From: a virus
Direction: 5' to 3' (one strand)
IMG/VR virus record: IMGVR_UViG_3300025168_000140
Location: 1 to 48,262 of that record
DNA: 48,262 nt
The translations under genes were made by a program, and so were the position numbers. The notes beneath the pieces are model-generated. The model was not told where the DNA came from. It made no database searches and saw only the letters and a program-made list of their open reading frames with translations. Below, in pieces: positions 1 to 48,262 of this stretch; within the stretch, counting starts at the first letter, position 1; each line of letters begins with the position of its first letter.

Positions 1-1220
1 TTCTTTAGAGCTTCGCCTAGTGTGGCTTGTAGGGCTTTTCTTTTTCTAAGTCTTTCCCCTCTTTTATCTTCTATCTCTATATCCTCAGGATGCTGCATAC
101 TCCCATCTGGGTGAACCGAACCACGACCACGGTCTGAGTAATGCGATCCGGTCATGGCAGCAAAATTTGACGGACTTTCAAATCTCTTCTTATTAGGCTG
201 TCTCCGTCTCTCTTGTCTTTGAACGTCTCGATCACTCATTTTAGATTCATCGTAGCGATCACCCCAACAAACTTTCTTTAGAGCTTCAACAGCAGCTTCC
301 TTAACGCTGTTAGGCTTAGGAACGATCTTCGCTTTCTCTGCCTTCTTCTTCTTAGCAGCCATAAGTCTAGCGTTTTCTTTGTCCTCGCTTGCTTCTCCGG
401 TTAAATCATATCCCTCTCTGGCCTTCTTCTTACTCTTCTTGATTACACCGCGACCCATGAGAACATCTTTCTTTGTGACCTTTCCATCACCACTTAAATC
501 AGGGAACGACTTTTCATCCATACTCTCCTCGTCACTCTTTTTACCTCTCAACATTTTAAAGTCTTCCGAGTCGAGTTTGCCGTTTTTATTCTTATCAAGC
601 TTTTTCCGCTTACCCTTTAGAGCTTCGCTAATTTTACTTTCAAGCATCGTAAGAAGAACTCGATCCTTCTTATGCTTTGAAACAATCTTTTGAGCACGCT
701 CGCTGTTCTCACGCATCGACTCTGAAATCTGAGGAAAAGCTCCTCGGGTGGATGGGTCAGAAACAAGGTCAAACGTAATCAACTTAAAGTCTTCGTTAAC
801 TAGCTTGCCCTTGATGCCCTCAGTAACGCTGCCGATACCTCTGCTTGAAATACCTAGCTTAACACCATCGTTGAGAAGGGCTTCCACAATCTTACCGTTG
901 GGAGTAGATAGGATCTCACACTCACCCATAACATCCCCATTCTTCTCAACCCAGAGTTTAGTAATTAGGTGAGAAGCTTGCGACAGATGAATAGCATCGT
1001 TAGTAGGATGATCTAAAGCACCTACTAAAGAACGATCACCAATCTTTTCTTGGATGGCTTTTACTTGAGACTCTAGGATTGACTTCGGGTAAATGCGACC
1101 GTTATTGTTTTGCTCATCACACTTCTGGAATTTACCTTGAAGACGGACTTTAGTCTTACCCTTAGTCCCTTCGTTAATAACTTTAACTTGCTCTAAAACG
1201 TTGCATTCTACGAGTAACAT
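1..1220 (-). CDS. 21: Prohead core protease, T4 gp21 type (peptidase S80), partial
   Basis: The frame is open from ATG at 1220 to the left edge, about 406 codons, so the C-terminus is missing. An AGGA lies 7-11 bases upstream of the start. Residues 1-165 match the phage prohead protease family, which cleaves scaffold and capsid proteins inside the prohead. Visible signatures are NNNGRIYP (residues 38-45), GALDHP with the likely catalytic His71, and GISSRGIGSV with the likely catalytic Ser125 or Ser126. T4 gp21 is only about 212 residues, so this protein has an extension of at least 200 residues, rich in Lys, Arg, Asp and Glu. The extension carries two calcium-loop-like segments, D209-D220 (DKNKNGKLDSED) and D241-D252 (DLSGDGKVTKKD). 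It closes the prohead block that begins at 2371. The family call is strong; the role of the tail is unknown and could be scaffold-like. Confidence 0.85.
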   Translation of the reverse strand, partial: MLLVECNVLEQVKVINEGTKGKTKVRLQGKFQKCDEQNNNGRIYPKSILESQVKAIQEKIGDRSLVGALDHPTNDAIHLSQASHLITKLWVEKNGDVMGECEILSTPNGKIVEALLNDGVKLGISSRGIGSVTEGIKGKLVNEDFKLITFDLVSDPSTRGAFPQISESMRENSERAQKIVSKHKKDRVLLTMLESKISEALKGKRKKLDKNKNGKLDSEDFKMLRGKKSDEESMDEKSFPDLSGDGKVTKKDVLMGRGVIKKSKKKAREGYDLTGEASEDKENARLMAAKKKKAEKAKIVPKPNSVKEAAVEALKKVCWGDRYDESKMSDRDVQRQERRRQPNKKRFESPSNFAAMTGSHYSDRGRGSVHPDGSMQHPEDIEIEDKRGERLRKRKALQATLGEALK

Positions 1221-1228
1221 GATGATTC

Positions 1229-1627
1229 CTATTTTTGTTTGCGAGACCAGTACTTATCACTCTTGAATTTACCGGACTTTTGTTTACCATGCCGAACGAG
1301 TGTTCTTACGGCATACTTTTTAACATCCTTAAACTTGGAAGGGATTGAACCAGGAGAGAATCCCTTAGCAGTTCGACCCCCAACCTCTTGCTCATCGTCA
1401 GTGCCCCACTTTTGCTTAGTGATCACGTATAAACGATTTGAATTTTTAGTAGAGAATATTTGACCCACGTAACCTTTTTTCAAGGCGTTGGTGATTGAGT
1501 CGTAAACCTTAACTCGGGATTTAGATGATGTAGTCTTAGAGCCAGATTTCTTCATCTTGGATCTACCCTCGGCAGACCCTTTACCCTTGCTTGTCTTAGC
1601 TTCCCTTATTACGCTTATTAAGTCCAT
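1229..1627 (-). CDS. Small basic protein of the prohead block, function unknown
   Basis: The protein is 132 residues if it starts at the ATG at 1627 (MDLISVIREAK). The frame also allows a GTG at 1663, but that would overlap the upstream gene further and has no clear ribosome binding site. The protein is strongly basic, with a Ser/Lys/Gly-rich segment at residues 12-40 followed by a more ordered part containing VGQIFS and RLYVITKQKWG. It overlaps the end of the 148-residue gene by 32 bases and stops 9 bases before the protease start, so it is surely co-transcribed with the prohead genes. A core or DNA-associated internal head protein would fit its charge and position, but I do not recognise a family. 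Confidence 0.6.
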   Translation of the reverse strand: MDLISVIREAKTSKGKGSAEGRSKMKKSGSKTTSSKSRVKVYDSITNALKKGYVGQIFSTKNSNRLYVITKQKWGTDDEQEVGGRTAKGFSPGSIPSKFKDVKKYAVRTLVRHGKQKSGKFKSDKYWSRKQK

Positions 1628-2042
1628 TATTCTTCTTAGGTTTAGGTGGGTAAGTATCGTCACGTTTCACGACAGGAGCTTTCTTACTCGACAGGTTAAC
1701 TCCAATCATTCCACAAGTAGTCATCTCTTGCATAACATCCTTGGTTTCACGTAATAATTTCTTTAAAGTTTCAACTAAAGTTTCAAGTCTTTCTCTAAGG
1801 ATTGTTTCCTCAGTGATAGAATCAAACTCTGGCATCAACGCTTGCTTCTTTTCAGGATCAGAAGATTCTTGTAAAGCATGATTAAACCCAACAATTTGAT
1901 TTACAAATGAATTAGGAACGATGACCTCTTTAAGGTCATCGTTTATGATAGGATCAACTTTTGCAGCTACCTCCTTCACGGGAGTAGGATTAGATAAGAT
2001 ACCCTCACTTAAGGCTAAAAGTTCTTTAGTGCTTGAACTCAT
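1596..2042 (-). CDS. Prohead-block protein with predicted coiled coil, function unknown
   Basis: This 148-residue protein starts at an ATG preceded by a good GAGGT ribosome binding site. Residues 70-115 have long charged helical character (ITEETILRERLETLVETLKK) and probably form a coiled coil. The last 35 residues are basic and proline/lysine-rich (PPKPKKNNG), looking like a flexible tail. It lies between the acidic 106-residue protein and the basic 132-residue protein, upstream of the prohead protease. In T4-like phages this position is used for small core or scaffold proteins, so such a role is plausible. No family is recognised. Confidence 0.6.
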   Translation of the reverse strand: MSSSTKELLALSEGILSNPTPVKEVAAKVDPIINDDLKEVIVPNSFVNQIVGFNHALQESSDPEKKQALMPEFDSITEETILRERLETLVETLKKLLRETKDVMQEMTTCGMIGVNLSSKKAPVVKRDDTYPPKPKKNNGLNKRNKGS

Positions 2043-2050
2043 CTTTTACC

Positions 2051-2371
2051 TCACGATTCGTCGTCGTCACTGTCTTCTTCGTCTTCGTCCTCTTCTTCCT
2101 TCTCTTCTTCGTCTGCGTCCTCAGCTTCCTCTAGAAACTCTCCATCTTGCTCTAGGGCCTCATTAATGGTACCAAGGATGAAGTCAACACATTCTTTCAT
2201 GGACTCCTCGGAAATAGGCGCATCTAGCTCAGATTCGCAAAGGGGACAAACGTGCTCATCAGCTTGAGCTTCCTCAACAACTTTAGACTCCGAAAGACCG
2301 GCAGTCTCGACAAGTTGGTTAGCAGCAAGAATTTGACCAACAAATTCGTCATTTACATCAATGTATCTCAT
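2051..2371 (-). CDS. Acidic protein with a CPLC motif, first gene of the prohead block
   Basis: The protein has 106 residues. The N-terminal 60 residues hold one CxxC pair (HVCPLCESELDAPISEE), resembling half of a zinc knuckle. The last 28 residues are almost entirely Asp and Glu. Such acidic tails are typical of small prohead core proteins, such as T4 gp67 and gp68, but sequence similarity is not evident. It is the first gene after a 54-base gap and is preceded by a CTAAATA element 24 bases before its ATG, with an AGGA about 10 bases upstream. It is therefore probably the first gene of a late transcript for 148-residue, 132-residue and protease genes. Function is inferred from position only. 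Confidence 0.6.
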   Translation of the reverse strand: MRYIDVNDEFVGQILAANQLVETAGLSESKVVEEAQADEHVCPLCESELDAPISEESMKECVDFILGTINEALEQDGEFLEEAEDADEEEKEEEDEDEEDSDDDES

Positions 2372-2394
2372 AAGAATAATCCTGTATGTATATG

Positions 2395-2402
2395 TATTTA
2401 GT
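2395..2402 (-). promoter_or_regulatory. Putative late promoter element ACTAAATA before the prohead block
   Basis: On the minus strand ACTAAATA ends 24 bases before the ATG at 2371, in the only sizeable gap between the tail operon and the prohead block. The core resembles the T4 late promoter TATAAATA. The same CTAAATA core occurs 23-25 bases before the minus-strand genes starting at 32537 and 41231. Confidence 0.5.
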
Positions 2403-2425
2403 CCACCTAGATAAATTTAATAAAA

Positions 2426-5083
2426 TTATATCGTAACTTTGGTAATATTGTTTCGATCTCTAAGCTTCACAATAGTTTTTGAGTCCTCGGGAATGATTCT
2501 TGATATAGTATCATAGCCTCCTTCAATATGATTGAAAGTAATATTGTTACGTAGTCCTTTAGCAATATCTAGGATTAGATCTTTATCACTATCGTAAAAC
2601 ATCCTACCTACCTGACTCACCGGCATTCGACTAAATGCGTCGAACCAAGTAAACGTTGTTGAGTTGTAGGTGTCTGAGAGATAATCAATAACGTCTTTTA
2701 AAAGATAGGAAGTTCCGTAGGAGGAAGCGGGGGCCGAGCTTGTCGTATATTCTTTAGCACTGGCTGAGTAGAAGGTCTTGGTGAAATTACTCTCTATGTA
2801 TCGATATCCAATGTTTTGATTGCTTTCAGTTTCTGAGACTCCTACACGATCCACACCATCTACTAGATTTAAATTATACGCCTCAAACATAGGTAAGGGA
2901 GACTCATCTACCCTACTGTCCATAGCTGGAAGAACTGACAGGGATCTCGTATGGGTATCTCCATAGCTTGTAAGTTTTGAGCTACCGTTGAACGGGTTAA
3001 ACATTCCCCCTGCTACAGGAGTTACCACGATTCCGAAAGGGATATTCTTAACAAACCTAGAGCCAATAGACGAGAACCCTTGATCAGGGAACGCAGCTAG
3101 ATTAAAATCATTTAAGGATACTGTGATCGTTGAGGTATCCAGAATGTAGCGATACATTGGATCCCTATAATCAATCGACAGCATTGGAGTATTAAGAGCA
3201 TTATTGTTCATGTGAACTTGAATGTCTTCGCTATCCGTAAGAAGGGAATACGTTCCACTGTAATTTTCTACTAAAGGGTTATCCGTGTAACTGCCTTCAA
3301 CAGATCCGAGGTTAAGAGCGAAAAATAAAGGCTTAATAGCAGACGGGCCTAGGTCCCCAGAAGCGAATTCATGCTGGTTAGTTAAAGAAGTCGCGCTAAA
3401 TGTTAAAGCGGGATTTACATTCAACATATCTAAAACTTTCATCCTGACGGCAGGAGGAGCATAGTAAGACTTATTTATAATGTTAGTGCTTGGAACAGCA
3501 ACTCCTTCACCTTGAATGTTTACACCATGCACATAGTAGCCACCCCCATTACCTATGTTAAGTTTGTCTGGGCTTCCCACGCTAGGAACAGTTGAATGGT
3601 TAAGTTCGGTGATCTTATCTACGTCAATGCCTTCGTTTGGTATCACGAGGTTATTGACATTACCATTTAAGGTTGTAACTGATATCCCTGCATTAAGGTC
3701 CTCGTTTAAGGGCCTAGCTCTATTTATTTGAAAGTTTCTCCAAGTTGAGGGTTTAGTGTTTTCAAAAGTATGCAGGTTATTAGCTAAGTATTCAATAGCA
3801 AAGCGTTCCGTATACTCAGGATTTTCCGAGCCTTCAATGACCTCAAATGAGGATTCCAATTGTCCTAACGAAGCATTTCTAAAATAATTATAATCAAATT
3901 CATCAATCGTCCCTTCCAATAAATGCTTTCGAACGACATTCAGCAAAGTAGTCATCCCTACCGGCTTGCCCCCAGGATATCTTAAGTATTGAAAGGAGTT
4001 GATAATCTTTGGATCTAAGCTAGCCAATAATTTATCATCGGATAAATTCTGAAGGGAAACCTCATCCCAAGCTATATTAGAGTTTTGAATACTTAACACC
4101 TTTGAAATTTCAGGAGACATTTCACGATTAAATATCAAAGTATTAGTAGCGTAGTTTCTTTCCGTTTGAGTGCTAGTATCGGGATCGACCTTAAAGAAGT
4201 TTAAACTAGGATCATATAGCTGAGGTTGGGTGGTTCCTCGCTGCTGTTGTCGGTAATCCTCAGAGCTAATTACTTCGTTTGCAGAGATAAAAGTAGCTGC
4301 CATAACCTCTTGGTTACTTGTTATCTGTGCGGCTTGAACCTCTTTCTGAATACTTAAAGGTGTAATTTCGTTAGTGGGAGTAATAACTCCTTGGCCTGGA
4401 TTACTAAATCCAGTAGGCTCCAGAACACCTCCTAACCCAGAATTAGGGTCTTGGGGTTCTGTTGGATTTATTGGGCGTGCGATGGAAGGTTCTTGAGGAA
4501 CACATTGTATTCCTGTAAATACCTCTTCTACACAAGCTGCCTGACAAGCGGCTAGACTCGCATGAATGCAATTAGGATCCGGTATAACTTCACCATTTGA
4601 GAATTGAATATTAGGTTGACATGGAGTGCATTGAAATTCAAAAGAAGTTATCAACGCCTGATTAATTGGCACATTCTCAGAACCTGGGCAGACGTTAATG
4701 ACAGTTTCTTTACACTTAAAGTATTGTCCTCCAGTCGTAGGGCCTCCAGCACTGCCCGTTGTAGGACCAGCAGGGCCACCCGTTGTAGGACCCGTAGTTG
4801 TAGGACCGGCAGGCCCGGTAGGCCCCGTAGGCCCGGTGGGTCCAGCAGGGGTGCCAACGCCAGGAGTGAATCCCCCTGGATTTCCAGGACCAGGAGTAGT
4901 AGGCCCTGGAACTGATATCACCGGAGGTATCCAAGGAGGATCAAACGGAGGGTCAGGGTCATTAGGAGGATCAGGTATTAGTATGACTGGAGTTATAGGG
5001 GGTTCTGACCCCCCTGACCCTTGACCTTGTGTCCCAGGCAGATTACCACGCCCACAAGGATATACAGTTGTGAAGCCAGTCAT
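2426..5083 (-). CDS. Large virion protein with collagen-like repeats and a cysteine-rich segment
   Basis: The protein has 885 residues. Residues 1-59 are rich in Pro, Gly and Asp. Residues 60-119 are a collagen-like Gly-Pro-Thr/Ala tract. Residues 124-194 carry eight cysteines (124, 132, 152, 155, 172, 180, 184, 194), including CTPC and ACQAAC. The remaining 690 residues look like a mixed globular or beta structure with no recognised domain. Collagen-like tracts in phage virions usually form trimeric rods in fibres, so a tail-fibre or decoration protein is likely. It is the last gene of the long tail operon and follows the 897-residue structural gene by 9 bases. No Shine-Dalgarno sequence is visible. 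The clustered cysteines are unusual for a phage fibre. Confidence 0.65.
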   Translation of the reverse strand: MTGFTTVYPCGRGNLPGTQGQGSGGSEPPITPVILIPDPPNDPDPPFDPPWIPPVISVPGPTTPGPGNPGGFTPGVGTPAGPTGPTGPTGPAGPTTTGPTTGGPAGPTTGSAGGPTTGGQYFKCKETVINVCPGSENVPINQALITSFEFQCTPCQPNIQFSNGEVIPDPNCIHASLAACQAACVEEVFTGIQCVPQEPSIARPINPTEPQDPNSGLGGVLEPTGFSNPGQGVITPTNEITPLSIQKEVQAAQITSNQEVMAATFISANEVISSEDYRQQQRGTTQPQLYDPSLNFFKVDPDTSTQTERNYATNTLIFNREMSPEISKVLSIQNSNIAWDEVSLQNLSDDKLLASLDPKIINSFQYLRYPGGKPVGMTTLLNVVRKHLLEGTIDEFDYNYFRNASLGQLESSFEVIEGSENPEYTERFAIEYLANNLHTFENTKPSTWRNFQINRARPLNEDLNAGISVTTLNGNVNNLVIPNEGIDVDKITELNHSTVPSVGSPDKLNIGNGGGYYVHGVNIQGEGVAVPSTNIINKSYYAPPAVRMKVLDMLNVNPALTFSATSLTNQHEFASGDLGPSAIKPLFFALNLGSVEGSYTDNPLVENYSGTYSLLTDSEDIQVHMNNNALNTPMLSIDYRDPMYRYILDTSTITVSLNDFNLAAFPDQGFSSIGSRFVKNIPFGIVVTPVAGGMFNPFNGSSKLTSYGDTHTRSLSVLPAMDSRVDESPLPMFEAYNLNLVDGVDRVGVSETESNQNIGYRYIESNFTKTFYSASAKEYTTSSAPASSYGTSYLLKDVIDYLSDTYNSTTFTWFDAFSRMPVSQVGRMFYDSDKDLILDIAKGLRNNITFNHIEGGYDTISRIIPEDSKTIVKLRDRNNITKVTI
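4727..4906 (-). repeat. Collagen-like Gly-Pro-Thr coding repeat
   Basis: This tract encodes residues 60-119 of the 885-residue protein. It includes GPTGPTGPTGPAGPTTTGPT followed by repeated GGPAGPTTG units. The DNA consists of imperfect 9-base GGNCCNACN-type repeats, which can expand or contract by slippage. The same periodicity creates long spurious open frames on the other strand and in other frames. Confidence 0.8.
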
Positions 5084-5092
5084 GCTATTTAA

Positions 5093-7786
5093 TTATATGC
5101 AACTGATAGTTGGCCCTGGCACTCTAAGATTCCCAGTGGCTCCCTTGCCCTTATTGACAGAGTCCAAAGTTAATCCGATCACTTGGAAAGTAACCGAAGG
5201 GTAAAGTAAAGGATGCATTGCAGTCAACCAATTCACAGACGCATAACCTGGATCGGAAGAGCCTATTCCATCGTTTACAACGTCGTTAAAGAATCCAACT
5301 TCACGGTACTCTGCGTTGCTCCCAGCATCACTCATGTAGGTTGTTATAGCCTTCGGAGGTGTTCGCTTAAACGGACTCTGACCTATGAGGGGAATTTCTG
5401 GGAGGGTGAACCCAGTGAATGCTTCAACATCATTTCGATTTGCCCACGGCTTATTTGTAACTCCAGACTCTATGTCCCCCCAAGACTTACCGATCCAAGC
5501 AACATTTATAACAAAGTAATCCTTGTATTTGTTAACCCATACGTTGCTTGATTGTGCATTCCCAATGCTGCCAGTGGCTCCCGTTGACAACGGAATACAA
5601 TTTAGAAGATCAACATTTACCTGATAGTCATTAACCCATGGAGTATCATCGAAATTCAAATTAATTCTTTTCTTTACAAAGAATATCTGAACCATATGCC
5701 CCTCGTTTAAACGCCTAGTAGTGCCGTTATTCATATTAACAGGAGTAGCTCCTCTCACTTCTCTTGTGGTATTTCCAAAGGATTGCTCGTATGCAAGTCT
5801 TTGACCAGCCGCCCATCGGAAGTTAGCAATCCCTTCGGGATTAGCAGCCCTAATCTCGTTAACGGTTCTTTCTGAAAACCCTCCTCTCGCAGGTGGGAGC
5901 ATGGCTACATTATCACCACCGCCACCGCCGTCAGGTTCAGAACACCATCCAAGACCTACGTTAATGTAGTCATTAATAAAATTGCCTGTAAACCCTCCTT
6001 GGCCATACCAGTCAGCCTTATCCCACTGAGGGAGTTGACTGATACTTCCAGGGGTGTAGGAGAACTCTTGTTCGACTAAATCTGCGAACACATTAAAATC
6101 AAGGGACTCTATGCCTCCACCAATGCTAATCGCGGCATGTCGCATAAGAGCACCTTCAGGGCCAAAGTTACCGCCAGTTAATTGACCAGTAGCAATAATT
6201 CTACTTCCCTCACCACCGGACTGAGCAGCCGCAGGAGCGGCAACTTGAATGCCATTAATCCTATTACTTAAATCTGAATACACTTCCTTGCGAACTTTTT
6301 CTAAATGAGCTTCGGTCACTACTGGGTTAGCAATTGAAACCTGAGGAGTAGCGGCAGCAATACCTGCACGCTCATTATAAGCAAGTTCAGTGGTTCTAAA
6401 GAACGGTCGAATATCTATGATGTCCTCGTCATTAAGTACGTCAGCAATAGCCCCGGCAGGGGTTTGAACTCTAACGTAAGCGATTGGAAGAATAGATTGA
6501 CCAATAAGCTGAAATGCAGTAGTTTCCAATACTTCAGATAAGGTGGGAGCCAAGTTCATTAGGTCATCAGGCGAAGGGAAAGAACCCTTAATTACTCCAG
6601 CTAAAGTCGTAAACCCATTATTAGTTCCGTTTTCATCACCAGGATGAGCCAACATGATAGGTGTGCCGTCTAGTGTAGTAAGGCTAACTCTATCGTCGGC
6701 ATTATCATCATTAGCAGCCGTTTGCCTAGAAATACCGATACCTGCCCCCTTCAAAATACCTAAAGCAGGTTGGGTAAGTGTCGTGGGATTTCCGTTGGAA
6801 TCAAACTTTGGAATAGTAGTAGACTCTTCATCCACCGCTTTACTGTAAATAAACAGCAAGTCTATTCTGTGGTTAGCCGCTAATGGCTGGTTAACCCCAT
6901 TAGCATCCGTGTAGAAATAATCGCCTGCGTCAAAGTCGGGAACTGTGATAGACAGTTCTTCAGGAACATCAACTATTGAAGTTCTAATAGCACCTCGCCA
7001 TCTCTTAATGAATTCAGACTCAAGCCTACCTTGTTGACCCCCTTGAGCCGCCGATCTGCCTACGGCTGTGCTCTCGTAAATGCCAGAAATGAGTTGCAAA
7101 TCTCTAGTTTGTTCGGGAGTAGAATGCTTGAGGATAGCTCCTATGTAATTTGGATACAAGGGTCTTTTGTCTGGATCATACTCACTATCAAATTCCGAAT
7201 ACCCAGGCACCTCGGTGCCGAACGCAGGAGAATTTGTAACTGCGGAATTAAACTCTCGACCTAAATGAAATCCATTTTCCGAGTAAAAAGGAAACACAAA
7301 AGCTCTCTCAGCAAGGCCATTCATGTTCAAAGCATCCCCCAGCAACCCGTCTTGAAATTGTTGAAGGGCGTTCTGTAATTCAGGTCCAATATTTGTATCG
7401 ACTCGGTAGGTATTAATGTCGTCCATTCCTGCCTCGCCAACATTATTATTTGGTAGTAGGAGACTAACAACCTGCAAAGGGGTTAAATTATATGCATTGT
7501 TGATTCTTGCTGTGAATTTACCCGGCTTAACTCTAACCTTACGATCATTTCCCGTAGCATATGGCTTTAGCTCAGAGAAACCAGATCGATCAATTTCAAT
7601 ATCCTTTTTATTGTTTTGACGGGTAATGATACCATCCACTTGATCTTTAAGAAACTTTTGAGATTCTTCCAATTGCTTGATTGGAATGTTATCAACCTCG
7701 TAATAATAAGGGTCATTAGATTTAAAATGCCTTACAGGACTGATGAAAGTGTAAGGAGTATCGTAATATCGAGTTTCGTTAGCCAT
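5093..7786 (-). CDS. Large tail structural protein with DNIP attachment motif
   Basis: The protein has 897 residues. Its start overlaps the stop of the upstream beta-helix gene as TAATG. Near the N-terminus is NDPYYYEVDNIPIKQLEE (about residues 24-41), which strongly resembles FYNWEQDNLPLHDLDER in the neighbouring 1161-residue protein. This suggests both use a similar module to dock on the tail or baseplate. The rest has no recognised domain: it is rich in Asn, Gly and beta-type segments, with an Ala/Gly-rich stretch near 510 (AAPAAAQSGGEG). The position among fibre genes at the end of the tail operon supports a baseplate-peripheral or fibre role. It could be an adaptor carrying other fibres. 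Confidence 0.65.
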   Translation of the reverse strand: MANETRYYDTPYTFISPVRHFKSNDPYYYEVDNIPIKQLEESQKFLKDQVDGIITRQNNKKDIEIDRSGFSELKPYATGNDRKVRVKPGKFTARINNAYNLTPLQVVSLLLPNNNVGEAGMDDINTYRVDTNIGPELQNALQQFQDGLLGDALNMNGLAERAFVFPFYSENGFHLGREFNSAVTNSPAFGTEVPGYSEFDSEYDPDKRPLYPNYIGAILKHSTPEQTRDLQLISGIYESTAVGRSAAQGGQQGRLESEFIKRWRGAIRTSIVDVPEELSITVPDFDAGDYFYTDANGVNQPLAANHRIDLLFIYSKAVDEESTTIPKFDSNGNPTTLTQPALGILKGAGIGISRQTAANDDNADDRVSLTTLDGTPIMLAHPGDENGTNNGFTTLAGVIKGSFPSPDDLMNLAPTLSEVLETTAFQLIGQSILPIAYVRVQTPAGAIADVLNDEDIIDIRPFFRTTELAYNERAGIAAATPQVSIANPVVTEAHLEKVRKEVYSDLSNRINGIQVAAPAAAQSGGEGSRIIATGQLTGGNFGPEGALMRHAAISIGGGIESLDFNVFADLVEQEFSYTPGSISQLPQWDKADWYGQGGFTGNFINDYINVGLGWCSEPDGGGGGDNVAMLPPARGGFSERTVNEIRAANPEGIANFRWAAGQRLAYEQSFGNTTREVRGATPVNMNNGTTRRLNEGHMVQIFFVKKRINLNFDDTPWVNDYQVNVDLLNCIPLSTGATGSIGNAQSSNVWVNKYKDYFVINVAWIGKSWGDIESGVTNKPWANRNDVEAFTGFTLPEIPLIGQSPFKRTPPKAITTYMSDAGSNAEYREVGFFNDVVNDGIGSSDPGYASVNWLTAMHPLLYPSVTFQVIGLTLDSVNKGKGATGNLRVPGPTISCI

Positions 7787-10700
7787 TAATTATCCTTCTT
7801 AAGATCAAAGTTATTTATAGATGCAAGACCTAAACCGTAATCATATCTATTATAGGAGTCTCCACCAAACGCGCTAGTAGCATAGTAACCCTGTACAACC
7901 TTGCCTAAACCAGACTTCCCAACAGTATTATGTTTCGCATTGGCAAAGGCGTTTAGTGCTGAGTCATCAAGAACTGCTTTTACTGTATTAGGTGTAGCCA
8001 ACATTGCTGATGCATAGTAGAATCCTGAGGCTTCAATACTACCATTAGCTTGCTTCTGTAGAACTCCAATATGATTATCAGTGGATGAAGCGTCAGCATT
8101 TCCAGATGCAATTAGGTTACCAGAGAAGTTATACCCTTGAGCGAACACCTGTCGTGCCCACCCCTTTAATGAATTAGTTCCACTAGCTACCATGAAATTC
8201 GTCGCCGGATCTACTGAGAAGTATAATCTGAATACGCCAAAGTTTTCGCCGCTCGCAGACTTACCATAAGGATTAGTTGTAGACTTCCCATAGTAATCGA
8301 GAACGGACAGAGTGCCAGTATCAGGAGTGCCAGCAGGCGCACCTGAGAAGCTACCCCAAGTCCCTGAAGGACCAACGTAGCCACTGTCTCTAGGGTGTAA
8401 TCCCTTCACGGAAATATACGAAGCCTTTAGCAAGGAGTCATCAGCGATATTCCAAATAAACAGTCTAGAGCACTTAGGTCCATCCAGAGGAGCATCCCCA
8501 TTGTAATCATATATTATTGAAGATGTGATAGGCCAAGTAGCAGGAAAGTGAACATTATTAGCTTGAACTAAACTATTCTCAACTGCCCTTACGCACATAC
8601 CTCCAGTGGTAACCGCCGAAGCATCTTCAGCATCGCCGCCGCCAACATAAATAAATCCATTATATATGGGGGCCGTTCCACTTCGAAAACGGTATTTATT
8701 GTCACTGCTTGGAATAATTACACTACCCTTTACATTTGAAGCCAACGCCTGTGCCACGTTAGCGTTAGGATAAAACTGTATGAACCCGCTAGCGCAGTAT
8801 AGAGCATCAGCAGAGCTTGTGTAATCTTGAGGAAGGGTTATAGAGCTACCATAAGCTCCTGCATTCCACTTATCACTGTAGTGCCCTACATTCTCCATAA
8901 GAATGTTTGAATTTCTATTTGCAACTAAACAAGACCGAGTGGAATGTAGCTCCACCATCGTATGGTTTTGACCATTGTTTAAATCAAAAGAAGAAACTAA
9001 AAGGCTTCCATTACTAGATTGGTGTGGAGTAATTTCAATAGTAGAGTTATCTTCCGCTAGAGCATCTATACCTAGCTGCACAATCGATGTTGGCCCTTGC
9101 AGCTTAATATTAGATCCCTTACTAGCATACAGACCAGCCGCATCGATATTACTACCTTGGTTATTAGGCCCTATGACAATGTTAGCATATTCCTTAGACC
9201 CTCTCATCGTAAGCGTAGAGTTATCTTCAACTCGCGCCATCAACCCATACTGAGCGGTAGAAGAGACTCCTGTAGTCGTACGCTCTAAGTGAGTATGAAC
9301 AAGGTCAGCATCCGTATTTCCCTTTAAATGAATTGAAGGAAGTAGCTGATCATCTTGCTGGTTCTTGCCAAAAGATTCCACAGCATATACCATCTTGTAT
9401 ATACTAGGCATGGAACTTGTGTAAACAGGTCCAATGACAGAATTATCACTAACTATGTCCTGTCCATTTTTTATACAGGCAACCTGTGATTCCTGGTAAC
9501 CTCCGATAGAAGTGTTTGGTACGGAGTGTAAGTAACCTCCATACAAATCCTTATTGTAAGTGAATTCAGAATTAGTTAGATTAATACCAGTGGACTGATT
9601 ATATCTAGCAGCTAAAGTATCCACACTAACCTTTGAATTAGCAGAATCCAATCCGAAATAGTTACCATCAAGTAGGAGTCTGCCGCTATAATCAAGAACA
9701 CTATTCTCAAGCTTAATACCTGCTTCGGTATTTAACTCAGAGAAGAGTTGCATTCCATCATTCCATATGACTGTGGAATTACCTGCTAGTTCAGTTCTCC
9801 CCCCTGTAATTTTAGAATTGACAGCATGAATGCCGATGTCATTTCTTGAAAGACAAGTTAAAGATTCTAGTGAAGGAGCAGGTAGAATAGCACCAGAAAG
9901 TCCAGCCGAACCCATACCGGCAAAGTAAGCACTATAGTGTGCAGATCCTGAAGCTTGAGTAGACTTTTCTATATCCCTAGCGTAGGTAGACTTAAAGTTA
10001 ATGGTGGAGTTGTTCGCATAAATACCTGCACCATATGAATCTTGAGTTTTATACGCTAGTCTTTTCTCAGCGAAAGGAGTACCAGTTCGAGTAGATCCTA
10101 TCAGTTCGTAATTTCTAAAGGAAACGATGCCCCTAAGAATATCTACCTCAGAGTTATCCACATACAGACCAGCCTTATTGCATCTAGAGATCGAGCATCT
10201 TTCTAAGTTAACTTTAGAATTATTAATCTCAATTCCTTTGTCAATCGAATGCTGACCATCAACATTGAAATTTCTAATGTAAACAGGGCCGTTACACTCA
10301 TTTACCTTAATATAGTCTAAACTATTAAAGTAGGAGAAGGACATAACGCCATACCCTACCCCTGCCGAATCCGCAGTAGTTTCACCCCAAGCCTCCTCTG
10401 AGTTGGTTATGAAGTTTAGTGTACTAACATCGTAGGTATCTTTTTCAGTAGTCCTGGTCTTATCGAAGGCAGCGAAGGTAAGGGAGCTTAAAGCCGAGAC
10501 ACCTAAAGCTGTATTACTCCAAGGCGCGGTGGTGCTGCTTAACGCCGCAGTAAGCCTATTTGAATACCTATCATCAATTCTACGAGTAAACACGTAAGGA
10601 TAAACAAACCTAGCATCTTGAAGTACTAACTGACCGACACCTGAAGCAATAGGTATTCCATTACCATTAGAGTCTGTTGTAAGGGCTGAAGCGAAAACAT

Positions 10701-11271
10701 GATCTACAGCAGGGCAAGGAGTTGCTACGTTGGTGGCCTGTAAAGTTAAAGGTCTTGAGCCAGCCATATTTACCGAGGTAGCTAAACCATAATCAGTGTA
10801 CTGAGTGTCATAAGTGATATTGTTATACTCATCCTTGGTGCTGCTAACACTTCTAGGGTAAGCGAACGCACTATTCCTATTAATAATTTCAAGGGAACCA
10901 TTAGGGCCGAACGCTTTATTAGAAAGATTAAGACCTCCAAGATTTCCAAAGCTAGCGACTTCAACCAAAATTGGACAGTTAATAACCTCAGGCAAAGCAT
11001 TAATGCATGAACTTAAAGTAGTAAAAAACAGCGGATTGCAAGAGTCCGTAGCGTCACCAGAAACAATGAAAGACATCCCGGTCAAAGCTGAGGTAGGGTG
11101 TCCTAACTTCTCCCATAGCAAGTGAGTCCTCTCATCTAAGTCATGAAGGGGTAAATTGTCTTGCTCCCAGTTATAAAAAGAGCTAGCATCATACTTAGTA
11201 ACCTTGTCAGTCCAACAGACTAAAAGATTATTCGATCCACCTGATACGTATACGTCACTTGGGTTTAACAT
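7786..11271 (-). CDS. Tail fibre or spike with right-handed beta-helix
   Basis: The protein has 1161 residues. The N-terminus has the docking-like motif FYNWEQDNLPLHDLDERTHL (about residues 32-51), which is shared with the next gene. From about residue 330 to 800 there is a ladder of short turns marked by N-S-x-(V/I/L) (NNSKVNLERCS, DNSEVDILRG, NNSTINFKS, VNSKITGGR, ENSVLDYSG, ANSKVSVDT, TNSEFTYNK, DNSTLTMRG, DNSTIEI). That is the pattern of a parallel beta-helix with asparagine turns. The C-terminal 300 residues are Ser/Gly/Ala-rich and could hold the receptor-binding tip. No hydrolase active site was identified, so enzymatic activity is not claimed. It starts one base after the stop of the 201-residue gene. 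Confidence 0.7.
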   Translation of the reverse strand: MLNPSDVYVSGGSNNLLVCWTDKVTKYDASSFYNWEQDNLPLHDLDERTHLLWEKLGHPTSALTGMSFIVSGDATDSCNPLFFTTLSSCINALPEVINCPILVEVASFGNLGGLNLSNKAFGPNGSLEIINRNSAFAYPRSVSSTKDEYNNITYDTQYTDYGLATSVNMAGSRPLTLQATNVATPCPAVDHVFASALTTDSNGNGIPIASGVGQLVLQDARFVYPYVFTRRIDDRYSNRLTAALSSTTAPWSNTALGVSALSSLTFAAFDKTRTTEKDTYDVSTLNFITNSEEAWGETTADSAGVGYGVMSFSYFNSLDYIKVNECNGPVYIRNFNVDGQHSIDKGIEINNSKVNLERCSISRCNKAGLYVDNSEVDILRGIVSFRNYELIGSTRTGTPFAEKRLAYKTQDSYGAGIYANNSTINFKSTYARDIEKSTQASGSAHYSAYFAGMGSAGLSGAILPAPSLESLTCLSRNDIGIHAVNSKITGGRTELAGNSTVIWNDGMQLFSELNTEAGIKLENSVLDYSGRLLLDGNYFGLDSANSKVSVDTLAARYNQSTGINLTNSEFTYNKDLYGGYLHSVPNTSIGGYQESQVACIKNGQDIVSDNSVIGPVYTSSMPSIYKMVYAVESFGKNQQDDQLLPSIHLKGNTDADLVHTHLERTTTGVSSTAQYGLMARVEDNSTLTMRGSKEYANIVIGPNNQGSNIDAAGLYASKGSNIKLQGPTSIVQLGIDALAEDNSTIEITPHQSSNGSLLVSSFDLNNGQNHTMVELHSTRSCLVANRNSNILMENVGHYSDKWNAGAYGSSITLPQDYTSSADALYCASGFIQFYPNANVAQALASNVKGSVIIPSSDNKYRFRSGTAPIYNGFIYVGGGDAEDASAVTTGGMCVRAVENSLVQANNVHFPATWPITSSIIYDYNGDAPLDGPKCSRLFIWNIADDSLLKASYISVKGLHPRDSGYVGPSGTWGSFSGAPAGTPDTGTLSVLDYYGKSTTNPYGKSASGENFGVFRLYFSVDPATNFMVASGTNSLKGWARQVFAQGYNFSGNLIASGNADASSTDNHIGVLQKQANGSIEASGFYYASAMLATPNTVKAVLDDSALNAFANAKHNTVGKSGLGKVVQGYYATSAFGGDSYNRYDYGLGLASINNFDLKKDN

Positions 11272-11272
11272 G

Positions 11273-11878
11273 TTATCCGAATGATATTGTCCATCTGAAT
11301 ACTAAAGCAAAATCTGATGTCTTTCTAATATTGCTAAAGTATCTATATGCCGCGAGTACAGAGGTCTCAGTAGCATTTGCTTTTGGATTCTTAATAAACA
11401 ATCCAATTTCATTTAAGTTAGCATCGGTCCTTAAATTATTACAGGAATCCTCGTCAATGAAAATAGTATACCTCACGGTCCTGTCATCAACTTTCGTAAC
11501 CTTACTGAAAGGAATCTTGGCATACCACTCACCAGTGGTAGTGGCTACATCGTTTGCCCATCTATACCCTGATACTACAGAGAGATTACTGTCTGCCGTT
11601 CCAATGTATTCTGCTTGAGAGGATAAAGGCCCCGACAAATCAGTGGTCGTGCTTACTTGAAGTCCAAGGTTTCCACTAACCCCGAGCTTGACCCTATCGA
11701 TCTGATAATCAGTAATAGTATCTGAACCTACCCGACCATATAAATGAGCTAATGCCCATCCGAACCCAGACACGATTACGTTATCTTCATCGTATACAAG
11801 CTCCTCCTGACCATCAACGACCTTGTGAACCGTTAAATGTCCTTTTATACCTAATTGACTTGTCAGTGATTTAATCAT
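11273..11878 (-). CDS. Tail or baseplate structural protein, function unknown
   Basis: The protein has 201 residues. It begins with GIKGHLTVHKVVDGQEELVYDEDNVIVSGFGWALAHLYG (residues 10-48). This form, a short beta unit followed by a conserved N-x-I-V-x-x-G, is common in small tail proteins next to fibre genes. The C-terminal half contains a predicted beta sandwich (RTVRYTIFIDEDSC, NEIGLFIKN). Its ATG overlaps the stop of the upstream 338-residue gene as ATGA, and its stop lies one base before the start of the beta-helix fibre. It may connect fibres to the baseplate, but this is inferred from neighbours. Confidence 0.6.
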   Translation of the reverse strand: MIKSLTSQLGIKGHLTVHKVVDGQEELVYDEDNVIVSGFGWALAHLYGRVGSDTITDYQIDRVKLGVSGNLGLQVSTTTDLSGPLSSQAEYIGTADSNLSVVSGYRWANDVATTTGEWYAKIPFSKVTKVDDRTVRYTIFIDEDSCNNLRTDANLNEIGLFIKNPKANATETSVLAAYRYFSNIRKTSDFALVFRWTISFG

Positions 11879-12891
11879 TTGAAATCGAAATCTAAAGAGA
11901 TTGTTACGTCGTTATTGCCTAACCAGTTCTTAATCCCTGCGAGGGAATTACCGTCTCGATTATAAAACGCATCGTCCAATATAGTGACTTTAGCCACTAA
12001 TTTATACTTTCTGATATTATTTAGAGCATTCCAACCATAAGGAGGAATTAATGATGAATTCAACATTTCCTTAAGATCTAAGCAATAAACCCCAACGTGC
12101 TTAACACCTCCAAACGCCGCCATAGAAACAGCATCCCCCTTGAAAAATTTATTTCCAATAATCATCCTGCCCTCAGAGGGGATTCTTTCGTTCAAGTTTG
12201 TACCTGATAAAAGAACAGAGCCTTTAGTGTAGTCAGGAGTCCCAGTAGGATTTTGAGATACGGATGAAGGGCTAATAGTTAGATACCCATTTCTGTCCAT
12301 CAACTCATTTCCATTGAAAAAGCTACTAACATTTCCTACATATATATTAGATAAATCTTTATTGTAGAAAGCATAGCTGTAGGTGGTAGCTCCTCCCGAC
12401 GGGACAAAACCTCCTACCTTATTCCAAATATCAATTAGCCTTGAATCTAAAGCAGGATTTAAGTAATGACCTAAATCAGGTATCGAACTAGCACCGGCAT
12501 ATCCAGATACGTTGGTATTTACTGTTGACCCTCGCTCTAATCGAGTGTCTGTTACTGAAGGGTAATTAGGGACTGAATTGTATACCGAGGAAAATTCAAG
12601 ATAAGTTCCCGAAGGAATGTAAGAAGAGGCTCCGCTAGGAGCATCCGAAGCATAATTAATTATTGTTAGGATGCCAGAATCATAACCAGTAATGCCTCCT
12701 GAATCACCGTATTGAATTGAGGATATAGCGTGGGAGTGCTGAGTAAACCCTGCCGCATCTTTCCCAAAAGTAACGGCTTGAAAAGTAAAATTAGAAGTAT
12801 CTAATATAGAACTAGCAGCCGGTAAATCAGCCAAGGCTGGATTTACAGTTAAAGCGTCAGTTAAAACTTCTCCAAAACCTTGAACAAACAT
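11875..12891 (-). CDS. Baseplate-proximal structural protein, function unknown
   Basis: The protein has 338 residues and starts at a TAATG overlap with the gpI-type gene. A C-terminal block reads FGGVKHVGVYCLDLKEML (about residues 263-280) and then YKLVAKVTILDD, which looks like a folded beta domain. The N-terminal half is Ser/Gly/Tyr-rich and low in charge, as in virion proteins. It is co-transcribed between the baseplate wedge genes and the fibre genes, so it probably belongs to the outer baseplate or the fibre socket. I do not recognise the family. Confidence 0.55.
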   Translation of the reverse strand: MFVQGFGEVLTDALTVNPALADLPAASSILDTSNFTFQAVTFGKDAAGFTQHSHAISSIQYGDSGGITGYDSGILTIINYASDAPSGASSYIPSGTYLEFSSVYNSVPNYPSVTDTRLERGSTVNTNVSGYAGASSIPDLGHYLNPALDSRLIDIWNKVGGFVPSGGATTYSYAFYNKDLSNIYVGNVSSFFNGNELMDRNGYLTISPSSVSQNPTGTPDYTKGSVLLSGTNLNERIPSEGRMIIGNKFFKGDAVSMAAFGGVKHVGVYCLDLKEMLNSSLIPPYGWNALNNIRKYKLVAKVTILDDAFYNRDGNSLAGIKNWLGNNDVTISLDFDFK

Positions 12892-15800
12892 TATACGGGA
12901 ATCCTAATCTCCGATTTTTTGGCATTGTAATTGCCGTATGAGACATTTAACAACACATCCGGGAATCTATAGTCAATCCTAGACCCACCGTCTGATTCCA
13001 TTATAGTCCCGGTCTTAGCCTTGTCTCGACTAGCATAAGCTACAGAGGCATTCTTACCTGCTATATTATTAAAGTATTTAAATATATCAAATAAGTCTTG
13101 CTTTGTAAGCTCGACTCGATACTCTTCACATCCTCTTTTAAGATCATCAAGGACACATAAAGGATCACTCTTAGTTCCTGCTGCAAATATCTCCGACAGC
13201 TTCTTCATGGTCATATCTTGAACGCTCAGGCTCTTGACCAGCATAAACTCATCCGGTTGAGCACCAGGAGACATGAAGACCTCAATGACATAATTTTGAT
13301 TTAATCTGTGAAGCTGGTTATGGGCTTTCTGATAATCCCTTGGCAGTAACAATTCTCTGTTACGGGTGTTGAAGGTAACCCTTAAATTATCAACATCGTC
13401 AGGGCCTAAGCCAATGACAGGAGAGGTTCTATTTTGAGAGACTTGATCTAGGCACGCAAAAGTAGAAGTTGAGCTAGTTGATTGAGGATCGTTTGGCCTA
13501 GATGCCACTTGCTGGGTATGAGCATACTTGGTCAACATAGTGGATCTAGATATTAATTGATCGTGCTGGATCCAATCACCGTCAGGGGTAAAGCTCCACA
13601 TTTTACCGTCTTCTGGTTTAGTATGAATCCAGACTCCAACCGACTTACCCCCTACCCTAGTTCCAGAGTCCCGACTAACAATACTACTAAGATTAACTTC
13701 AAACTCATGTTCAGGGGATAGGAAGTTATTAGAAACTGGATGACCAGATTCGGCAGCATATTTAGAAATATCAAACCTTACTCTGCTAGCCGCTCCCACT
13801 CCTGATCTCAGCAATAGTAAGGTGTCATCAAACAAGAACGGATCTTCGTAGGAAGCTCTCTCAGAGCCTGGAACCTTAATGACGGAGAATGAACTGTCTG
13901 CTTCCGTTCCCGACGTTAGAACTAGCTCTACGGCTTCTATAACGCCGGATGTCACCCTTTCGAAGGTATCAAGATACATGCTATCGTCTGACGAGGCTAC
14001 AAAAGACCCTGCACCCGTAAACGAAGTCCCTGTAACATTAATCTTAACAGGATTAGCAAACGAAGTAGAAACTAGATCGGTCACATTTCCTAGCTTTTCA
14101 AAGCCGTGGTTATATAAGAGAGGTCCAAAAGTATGTGAGTATACGTTAGCACCATCCTGCTCTTGAACTTCAGGGCTTAGACGATGCCATTGAAAGTTAT
14201 CTTGATATAAGTTATAGAGCCTATGTAAATCTCTACCGAACTCAAAATTGTAATAGTCGGTTACAGAGGCGGGGAACGTGTATCCCGGACTGTTAGCATT
14301 AGTTCCACTGGTTATGAGGCTTTGGTAGTCACCGTTCAATAAAGCTTCATACTTGTCGATAAACTGTTGAAGTATAACGATGTTTGCGTTCACATACGTT
14401 GTCGGGTTTACGCCTAATAATTCTTGAGAAAGAGCAAACTTAAGCTCACCGACAAGCTGCGTTATAGCGGAAGTAGAGTCTTGAATCTCAAGGAATGCGG
14501 TCCAATATTTTTTCTCTTCGCCAATCCTATGCATCGCAGCATAGACTCCTGGTAGTTGCCCTCGATCAGTAGTCCTATCTGTGTTAGCTTGGAAATTAGC
14601 AGCCTGACCTCTAACGTCCTGGGTATTACTTACGTCATACTCATAATATGTGTTGTCTGAATTTAGACCTTCACACTGCGACCAAATAGGAGGAAGGTTA
14701 ATATGATTATTGACTGGAGTGTAGGAAAGAGAGCTAGGAACAAGACCTAAGGGTATGCCACTTAATCCAGAAGCCATATTAAAGGCAACGGGCATATTGA
14801 ATCCTGTTCTGTCGTAGTATCCATTGAAGTCCATTACCTTCTCATAGGATCTTCTTCTAGAGGTATTTCTAGGAACTGATCCTATACTAGATACGTCTAT
14901 TAGTTCAGGAGAAACAAGAGATTGAGTAGCTGACTTACCTATAACATTACCATTAGGATTGATCCCTCTCTTGTAGGTGTTAAGGAATATACCTGAGGCA
15001 AAAGTGTTGTTCCCCGCTCCAACGTCTATCTCTTCTCGATCTAAGTAAATGTGAGGAAGGCAGCTAGCCTCGAACCCCATAACGTCAGTCTCTCCAGAAA
15101 CTTCTAATGATATTAATGGAATCGCGTGAGCAGGGGAAGCCTTACTAACGGCTTGAGCTACAAATCTTACTGCGTCCCCGGAGCCAGTATCGTCAAGATT
15201 CTTCTTAGTGAAATCAAACTCAGAAGCTTCAAGAACTAATTTAAAGTGAGAGGACTTACCTGACCAAAGTGAAGCGTAATCAAACCTGTTATCGTTAAGG
15301 TTTCGAATAAGCGTGTCAAGATTTGAAGGAGGATTATACCCTGATGTAAAGATGAGCCAGGATCCTGCCTTAGGCTCATCGTCAACATTGAGAGCATTAG
15401 AGGTAATGTAAGAGCTTACGTCTAAAGCAAACTGCTTTCTTACTCCAAAACAAGCAAGCCTATCTGATATGAACTCAACCATCGGCTGATCTAGCTCAAT
15501 GTTCACATAGTAAGGATACTCCTCAAATGGAGGAATGGTATAGTCCCGATCCCTGTAAGTAAATACTGAATTAAACTCATCCTCCCAAGTTTGTAATGGG
15601 AACCTATCAGGGAATTGAATGACGGTCTCTTCAAGGATCCTATCTACAGCGAGACGGATGTTAGTATCCATGCTGGCGGGAGAATATGTATTTACATTCA
15701 TGCTCCCAGCTAGGCTTGCAGTCCAGGTTTTAAAACTCTTGAAGTACTCAGACTCAGTAGCTAAAGCATAATAAATAAGATAAGGAACGTAAGACTCCCA

Positions 15801-16925
15801 AAGCTCAGTGACCCTACTCTCAATAGGAAAGCTATCCTTAGGGAACACAGTATTGACCGTGCTTTGAATTGATTTCTTAGTTCCAATTGTCTTGTAAATA
15901 CTAACAGCATTCCTTAGTTGCAGTCTCCATCTTTCGGGATTATTACCAAACAAATCCCAGCCTATAAGCTGCGCTAATAATGGAAGGTAATCATCTGGGC
16001 AATCATCAATATCATAGAGTGTGGAGATCTCTTCGGTCTCGTTACTCATGTCATAAGCAAAGAAAGATAATGCTCTGATTAACCTAGCAAAAGGACCATC
16101 CTCAACTTTAGTAGTAGACTTTAAATTACTCTCTAAGTAGATTTCAAACTTATCTCTAACCCTAAAGTCGGAATTATCTGAGAATAGAGGAGAGTAAATA
16201 ATGTCATTCCATGTTTTAAATTTATCTAACTGTTGAGTCCCACTTAAATCGTACCTAGACCCACTGGCGAAAAGAACAGAAGGATAATAAGCTCCAGATG
16301 CATTACGCCACAAATGTTCCGACAACCCATTAATACCGTCATTCGTTCTTACAGGATTCCCTTGATACAAACTGCTAACTAAAAGACCCTTCACATAGGA
16401 GGAAGGAGAATAACTATCACCAGAAGTATTAAGGAAATACATCCAAGACAAGTTATTAATCAAGTAGTTGTGAATAGCAGAGGAATCTCCTATGTCAGAA
16501 AAAATGGTAGTATCAGGAGAGTTAAGGGTTATGGCCGGAAGTAAAGTGCTTTCAGCATAAGTCGAGAACTCCTCTTGAGATTGAAAGTCTTTGAAGTTAG
16601 TATTAAAGTAAGTTAGAACTTTATCTTCAAAGTTTTGAGTAGTGATATTAGTGAGGTTATTCTGCTTTACAAAGAAAGGGCCAATACCACTTAAAGAAGT
16701 AATATCACTATACACAGAGCCTGCAACGGCACTTACATTTAATATAGAAGAAAAATTAGCAGCAACATCCAAGTGAGAGTTGATGATTAAATCAATAGGG
16801 TCCTCAGCTTTGGGGGTAGTCGCCTTATCATCCTCATACAAATACCCTGGTAGGATGTATTTGAGAGCCTCAAAGTAATCCCGCTTGAAGAAGTTTTGAT
16901 TCCTTAAATAAGTCTTGCCTGACAT
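12891..16925 (-). CDS. Giant baseplate protein with P2 gpI-type domain
   Basis: The protein has 1344 residues. At about residues 305-365 it carries the signature of the P2 tail protein I family: DDCPDDYLPLLAQLIGWD, then RNAVSIYKTIGTKKS and VNTVFP. In P2-like phages gpI sits next to baseplate J, and here too the gene directly follows the J/gp6 gene with a TAATG stop-start overlap. In T4 this wedge function belongs to gp7. The rest of the protein has many Ser/Asn/Tyr-rich beta-like segments and probably forms outer wedge or fibre-anchoring domains. Its length is far above the roughly 180 residues of P2 gpI, so several added domains must be present, none recognised here. Confidence 0.7.
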   Translation of the reverse strand: MSGKTYLRNQNFFKRDYFEALKYILPGYLYEDDKATTPKAEDPIDLIINSHLDVAANFSSILNVSAVAGSVYSDITSLSGIGPFFVKQNNLTNITTQNFEDKVLTYFNTNFKDFQSQEEFSTYAESTLLPAITLNSPDTTIFSDIGDSSAIHNYLINNLSWMYFLNTSGDSYSPSSYVKGLLVSSLYQGNPVRTNDGINGLSEHLWRNASGAYYPSVLFASGSRYDLSGTQQLDKFKTWNDIIYSPLFSDNSDFRVRDKFEIYLESNLKSTTKVEDGPFARLIRALSFFAYDMSNETEEISTLYDIDDCPDDYLPLLAQLIGWDLFGNNPERWRLQLRNAVSIYKTIGTKKSIQSTVNTVFPKDSFPIESRVTELWESYVPYLIYYALATESEYFKSFKTWTASLAGSMNVNTYSPASMDTNIRLAVDRILEETVIQFPDRFPLQTWEDEFNSVFTYRDRDYTIPPFEEYPYYVNIELDQPMVEFISDRLACFGVRKQFALDVSSYITSNALNVDDEPKAGSWLIFTSGYNPPSNLDTLIRNLNDNRFDYASLWSGKSSHFKLVLEASEFDFTKKNLDDTGSGDAVRFVAQAVSKASPAHAIPLISLEVSGETDVMGFEASCLPHIYLDREEIDVGAGNNTFASGIFLNTYKRGINPNGNVIGKSATQSLVSPELIDVSSIGSVPRNTSRRRSYEKVMDFNGYYDRTGFNMPVAFNMASGLSGIPLGLVPSSLSYTPVNNHINLPPIWSQCEGLNSDNTYYEYDVSNTQDVRGQAANFQANTDRTTDRGQLPGVYAAMHRIGEEKKYWTAFLEIQDSTSAITQLVGELKFALSQELLGVNPTTYVNANIVILQQFIDKYEALLNGDYQSLITSGTNANSPGYTFPASVTDYYNFEFGRDLHRLYNLYQDNFQWHRLSPEVQEQDGANVYSHTFGPLLYNHGFEKLGNVTDLVSTSFANPVKINVTGTSFTGAGSFVASSDDSMYLDTFERVTSGVIEAVELVLTSGTEADSSFSVIKVPGSERASYEDPFLFDDTLLLLRSGVGAASRVRFDISKYAAESGHPVSNNFLSPEHEFEVNLSSIVSRDSGTRVGGKSVGVWIHTKPEDGKMWSFTPDGDWIQHDQLISRSTMLTKYAHTQQVASRPNDPQSTSSTSTFACLDQVSQNRTSPVIGLGPDDVDNLRVTFNTRNRELLLPRDYQKAHNQLHRLNQNYVIEVFMSPGAQPDEFMLVKSLSVQDMTMKKLSEIFAAGTKSDPLCVLDDLKRGCEEYRVELTKQDLFDIFKYFNNIAGKNASVAYASRDKAKTGTIMESDGGSRIDYRFPDVLLNVSYGNYNAKKSEIRIPV

Positions 16926-18532
16926 TAAACGTATTCTACCCGTATGGCTAAGTTATTTAGCTGGATGATCTCATTAAACCCAACCTTAATAGGCTTTTCA
17001 ACATTAGTAACTTCCGCATATCTAATATTGGTCTCATCCATTAATAAAATTCTAATCAAATCTTGGGGAACAAACGGCTCTGAGAAGTCGGTATTATCAA
17101 TATTCATATAGTTTAATATTGATCTTCGAGCAGATTGAATTAGTTGACCTTCACTTCTTCTAAACTTCTCGTCTAAAGTAATCGTAACGATCACGTCCAA
17201 TGTCCTAACAAGTCCATCAACCACCACAACCTCGTCCGTAAGCATCTTCTTGGATTCTACCGCTGCCAATAACTGACGCTTATACTCCTGAGTTGCACGT
17301 CTAAGCTGACTGTTCGACGCTCTCTCTAGAACAAATAAGTCAACGATGTTAGCAGAAGAAAAAGCCCTTCTAACAGTCGCGGTTGCTTTACCCGTGGATC
17401 CGTAGTTAGATGCAAAAGAATTAGCAAACGCTTTAAAGTCTTGAAGGGTTACTAGACGATCTTGAGATCTAAAGTAGAGAGGGGCGTATCTCTTAGCCTG
17501 ATCAACAGATTCAGCGTCTCGGCCTCCAGTTGCTAGACTGGTGTTTTCAATCGTCGCAGTTAGGTCAGAGTCTGTACTGGTTCCGTCTGTGGAGTTAAGA
17601 GTAGTCTGAGCATTAATAATACTCTCAGCAATATTCCCACGAGTTCCACCTCCAACGCGATAAGTTACGTTATAAGCATCACCTATGGCAGGCGACTTGC
17701 CTATGGAGTCATCCCCAAACAATACAGAAGCTCTGAATTGCTCATCAGTAGTAATTTGAAATACCTTATCTGCCTGACCAGAAGCAAAGTATACGTTCTC
17801 TTCTTCCTTATAAATCCCTTCAGTAGTAGTATCCCCAGTTAAATACACTTGGGCACTTTTTTCAACATAAGGGAACTGGGATAAGTTAATAGATTTAACA
17901 GCTTCAGGACTCGTAAAAGTTCCAGACTCAGAAACTAACGCCCCTTCAAGCAATACTGCGTCTGTAATCTGAACAGTACCTCCCGTTGCAGTTACATTGA
18001 ATTGTAAATCTTCGCTGGCTACCATAAGATCCACGGTGCCATTTGAGTTAACCTTGTATAAGGTATATGTTAGAGTACCCCCATCCTCAGGGGAACTTAT
18101 TGTAATCACTCGACTAGCCGCAGGAATAGTTACGGATGAAGGAGAGGTAACTGAGCCTACGGAGTAGGTAATGGAAGCGTTAGCAGCCGCAGAGATTGGA
18201 CCTTTCATCCTTATGCCAATAACTTCAAGCAGCCTCTTTACGCTATCACGACTCCTAGCAGTCCCAATGAAGTTTTCGTTAGCAAGATAATCCGACTTAT
18301 TCGATTGAATATGTCCAACCGCTGCCATCATTTCCATTAGCAAAACTCCAAAGTCGGAACTCTCAAAGTTATTATAATCTAAAGGAAAGGTAGCTCTTAC
18401 ATACTTTAAAAGAGTTGCTCTAATAGTTTCAAAGTCGGATGCAGAATAGTCAATTAACTTTTGCTTATTATCAAGCTCAGACGGTATTAATTTTAAAAAG
18501 TCTGATTCAACTGTTCCTGAGAAGACTACCAT
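16925..18532 (-). CDS. 6: Baseplate wedge protein, gp6 / J family
   Basis: The protein has 535 residues. The N-terminal region DFETIRATLLKYVRATFP followed by ESSDFGVLLMEMMAAVGH (residues about 33-75) and then YLANENFIGTARSRDSVKRL is typical of the baseplate J / T4 gp6 family. The C-terminal region VDGLVRTLDVIVTITLDEKF and VPQDLIRILLMDETNIRYAEV also fits. These proteins form the inner ring of the baseplate wedges. The gene lies between gp25 and the gpI-type gene, the classical W-J-I order, with TAATG stop-start overlaps at both ends. T4 gp6 is longer, at about 660 residues. Assignment is confident. Confidence 0.88.
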   Translation of the reverse strand: MVVFSGTVESDFLKLIPSELDNKQKLIDYSASDFETIRATLLKYVRATFPLDYNNFESSDFGVLLMEMMAAVGHIQSNKSDYLANENFIGTARSRDSVKRLLEVIGIRMKGPISAAANASITYSVGSVTSPSSVTIPAASRVITISSPEDGGTLTYTLYKVNSNGTVDLMVASEDLQFNVTATGGTVQITDAVLLEGALVSESGTFTSPEAVKSINLSQFPYVEKSAQVYLTGDTTTEGIYKEEENVYFASGQADKVFQITTDEQFRASVLFGDDSIGKSPAIGDAYNVTYRVGGGTRGNIAESIINAQTTLNSTDGTSTDSDLTATIENTSLATGGRDAESVDQAKRYAPLYFRSQDRLVTLQDFKAFANSFASNYGSTGKATATVRRAFSSANIVDLFVLERASNSQLRRATQEYKRQLLAAVESKKMLTDEVVVVDGLVRTLDVIVTITLDEKFRRSEGQLIQSARRSILNYMNIDNTDFSEPFVPQDLIRILLMDETNIRYAEVTNVEKPIKVGFNEIIQLNNLAIRVEYV

Positions 18533-18975
18533 TATATTCTAACTCCAATGTTAAACGCTGTCGCAATAGCATCTCTAACAGAACAGAAGAGGTTAACCTT
18601 CAACTGCCCGGTTCGAGTTTCAAATACTTGAATCTTTCCTACCGAAACTGTGCTAAGGTATCTACGTATGGAGGTTACAACTTCCTCTTTTATCAAGGAA
18701 AAAGTAACTTCGTCTAAGGGTTCCATGAGGAATTTACGAAGGTTACAACCATAATCAGGCCGCATAAACCTTTCACCCCTCTCAGTCCTAATTAAACAAT
18801 TAAGGTTGGACTTCACCAAAGTAAGATTGGTAGACTTGCTAAAGTATCCGTTTTTAGGCTTTACAGGTATTGGATAATTTAAACCAATTAGCCTTGGGTC
18901 CTCTAGGACCGTAGCCTTTTGAATGACAGAGGGAGCCACCGTCCCGTATCTTGTTACATTGTTTGAAAGTGCCAT
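18532..18975 (-). CDS. 25: Baseplate wedge protein, gp25 / W family
   Basis: The protein has 147 residues, close to the 132 of T4 gp25. The region NCLIRTERGERFMRPDYG followed by CNLRKFLMEPLDEVT (residues 59-91) is the hallmark of the gp25/lysozyme-like baseplate family, with the EP motif after the conserved glycine region. The C-terminal segment ends in a beta hairpin (GKIQVFETRTGQLKVNLF). It binds gp6 and sheath in related phages and triggers sheath assembly. The stop overlaps the gp6 start as TAATG. No Shine-Dalgarno sequence is visible upstream of its ATG; it starts one base after the end of the 1315-residue gene, so translation is probably coupled. Confidence 0.88.
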   Translation of the reverse strand: MALSNNVTRYGTVAPSVIQKATVLEDPRLIGLNYPIPVKPKNGYFSKSTNLTLVKSNLNCLIRTERGERFMRPDYGCNLRKFLMEPLDEVTFSLIKEEVVTSIRRYLSTVSVGKIQVFETRTGQLKVNLFCSVRDAIATAFNIGVRI

Positions 18976-18976
18976 A

Positions 18977-21900
18977 CTAAGTTGTTTTGAATACTATCCC
19001 TGCGCTAGAGCCGTCTACAGAATCAGGATCTGTGACGCTATTAGTTCCGCTTAATGGTTCATACCACGCCATGTAAGTATCTACATTTGTAGGTAGGAGG
19101 AATGCTTCTGGGCTTTGCCCGATTTTAAGGTTAGTTATAGTAAGATCTTGAGGTCTGTTGAATGGTTGTTTAGCAGTTTGCTCAGGAAGTTTTGTCGCGG
19201 AAAGACCTATGATGGTTGATGACATCACCAAAGAAGAAGGTAGGAAAGCATTAGGCGTAACATTTACATTTGTAAAGTAAAGATCACTCGTCAAACCACA
19301 GGGAGGAATATCAGTACCCGTGTCAGGTCGAACCGCGTTTCCAAGCCTAAATAAAGGATGGTAAACAGGATGTCCATTCCCGCCCTCAATGTGTATATCC
19401 TCAAACACTCCATTAACACTACCTACGGTGTAATTAATAGTAGTAGAAGGTGCCGAAACTTGAGCGTTATAAAATGCAAATATAGCATTCCTAGAGAAAG
19501 AGTTCTTGGTCGTATTCCCGCGTGCTCCTGGGGCCGCATAAGAATAAACATCAATATCCTTATTAACTGTGTAATAAAGACTACTAGCCGTTGTATAGTA
19601 GCTATAAAAAGGACTAGTACGCATAGACCCTATTACACAGTTCCTATGATATATCTCTCCTTTCCACGAATTATCCCAAACGCTTAAACCGTCATCTCCA
19701 ACAATTCCAAAACAGTTTTTAATGGATATAGTCCCTCCTGTCTTACCAGTAGCTCCCTTAAAATAGTCAGTATTAAATGTCCACGGACTTATCGACTTAC
19801 AATGATTAAAGCTGTTAAATAGCTTCCTACCATTAGCCCAGAAATGTTGATTAGTAATAATAATACCTTCAACCGTCATTTCAGGTAAACCCACTGGTGT
19901 ATTGATATATGCTTGACTATACTCATTCATAGAAGACCAAGATGTTCCAAAAGCTCCATAGAAATGTGGAGCCTCCTCAAGGATATCTATTTTTGTATCA
20001 AACAAAAAGTTTCTAGAGTATAAGTGTCCAGGAGCAAATACCCCTCTACCTATAATTTTACTACCATGAGCACTTGCACAATCAAATCCCCCTATGATAT
20101 AGGCATTAGCGTCTATGTAATAAGTTGAGTTTGAAGATATAGGAAGACCCGCACTTACATAATGAATTCCAGGTCCGAAATATGTCGCAGGCTGAAGGCT
20201 ACTGAATACTGTAGGACTTCCTGGGGATCCCCAATTGATAGAACTCCAAGAGGAGTCAGCGATTGAACCATTGAGGTCAGGAGTCGTTTGACCCTCTCTA
20301 ATAGATAAATGATTTAATCTAGTTTGGCCGGTGTAAGCTCCAACACCAACAGGTATGGCAGGTTTGAATGGGTCCGCAAAGATAAACAAAGGGGAGCTTA
20401 CTGTTAAGTCAGTATCCGAAAACTCCAACCATAACTTATCTCCAACGTAAACTTCTGCTTGAAAGAATACACCAGCGTCGGTTGATGTTTTCTGCATCTC
20501 CCTTGTCTTATTACTTCTAGACGGGAATACGTTAACAGTGGCTCCACCACCGAAACCACCTATCTTGGTAATTTTTATACTAGCTACCCCGCTAGCACCA
20601 AAAGTTGTAAAGTGACAAGGAGGATTCGATCCTGAAGGTGCCCAGTAATTTCTTAAGCTACTAAAGTCACCTGTAGTCTGTTGGCCTACTAATTGCCTAG
20701 AACCCCCTGTCCCAGAAGCTTGAAATACAAAGCTGGATACCCAACTAGCCGTGGCTGGGTCGTACACCTCCACAGAGTAAGTAGGAGACTTTAACGAACT
20801 TAAACTTTCAGCAACATACCCCGTGCCATCATCCGCAATAGGAGTAATGGGATAAACCTCAACTGCACTTAAAGAAGATGCTACAAATGAAATACTATTT
20901 AAGAATGAATCACTAACGATCTTGAAGTCAGAATTAGTTGTTCCCTTCCAATATACCCACATCAGACACTTCTTTAATTGAGCTACAAAATCTCTGTAGT
21001 AAGTATCATAATAAGTAGAGAAGTTCGGTCCACTATCCGCCGTGCCATACAAGGCCGTAGAGTATTCGTATGCCTTTGTAGATGAAAGGTCTGCTAGTTT
21101 AGTGGTAGTAGGATTCCTATTAACATGCCTGTAAGGATTAGTCATTACCTCTACTAACTCAATCAATTCCTCTCGCTCATAGTGAGGGATAGGATTAGAG
21201 TCATACGTACTATTCCTTAACTCAGCATAAGGAACTGTGCTCGAATCATAATCAATGACGAACTTGGCTAAGGATTGTAGGAATTCATTCCTGATTACCA
21301 TAGTCTTATTTATGGTTTGCCAATCCTCTCCATTAACAGAGAAAGTATACGAGGAAAGAGCAGGAAAATAAGTATCAAAGTTGTATAAGATATTTAAATT
21401 CTCTTCTAATGAATTACTGTAGAAAGAAGAAGCTAGGATGTTGTAATCTACAGAATCATTATACTCAGAGGTGAAAGGAGCTTTAAATGTTTTAGATCCT
21501 TCCTTCACCCTAAACATAGCTGCCTCTAGATTAGATCCAGGATTTACATAGAAGTTTCTTTGATATTCCCATTTAGAAGCCGTAGCAGAAGTGTATAATT
21601 CCGAATTAAAAGAAGTTAACTCAGGAGGAGTACCAGAGAAAAAGCCTTCTGAGGTATTGGTCGGATCGTCAGACTTTTGCTTGAGATTACTAACTTTACT
21701 CAACTGCCTACGATTATACCAATTTATACCTGAAGCCTGAGATACTAATGCACTAGCGGTATCATTTTCTCTATACTGACCATCCCAATAAATATTGCCA
21801 AACTTCTCTCTAGACTTTCCAAAACTAAAGACACTATCTACAATACCCAAATCATTCATGTAGCCGACTGAGCTAGTGTTAAGAACGTCAATAGTTGAAT

Positions 21901-22924
21901 TTAGATTTTGGCTTAATTCAGGATCATAGGCAGCATAAACCATAAAGGGTTTAGAGATCCCGTTGGAAGTTGAACCTACGATAGAGCCATTTAAATATCT
22001 TTTAAAGGCATAATCATTATTAGCAATGAAGGGGACAGATACAAAGTCTACGACACCTGACAGCGTTTGAATATCCGTTATATTAAACGAACCGCTAGGG
22101 CCTGTACCTTTTCCATTATCCAAGTAATTAGTATCATTAAAAATGTTTAAACCATTTTTAGGGGAGAAAGAATACTTAATAGGCGTTGTTGATAGACTGA
22201 TATTAAGGCGAGCTTGAGAAGATGCGGCTAATCCATTGAAATCAGGAGTAGGCTTATTACACAAGTCAAAGCACCACATTGACTGATAGGAAGATACCGA
22301 GCTAGCTAAAGCGTCTAGGTAGGGGGCCGCTGAAGTTGGGAAAAAAGAAGTTGAGCTTACTTGGGATAAGTAAGGGTTTCTAGGACTCTCCACCGCGAGG
22401 CTGTAAGGAAGATAGACAGAGCTAGGCTCTGGGTAAATACCCGACTCATCATAAATTGTAGCTTTACTCTGATCAGCATCCCAGAGTATAAACTGAACTC
22501 TTATCTTATATCGATCACATACGTTTAAGAAACTTTTTACATTTGATAGGTACTTAGTGGAATCTTCATTATATGCGGCAAAGTTTAAAGGAGTTCTGAC
22601 GCAGTTCACGCCAAGTTTCTTTAAGTTAACAATCCCCTTTTCATGATCGTCCTCATCATAGTAATGCCAAATTGAAGCACCATTAGACCCTGTGAATACT
22701 TTCAAAGCATCAGATTCAGTTGAACCTACGGTAAAATCTTCCTCTACGGGAAACCCATCCAAAGCAAGCGCGGTGGCAAGCGAAACCCCACTATTATAAT
22801 CTACTCTAGGGAGGTACCCAGACTTCCTCCACTCACTCTGCAAACTAGGGAGGTAGTAAACACCCCTAGCATTTGAGAAGTATTGAACTGAGTCGGCAGG
22901 AATATCTGGATTAATCTTAGGCAT
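18977..22924 (-). CDS. Tailspike-like protein: degenerate GH5-like domain plus GH28-like beta-helix
   Basis: The protein has 1315 residues. Residues about 75-400 resemble a GH5-type (beta/alpha)8 barrel: GIVNLKKLGVNCVRTPLNFA (97-116), FLNVCDRYKIRVQFILWD (132-149), SMWCFDLCNKP (215-225), FVSVPF (294-299) and KPFMVYAAYD (325-334). The usual Asn-Glu-Pro is N223-K224-P225, and no Glu is seen at the second catalytic site, so this barrel is probably inactive. From about 865 a right-handed beta-helix of GH28/GH49 style follows: FGPGIHYV, YYIDANAYIIGGF, IIGRGVF, NTD at 1051-1053, GDD at 1076-1078 and GGNGH near 1200. The three aspartates are kept, so a depolymerase is likely. It sits between gp25 and the LamG gene, so it is a virion protein. 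Its start overlaps the upstream stop as TAATG. Confidence 0.7.
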   Translation of the reverse strand: MPKINPDIPADSVQYFSNARGVYYLPSLQSEWRKSGYLPRVDYNSGVSLATALALDGFPVEEDFTVGSTESDALKVFTGSNGASIWHYYDEDDHEKGIVNLKKLGVNCVRTPLNFAAYNEDSTKYLSNVKSFLNVCDRYKIRVQFILWDADQSKATIYDESGIYPEPSSVYLPYSLAVESPRNPYLSQVSSTSFFPTSAAPYLDALASSVSSYQSMWCFDLCNKPTPDFNGLAASSQARLNISLSTTPIKYSFSPKNGLNIFNDTNYLDNGKGTGPSGSFNITDIQTLSGVVDFVSVPFIANNDYAFKRYLNGSIVGSTSNGISKPFMVYAAYDPELSQNLNSTIDVLNTSSVGYMNDLGIVDSVFSFGKSREKFGNIYWDGQYRENDTASALVSQASGINWYNRRQLSKVSNLKQKSDDPTNTSEGFFSGTPPELTSFNSELYTSATASKWEYQRNFYVNPGSNLEAAMFRVKEGSKTFKAPFTSEYNDSVDYNILASSFYSNSLEENLNILYNFDTYFPALSSYTFSVNGEDWQTINKTMVIRNEFLQSLAKFVIDYDSSTVPYAELRNSTYDSNPIPHYEREELIELVEVMTNPYRHVNRNPTTTKLADLSSTKAYEYSTALYGTADSGPNFSTYYDTYYRDFVAQLKKCLMWVYWKGTTNSDFKIVSDSFLNSISFVASSLSAVEVYPITPIADDGTGYVAESLSSLKSPTYSVEVYDPATASWVSSFVFQASGTGGSRQLVGQQTTGDFSSLRNYWAPSGSNPPCHFTTFGASGVASIKITKIGGFGGGATVNVFPSRSNKTREMQKTSTDAGVFFQAEVYVGDKLWLEFSDTDLTVSSPLFIFADPFKPAIPVGVGAYTGQTRLNHLSIREGQTTPDLNGSIADSSWSSINWGSPGSPTVFSSLQPATYFGPGIHYVSAGLPISSNSTYYIDANAYIIGGFDCASAHGSKIIGRGVFAPGHLYSRNFLFDTKIDILEEAPHFYGAFGTSWSSMNEYSQAYINTPVGLPEMTVEGIIITNQHFWANGRKLFNSFNHCKSISPWTFNTDYFKGATGKTGGTISIKNCFGIVGDDGLSVWDNSWKGEIYHRNCVIGSMRTSPFYSYYTTASSLYYTVNKDIDVYSYAAPGARGNTTKNSFSRNAIFAFYNAQVSAPSTTINYTVGSVNGVFEDIHIEGGNGHPVYHPLFRLGNAVRPDTGTDIPPCGLTSDLYFTNVNVTPNAFLPSSLVMSSTIIGLSATKLPEQTAKQPFNRPQDLTITNLKIGQSPEAFLLPTNVDTYMAWYEPLSGTNSVTDPDSVDGSSAGIVFKTT

Positions 22925-25512
22925 TACGGTATATCAAGGGGTTCCCAAAGTGAGTTCGGAACTTCAACATTCTTAAAGAAGTTCTGAGTTGCTTTATAGT
23001 TATTTAGTACATCACCGTCGCTAAGTGGCTTTGAATAAAATCTACTACAACCCACATAACCTCTAAGTCCACTAACCTTGCCTCCGTATTCACCACCCAT
23101 AAAGTTGCCTCCTGAGAAGCCATCAGTATATCCGCCGCCTATTATCCAGGGAGTAAAGTAGGTATCTAAGGAAGGACCACCCGAATACTCAAAGGAGTTA
23201 GTCTGCTTTATGGAAGGAGCCTTAAACGTCTCTCCTGCTCTACCTGTGCCGAAAGTGTTTTGATAACTAGACGTAGCAAGCTTAACGCCGTCTATGTAGA
23301 CCCTAACCTCATCCTGTTGAGGATCGACAGCAACCGATAGTTGAGCAAAGGAGTTACCGCAGCTAGAAAGCGATTTACCATTAAATGTTTCAAACACCGG
23401 AACCGCCATGCCATGATACGAATCCTTATTACAGTTTGCCGTCCTATTAGCAATAAACCCTGCACTAGATGAATCGTAGGATTGAGTTGGTGCTAATACC
23501 AACACGAGATTTTCAATACTGTTATCAACCTCATTATTACTAGGATCTAACCCTAAAGTAAATCTTCTATCCCGTGTAAATCCTAGGATAGAACCTCTGA
23601 CGGTACCAGTGCCTGAATCCACTAGCATATTGTTAATGTCTGGCTGAGGGGATCTAGAGTTTGATATACCTACGTTTTCGTTGGCGAGGATAAGTCGGTA
23701 CAAACCTAAAGTATTATTGTCATGTAAGTTGTACCCTTGTGTTACACCATCAAGGTTAGGCATGTGAAGCCATGTCTCAAAGGTTCCACCGTTAGTGTTA
23801 TACAAGAAGTCTTGGAACTCCGAAGTCTCAGGCATCTTCGCATATGTTCCCATGAAATCAATATCAGAAGATCCTTGAGCCGGGAAGGCAACACCACTTA
23901 AGAACGGAATACCTAAACCCTTGTCAAATATAGTGGGAGCACTACCTACCATCTGAGAGTTAGAACCTACACCTAGCCTGCTAGAGTTGTGAACTCCAAA
24001 GTTAGTGCCAGAAGTAACGTCGGTCTCAACTGTTAAATAATTATAAAGTGCAAACAATCCATCTTCCACAAGTCTAGTATTGATTTGTAGGCTTTGAGCA
24101 GAAGGCTCAAGTGGGCTAGCCACCGTTTCACCCTTAGCTACATTTGCTAATAGGATGTGATCAAGGAATACCGAGTCATCTGTATTGATCTTTTCAGTAA
24201 ACTTAACTTCCAATGGAAGAACGACACCTGTAACATCAGCTTGATCGAGAACAATACTTCTTTGATTTTCAATATCCAACAGGAAGTTAGATCCTGCTAA
24301 GTAGGAGAAGTCATTAATTGGAATATTACCAGGAGTGAATTGAGGTCCTCTTCCTAAGAATGTAGGAACCTTAACAGCTAACTCAATTTGCTTCTTACGC
24401 TTATTAACCCTGTCCTGGAACTGGGCTGTCTCAGAAAGCATAACCTGCCTCATGTTCTCAATAATTGCCTGAGAAGAACTATCATCAATTAATTCCTGTA
24501 GCTCAGATGAAACATCGAATACTCTCCTATCCTTCTGCCCTTCCAAGCTTAATAACAAATCATCCTGATCGTAGAACTTTGTGACCCCCGCAGAATTATC
24601 AATTATATCAGGATCCAAAATGGTGTTGAAGTAGTATCTTAGATCATTGCTTGTTAAAGGAATACCTCTACCGCCAAGACTAGGATCAAACTCAAGCTTC
24701 CAAAGCTCACCGTTGGAGAAACCACCTTCCTTAAATCTAAGATCTTCTTCCCTTTCTTCCAACTCAAGAAGAGCAGGAGCTATACCACTTAACTGTGAGT
24801 CGTAATACAGCCCATCAACAGAAAGAACAAACTTACCTGATCTAGATTGAGGAGGACCCACTTCAAGACGGAAAACAGATTCAACGACTTCCGGTTCAGC
24901 CTGAGGCTCTAAGGAAGGGTTCAATGTCCTATCTAAAATTATACTATCTATTACTGCGAGTTGCTTGTCTACATCGTCTATAAATTCTTGAGCTTGATTA
25001 GCCTGATTTAAGTAAACCGCAAACTGAGAATTGATTACGTCATCATAGTCAGCAGGATCCAAAGCTTCTCTCTGAGCAGCAGCATTAGGCCCTGTGAAGT
25101 CTAAGTAATCCTTAAAGGATTGAAGACACGCAGCAGCGTCCCTTAGCTGTTGAGCGGCTTGCTGGGCCGCTTGTGCGAAACCTATGAAAGTAGACATGAT
25201 CGCTGAGACCCCAGTTATCAAATCTAAACCATATCTGGAATAGTCGCTTAGAAATCCAAAGAAACCATCTCTGTCAGGGAATAAAGATATACCTAAAAGA
25301 TCTCTAATTGCAGAGTTAATTCTTTTGATGATAGCATCGGCAATAATCTTGCCTTGCCTCATCGCCTCTCTCATCGCAAGAAGGATAGGAGTAGGGATGA
25401 GACCTAATACATCTCCCGCTAACCCAAGCATACAACTGGGAACTCCAAAACTAGCAGCTATTCCACCTATGCTACCTCCCGATGCGAGGGCCGTTGTCAT
25501 ATCAAATCCCAT
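22924..25512 (-). CDS. Baseplate-associated protein with C-terminal LamG-like lectin domain
   Basis: The protein has 862 residues. The N-terminal 150 residues are hydrophobic and Ala/Gly-rich (LGLAGDVLGLIPTPILLAM, SAIMSTFIGFAQAAQQAAQQ) and predicted helical. The middle includes acidic and coiled-coil-like segments. Residues about 570-855 form a concanavalin/LamG-type jelly roll: FETWLHMPNL, DEVRVYIDGVKLATSSYQ, then a glycine-rich strand, GLRGYVGCSRFYSKPLSDGD and NNYKATQ at the end. Such domains bind sugars. It lies between the gp5-like spike and the tailspike-like protein, joined on both sides by TAATG overlaps. It probably carries the lectin on the baseplate; the hydrophobic start is unusual and could mark a membrane-contacting or tube-lumen segment. 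Confidence 0.68.
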   Translation of the reverse strand: MGFDMTTALASGGSIGGIAASFGVPSCMLGLAGDVLGLIPTPILLAMREAMRQGKIIADAIIKRINSAIRDLLGISLFPDRDGFFGFLSDYSRYGLDLITGVSAIMSTFIGFAQAAQQAAQQLRDAAACLQSFKDYLDFTGPNAAAQREALDPADYDDVINSQFAVYLNQANQAQEFIDDVDKQLAVIDSIILDRTLNPSLEPQAEPEVVESVFRLEVGPPQSRSGKFVLSVDGLYYDSQLSGIAPALLELEEREEDLRFKEGGFSNGELWKLEFDPSLGGRGIPLTSNDLRYYFNTILDPDIIDNSAGVTKFYDQDDLLLSLEGQKDRRVFDVSSELQELIDDSSSQAIIENMRQVMLSETAQFQDRVNKRKKQIELAVKVPTFLGRGPQFTPGNIPINDFSYLAGSNFLLDIENQRSIVLDQADVTGVVLPLEVKFTEKINTDDSVFLDHILLANVAKGETVASPLEPSAQSLQINTRLVEDGLFALYNYLTVETDVTSGTNFGVHNSSRLGVGSNSQMVGSAPTIFDKGLGIPFLSGVAFPAQGSSDIDFMGTYAKMPETSEFQDFLYNTNGGTFETWLHMPNLDGVTQGYNLHDNNTLGLYRLILANENVGISNSRSPQPDINNMLVDSGTGTVRGSILGFTRDRRFTLGLDPSNNEVDNSIENLVLVLAPTQSYDSSSAGFIANRTANCNKDSYHGMAVPVFETFNGKSLSSCGNSFAQLSVAVDPQQDEVRVYIDGVKLATSSYQNTFGTGRAGETFKAPSIKQTNSFEYSGGPSLDTYFTPWIIGGGYTDGFSGGNFMGGEYGGKVSGLRGYVGCSRFYSKPLSDGDVLNNYKATQNFFKNVEVPNSLWEPLDIP

Positions 25513-26618
25513 TATACTGCTCCTACAGGGTCTGCGTAATCATTAGGTGTAATGAGGGGAGGGATATTTGGTATTCCGGGTAGTGGAGGGATAGGAGTGC
25601 TTTGAGTATAGTCTAACCCAGGGGGACCAGCGGTGAATAACATAGGCACGCCATTATCTTGAATAATGGGTGCCGTGTTAGTTATTCTATTTGCAGAATT
25701 TAAATTCACTCCCCCTGGTATAGGACCTAAGCCAGGACCCCCATATATATTAACCCCTAAGGCAGCATTCATATTGATGCTTCCTGCTGAATTGAAATCT
25801 ATATTACCTGCTGCCAAAACTTTTATTGCCCCTGTTCCATCCACTTGTATAGTAGCTCCCGGTGTTATTATATTTACTGCTCCCGTTGGACCACAGGCTA
25901 CTAACTCAATATTTCTAAATCTACTTTTCAATCGAATGTTACCAAACCATTTACCAAGTGAGAAAACTCCTGTAGAATTGTTTTCAATATTTATATCTCC
26001 ACCATCCACAATTTTCATATTGATATCTGCCGCGTTGCATTTATACTCTTGAGGACCTCTAGTATTGACCATTAGAGACCTAGCAGCATATGCATCATTG
26101 GGTTCAGCCCCGTTTAAAACAATAGAGTCGCCATCTGCGTTTCGTATCTGAACACCAATTGAACCTACATTAACTTCCTCTCCGCTTTCAGCTTTAATAG
26201 TAACGTTATTGCTTATCTTAGAGGGTGTAAAGTCTCTTTGAATGTATAAGCCTGCTCCTGCAATATTAGTAAAATGCTGCATTGCTGGCTTACCCTTGCT
26301 ATTGTAGGGGTTTCTGTCGTTAGTAGGGATAGGTTTAAAGTTTTCATTTTCATCCTCTTCTGATAACACAGCCCTGGTAACAATAGTAGAGTGGTAATAT
26401 AACATGGAACCCTCGCTGGTAGGGTTAGGGTCATAAACTGCTAGGATCTCATCATCTTTTTCAGGTATACCTAGAAACCCACCAGCATTAACCTTGAAAA
26501 AAGGAGACGTGTAGGTCACGGTAAGCGCGTTAGTGGATATAGACGGAAACACTGCCATGAAACGGCCCGACTCTGTTTTGTCCACATTCGATATTACTTG
26601 CCCTTTTACTATTTCCAT
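25512..26618 (-). CDS. 5: Central spike / baseplate hub protein, gp5-gpV-like
   Basis: The protein has 368 residues. Residues 1-85 look like the OB-fold domain of gp5/gpV proteins (GQVISNVDKTESGRFMAVFP, GFLGIPEKDDEILAVYDPN). After a linker, residues 130-300 form repetitive beta strands (NVTIKAESG, DINIENNST, IKVLAAGNIDFNSAGSINMN), the pattern of the triple-stranded beta needle of the membrane-piercing spike. The C-terminus is proline-rich (PIPPLPGIPNIPPLITP). No lysozyme domain is seen, unlike T4 gp5, so lytic activity must be elsewhere or absent. The gene follows the hub candidate by 26 bases and overlaps the LamG gene as TAATG. It has no Shine-Dalgarno sequence. Confidence 0.75.
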   Translation of the reverse strand: MEIVKGQVISNVDKTESGRFMAVFPSISTNALTVTYTSPFFKVNAGGFLGIPEKDDEILAVYDPNPTSEGSMLYYHSTIVTRAVLSEEDENENFKPIPTNDRNPYNSKGKPAMQHFTNIAGAGLYIQRDFTPSKISNNVTIKAESGEEVNVGSIGVQIRNADGDSIVLNGAEPNDAYAARSLMVNTRGPQEYKCNAADINMKIVDGGDINIENNSTGVFSLGKWFGNIRLKSRFRNIELVACGPTGAVNIITPGATIQVDGTGAIKVLAAGNIDFNSAGSINMNAALGVNIYGGPGLGPIPGGVNLNSANRITNTAPIIQDNGVPMLFTAGPPGLDYTQSTPIPPLPGIPNIPPLITPNDYADPVGAV

Positions 26619-26644
26619 AAGTTATTATAGTTGAAATTCACTTC

Positions 26645-29185
26645 TTAATTTCCTTCATCTGGGAGGAAAGGGTCAGGGTACATGGTCTGATTAGGCCGCA
26701 ACGCGATCGAGAGCAGGTATATTCGTTCTTCTTCCGTATAGCCATCCTTATCCGCATCGGCTTCTTTCCTTGTTCTTCGGGGTACCCCTTCAGTTATCTC
26801 AGGGATAAATTGACCAACTGTCATTTTTAAGGAATTATTAGAATTTTCTACAGAGTCACCAATAACATCAACCCTGGTTAATTCAAAATTAGAATAAGCG
26901 TCATCATTGGATAAGTAGTGTCTAGCCCCCACGATCTTATATCTTCCTGTAAATACCGAGAGAGCCGAATCCTTAGGTAATAAAGACCCAACAACACTAT
27001 TAGTTAGACCAAAAAGAAAACAATTCCTCTCAAACAATTGAGGATGATTAAAGAAAGGTAAAGTTTTAATAGATGCCTTCATAGTAAACTTAGACACATC
27101 TGATAGCACGTCAGCGTAACTTTTTTCAATTCCGTCTTCTACCGAGTGCAGTTGGTTAGGGTCTTGGGGTGAAATTAAAAATGCAACCAAAGTTGTGAAG
27201 TCTATTAACTTTGAATCTACAATAGCATCACGTTGTCCTGAATTTAGTATTACTTTTTGGAAATCTTCTTTATCCCTTAGTAAATTTAAAATCTTAAACT
27301 GAAAGTTAGTTTTCCTATCCTCCTCTTTAATATTCGAGGTCACATACTCGGTTATGCTTTTAAATTTAACTCTAAGGTCAGAGACCACTGTATTTGTTTT
27401 TTTATTTTGAAAAGATTGAACAAGTTTAGACTTTGACTGTATATTCAACAGGTTTGCAATGTACCCCGCATTTTTAAAACTAACGTCTAAGACGTTAGAA
27501 TTTTTAACATTATGTCCAAACAAAAGGTCGTTATCGTTAACTAAATCAATCGCATAGGTGTTAGAAGCTACTCTAAAATCTGGAGTCTCTCCGTATGAAG
27601 AACCTTTACTCCTAAGTTTATTAAAGAACTCTTCATAAAAAAGATTAGAATATTTTGCCCAACCCTCCGCGCTTCGAGACTGAGAAGTAGCTCGAACTCT
27701 AAGAGGAAGCTCAGTGGTATAAGGGGAGTTAGGATAAATCAAATCCTTGACACTCTCCTTTTCTCCGAAGATTATGATACTACTTTCATCAGTACCGATA
27801 AGGCCACACTGTTTTAGTAGTTTAAGGATTCTCATATCCGATTCCTCAAACAGAACTAACTCTGTATTTTTTTTCCGAAGTGACCTAAGACCTCTATAAA
27901 AAGTGTATAAAGGGGCAAGAGCAGTGTCCACTCTTTTAACCTCGCTGTTGGCTTTCCAGGTGTAGGACATTGCTAAAGAGAAAGCGTCATCGGTTACGCG
28001 ATCAATGTCCTTCTCCATAACATAGTCAGGATTCTGCCTTACAGGAGGCACTACCCTAGCTGTAGGTATAATAAGATCCCCAGGCTTCGGTGGTTTGCTT
28101 CTCTGTTTCTCCCTGGCTACTCGAAGGGTTCTATCATCATCACTTTCCCCCTGTATAATTCGGTTGGGGTCTAGGGGTTTAAGGGACATAGATGAGTCGA
28201 TTTGACCTTCGTTATCTGGATTCAAATTCCTATAAACCTTAGCAGTGTCACTGTCCGGGTTCTGGATGTCTTCAAAACCTACATCTATTTCTAATTGAAT
28301 CCCTAAATTATTTAAACTAGACTGGTAATCAAAAATTGAAGAGTCTAAAGATGCAATTGGGCCACGGGGAGGTAAAACAAGCCCTCCTCCAGATACAGAA
28401 GCATCAAAGTCATGAGAAAAAGAAATTAAGAAATTATCTAAAGGTGTGTTATGAAATAAGCTCTTTAAGTAAGCATCTAATAACGACCTTATATAAAAAT
28501 TCCAGATGTCGTGAGTTCCCGGCCCAGGAAATGGCCTGCTTGAAAAAGAGTTTAATGGAAGAGGAATTTTAGCATCTAGCCTTATCTCATCAAACTTATT
28601 TTTTTTAGAATCAAACTTAGATTCCAATTCAGCGTAAGACCTATCATTTAAAAACTTATCAGTAAATACTTTTACGGAATTAGGGTCAGGCACAAAAAAG
28701 AGTTCTATTTCCCTAACCCCGTCAGAGTTAACATTTAATTTAGCATCCTGTAGGACCATAGTGTATGGTCCCGACCAAGTACTAATATCGTCACCAGCAC
28801 CATAGGAAATGTAGAACCTGCTAGAGTCCGAAATAGCCTTATCTAGATTCGGGCTATTAAATGACTTTCCGCTTAGTAACCGCTCTTGAGCGAGATAGTC
28901 CACCGGATTTCGATCTAAAACAAAGTACTCTGCTATTTTAGAAGTTTCTAGTAGCTTCAGGGTTATATAAGATTTAGACTTTCCTCCCGTTGGGAAATTC
29001 ACATCCAACTCTAAAAACCCATAACCCCTACCAGGAGAAAGAATTAATAAATCTTCTCTCTCCTCAGAACTTAATCCTTTTGTAAAACTATCAAAACTAA
29101 TCTTATTCCTGTTCTTAGGGAAGAATAAAGAGTTGATAATATTAGTGGACTTAGTTATTATTGCGTTGTAAGTTAAGGACTTCAT
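26645..29185 (-). CDS. Probable baseplate hub protein (gp27/gpD position)
   Basis: The protein has 846 residues. No domain signature is decisive. It lies between a gp53/gpX-like gene and the gp5-like spike gene, where gpD or gp27 hub proteins normally sit. The N-terminal 170 residues include SYITLKLLETSKIAEYFVLD and WSGPYTMVLQDAKLNVNSDGVREIELFF, which look like hub-type beta domains. The middle contains charged, loop-like segments (DRTLRVAREKQRSKPPKPGD) and the C-terminal third a beta domain (GRYKIVGARHYLSNDDAYSNFELTRV), resembling the end of a hub protein. It is about twice the size of T4 gp27, so it may combine hub with additional subunits. It starts one base after the upstream stop. Confidence 0.5.
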   Translation of the reverse strand: MKSLTYNAIITKSTNIINSLFFPKNRNKISFDSFTKGLSSEEREDLLILSPGRGYGFLELDVNFPTGGKSKSYITLKLLETSKIAEYFVLDRNPVDYLAQERLLSGKSFNSPNLDKAISDSSRFYISYGAGDDISTWSGPYTMVLQDAKLNVNSDGVREIELFFVPDPNSVKVFTDKFLNDRSYAELESKFDSKKNKFDEIRLDAKIPLPLNSFSSRPFPGPGTHDIWNFYIRSLLDAYLKSLFHNTPLDNFLISFSHDFDASVSGGGLVLPPRGPIASLDSSIFDYQSSLNNLGIQLEIDVGFEDIQNPDSDTAKVYRNLNPDNEGQIDSSMSLKPLDPNRIIQGESDDDRTLRVAREKQRSKPPKPGDLIIPTARVVPPVRQNPDYVMEKDIDRVTDDAFSLAMSYTWKANSEVKRVDTALAPLYTFYRGLRSLRKKNTELVLFEESDMRILKLLKQCGLIGTDESSIIIFGEKESVKDLIYPNSPYTTELPLRVRATSQSRSAEGWAKYSNLFYEEFFNKLRSKGSSYGETPDFRVASNTYAIDLVNDNDLLFGHNVKNSNVLDVSFKNAGYIANLLNIQSKSKLVQSFQNKKTNTVVSDLRVKFKSITEYVTSNIKEEDRKTNFQFKILNLLRDKEDFQKVILNSGQRDAIVDSKLIDFTTLVAFLISPQDPNQLHSVEDGIEKSYADVLSDVSKFTMKASIKTLPFFNHPQLFERNCFLFGLTNSVVGSLLPKDSALSVFTGRYKIVGARHYLSNDDAYSNFELTRVDVIGDSVENSNNSLKMTVGQFIPEITEGVPRRTRKEADADKDGYTEEERIYLLSIALRPNQTMYPDPFLPDEGN

Positions 29186-29186
29186 A

Positions 29187-29477
29187 TTAGAAGTTTAGTA
29201 TGTTTATGCGATCCCCAACATTTAATTGTTGAAAAGGATCTGATACGTTATTAGACCAACACACTAACCAGTCTAAGTTAGGAGTGTCATAAAATAAATC
29301 AGAAATCTTATCTGCTCTATGCTCAAACCCCGGAGGAATAATTCCTGTCCGGTAAGGGGTGGTTTCCATGCTCCTAATAAAGTCTTTAAACTCAGGTGAG
29401 TTAAGAGAAGTAGCTACTTTTTTATTCTTATGAGTAACCTCTACATAACCCGCCTTTAAATGATTCTTATATTGCAT
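29187..29477 (-). CDS. 53: Baseplate wedge or tail protein, gp53 / gpX-like with LysM-type fold
   Basis: The protein has 96 residues. Residues 51-94 read FEHRADKISDLFYDTPNLDW, then LVCWSNNVSDPFQQLNVGD and INIL. This is the pattern of the T4 gp53 / P2 gpX group, in which a small LysM-like unit ends with a N-x-x-x-D-P-(F/L) turn and a G-(D)-x-(I/L)-x-I strand. These proteins help join baseplate wedges or bind the tube initiator. The gene overlaps the end of the 360-residue gene by 11 bases and is followed by the hub candidate after one base. The LysM-like assignment is from motif reading only. Confidence 0.65.
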   Translation of the reverse strand: MQYKNHLKAGYVEVTHKNKKVATSLNSPEFKDFIRSMETTPYRTGIIPPGFEHRADKISDLFYDTPNLDWLVCWSNNVSDPFQQLNVGDRINILNF

Positions 29478-30549
29478 CTAAGTCTCCTAACTGAGCAACG
29501 ATACCGTTACAAGGATCTAGCTCATTATTACTTATAATAGACTCCCACCCAGTCAGGTTATCTCCAGTCACAACCTTGCCCCCATCGTAATTACCGAAAT
29601 TACCAGCCCTGGATTCCACCATGTTTAAAGTTATTCTTATTCTTTTAGGAGTAAGAGTCTGCACATCATAGCCTGCTTCTTCTTCTATCTGAACGCTATA
29701 ATCTTCAACTAAACAAGGCACATTATTATACATAGCCCCGTGAGTTAGACGAACAATAGGAGGTCCATATGCGGTGTTGTCAGATCGATTCAACACAGTC
29801 CCTCTAATTAAATTTAACCAAAGGTAAACAAGATCTATGGAATCATTTAAATTTTTCAATTTACTAGGATCCTCTTTTTCATCCTTCACCGTAAAGGGCA
29901 AGAGAGAGTCAACTATGGCTTCTGCATCAAAAGGTTCTTGGTTAGTTAGTAACCCGGCGATCTTCTTGTAATAATTACGATGGTTGCTAGCATAATCCCT
30001 GCCAAAGCCTTCCTTATCCTCGATTGGTGTATCAGCTTCGCCTGCTCCCCACTCAGAAAGACTTTTATTAATTTCCTCAATAGAGTTCTCCGTTTCGAAA
30101 CCTTCTTGATTACTTATTTCTTTTAACGTAGTAAGTGTCGATACTACCCTTGAAGCTGTTGATTTCAGTTCAAACATTCTCTTGGAGGCTTCTCGCTCAG
30201 TAAAGAAAAACTTAAATTGACGTGTAAACATAGGGTCTATGCCTTCGTCGCTAGCCATTTCAATTACGTGAAGTAAAGTTATGTTAAAACTAACAGTCAA
30301 CTTTCGAGAATCTGCTCCCGCGTAAGAAAACAATTGCCCTGCTCTCCCTACAAGATTGTAGCTATTTAGGTTTGCTCTTCCTTTCTCTGAAATGATAGGA
30401 TTCTCCATAAACGGAATGAACGTCCTAATGACTCTATCATTGGATTGGGGAAACTCTAAAGTTAGATGGGATCTTTCCGCTAGCTTCCTATTGTTTTTGC
30501 GAAACCTGCTATTAGGATCTTTAAGTATATTCTTTAAAAAGCTAACCAT
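29467..30549 (-). CDS. Tail tube initiator-like structural protein
   Basis: The protein has 360 residues. The region VIRTFIPFMENPIISEKGR, then LVGRAGQLFSYAGADSRKLTV and FNITLLHV (about residues 40-95) forms one conserved-looking beta domain. It is of the kind seen in proteins between the tape measure and the hub, comparable in position to T4 gp48 and gp54. The C-terminal part includes MYNNVPCLVEDYSVQIEEE and RIRITLNMVE, two strands of a second beta domain. It follows the tape measure gene after three bases and overlaps the gp53-like gene. A role as tail-tube initiator or tube-baseplate connector is likely, but the family is not named with certainty. Confidence 0.6.
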   Translation of the reverse strand: MVSFLKNILKDPNSRFRKNNRKLAERSHLTLEFPQSNDRVIRTFIPFMENPIISEKGRANLNSYNLVGRAGQLFSYAGADSRKLTVSFNITLLHVIEMASDEGIDPMFTRQFKFFFTEREASKRMFELKSTASRVVSTLTTLKEISNQEGFETENSIEEINKSLSEWGAGEADTPIEDKEGFGRDYASNHRNYYKKIAGLLTNQEPFDAEAIVDSLLPFTVKDEKEDPSKLKNLNDSIDLVYLWLNLIRGTVLNRSDNTAYGPPIVRLTHGAMYNNVPCLVEDYSVQIEEEAGYDVQTLTPKRIRITLNMVESRAGNFGNYDGGKVVTGDNLTGWESIISNNELDPCNGIVAQLGDLDAI

Positions 30550-30552
30550 AAT

Positions 30553-32160
30553 TTAATTGTCGTCAAGAGGATTACTCTTGCCTACCTCCTTCGTAGCGGC
30601 TGTGGTCTTTTTAGACTCCCTTATAAGTTCTGTGATTTTTGCGTTTAAAGCTGGGTCACTTACAACTTGTGGGACTGTGCCTGACCTTAAAAAGTTCCCG
30701 ATATAACTTAACTGATTTGCTACCTTGGTAGACTCCGCTGTCTTCTCTTTTCTTGTCCGGTCTTCTATCCGATTGGCCTCCTTTAATTCATCAGCAGTCT
30801 TTTCAGTATTAAAATAAGTTCCAACTAAAGCAGCCCCTACACCTATGGCACCTCCGACAGCAGCACCTAAAGGGCCAGCTATCGACATACCAGTCATTGC
30901 GCCGCCGAGACCTGCGCCCAAGTAGTCCCCTTGAGATGCGGAATATAAACCACCTGCTGCGCCTGCTGCGCCGCTGCCAAGCTTAGCAAACTTACCCAAC
31001 TTACCCATGGTCTTACCCATCCCATAAGCTCCCTTTCCACCACCAAGTAAACCCGCACCCATCCCTAACGCATTTACACTTATAGCCAAACTCAGCATAG
31101 CAGGGGCTATGGCAACGATTCCCTTATGAATATCGGGTGCCTTCTCCATGAAGAAATCGTCAGCATTCTTCCTAGATTGAGCAATTGACTTTTGCAAGTC
31201 AGCTTCACTCATTCTCATTTCAGAGGTGATCTTGGTTTCATTTTTCATGGCTTTTGCTAATTGTAGAGTAGCATTATACTGCTGTTCGGTCATGTCAAGT
31301 AGTTTGGCTGAACGTGCAGCCAAACCAGACTTAAAATCGCTCTTTAGCATCTGCTCATTAACCTTTAGCACCTTAGAGAATAAAGGATTAAGGTCAGCGA
31401 TTTCCAACATCCCCTCAGTAACCGCGTTCATTGCCCCTGTCGTACCTCCAAGAGCCTGCTTTCCCATATTATCAAGAGTAGGTAAGATCATCCCCATTAC
31501 CATTTCTATTTGACTTTTCATGCCAACCCCCACACGGCCTTGGAGTTCTTTGGCAACCTCAGACATATTACCCACAGCTTCAGTTCCAAAGAAAGACAGT
31601 GCGTTTAGATTCTCAGCCATTGACTCCATTGTTTCAATTAATCTGTCATTTGAAATAAGGTAGTCTTTACTTATTTTCCTATTTGTTTCAGCGTTCTTAT
31701 TAACAGCCATAACGTCGTTACCTGTTATAGCAAGTAGCTGGGTGTTCACGCCTATGAGAGCTTTAGTATTCTGACCTGTCATGCTCATCTCATCATTAAG
31801 ATGATTCAACTGTTCAGAATTAACACGAATGCCAGCTTCAAAATTAGAAATTAAATTTTCCGATGTCTGTTCGAAACTAGCTTTTCGATCCGTCAGAGCT
31901 TTAGTATTAGCCTCTAAAAACTTATTATAAGTTGTGCCCGTAGCTAAACTACGCAATTGATTTTTATCAAATTTATTAATAGCCTCCGAGAACTTATTAG
32001 TAAAGTTATAGGACGATATTAAAGATTCCGATAAACCAATTAATGACTTATTATTACTTTTGATCAGCCGGTGAGTTATGGTCTCATTCTTATCTGAGGA
32101 TTCCAGGGCCTCTCTTAGTTTCCTAATCTCTTCCTCTAAATCGTCATTACTTAAAGCCAT
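30553..32160 (-). CDS. Tail tape measure protein
   Basis: The protein has 535 residues. The first 350 residues are helical and charged (EEEIRKLREALESSDK, NRKISKDYLISNDRLIETM). Residues about 350-455 are a long Gly/Ala-rich hydrophobic stretch (AIAPAMLSLAISVNALGMGA, GGAMTGMSIAGPLGAAVGGA), followed by a short charged helix. This is the usual composition of a tape measure, which sets tail length and enters the tube lumen. At 0.15 nm per residue it would fit a tail of about 80 nm, an estimate from length only. It starts at a TAATG overlap with the 125-residue gene. The tail assembly chaperone gene lies upstream at 36.6 kb, separated by the primase island. Confidence 0.78.
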   Translation of the reverse strand: MALSNDDLEEEIRKLREALESSDKNETITHRLIKSNNKSLIGLSESLISSYNFTNKFSEAINKFDKNQLRSLATGTTYNKFLEANTKALTDRKASFEQTSENLISNFEAGIRVNSEQLNHLNDEMSMTGQNTKALIGVNTQLLAITGNDVMAVNKNAETNRKISKDYLISNDRLIETMESMAENLNALSFFGTEAVGNMSEVAKELQGRVGVGMKSQIEMVMGMILPTLDNMGKQALGGTTGAMNAVTEGMLEIADLNPLFSKVLKVNEQMLKSDFKSGLAARSAKLLDMTEQQYNATLQLAKAMKNETKITSEMRMSEADLQKSIAQSRKNADDFFMEKAPDIHKGIVAIAPAMLSLAISVNALGMGAGLLGGGKGAYGMGKTMGKLGKFAKLGSGAAGAAGGLYSASQGDYLGAGLGGAMTGMSIAGPLGAAVGGAIGVGAALVGTYFNTEKTADELKEANRIEDRTRKEKTAESTKVANQLSYIGNFLRSGTVPQVVSDPALNAKITELIRESKKTTAATKEVGKSNPLDDN

Positions 32161-32537
32161 TACAGAATCACCTTATAAATATCTCTTAAAACGGTAACTT
32201 TTAAAGTTCTAAACTTATCACCGAAATTCATGCTTTTAACTTTAGCGTAGGTTGCGGAATTATCTTTACCGTACATAGTATTTAGTAGCTTATCAAAAGA
32301 AGCGTCATCTAAAGACTCACACACCAGAACATTATAAAGGGGGTTATCTAAGGTAGACAAGAAAATGCCACTTGAAGTCCTCCTTGAACTCACTACTATT
32401 CCGTGTCGCCTCGCCCCTCCATACGTAAATTCAATTAAATTTCCTGGGCGCAGCCCCAAATATGAAGTCTCATCCACAGAATATCTCCCAAACCTCAATA
32501 ATCTTTTGGCTAGTAAACTGGTCAATCCTCTATTCAT
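32160..32537 (-). CDS. Small protein heading the tail operon, function unknown
   Basis: The protein has 125 residues. It contains a compact beta-rich part: LRPGNLIEFTYGGARRHGIVVSSRRTSSGIFLSTLDNPLYNVLV (about residues 28-71), suggestive of a small SH3-like barrel, and ends with FRTLKVTVLRDIYKVIL. It is preceded by a CTAAATA element 25 bases before its ATG and is the first gene of the 30-kb tail operon. Its stop codon overlaps the tape measure start (TAATG). Its position between the tail chaperone block and the tape measure suggests a role in tape measure or tube assembly, but no family is recognised. Confidence 0.6.
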   Translation of the reverse strand: MNRGLTSLLAKRLLRFGRYSVDETSYLGLRPGNLIEFTYGGARRHGIVVSSRRTSSGIFLSTLDNPLYNVLVCESLDDASFDKLLNTMYGKDNSATYAKVKSMNFGDKFRTLKVTVLRDIYKVIL

Positions 32538-32561
32538 TGTAATATACTGGTAACTCTAACA

Positions 32562-32569
32562 TATTTAGT
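32562..32569 (-). promoter_or_regulatory. Putative late promoter element ACTAAATA of the tail operon
   Basis: On the minus strand ACTAAATA ends 25 bases before the ATG at 32537, within the 73-base gap that separates the tail operon from the divergent plus-strand gene at 32611. It is identical to the element at 2395-2402. The gap is the only space where transcription of the tape measure and baseplate genes could start without lying inside a gene. Confidence 0.5.
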
Positions 32570-32610
32570 GTTTTTACTGAGGTCTAGCTCCCTATTACAA
32601 TTTATAAGAT

Positions 32611-32904
32611 ATGAATACATTAGAAGAGGATTTAGTCGAAACTATTGATTTGCTTAACTTTACGTTCTCCAGTGACTTTGTGGATAAATGGAGTTTTAAA
32701 TACGGAAAGAGATTACCTAGCCTTTATCAACTTAGACTGCTTAAGTCTCTAGACACAAGAAAGCCTCTAAAGCTACAGACCGTATATAAGTTCTTAGTGG
32801 TCGATTCAGGATTTAATGAAGAACTTATAAAAACCTTCCTAGAAGATATTGACTATGAGATCTACTTTCCTATAATCAAAGGTCAACTAGGAGACTTACA
32901 ATGA
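32611..32904 (+). CDS. Small protein, function unknown
   Basis: The protein has 97 residues, mostly alpha-helical (NTLEEDLVETIDLLNFTF, PSLYQLRLLKSLDTRK), acidic at both ends. It begins a plus-strand island divergent from the tail operon and shares its 73-base upstream gap. No Shine-Dalgarno sequence is visible. The stop overlaps the start of the 50-residue membrane protein as ATGA, so the two are translationally coupled. No family is recognised. Confidence 0.55.
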   Translation: MNTLEEDLVETIDLLNFTFSSDFVDKWSFKYGKRLPSLYQLRLLKSLDTRKPLKLQTVYKFLVVDSGFNEELIKTFLEDIDYEIYFPIIKGQLGDLQ

Positions 32905-33053
32905 ATCGTGAAACACAAAAGATATATAAAGCAATTGAAACGTCAAAAAACGGTATTGAGCCAATTAATTACGGTGAGCTTGATGACTTAACAAGATTTG
33001 GAGCAATTGCTTTCATTATCTATCTTGCCTATCGCTATGCTGTAGGGGCTTAA
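32901..33053 (+). CDS. Small single-pass membrane protein (50 residues)
   Basis: The ATG overlaps the stop of the upstream gene in ATGA. The protein reads MNRETQKIYKAIETSKNGIE over its first 20 residues, then has one hydrophobic helix at about residues 34-48 (GAIAFIIYLAYRYAVG). It ends with TAA at 33051-33053, which overlaps the end of the oppositely oriented nuclease gene by four bases. The tight packing and coupled start argue that it is a real gene, although it is short. A phage membrane or lysis-related role is possible but not shown. Confidence 0.5.
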   Translation: MNRETQKIYKAIETSKNGIEPINYGELDDLTRFGAIAFIIYLAYRYAVGA

Positions 33054-33847
33054 CCCTTCTTCTCAGCAGCGATCTTCTTTTTTAGTTCCTTCTGCTCGTC
33101 AATCCTCTTGCAGACATCCGTCTCAGAGTGAAACCTTGGGCACGCTTCTTTGTACTCGCACCAGTCACAGAAGATATTCTCTTGTGCCCAGAACTCATCC
33201 TTCTTCTTCTTACGGATCCTCCAGACCTTTTCGATCTGTTGTTTCTTCCATCTATCAATTTGGAAACGTGAGAACTTAACGGCTACAAAGTTACCTGTAA
33301 CTGGGTAGTAGTGAGCGCAGTAAATCTTTTCGTAGGGAACGTCGTAAAGCTTATGAATTGCCCATGCATATCCCTTCAGTTGATTGTCATCCATTAGAGT
33401 CCTCTTCTTCTTTTCCCTCTTGGATGTCTTGTAGTCGATAACTAAATATCCTCCGTCGTTACCTTTAATTACACGGTCGATAACTCCGATAAAAGTTATG
33501 TCATTTTTCTCATCCAAAGGAACACTTACCATTTGCTCAGTAGACATGGTTTCACCCATCTTCTGATTCCATAGTATAAAGTTCTCTAAGCAGGACTTCA
33601 TCCTGTCATTCTCATGGAATGGGACCTTGTAAGTGGGGCGTTCTTGTTCAGCTATCTTCAAGAGGGACTTCATGTCCTTCTCTTTGTATCCAATCTCAAA
33701 GATCTTGTGAATGAAGGATCCGAAGTTCAACGCATCCTCATTCTTAGCTCCGAAGCCCGGTAATCTTTCTATATATCTCAGCTTGTATTTCCATAGGCAC
33801 TGGTCTATGATGTCACTGCGAGAGGCACTAATATTATTTATAAACAT
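33050..33847 (-). CDS. PD-(D/E)XK exonuclease with Fe-S cluster cysteines
   Basis: The protein has 265 residues if it starts at the ATG at 33847 (MFINNISASRSDI). The frame also permits a TTG at 33886 and an ATG at 33865, but these would sit deeper in the primase gene. The RecB/Cas4-like nuclease motifs are visible: G43xxxH47 (GSFIHKI), D124 (GVIDRV), D138-Y-K140 (VIDYKTSK) and Q156xxxY160 (QLKGYA). One cysteine at 17 and three at 227, 230 and 236 (CDWCEYKEAC) match the 4Fe-4S arrangement of the AddB/Cas4 group. It probably acts in DNA replication or recombination. The gene is divergent from the primase and the two ATG codons share CATG. Confidence 0.85.
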   Translation of the reverse strand: MFINNISASRSDIIDQCLWKYKLRYIERLPGFGAKNEDALNFGSFIHKIFEIGYKEKDMKSLLKIAEQERPTYKVPFHENDRMKSCLENFILWNQKMGETMSTEQMVSVPLDEKNDITFIGVIDRVIKGNDGGYLVIDYKTSKREKKKRTLMDDNQLKGYAWAIHKLYDVPYEKIYCAHYYPVTGNFVAVKFSRFQIDRWKKQQIEKVWRIRKKKKDEFWAQENIFCDWCEYKEACPRFHSETDVCKRIDEQKELKKKIAAEKKG

Positions 33848-34796
33848 GGGATCCGATTCTTTCATTAGAAAATACTGTTTGGACAAGTTTCACTCTAATT
33901 ATAGACTTTGTAGCGACGATACAGAACTAGTAGTTCCATCTATCTTCGTGAAAGATGACTATAAGAGGCACATGTCCATCAATACAGAAACGGGCCTATG
34001 GCGTTGTTTCAAGACTGGTGAGGTAGGCAACTTCCTTAAACTATACTCCAACCTAGAGAAGTGCAGTTACCGTGAAGCTTATGAGAAGTTCGTCTTCGAA
34101 GACTTCATGAACTCATACTCTACCCCTAGGAAGTTTGAGGAGTTCGATCCTGATAAGATCGAGTCTAACCTTGAGGAGTCAGAACATTTTAAAGTAGTTG
34201 AGGATCATCCTCTGATTCAATCCCGCATGTTAGACCAATTTAAGTTCTACATTGCAACGGGAGGCAGGTATCGGGGCAGGTTAATTATTCCTTTCATTAA
34301 CCGCAACAACAAGCTGTTCTACTTTCAAGGTCGAGCCTTAGGCGACGAAAAGCCCAAGTATTTGAACTGCAAGAATCTTAGAAGCTCTCAAGTCCTATAC
34401 CCCTTTGATTATGGCTCTCAGGAGCCTCTGTACATCACTGAGGGAGTCTTTGATTGCCTAAGCCTACAGGCAGTAGGGTTGAACGCAACGACCACTCTAA
34501 GCTGTTTTACGAGCCGTGATCAGATGCTACAACTGAGTCAGTATCGTGGTCCTCTCGTCTGCGCGTTTGATAGTGATGAGGCAGGAACTAAAGGCCGTAA
34601 GAAGTTCATGGATCTAGCTCACTGGATTAGGAGAGATGATTTGCTCACCGTTGTCCCACTCCATCCCTTCAAAGATTGGAATGAGATACTAGTTAAGAAA
34701 GGCCCTGATTTCCTAAAAGACCAAGCAGAGAAGACTCTAAAGCTTGACCCCCTTTACATCCAGTGCCTAGCGTATGATAAAGGCCATATCATTTGA
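33846..34796 (+). CDS. 61: DNA primase, T4 gp61-like (TOPRIM)
   Basis: The protein has 316 residues from the ATG at 33846 (MGSDSFIRKYCLDKF); a longer frame to 33711 would lie inside the nuclease gene and is unlikely. The TOPRIM core is clear: YITEGVFDCLSLQAVG (186-201, with Glu189) and CAFDSDEAGTKGRKKF (229-244, with Asp232 and Asp234). The N-terminal zinc-binding part is recognisable but eroded: LWRCFKTGEVGNFLKL (51-66) has Cys54 but Thr57 where the second cysteine usually stands. It makes RNA primers for lagging-strand replication with the gp41-type helicase. T4 gp61 is 342 residues. Its last 30 bases overlap the end of the 314-residue structural gene on the other strand. Confidence 0.8.
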   Translation: MGSDSFIRKYCLDKFHSNYRLCSDDTELVVPSIFVKDDYKRHMSINTETGLWRCFKTGEVGNFLKLYSNLEKCSYREAYEKFVFEDFMNSYSTPRKFEEFDPDKIESNLEESEHFKVVEDHPLIQSRMLDQFKFYIATGGRYRGRLIIPFINRNNKLFYFQGRALGDEKPKYLNCKNLRSSQVLYPFDYGSQEPLYITEGVFDCLSLQAVGLNATTTLSCFTSRDQMLQLSQYRGPLVCAFDSDEAGTKGRKKFMDLAHWIRRDDLLTVVPLHPFKDWNEILVKKGPDFLKDQAEKTLKLDPLYIQCLAYDKGHII

Positions 34797-35711
34797 TACG
34801 ATTGTTTGATTCAACGCATTAAACTTAAGCCTAGCAACGTAGGTGCCTGTCATGGAACCTAGCGTACCATCCAGCAACTTAGGGTGAGTCTTTAGAGCTT
34901 CAGTGTCAAAGTTAAATATAATCGTATTCTCTGAAGTGGTATCCATTACCCCTGAAGTCGCAGAGTAACCTGAAACTTCTACCCTAGCATCGAGGTTGCG
35001 ATCTTGGTTCTTCTTGTAAATCTCAAGCATTGGCTGAGTAACCAACGACTGCTTGAAAAGGTTTGTAATGCTACTATCGATATTAGCATTCTCAAGGGTG
35101 AACTCGTTTGTAAACTTAAGATCAACCTTAGAGCCTAGAACTAAGAAGTTATTCTCCAGTCTAGTAGCAACCCGGAAAAGTAACGGCTCTGTAACACCAA
35201 AGAACCTGTCTTCCGTTAACGTAAAGTCATTTATGATCGTATCTAGGTCAGATCCTGCAACTCTCTTTACCGTCCAAACGTCAATGTAATCTCCGGTAGA
35301 AGATACTCTGTTTGCGATGTTTGTATCACCGGACAGGTTGAATACTCCAAACGGAACAACGGAGTTTGTATCTAAGACGCAAGCATACTTGCCTGTATCG
35401 AGCTTATAGATTCCAGAGGAGTCAGCATCAGCCCCGTAGTTGGAGGCATCAAATATTCTATCCGAGGTAAGAGACGCGCTATTGGAGAAATTCATCAAAA
35501 CACTTCCTGTGACAGAAGCCTTTATCTCTCCTTGTGGCGTTATTACCGAACTAGGGGATTGATTATCAGAAGCGGCAAATACAGAAACTGCACTAATCGA
35601 ATGAGGGTCAACATACTGCCCATCATTGATAAAATACATTATGAGAGCAGTCGGACCCAGCACTGTAGGTCTTTCATGTCTTGTTGTAACTTCGTTTCCG
35701 TTGATTTTCAT
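34767..35711 (-). CDS. Tail structural protein after the tail chaperone, function unknown
   Basis: The protein has 314 residues. It has alternating Ser/Asn-rich strands such as SPSSVITPQGEIKASVTGSV and YKLDTGKYACVLDTNSVV, consistent with a beta-rich virion protein, and a C-terminal strand pair (TYVARLKFNALNQTIVSND). It starts one base after the end of the -1 frame of the gp26-type gene, so it is part of the same tail transcript. No domain is recognised. The gene ends inside the 3' end of the primase gene, an antisense overlap of 30 bases. Confidence 0.6.
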   Translation of the reverse strand: MKINGNEVTTRHERPTVLGPTALIMYFINDGQYVDPHSISAVSVFAASDNQSPSSVITPQGEIKASVTGSVLMNFSNSASLTSDRIFDASNYGADADSSGIYKLDTGKYACVLDTNSVVPFGVFNLSGDTNIANRVSSTGDYIDVWTVKRVAGSDLDTIINDFTLTEDRFFGVTEPLLFRVATRLENNFLVLGSKVDLKFTNEFTLENANIDSSITNLFKQSLVTQPMLEIYKKNQDRNLDARVEVSGYSATSGVMDTTSENTIIFNFDTEALKTHPKLLDGTLGSMTGTYVARLKFNALNQTIVSNDMAFIIR

Positions 35712-35712
35712 G

Positions 35713-35880
35713 CTAACTCTCCATCTTCTTTACTTCTTCGGTGTAAAAATTAATAAAGGTTAAACGCTCTTTTTGAGTCATACCCTTCACATCCGAATAA
35801 GTTAATCCAACTTTATTTACTAATATATACGCTTGATAAAGAAGATCCTCTGAGGATAAACTGGTAGTTAGCTCACTGAA
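35713..35880 (-). CDS. -1 frame extension of the tail assembly chaperone (frameshift ORF)
   Basis: After TTT at 35882-35880, a -1 shift re-reads base 35880 and continues as FSELTTSLSSEDLLYQAYIL, then 35 further residues, to TAG at 35715-35713. This gives 55 added codons and a 303-residue fusion. The frame has no plausible start codon with a ribosome binding site. It ends one base before the next ATG at 35711. The peptide is helical and charged, with protein-like hydrophobic spacing, and the region would otherwise be a noncoding gap of about 155 bases in a genome with almost none. The organisation copies the GT frameshift product of lambda. Whether the shift happens, and how often, cannot be seen from DNA. 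Confidence 0.72.
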   Translation of the reverse strand, partial: FSELTTSLSSEDLLYQAYILVNKVGLTYSDVKGMTQKERLTFINFYTEEVKKMES

Positions 35881-36623
35881 AAAAAAGACACGTCCATCGG
35901 GACTGACATAGTCTCCGAATGGCTACATTCTGGACACTCGAAGATAAACCTAGGATTAACCCCAAATTCCCCCTTGTTAATCTCAGAAATGAGCTTCTTA
36001 ATGTCTTGAATGTGCATACGCTTTAAAGCCTTTGAAACGAACACTGGGTCAGGATTATCATTAATTGAGACTATAAAACGATACAAGTTCTTGTAAACGT
36101 CTTCAGGAGTCGAAAGGAATACCTCCTCCTTACTACGGGGAAACCTGACCTGGGCCTTCACCTTAAGCTTGGGAAGATTAATTTCTCTGGGATCTTCTAA
36201 CTCATCAGGAACCTGAGTCATATTCAGGTGCTCAGATAAAACTAAGGAAGTTTTAATCTCAGAAGCGCAAGCGGGGCAAGTAATATTAAAGTCATAGCTC
36301 TCTCCATAGGATACCTCTCTAACCTTCATTAAAAGATACATCTTATCCATAGATAAGAGATCATCAACGTTAACCCCTATCACTGACTTCTCAAGAAGCT
36401 TAGATACAATATCCGTGTTTCCATCTTTAACACCGAGTATCTTCTGTTCATCCAGGAAAGTTAAAGGAGAAATCTCAACTCCTTGGAACCCAGGATAAAA
36501 TTTACCTTTTGATGGTAATTCAGTTATCGCCATCGCTTCGTCGCTACAATCTACAAATAGCGCATTTAAGGCATCTTCCCGAGGGTCTCCCGAGTTTCCT
36601 ACAATTTGTTTGTTTTTACTCAT
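35868..36623 (-). CDS. 26: Tail assembly chaperone / baseplate protein, T4 gp26 family
   Basis: The protein has 251 residues. Residues 35-110 carry the gp26-type core: ELPSKGKFYPGFQGVEISPL, DEQKILGVKDGN, DIVSKLLEKSVIGV and SMDKMYLLMKVR. It also has two CxxC pairs, CPAC at 116-119 and CPEC at 230-233, which probably bind zinc together. T4 gp26 is 208 residues and is needed for baseplate hub assembly. In this window the gene lies upstream of the tape measure in the same direction, as tail chaperones do, and ends at a slippery T-run. This supports a chaperone that binds the tape measure. It is divergent from uvsW with a 36-base gap. Confidence 0.7.
   Translation of the reverse strand: MSKNKQIVGNSGDPREDALNALFVDCSDEAMAITELPSKGKFYPGFQGVEISPLTFLDEQKILGVKDGNTDIVSKLLEKSVIGVNVDDLLSMDKMYLLMKVREVSYGESYDFNITCPACASEIKTSLVLSEHLNMTQVPDELEDPREINLPKLKVKAQVRFPRSKEEVFLSTPEDVYKNLYRFIVSINDNPDPVFVSKALKRMHIQDIKKLISEINKGEFGVNPRFIFECPECSHSETMSVPMDVSFFSVS
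35880..35886 (-). promoter_or_regulatory. Slippery heptamer T TTT TTT for -1 frameshifting
   Basis: On the minus strand the gene reads GTG TCT TTT TTT TCA in the zero frame, so the heptamer X XXY YYZ is T TTT TTT in the correct phase. The full run is eight T residues (35879-35886). It lies three codons before the zero-frame stop at 35870-35868. A downstream stem-loop stimulator was not identified by eye. Confidence 0.7.
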
Positions 36624-36659
36624 AAACTACCTTTATATTGACACTTACTATTATAGTGT

Positions 36660-38048
36660 ATGAGGATTACGGTAGGTAATTTAATGTCCACCCTGGAAAC
36701 AGATAACCCAAAGATTATATCTGCTTTAAGGGATAAGTATGCATTCAATGTTCCAGGTCACGAGTATTCTCAAGCATATCGAAATAGACGCTGGGATGGC
36801 AAGAAGAGATACTTTGGAGCTAACGGTAAGTTTAGGACTGGGCTTTTATCTCGTATATTAAAAGACTTAGAAGCAATTGGAGTAGAAGATATAGATTGGA
36901 ACAATAAGCCTGAAGAGGTTGAACCCTTTATCCCGAGGGTTGAAAACTTTGAGTATCGTGAATACCAAGAGAAGGCAATATATGAATGCCTTAAAAAGAA
37001 GAGGGCAATCATTGATAGTCCTACTGGGTCAGGTAAGACCCTAATTATGGCAGGGTGTGTTGCTGCGCTCCAACACGGAAATGATGATCTTCACGCTATC
37101 GTATTGTTTAGGGAGAAGGGTATCTTAAAACAAACTTACGAGTTTTTCAAGAAGTGTGGAATTAAGAATCTAGGATTCAACTCAGGAGAGGGATTCGTAG
37201 AGGGTAAGATTATGCTTTCCACAGTTCAGAGTATTGAGAAGGTAGTAGATTCCCATCTTAAAACATCTGAACTTCTCATGGTTGACGAAGCGCATCAATT
37301 CTGCAACGGGGAAACAACCATAGCAGCCGTTGAGAGCTTCCCTAATGCCCTCTACAGGCTCGCATTCACTGCTACGCCACCCAGAGAGGTATCTAAGACT
37401 GTGAACGCTAGGATGGTCTTAGAGGGCGCATTTGGTTCTGTGTATACGACTAGAACGGCGGAGGAATTAATCAAGGATGGAAGTCTAGCTAAACCAATTA
37501 TTCAAGTTATTGATAATGCCCCTGTGTCATCTGTAGATTCTAAGCTTACCTATCTGGAAGTGTATGATCAGTATATCGTTAACTGTGACACGCGAAATGA
37601 TAAGATCAAAACTGTTGTATCTAAAGTGTATCGTTCCAATCCAAACGCTAAGATTTTAATTTTAGTAAAGAATCTCAAACATGTTGAGAACCTACAATCC
37701 AGGATAAAGAATTGTTACACTATCGAAGGTAAGGATGATATTGGCAGCAGATACGATATCATTAAACAATTCGTAGACGATAAGAAGCCTGCTACGATTG
37801 TAGGAACCAATGTCATGCAGACAGGTATCAGTATTGATGAGATTACCCACATGATTAACGCTAGAGGGCTAACAGGTGAAGTTCCAACACTACAAGGCTT
37901 AGGACGTGGTATAAGAAAAGCCGAGGGTAAGGATACTATGTATTTCTACGACTTCTATGATCGGATGCCCTACTTAGAGCAGCATTCTAAAAATAGAATA
38001 AACCATTACAAGAGATTAAAGTTTGAGGTAAACAATGTCCGATTCTAA
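36660..38048 (+). CDS. uvsW: ATP-dependent helicase UvsW-like (SF2)
   Basis: The protein has 462 residues; T4 UvsW has about 500. Visible SF2 motifs are SPTGSGKT (Walker A, 120-127), VDEAHQ (DEAH, 209-212), LAFTATPP (motif III, about 234-241), and a C-terminal helicase domain ending with a Q-x-x-G-R-x-x-R type motif (TLQGLGRGIRK, about 417-427). The N-terminal 100 residues include WDGKKRYF, as in UvsW. UvsW remodels branched DNA and R-loops during phage replication and recombination. The gene is alone on the plus strand with a small partner, between the head and tail blocks of the other strand. No Shine-Dalgarno sequence is visible. Confidence 0.88.
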   Translation: MRITVGNLMSTLETDNPKIISALRDKYAFNVPGHEYSQAYRNRRWDGKKRYFGANGKFRTGLLSRILKDLEAIGVEDIDWNNKPEEVEPFIPRVENFEYREYQEKAIYECLKKKRAIIDSPTGSGKTLIMAGCVAALQHGNDDLHAIVLFREKGILKQTYEFFKKCGIKNLGFNSGEGFVEGKIMLSTVQSIEKVVDSHLKTSELLMVDEAHQFCNGETTIAAVESFPNALYRLAFTATPPREVSKTVNARMVLEGAFGSVYTTRTAEELIKDGSLAKPIIQVIDNAPVSSVDSKLTYLEVYDQYIVNCDTRNDKIKTVVSKVYRSNPNAKILILVKNLKHVENLQSRIKNCYTIEGKDDIGSRYDIIKQFVDDKKPATIVGTNVMQTGISIDEITHMINARGLTGEVPTLQGLGRGIRKAEGKDTMYFYDFYDRMPYLEQHSKNRINHYKRLKFEVNNVRF

Positions 38049-38280
38049 TATTATAACTAGACAAGCTCAGGTTGACACGATCAACAACATCACAAAAGAT
38101 CAATCCAATATGATTGATGTTTGCATAGATACTTTGAAAGATATCAAAGATCAGAAGAATATCGATGAGGCTACCTTGAGGAACCTTACAAGTGTCATGA
38201 GAGAAATGGACTCCCTTCGAGAACTTTTCTATATCCGACTATTCAACTCACTTAAACGTGGTGATATACTTTTAGGTTAG
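38035..38280 (+). CDS. Small helical protein coupled to uvsW
   Basis: The protein has 81 residues and appears fully helical and charged (DTINNITKDQSNMIDVCIDTLKDIKDQK, MREMDSLRELFYIRLFNSL). It overlaps the last 14 bases of uvsW in another frame and is preceded by a GAGG ribosome binding site inside uvsW. Its small size and position directly after uvsW recall T4 uvsW.1, but I cannot confirm similarity. Its stop is one base from the end of the convergent fibre-like gene, so there is no room for a terminator. Confidence 0.6.
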   Translation: MSDSNIITRQAQVDTINNITKDQSNMIDVCIDTLKDIKDQKNIDEATLRNLTSVMREMDSLRELFYIRLFNSLKRGDILLG

Positions 38281-38281
38281 A

Positions 38282-39415
38282 CTAGCTGCCTGCTCGCCAT
38301 GCGGGTACTAAAGTCCCCCCATCGCCTACTGCGACAAGTTTTAATATAAAACCTGCGCTGGCTCCTGCCGTTGTCACCCTATCAAGATCCCCATTACCGT
38401 CAACATAAATCATATCTCCCGCTCCCAGTGTTCCTACCACGTCTTCCAAAAGCTCTACGAGAGTCTTTAATCCTGGTGCAGGAGTTGTGCCCTCAAAACA
38501 AACTATAGACCCTGAAACACCTGAAGTACTCGATACCGATGACGCACTGTTTGTAAATAACACAGAGTTCGCGGGTGTACCCTGTAATATTGGATTACTA
38601 GTAAACGTCTTGACACCCGCAACAGTCTGACCCCCTGTTGTCTTTACTACAGTTGAGTCATCAGCATAAGTAGTCCCAGCAGCTATATTATAATTCTCAT
38701 TAGATAGAATCTGTGCAAAAGTCTTGAATGCTGGTGCAGGGGTTGTACCTTCAAAATAAACTATAGATCCTGAAGCACCTGAAAGGCTTGAAACCGATGA
38801 AGCACTATTAGTAATTACAAGGGAGTTTTTATCCACATTTGATAGGGTTGCATCTCCATCAGTTGTAAATACAGTATCCCCAACAGTTAGAGTGCCTCCG
38901 ACAACTACGTTACCATTAGAGTTAGTGATAGTAGTATTCCCTACAGACAAATCACCAGTAGAGCCGTTAATAGTGGTGTCACTAGCTATCGCTAAGTTAC
39001 CATTAGTATCGATATTAGTGCTTGTTATTCCGAAGCTATTCGCTCCTTGAAAAGTATTATTACCAGCTAAAGTATTATTACCAGCTAAAGTAGGATAAGC
39101 AGTTAAATCAGAATCAACAACAATGTTGCTATTAGTTATAAAGGTGGCACTGCCTATATGACTCCAAGTACTACCGTTGGTAGATTGAACTAAATCACCA
39201 GTCGCATTAGGGGCAGGAACAGACGCACCACCTCCCGTGCCTGGAGTCGTAGGACCCCAGGAGGTACCATTCCAAGATAATACTTGGCTGTCACCTGGAG
39301 CAACACTACGAACATCTCCCGAATCGCTTAAATTAAAAGTAAACTCAACTAAACCCGACGCATTGCCCGTTGAACTATTAAATCCAAGGGCAAGCGGTAT
39401 CTTATTAAAGGTCAT
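38282..39415 (-). CDS. Fibre-like virion protein with internal repeats
   Basis: The protein has 377 residues. It starts at an ATG with a clear AAGGAGA ribosome binding site. It is low in charge and rich in Ser, Thr, Gly, Asn and Val. Two copies of a 40-residue block are visible: TNSASSVSSLSGASGSIVYF and TNSASSVSSTSGVSGSIVCF, each continuing EGTTPAP and a short helix. The middle has NNTLAGNNTFQG and several TTI/NSNGNVVVG-type strands, giving a repetitive beta structure as in fibres or head decorations. The Trp-containing SWNGTSWGPTTPG motif near residue 48 is also typical of phage fibres. It lies after the acidic 601-residue gene, away from the other fibre genes. Confidence 0.65.
   Translation of the reverse strand: MTFNKIPLALGFNSSTGNASGLVEFTFNLSDSGDVRSVAPGDSQVLSWNGTSWGPTTPGTGGGASVPAPNATGDLVQSTNGSTWSHIGSATFITNSNIVVDSDLTAYPTLAGNNTLAGNNTFQGANSFGITSTNIDTNGNLAIASDTTINGSTGDLSVGNTTITNSNGNVVVGGTLTVGDTVFTTDGDATLSNVDKNSLVITNSASSVSSLSGASGSIVYFEGTTPAPAFKTFAQILSNENYNIAAGTTYADDSTVVKTTGGQTVAGVKTFTSNPILQGTPANSVLFTNSASSVSSTSGVSGSIVCFEGTTPAPGLKTLVELLEDVVGTLGAGDMIYVDGNGDLDRVTTAGASAGFILKLVAVGDGGTLVPAWRAGS
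38459..38820 (-). repeat. Pair of about 100-base direct repeats in the fibre-like gene
   Basis: The segments at about 38459-38565 and 38718-38820 encode the two copies of the TNSASSVSS / SGSIV / EGTTPAP block. They are similar at both DNA and protein level, so the block was duplicated within the gene. Edges are approximate. Confidence 0.65.
39051..39086 (-). repeat. Perfect 18-base tandem duplication
   Basis: The 18-base unit aaagtattattaccagct occurs twice in succession at 39051-39068 and 39069-39086 (plus-strand reading). It encodes the repeated NNTLAG of the fibre-like protein and keeps the frame. Perfect identity suggests a recent event. Confidence 0.85.
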
Positions 39416-39425
39416 CTATTTCTCC

Positions 39426-41231
39426 TTAGGTCTTATACTGTTCGGGATCCGGCTTCTTCTTTTTCTTATCCTCTTCCTCTTCTTCCTCAAAGCCCTCTTC
39501 CTCGTCTTCTAAGTCTTCCTCTTCAACCTCTTCTTCATCTTCCTCATCATCACCATCAGACTTAATGTCGGACAGGAGATCTTCAAGCTTGGACAGTAGG
39601 CCAGTTAGATCGTCTTGAGGCATCTCTTCTGCGTCTTCTTCTTCGTCCTCCATAGGGACTTCATCGCCCTCTTCCTCGTCTTCCATCGGGTCTTCTGCCT
39701 GGGGCATTGAATCTTCGACTTCTTCCTCTTCAGCAGCTACCTCATCATTTACTTCTTCTGCTGCGGCTTCTGCATCCATATTATCATCGGGCATTGGAAC
39801 TTCCGCGCCACTGTCTAATTCATCCGGTGTACCTAGTGGATCTTCAGGAGCTTCGGCACCCATTTCAGGACCGGCATCCATACCTTCCATATCTCCACCC
39901 TGATCTTCAACTTGATCAGCAGCCTTCTCTACAGCCGGAACAAGCATCTTAAGTACTTGACCAATCTTACCAAGATCACCAGCGACCTTCGTAAAGTCCA
40001 TGTAATCCATCAAACTGGCTTCGTTAAGTGAGTCTCCATGGCCTGCTTCGATGAACAGACCCTCAAGGAACACAGCAAGGTCAATAGCCTCTGCCCCATT
40101 CTTAGTTCTTAAAGAATTGACAAACTCAACAAGAGTCTTCTTAACAATTGAACCCTTTGGAGCGTGCTTGGCAATTTGAGCAATTATCTCAGCTTCAGTT
40201 ATGGCTAATGTCTTGAACGTAGGAACTTCATCAAGCTTACGAACATCAATGCCATACTTCTCATTCAGGACATCAAGCACGTATTGCTTAATAGGCTTCT
40301 TCATCTCGTAGATCTTTCCTGAGAACTTGTTGAGATCCTTTTGAGTCACGCTGATCTCATTTAAAGATAGCGAGTTATGAACAAGACCAGTAATTTGCTT
40401 CTTAGTTGCTAATGCAAGGTAAGGAGCGTCAGAAATGGTTTGAGCCACTTGATGTCTTATTGTCTCCGAGTCGCCCTCAAAGATCATGGAAGCTAGGTCT
40501 TGAACACAAACGTTATCTACCCATAGGTTATCGAAGTTCTGCTTCGCCTCCAATAGCTCCTTCTGGATAAGCTCCTTTCTGCAAAGATGCTCGTAGATGT
40601 TGGACTTACCAACAAACCTCACCTCAATTTCCTTAGCCTCTTGAATCTGATCAACAGTGCGCTTAGGGAGGTCGAAGCTGGTGGATACTAGATTTACTAG
40701 CTTCATACCCGTCTTCATGCCAGTAGATTCAAGCAAGCTGCTGTTATCCTTTAAGAAGGCTACTAATTGACTTCTGATCTCATTGACACGTTGGAACTCA
40801 TCGGATGAGGTGATCTTAGTAGTATCTCCAAATCTTTCAGTCTTCTCTTGTAGTCTAGTCTTGATCCTATCGTAAGTAAGCTTAGTCTCATACAAAGAAA
40901 GAATCTTATCAAAGGAACCTTCAGCCCCCTGGTAGTCATCTTCAAGTAAGTTTGAAAGTATGTCAGTTACCTTATTGTTGGTAGCCTCTTCAAAAGTCTT
41001 AATGTTCTCAAGGACTTCTGCATCCTCAACAATAATCTTGCTTAACTTTAAAGTTGGCTTGAAAGTGTACTTACCACTAATCACCGAACCATTCTCAGTT
41101 AAGTAGGTAGCTACACCCTCCTCAGCAGAAAACAGTTCAACGTTCTCTCTTAGAGTACGAGCCAAGTAATCCCCAATTTTAATTAGGTTGCTAAACTCTT
41201 TTCCACGATTTTCAATCAGATTCGTTAACAT
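39426..41231 (-). CDS. Head-block protein with acidic C-terminal tail, function unknown
   Basis: The protein has 601 residues. Residues 1-440 are mostly helical, with charged segments such as LSLYETKLTYDRIKTRLQEK and KQITGLVHNSLSLNEISVTQ. Residues about 455-601 are extremely acidic and low in complexity (EDEEEGDEVPMEDEEEDAEE and similar), ending in a short basic tail DKKKKKPDPEQYKT. It is the first gene after the portal, where T4 has its core proteins gp67, gp68 and the protease. An internal core or scaffold role is a reasonable guess, although it is much larger. A CTAAATA element lies 23 bases before its ATG; there is no Shine-Dalgarno sequence. Confidence 0.55.
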   Translation of the reverse strand: MLTNLIENRGKEFSNLIKIGDYLARTLRENVELFSAEEGVATYLTENGSVISGKYTFKPTLKLSKIIVEDAEVLENIKTFEEATNNKVTDILSNLLEDDYQGAEGSFDKILSLYETKLTYDRIKTRLQEKTERFGDTTKITSSDEFQRVNEIRSQLVAFLKDNSSLLESTGMKTGMKLVNLVSTSFDLPKRTVDQIQEAKEIEVRFVGKSNIYEHLCRKELIQKELLEAKQNFDNLWVDNVCVQDLASMIFEGDSETIRHQVAQTISDAPYLALATKKQITGLVHNSLSLNEISVTQKDLNKFSGKIYEMKKPIKQYVLDVLNEKYGIDVRKLDEVPTFKTLAITEAEIIAQIAKHAPKGSIVKKTLVEFVNSLRTKNGAEAIDLAVFLEGLFIEAGHGDSLNEASLMDYMDFTKVAGDLGKIGQVLKMLVPAVEKAADQVEDQGGDMEGMDAGPEMGAEAPEDPLGTPDELDSGAEVPMPDDNMDAEAAAEEVNDEVAAEEEEVEDSMPQAEDPMEDEEEGDEVPMEDEEEDAEEMPQDDLTGLLSKLEDLLSDIKSDGDDEEDEEEVEEEDLEDEEEGFEEEEEEDKKKKKPDPEQYKT

Positions 41232-41252
41232 GATAAATATATTTATTCAGAA

Positions 41253-43040
41253 TTATTTAGCCCTTTCTTTAGGGGATCTTTTGTTAAAATGTTCTTTCTC
41301 TCCCATATCCTCAAGTAATTTGATCAATTCATGATCACAACCTGATTCAATTGCTAAGGACTTCATAGCATCATAGTCCAGAGATTCTGCGGCTGGTGCA
41401 GGAGGAATCCCCTCTTCACCCGGCATTGGAGGCTCGCCCATTGGGGGTGCGCCACCCATCATAGGATCAGCAGGAGCCATCATTGCTGCGAACACAGGAT
41501 CCTTCTGATTTTCCTCAAGACCCTTCTTGGCATCTTCAATCTCAGCATCCGACATCTGGTAGTAATCTTTATAGATTTTTTCGATTGGGAAGATACCAAG
41601 ACCCTTTACGGCTTGAACCACTCTAGCTTTCTGCTCGTCAGTGTCCAACATTCTCTTAAGAGCCATGTCAGATGGGGCGGGTAGCTTAATCTTTAACTTA
41701 TCAATGAGCGTAGTTGGGAAGCCCTTAAGCATTAAGTGCCTCTTAGCCAATGTCTCTAAGCCAAGCTCAATGGACTTTTGAATCCTAGTAATAACTCTAG
41801 AAAACTTTACATCTAATTGAGATAGGTTAGCTTTGCGCTCAGGGGCTTGATCCTTCTCAACAATGTAATCCTTTGGAATCTTAAGAGCAGCTAAAAGCTT
41901 ATCCCTGAAGTATTTAACATCATCAACTTCACCAAGGTTCTCTGCCCCTGGAAGAGTTTCAATCTTAGTCCCGGTTCCCTTTCCGTTGACCGCAATGTAG
42001 AAGTCCTCATCAGCAGCTAAAGCATTAAAGTTTTCTTCAATATTGCCTGTTTGGGAGTTGTAGCTCTTACGCTTCTTAAACTTATCCATCTGCTTCTTAA
42101 TATGCATTTCAGCCTTAGAAGCAGGCAGTGATCCGGTATCAATATAGAAGATACGACGCTCAGGAGCACGAACCAGACGATAGATAAGCATTGCATCTTC
42201 CATCATCTTAAGGCTCTTGTATGTTACTCTAGCAGCCGCTGCCACCGACTTACCGTAGGGATAGTGAGTAGGGTCTGAGGTATGCAACCTTAAATGAATG
42301 ATCTGCCCAGGATCTAAAGGAATCATCTGAGCGTCATCAAGTGCTGGGCCGATAGTGCCATAGGTTGTCCAATCGTTCTTCTTAGGAATCTCCTGCAAGT
42401 ATTGCTTTAGATAACCAAACTCGTCTTCAACCCTAAAAATATAACTTGGGTTAAGAATCTTAATCCGTTGGATACCACGCTTAACATTGTTGAGATCAAT
42501 AATGGTTTCAACGAAGATATCCCCATACTTAACAACATTTCTTGAAATGTCCCAAAGGTATCGATTCATGTTTGTTTGTTCAAACATGTTCTGAACCTCT
42601 TGCTTACTCATCTCATCGTCAGTTACAATATCCCAAGCTGTGCCATCAAGGTTCTCTTGAGTACACTCATCACTATAAATATCAAAGGCAGATGAGATCT
42701 CAGGATATCCATCCATATCCTCATACTCCTTATATCTCTTCTTCCTATCATACTCTACTGCGGGTAGGATCGGATAGAACGTCCTTTTATGGCCCATCTC
42801 AGATGGGATTTTAATAACATCTTGAGCTTGGACAGTATCGCCAGCGAGATTCTTAGGCTTATCAACCAACCGTCTGGTGATTGGATCCTGGTATTGATCG
42901 TCGGTGTGATCCTCGACCTCACGAGCAAAGAATTTCTTAAAGAACCGACCAATCAGACCGAAAGGTTGATTATAAGGTTGTTGAGGGCTTCCAAATTGGG
43001 TGTAGCCTTCAGCCCCTTCGTTTAGTTTCTTAGCAGCCAT
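41253..43040 (-). CDS. 20: Portal protein, T4 gp20 type
   Basis: The protein has 595 residues; T4 gp20 has 524. The segment KEYEDMDGYPEISSAFDIYSDECTQEN (about residues 103-130) matches the start of the gp20 core, where a YP-E-(I/V)-x-x-A-x-(D/E)-I-x-(D/N)-E motif is typical. RFFKKFF, KYGDIFVE and LKMMEDAMLIYRLVRAPERR further support it. The C-terminus has a Met/Pro/Gly-rich loop (APADPMMGGAPPMGEPPMPG) and an amphipathic helix. The dodecameric portal is the head vertex through which DNA is packaged. The gene start overlaps the terminase end by 19 bases, so the two are co-transcribed. Confidence 0.88.
   Translation of the reverse strand: MAAKKLNEGAEGYTQFGSPQQPYNQPFGLIGRFFKKFFAREVEDHTDDQYQDPITRRLVDKPKNLAGDTVQAQDVIKIPSEMGHKRTFYPILPAVEYDRKKRYKEYEDMDGYPEISSAFDIYSDECTQENLDGTAWDIVTDDEMSKQEVQNMFEQTNMNRYLWDISRNVVKYGDIFVETIIDLNNVKRGIQRIKILNPSYIFRVEDEFGYLKQYLQEIPKKNDWTTYGTIGPALDDAQMIPLDPGQIIHLRLHTSDPTHYPYGKSVAAAARVTYKSLKMMEDAMLIYRLVRAPERRIFYIDTGSLPASKAEMHIKKQMDKFKKRKSYNSQTGNIEENFNALAADEDFYIAVNGKGTGTKIETLPGAENLGEVDDVKYFRDKLLAALKIPKDYIVEKDQAPERKANLSQLDVKFSRVITRIQKSIELGLETLAKRHLMLKGFPTTLIDKLKIKLPAPSDMALKRMLDTDEQKARVVQAVKGLGIFPIEKIYKDYYQMSDAEIEDAKKGLEENQKDPVFAAMMAPADPMMGGAPPMGEPPMPGEEGIPPAPAAESLDYDAMKSLAIESGCDHELIKLLEDMGEKEHFNKRSPKERAK
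41254..41260 (-). promoter_or_regulatory. Putative late promoter element CTAAATA after the portal gene
   Basis: On the minus strand CTAAATA ends 23 bases before the ATG at 41231 and overlaps the portal stop codon (41253-41255). It shares core and spacing with the elements at 2395-2402 and 32562-32569. An adjacent AATAAATA at 41240-41247 is closer to the start and is probably unrelated. Confidence 0.42.
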
Positions 43041-44593
43041 GTAATGTTCTCTTCTGTTAATTCATCCGCAGATGTCTTCACTTTATATGTATAAGCGTTA
43101 CTGATAGCTGGTGGGATATAAGTGTCATCTTCTCCCTTTTCTATGAAGGCATTTCCTCTTAAGTTATTAAAAACGTTGATAGCAGTGGCAAACGACATAA
43201 TTAAATCGTCATGACAGTTAGTATCGGGCTTGACCCTACCCGTGTCAGAATCTATAATGAATGTTAAAAGTTCATTAATGAGTCTCTCCGAGTTAATTAA
43301 AACCCTACCTGACCTTATGTTATGCTCAAGATCGGCTAATAAAGTCTCTTTATTTTTCTGAGTAATCATAATTCCGATCTCTCGTCTGTCATCCATCACC
43401 AAGTTTTCATACTCTAACTCCTCTCTTAGAAAGTAAATTAGATTGTTGCCAATGCCATTTCTCTCAGGACATACGAAGGCGGTATTGTATAGCCGACCCT
43501 CATCTGATATGATTTTAGCAAATTCATTGATAGGTGTTCTATTCGAGTAAAACTCAGCCACCTGCTTACCATTATAGATGTCAATGATGTGAAATGCAGA
43601 ATAATCTCTCTCACGGCCAATTGAAGGGTCAGCAGCTAAGACGTATTCGTGATTAGGCTTGGGGTCCTCCCAAATACGCATCCTATTGTTGTATTTAATC
43701 CAGTAATCATTGTTACAATTTTCTTTCAAATTACGTAGGATCTCCCCCTCGATATAAGTCTCACCAGTACCTAGGAAGCTAGCTTCATACTCTTGTAACC
43801 ATTCCTTGTAGCTATGCTTTCTTCTGGTCTGATGCTCCCACTTATCAACATCAATGGGGGGATTGCACGACTCCATTTCCTTATACAACCATTCAAACCC
43901 TTTGTGTCGTTTATATTCTGGGTGCTGCTGCCATTTAATATCAATTGGGTGGAATCCGTTATCACCCTCCATTGCCTGTGTATACATTTTATGGAACCAG
44001 TTACCAATACCGTTAACCGTAGATAAACAAACAACACGGCCCCCTGTAGATGTTGTAGGGCCAACAGCAGCCCAAATGGTATCAATATGCTCAATAAAAG
44101 CTGCCTCATCAAGAATTAACAACGAAGCAGATATTGAACGACCTGATTGTTTACCTGATGCTTTGGACTGAATTGATGAACCATTTTCAAAAGAAAGGGT
44201 GTGATCATTGTCTCTGGTGGTCTTAGGCTTCATCCAGAACGGTAATTCCTCATACATGATCTTTACACGAGAAATAACTTCTTTTGCTTCAGCATCACCC
44301 TTAGATAAGATAGCAACTCTCTTGTTTGTACCAAATATGCAAAAGTGTAATGCATATGCAGCCATTAGGGTTGTGCAACCTGCTTGTCTAAACTTCCTTA
44401 GGATGGTTAGGCGATAATCTTGGAATTCATCCAGAATACGAGATTGAAACGGGTAAAGTTTAAAGTTAACCATTCCACGCATTGGATGCACAACTTTAAT
44501 GTAGTTGTTTGTAAAATATTCACAGTCACGAGAACATTTTTTAAATTCTTCTGAAATTCTTTCGAGATCCTCGCTATTATTATTAGAATTCAT
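43022..44593 (-). CDS. 17: Large terminase subunit, T4 gp17 type
   Basis: The protein has 523 residues. The ATPase part has the variant Walker A RKFRQAGCTT (about residues 64-73), with Cys instead of Lys before Thr-Thr, as in many gp17-like enzymes that use the upstream Lys or Arg. It also has Walker B LLILDEAAF (about 158-166) and STVNGIGNWF (about 194-203) for ATPase coupling. The nuclease part has AADPSIGRERD (about 319-329) and CHDDLIMSF near 463, the acidic residues of the RNase H-like site. It packages DNA through the portal. Start is ATG at 44593 with a weak AGG about 8 bases upstream. The gene is divergent from the glycosyltransferase gene and shares CATG with it. No small terminase gene is visible in the window. 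Confidence 0.92.
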   Translation of the reverse strand: MNSNNNSEDLERISEEFKKCSRDCEYFTNNYIKVVHPMRGMVNFKLYPFQSRILDEFQDYRLTILRKFRQAGCTTLMAAYALHFCIFGTNKRVAILSKGDAEAKEVISRVKIMYEELPFWMKPKTTRDNDHTLSFENGSSIQSKASGKQSGRSISASLLILDEAAFIEHIDTIWAAVGPTTSTGGRVVCLSTVNGIGNWFHKMYTQAMEGDNGFHPIDIKWQQHPEYKRHKGFEWLYKEMESCNPPIDVDKWEHQTRRKHSYKEWLQEYEASFLGTGETYIEGEILRNLKENCNNDYWIKYNNRMRIWEDPKPNHEYVLAADPSIGRERDYSAFHIIDIYNGKQVAEFYSNRTPINEFAKIISDEGRLYNTAFVCPERNGIGNNLIYFLREELEYENLVMDDRREIGIMITQKNKETLLADLEHNIRSGRVLINSERLINELLTFIIDSDTGRVKPDTNCHDDLIMSFATAINVFNNLRGNAFIEKGEDDTYIPPAISNAYTYKVKTSADELTEENITWLLRN

Positions 44594-45323
44594 GATTTAC
44601 CTAAGTATATGTACAAGACAAAAAGAAGAAGATAAAGTAAGTAATACTCTTCAATCACTTATTGATTATAGTAATATTACATCTATAGGATATCCTAAAG
44701 TAGATATGAAGTGTAAGATTGCTACTAATGCACCTTCGATATATGAAGGTCACACAGAAAATATTAATTGGTCATTCTTGACTGATGACGATATTGTGGT
44801 GTTTGTACATGATGATGTAGAGATCCTGTCTACTCCAGACAAGTTTAAAGAATATATAGAAATTGCGAGAAAGCCTGGAGTAGGGTTTGTTGGGGTAGCT
44901 GGTGCTGCCACCTTCCAGAAGGATGGTGCTTGGTGGACGGCTCGAAACTCAGGTCACGCAAGAGGATTCGTGTGGCAGGGTGTAGATGATCAAACAATGT
45001 CACCTAACTACTTTGGTCGATCAGGACAAGTAATTGTTCTCGATGGATGTTTGATTGCAGCCACGTATAAAACAATAAAGAAGGTAGGACTTGATCAGCC
45101 AGACTACCTATCTAGTGGTTGGGACTTTTATGATATCCATATGACCTTCACGGCACATTATAAGGGTTATTCTAACTATGCAGTGCCTATAATGATTAGG
45201 CATGAGTCTGACGGCCAGATGAGAGAAGGGTGGTATAAGGCGAAAGATGAGTTTATGAAGAGATGGAATAAAGACATTCCTTGCTCCCTTCCGATGGATA
45301 AGACTAACGGATTACCGAAATGA
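44592..45323 (+). CDS. Glycosyltransferase, GT2-like (Glyco_tranf_2_5 type)
   Basis: The protein has 243 residues from the ATG at 44592 (MIYLSICTRQKEEDK). A longer frame back to 44505 lies in the terminase gene and is unlikely. FVHDDVEIL (71-79) is the nucleotide-sugar binding DxD-type motif of the StrF/GT2-like group, followed by GFVGVAGAATF, LDGCLIAATYKTIKKVG and SGWDFYDIHMTFTAHYKGY, all typical of this family. It would transfer a sugar to a protein, lipid or DNA base; the target is not shown. No Shine-Dalgarno sequence precedes the ATG. It begins a plus-strand cassette with a membrane protein and a HAD phosphatase, and its stop overlaps the next start as ATGA. Confidence 0.78.
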   Translation: MIYLSICTRQKEEDKVSNTLQSLIDYSNITSIGYPKVDMKCKIATNAPSIYEGHTENINWSFLTDDDIVVFVHDDVEILSTPDKFKEYIEIARKPGVGFVGVAGAATFQKDGAWWTARNSGHARGFVWQGVDDQTMSPNYFGRSGQVIVLDGCLIAATYKTIKKVGLDQPDYLSSGWDFYDIHMTFTAHYKGYSNYAVPIMIRHESDGQMREGWYKAKDEFMKRWNKDIPCSLPMDKTNGLPK

Positions 45324-45631
45324 GTTATTTAGTAGATGTATTAGTTTGGGTTATGGCTGTGTTTGGGACAACCACGATTGTTGTTAACAGCACAATAATG
45401 GAACCTGTTAGGAAATTAATTACTAAGGTGGTTCCACCCTTAGGAAAACTCGTGAATTGTTTCTTATGCACTAGTTTTTGGGCTGGCGTATTTTGGGCTA
45501 CACTACACTGGAATCCTTTCCACCAATTAGGCACAAATGAATACCTAGGTGCATTGTTTGCAGGTTGTATTGGAAGCGGATCCTGTTGGATCATGTATTT
45601 AAAGATCTTCCCATTGATGCAAGGAAAGTGA
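45320..45631 (+). CDS. Membrane protein, DUF1360-like
   Basis: The protein has 103 residues with two or three hydrophobic segments: residues about 5-24 (VDVLVWVMAVFGTTTIVV), about 52-64 (FWAGVFWATLHW) and about 76-95 (LGALFAGCIGSGSCWIMYL). The centre has NCFLCTSFWAG (46-56, with Cys47 and Cys50), resembling the CxxC-x-x-W signature of DUF1360 proteins, whose function is unknown. It is coupled to the glycosyltransferase by ATGA overlap, so the two probably act together, perhaps on a membrane-linked sugar. The family name is from motif memory only. Confidence 0.6.
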   Translation: MSYLVDVLVWVMAVFGTTTIVVNSTIMEPVRKLITKVVPPLGKLVNCFLCTSFWAGVFWATLHWNPFHQLGTNEYLGALFAGCIGSGSCWIMYLKIFPLMQGK

Positions 45632-45677
45632 CGCGGATAATTACTTTGAATACGGTTCGTATCTCAAAGATAACATT

Positions 45678-46040
45678 ATGAACAGTAAAACATTTTTTAT
45701 TGATATTGATGGGACTATACTACGTCAATTGGATAGCTTCACAGAAGTGATGAAGACTGACAATATCCCTACGTTACCTGACGCAGCAGAAAAGATCTGT
45801 AAATGGCATTGCCAGGGTCATAGAATCATTATCACTACAGCTAGACCAGAATCCATGAGAGAGCGTACAATCAAGCAATTAGATAACGCGGGTATCATGT
45901 ATGATCAGCTTGTAATGAGCCTTACAAGCGGTTGTAGGGTGCTTATAAACGATTATGAGCCAGACACTGCGACCAAGGCAGAAGCTAGGAATGTAAGACG
46001 TAACATGGATGGTCTGATTAATGTAAACTATATTGACTAG
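45678..46040 (+). CDS. HAD-type phosphatase
   Basis: The protein has 120 residues. Motif I is FIDIDGTIL (residues 7-15) with the nucleophile Asp9 and Asp11. Motif II is ITTARPESMRERTIKQLDNAG (about 52-72), with the Thr and Arg typical of small HAD phosphatases. A later acidic motif is LINDYEPD (about 93-100). It is a compact enzyme without a large cap, as in phosphatases of sugar or nucleotide metabolism, and it follows glycosyltransferase and membrane genes, so a sugar-phosphate substrate is plausible. It ends one base from the end of the convergent beta-helix gene. No Shine-Dalgarno sequence is visible. Confidence 0.78.
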   Translation: MNSKTFFIDIDGTILRQLDSFTEVMKTDNIPTLPDAAEKICKWHCQGHRIIITTARPESMRERTIKQLDNAGIMYDQLVMSLTSGCRVLINDYEPDTATKAEARNVRRNMDGLINVNYID

Positions 46041-46041
46041 G

Positions 46042-47256
46042 TCAATTATACATGTTTACTTGAACTATTTTGAATGTTGGTCTAGTATCACTACTACCAC
46101 CACCCCCAGTTGTGAATGATATTTCATAAGGTCCAGCATCGAAAGGTGTTGAACCTCTATCATGTCCTGCTAGGTCTGGAGATGGGAGAGTGACATTTGA
46201 TACGAAACCACTTGCAGCGTTGTTAGTAGAGTTCCATAGCCTTAAGTCCATGGTTCCCCCAGCCAAATCATAAGGACTGTTACCTATAGTTGGACCTGAA
46301 AACCCTATCTCCCCATTGGCAGGTTCTATACCATATACAAATGTAGCAGGGGCACTGACATTAGTTTTAATGCCTCCTTTGTCGGTTGTCCAGTTATCAA
46401 CAACGGCATCCGGTTCGTTTGTAATGTAATCAATGGCTGCCCCAGATGTATACCCAGGTTGTTGAGCCGTAACAAATCCGTTAAAGTTATTTATACTCGC
46501 AAAAGAGTGAACAATACACCCACTTGCATGTATTCTAAAACTTGAATCGGGGTCCCTATTAGGGCATAAAAAAGAATTCGTTCCGTAAAAAAAGGAACAC
46601 GCACGCGCATTTACAGTTACATGGCTTTCGAAAGAATTACCACCAGGGAATTGCCGTAATAAACGCCTTCTTGGGGTGAATATAGTATTGGTAAAGTTAA
46701 ACGTTTGTTCTCCTGTATTGTTAATATTGTTAGAGCCACAAGATAGCACTCCGTTTTCACCGCTGTCTGAAGGAGAACCTGCTCTACAGTTATTCATATT
46801 AACTGTAAGATTTTTCGAAGGGTCCTCGGCATCGCTGCTGATACTAATGTTAAAAGCCATATTTCTATAGTCATTAACAATAATATCTAAATTATTAAAA
46901 CTAATAGTTTTATCTTCTCCTTTGGCTTGAAATTGAAAAGCATCGTTATTACCTCCGATGGAAGTACCCCCCATTATTAATGCTCCGTTCAAGGGTCCTG
47001 ATCCTGTAAGATTAGTTGAAGATAGTGTAACAGTCAGGTTAACATCGTCATCAATATTTCTTAAGTTCCCTCCAAAAGGATGATTTCCATTGTGTCCGTC
47101 AGCACTAGATTGAAAAACAACACGAAGCTCATCACCAGTGCTGTATGTTGGTGTTGCAGTGCCAGACGCAGCAATCCACAATGCAAAGGTATCGTAATCA
47201 CCGCTCGTATTCACGTTGGCTGTACCGGATCCAATATAATCAGTATACTGAGTCAT
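46042..47256 (-). CDS. Beta-helix virion protein, probable fibre
   Basis: The protein has 404 residues. It has a long run of short strands with Asn, Ser and Gly turns (NLTVTLSSTNLTGSG, FQFQAKGEDKTISFNNLDI, LTVNMNNCRAGSPSDSGENG, HVTVNARACSFFYG), which is the look of a right-handed beta-helix. The C-terminal 70 residues are Gly/Ser-rich with GGTMDLRLWNSTNN and GPYEISF. It is low in charge and has no catalytic motif I can name. The start overlaps the stop of the upstream 123-residue gene as TAATG. It lies outside the main tail operon, so it may be a separate decoration or fibre. Confidence 0.6.
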   Translation of the reverse strand: MTQYTDYIGSGTANVNTSGDYDTFALWIAASGTATPTYSTGDELRVVFQSSADGHNGNHPFGGNLRNIDDDVNLTVTLSSTNLTGSGPLNGALIMGGTSIGGNNDAFQFQAKGEDKTISFNNLDIIVNDYRNMAFNISISSDAEDPSKNLTVNMNNCRAGSPSDSGENGVLSCGSNNINNTGEQTFNFTNTIFTPRRRLLRQFPGGNSFESHVTVNARACSFFYGTNSFLCPNRDPDSSFRIHASGCIVHSFASINNFNGFVTAQQPGYTSGAAIDYITNEPDAVVDNWTTDKGGIKTNVSAPATFVYGIEPANGEIGFSGPTIGNSPYDLAGGTMDLRLWNSTNNAASGFVSNVTLPSPDLAGHDRGSTPFDAGPYEISFTTGGGGSSDTRPTFKIVQVNMYN

Positions 47257-47627
47257 TAGGTTATCCCCTCCTCTGATAGCACGGATTCATCATACCCGTC
47301 TGACCATACAACACTGGACAATAATTCTGATTCAGTAACAGAACATCTACCACTTGCATCAATAGATTCCTGACAAGAATCACTTAGAGCAGATACTTCA
47401 ATACTGAAATAATTGTTGATAACAGGCAACGCAGAAAACGATGTCATTTCTTGTTGAACTAAAAGTAGCAATTCCGATTTACTAAGATCGCTGTCTAAAC
47501 ATTTTAATGTAGGGCAAATAATGGCACTATCCCAAGATTTCTCAACCACCTTACGCCCAGTAGAAATACCATCCTCGAATACATCTGCAATATATTTTAT
47601 ATTCTTTGAAAAGAAGATTTGAGCCAT
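47256..47627 (-). CDS. Small protein coupled to the beta-helix gene, function unknown
   Basis: I prefer the ATG at 47627 (MAQIFFSKNIKYIADVFEDG), giving 123 residues. The open frame continues to 47777, but that would cover the gap and part of a plus-strand gene with a clear ribosome binding site. The C-terminal half is acidic and Ser-rich (SVTESELLSSVVWSDG). Its stop overlaps the fibre start as TAATG. It might be a chaperone or adaptor of the following beta-helix protein, which is a common arrangement, but no domain is recognised. Confidence 0.5.
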   Translation of the reverse strand: MAQIFFSKNIKYIADVFEDGISTGRKVVEKSWDSAIICPTLKCLDSDLSKSELLLLVQQEMTSFSALPVINNYFSIEVSALSDSCQESIDASGRCSVTESELLSSVVWSDGYDESVLSEEGIT

Positions 47628-47688
47628 AACATGATTATATAGGTTCGAATTTTTTTCCAAGAATAGTAAATACTTATGGAGCTTTACT

Positions 47689-47892
47689 ATGCGAATGTTT
47701 CCCCAGAGTCTTCGAGAGAGGTTAGCCTCACTTGAGTCTTCGATCTCATGGCTGATGACAATGACCGATTCAACCATGAAGTACCGTCACTTACCTAACT
47801 CAGAAATACAGGTATTGAGGGAAAGGGTAAATCTCCTAAATGAAACGGTTGACGAGATTTACAGCCGCTTAAACAATTGTGAAATTGAATAA
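47689..47892 (+). CDS. Small helical protein, function unknown
   Basis: The protein has 67 residues, forming one or two charged helices (SLRERLASLESSISWLM, EIQVLRERVNLLNETVDEIY). It has a good GGAG ribosome binding site 8 bases before the ATG at 47689, and AGTAAATA lies 17 bases upstream of the start, similar to the putative late element on the other strand. It is divergent from the 123-residue gene. A coiled coil is likely; function is unknown. Confidence 0.5.
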   Translation: MRMFPQSLRERLASLESSISWLMTMTDSTMKYRHLPNSEIQVLRERVNLLNETVDEIYSRLNNCEIE

Positions 47893-47919
47893 GAACAGTA
47901 AAAGACTATCATATTCATC

Positions 47920-48177
47920 ATGGAATGCCCTTCTGAAGTTAAATCGCAGCTAATTGATTACATTAGGGAAAAAGCGTATCAAGGAGCTAAAGCAGAGTTT
48001 TTAAAAACAAATTTAGCTAACTCCGATATAACTGCTATATCTTTATTCAATGCTGCTCAGATGCTTATTCCACCCTTGTTAAATAGGACTAAAGAGGCAT
48101 GGGATTTAGAGGATGGGAATGAGTTGTTCCCATTCCCCCTAACATTAGATGATGTCCTACTAGATGAAAAATACTAG
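47920..48177 (+). CDS. Small protein, function unknown
   Basis: The protein has 85 residues, mostly helical at the N-terminus (VKSQLIDYIREKAYQGAKAEF), then IPPLLNRTKEAWDLEDGNELFPF and an acidic end. It follows the 67-residue gene by 28 bases without a clear ribosome binding site. Its stop TAG overlaps the stop of a minus-strand partial gene in a CTAG palindrome (48174-48177). No family is recognised. Confidence 0.5.
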   Translation: MECPSEVKSQLIDYIREKAYQGAKAEFLKTNLANSDITAISLFNAAQMLIPPLLNRTKEAWDLEDGNELFPFPLTLDDVLLDEKY

Positions 48178-48262
48178 TAGCCTAGGTAATCCATAACTCC
48201 CATCCACTTTGGAGCCGTTGTCCTTGGTTGGTTTTGCCACTCTAATAAACCCCAGGATCCAT
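48174..48262 (-). CDS. 3' end of a minus-strand gene, partial
   Basis: From the right edge the minus strand reads GSWGLLEWQNQPRTTAPKWM followed by GVMDYLGY and TAG at 48176-48174. The stop overlaps the plus-strand stop by four bases, matching the style of other convergent junctions here. Of the three frames, one stops after six codons, and another ends a few bases further left inside the plus-strand gene. Only 28 residues are visible, so the product cannot be named. Confidence 0.4.
   Translation of the reverse strand, partial: GSWGLLEWQNQPRTTAPKWMGVMDYLGY

Follow-up and report, generated by a model that had tools for sequence, protein, structure and literature searches.

In phage lambda, gpG and gpGT are produced from one start, since ribosomes slip by -1 near the 3' end of the gene at the heptamer GGGAAAG and continue into an extension encoded in the -1 frame. 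A 2016 recoding review describes this G-T frameshifting as widely conserved "except T4" (PMC5009743). The T4 proteins gp26 and gp51 have been listed as hub assembly chaperones (PMC3004832), and the structures 2OB9, from HK97, and 3KLU, of YqbN, have been classed together as tail assembly chaperones (PMC9603447). For T4-like phages, the study of Vladimirov et al. (2022) is cited in the PRFect paper for phages in which a short gene and a fused long gene take the place of frameshifting (PMC10885494), and in the Adele paper for -1 signals of the poly-T type in the chaperone genes of such phages (PMC12846349). As far as these citations go, T4-like tail assembly chaperones had already been identified, and the original prediction, which knew of no description of such slippage for gp26-type proteins, needs correcting on this point. 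Because such poly-T signals are, according to the citation in the Adele paper, already published, the site presented here is a further well-supported example of a known frameshift trick and not a new kind.

The window, meaning the whole stretch of 48,262 nucleotides that was analysed, is a viral contig of 48 kb and probably a fragment. Its genes are of the T4-related contractile-tailed type, including a T4-type portal, a terminase, a gp25-like wedge protein, a UvsW-like helicase and a primase. The primase-like gene (33711-34796) and the UvsW-like helicase gene (36660-38048) lie on the plus strand, interleaved among the minus-strand tail genes. The gp26-type gene (35868-36623, minus strand) is located upstream of a candidate tape measure gene, with several genes between them. 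This candidate (30553-32160, minus strand) encodes 535 residues with a Gly/Ala-rich hydrophobic stretch and was assigned by position and composition; the protein has no significant family or phage match, PHROG included, and part of the tape measure of Bacillus phage SP-15, scanned against PHROG, likewise gave none.

At the 3' end of the gp26-type gene, the minus strand reads TCT TTT TTT TCA GTG AGC TAA (35888-35868). This places the heptamer T_TTT_TTT (35880-35886), which is part of a run of eight T (35879-35886), in the X_XXY_YYZ phase required for -1 slippage, and the zero-frame stop TAA (35868-35870) is the fourth codon past the heptamer, with three sense codons between. The -1 frame segment (35713-35880, minus strand) continues for 55 codons to a TAG at 35715-35713, and the ATG of the next gene (34767-35711, minus strand), which encodes a 314-residue protein with no function assigned, starts one base past it. 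The fused frame, join(36623..35880, 35880..35713), would encode 248 + 55 = 303 residues, compared with 251 for the zero-frame product. The coordinates and lengths given in the original prediction all agree with the sequence. So does the absence of a usable start in the -1 frame: this frame is open for 12 codons before the slip, none of which is ATG, GTG or TTG, and the first possible start is a GTG at codon 32, already inside the C-terminal domain. Most relatives also have no ATG, GTG or TTG in the -1 frame before this domain. Since no start codon precedes the domain in the window and in most relatives, a frameshift is the simplest route to its translation. The T run taken alone is unremarkable, as three runs of eight T are observed in the window against 6.8 expected.

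We consider it very likely that a -1 programmed ribosomal frameshift yields a short and a long tail assembly chaperone of this T4-related marine phage. Here, most ribosomes would halt at the TAA and release the 251-residue short form, the gp26- or G-like product. A minority would slip back by one base on U_UUU_UUU while decoding Phe-Phe and read 55 more codons, giving a GT-like product of 303 residues with a helical C-terminal domain, the proposed "T" part; both forms would share one start. By analogy to lambda, the shared N-terminal part may coat the tape measure protein and the C-terminal extension may recruit tube subunits, and neither form would need to remain in the virion. That the slippage is ribosomal, as well as its efficiency and the roles of both forms, is our inference.

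The likeness to lambda includes a short and a long product from a single start by -1 slippage near the 3' end (here predicted), the extension in the -1 frame, a position upstream of the tape measure gene (here putative) and a chaperone-like N-terminal fold (here modelled). The slip sites differ, GGGAAAG in lambda and TTTTTTT in the window. Also in contrast to lambda, the gp26-type protein is larger, it carries two CPxC motifs and several genes precede the candidate tape measure gene. The extension resembles lambda T by position and frame, not by demonstrated homology.

On the protein level, the zero-frame product matches PF12322 (T4_baseplate, gp26) over residues 34-248 with 67.5 bits at a cut-off of 24.5 (E 1.8e-18) and PHROG 150, "baseplate hub", with an E value of 1.4e-19. 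The two CPxC motifs, at residues 116-119 (36267-36278, minus strand) and 230-233 (35925-35936, minus strand), are zinc-ribbon-like by sequence and gave weak zinc-ribbon matches below the Pfam cut-offs. The predicted structure of the zero-frame protein has a pLDDT of 84. With VIA-align, its top solved match is YqbN of B. subtilis (3klu; Z 5.5, 3.3 Å, 79 residues aligned), followed by the HK97 tail assembly chaperone (2ob9; Z 5.1, 3.2 Å, 74 residues aligned). Both matches are confined to model residues 27-108 and a Z of about 5 is modest; only the N-terminal domain is matched, with 8-10% identity over the aligned part. Foldseek alone against the PDB gave no significant match for this model. The best match among viral predicted structures is a "baseplate hub" protein of SP-15 (E 5.8e-15), the gene of which sits between the tail tube and tape measure genes, the classical chaperone position. 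At the level of the model, a chaperone-like fold of the N-terminal part is supported.

The conservation of the site was followed in relatives gathered by a protein search of viral contigs that was blind to the slip site. This search gave 37 loci, 36 of which cover the gene end; at 61-100% identity, all 36 have exactly eight T CAGTGAGCTAA in unchanged phase, together with the early stop and an open -1 frame. The codons preceding the run (GGT, AGT, AAT, TCT, ACT) all end in T. A further search, started from a relative that shares about 50% identity with the window's protein, added 11 complete sites of a more distant clade (~50% identity), and again the eight T, the stop soon after and an uninterrupted -1 frame are retained in every one. 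As judged from sequence, the combination of site, phase, stop and downstream frame is not due to chance, since run, phase, stop and frame are kept in 36/36 and 11/11 relatives. The slippery run and the -1 frame are shared by dozens of related contigs, and both computational checks named in the original prediction thus turn out in its favour; prokaryotic genome contigs were searched for relatives as well and none were found.

On the nucleotide level, 27 distinct sequences were compared over a 321-nt region (median identity 77%, minimum 67%). The longest invariant stretch of this region is the 20-nt TTTTTTTTCAGTGAGCTAAC (35867-35886, minus strand), which starts at the T run, and the next longest is 6 nt. 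A scan of IMG/VR for the exact TTTTTTTTCAGTGAGCTAAC 20-mer found 54 contigs, with every copy at the 3' end of a gp26-type gene. One member of the distant clade, L239, carries CAATGAGC in place of TTTTTTTTCAGTGAGCTAAC; the changed base lies just downstream and the eight T are intact, so variation is possible in the flank while the run itself is kept. The flank CAGTGAGCTAAC (window 35867-35886) is conserved beyond the demand of dual coding: replacing C by T in AGC/CTA would alter no residue in either frame, yet this change is absent from all 27 sequences. This flank may act as a sequence-specific stimulator. A downstream pseudoknot or hairpin was rejected as a candidate, as RNAalifold and shuffled controls gave no significant stability and only a weak ATCC...GGAT hairpin appeared; a stimulator of this kind is not obligatory for a -1 site.

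The substitution pattern separates the -1 frame from its neighbours. Past the zero-frame stop, pN/pS is 0.17 for the -1 frame, which is stop-free in 27/27 sequences, whereas the other two frames have values of 1.38 and 2.31 and are all interrupted by stops; before the slip, the zero frame gives 0.19. By these ratios, the -1 frame evolves as a protein under coding selection. Its 55-residue domain is conserved across the relatives and is predicted to form three helices. At the slip site itself, F247 and F248 are invariant in 35 sequences, distant ones included. Phe-Phe is conserved family-wide at the protein level, so its presence alone proves no frameshift and it is the choice of codon that is informative. 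Both Phe codons, 247 and 248, are TTT in 33/33 sequences, compared with 225 TTT and 149 TTC (~60% TTT) among all other Phe codons and with mixed usage at eight other conserved Phe positions. The third base of the codon before the Phe pair is T in 33/33, whatever residue is encoded. The sequences behind these slip-codon counts share ancestry, which is why no probability is attached to them.

A related arrangement is found in the cyanophage-type gp26 loci. In 80/80 of them, T_TTT_TTC stands at the same place and is followed by one codon and the stop, and the -1 frame spans 61-70 codons unless cut off by the contig end. A separate search that overlaps this one in part showed the same heptamer in 50 rows. 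In Syn30 (L044:3529-3708), the unannotated stretch past gp26 contains an open -1 frame behind T_TTT_TTC. The Kyanoviridae gp26/gp51 genes have in common with the window the PF12322 family, a slippery T-rich heptamer on the conserved Phe-Phe, the early stop and, in the -1 frame, a helical domain some 60 residues long. They differ in the heptamer T_TTT_TTC, in the stop after one codon and in a -1 frame ATG present in many of them; gp26 is about 20-25% identical to the window's protein and the extension is without a significant match.

Of the explanations that dispense with a ribosomal shift, transcriptional slippage is the serious rival, even though we regard it as unlikely. Here, RNA polymerase would add a U on the eight T, and part of the mRNA would carry the fused frame with no shift of the ribosome. 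Transcriptional slippage is known to occur on runs of 8-9 T or A, and it is the run of eight, not the minimal seven, that is invariant. However, the eighth T is also constrained by coding in both frames (TCA / TTC), and in the cyanophage homologues the corresponding run stops at six T and continues with C (80/80). This is a classic heptamer for ribosomal slippage, whereas RNA polymerase would probably not slip efficiently on so short a run. A one-base sequencing or assembly error that hides a single gene of 303-304 residues would fit the continuous fused frame and the error-prone nature of homopolymers, yet exactly eight T and the same early stop recur in contigs from many metagenomes whose surrounding sequences differ by up to a third. 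With this conservation (36/36 and 11/11) across different metagenomes, the error is ruled out for practical purposes.

It is also quite improbable, although less so than an error, that the domain is made as a separate small gp51-like gene by reinitiation or translational coupling past the TAA. This route would draw on the -1 frame ATG that lies just past the slip in 61/80 cyanophage-type loci and on the annotation of a separate 64-residue gp51 in S-SSM7, an annotation that this ATG explains; coupling is possible in those phages. In the window, in most relatives and in 16/80 cyanophage-type loci, however, no start precedes the domain, and a separate gene would leave the fixed slippery codons unexplained.

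In T4, gp26 and gp51 both match PF12322 (E 8.8e-64 and 3.9e-52; T4 locus L046:4303-5729), gp26 thus being of the same family as the window's protein. The longer gp51, a paralogue of gp26, carries an additional stretch at its C-terminus and so corresponds to the long form; this extra stretch is matched by the profile of the cyanophage extension with an E value of 3e-7 in a one-sequence search. Unlike the window, T4 has two separate, divergently oriented genes, and its gp26 ends in GAG TTC TTT GAG, which is not slippery. T4 therefore appears to encode the short (gp26) and the long (gp51) form in two genes. Within seven contigs of the window group of 40-64 kb, all of them fragments, no second PF12322 gene was present. 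As a separate observation, T4 gp26 weakly matches PHROG 1140, a gp28-type hub distal subunit (E 9e-4).

In comparisons by hhalign and hmmsearch, the window's -1 domain shows no significant direct homology to the extensions of the cyanophages and of T4 gp51 (E ~0.04-1), and it has no match in PHROG, including PHROG 634, the C-terminal domain of T4 gp51. The alignments nevertheless follow a collinear pattern, in which a first helix is followed by YS.., M..xER and a last helix. This pattern and the position suggest that the domain is homologous to the C-terminus of gp51. The tie of gp26 proteins to the G/GT class of chaperones, which had been put forward from the single locus, gains support from the fold match to HK97 and YqbN, the cyanophage-type heptamers and gp51 as a gp26 paralogue with a helical C-terminal extension.

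These results give gp26-type proteins, often recorded as "baseplate hub" and truncated by gene callers, a clear frameshift site of deep conservation, and they support reading T4 gp26/gp51 as a tail assembly chaperone pair. Annotations of the gp26 family merit a check for slippage, since some records (e.g., Syn30) lack a domain of roughly 55-65 residues.

Further arrangements were seen within the family. In SP-15, Listeria LIS04, Streptococcus GXN1, L128, L245/L246 and LR756508, gp26 is followed by a similar stretch of helices in the +1 (or -2) frame. At the gp26-type gene ends of SP-15, LIS04, GXN1 and metagenomic relatives (L041, L042, L045, L040, L127, L128, L245, L246), this C-terminal domain lies near a conserved Phe-Phe and often near CGA TTY; a frameshift of a different direction within the same family is possible. 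If confirmed, the gp26 family would reach the same two products by several routes. Taking the -1 sites T_TTT_TTT/T_TTT_TTC of the marine phages and cyanophages together with the +1 or -2 cases of SP-15, LIS04 and GXN1, it is conceivable, with a chance a little short of even, that recoding is ancestral and the commonest route to the long form, that its direction shifted between lineages and that the two-gene layout of T4 was derived by duplication. If true, T4 would no longer be the textbook exception. In LR756511, a 595-kb phage (L039:3800-3960), the extension is a separate gene that overlaps the gp26 stop (TAATG).
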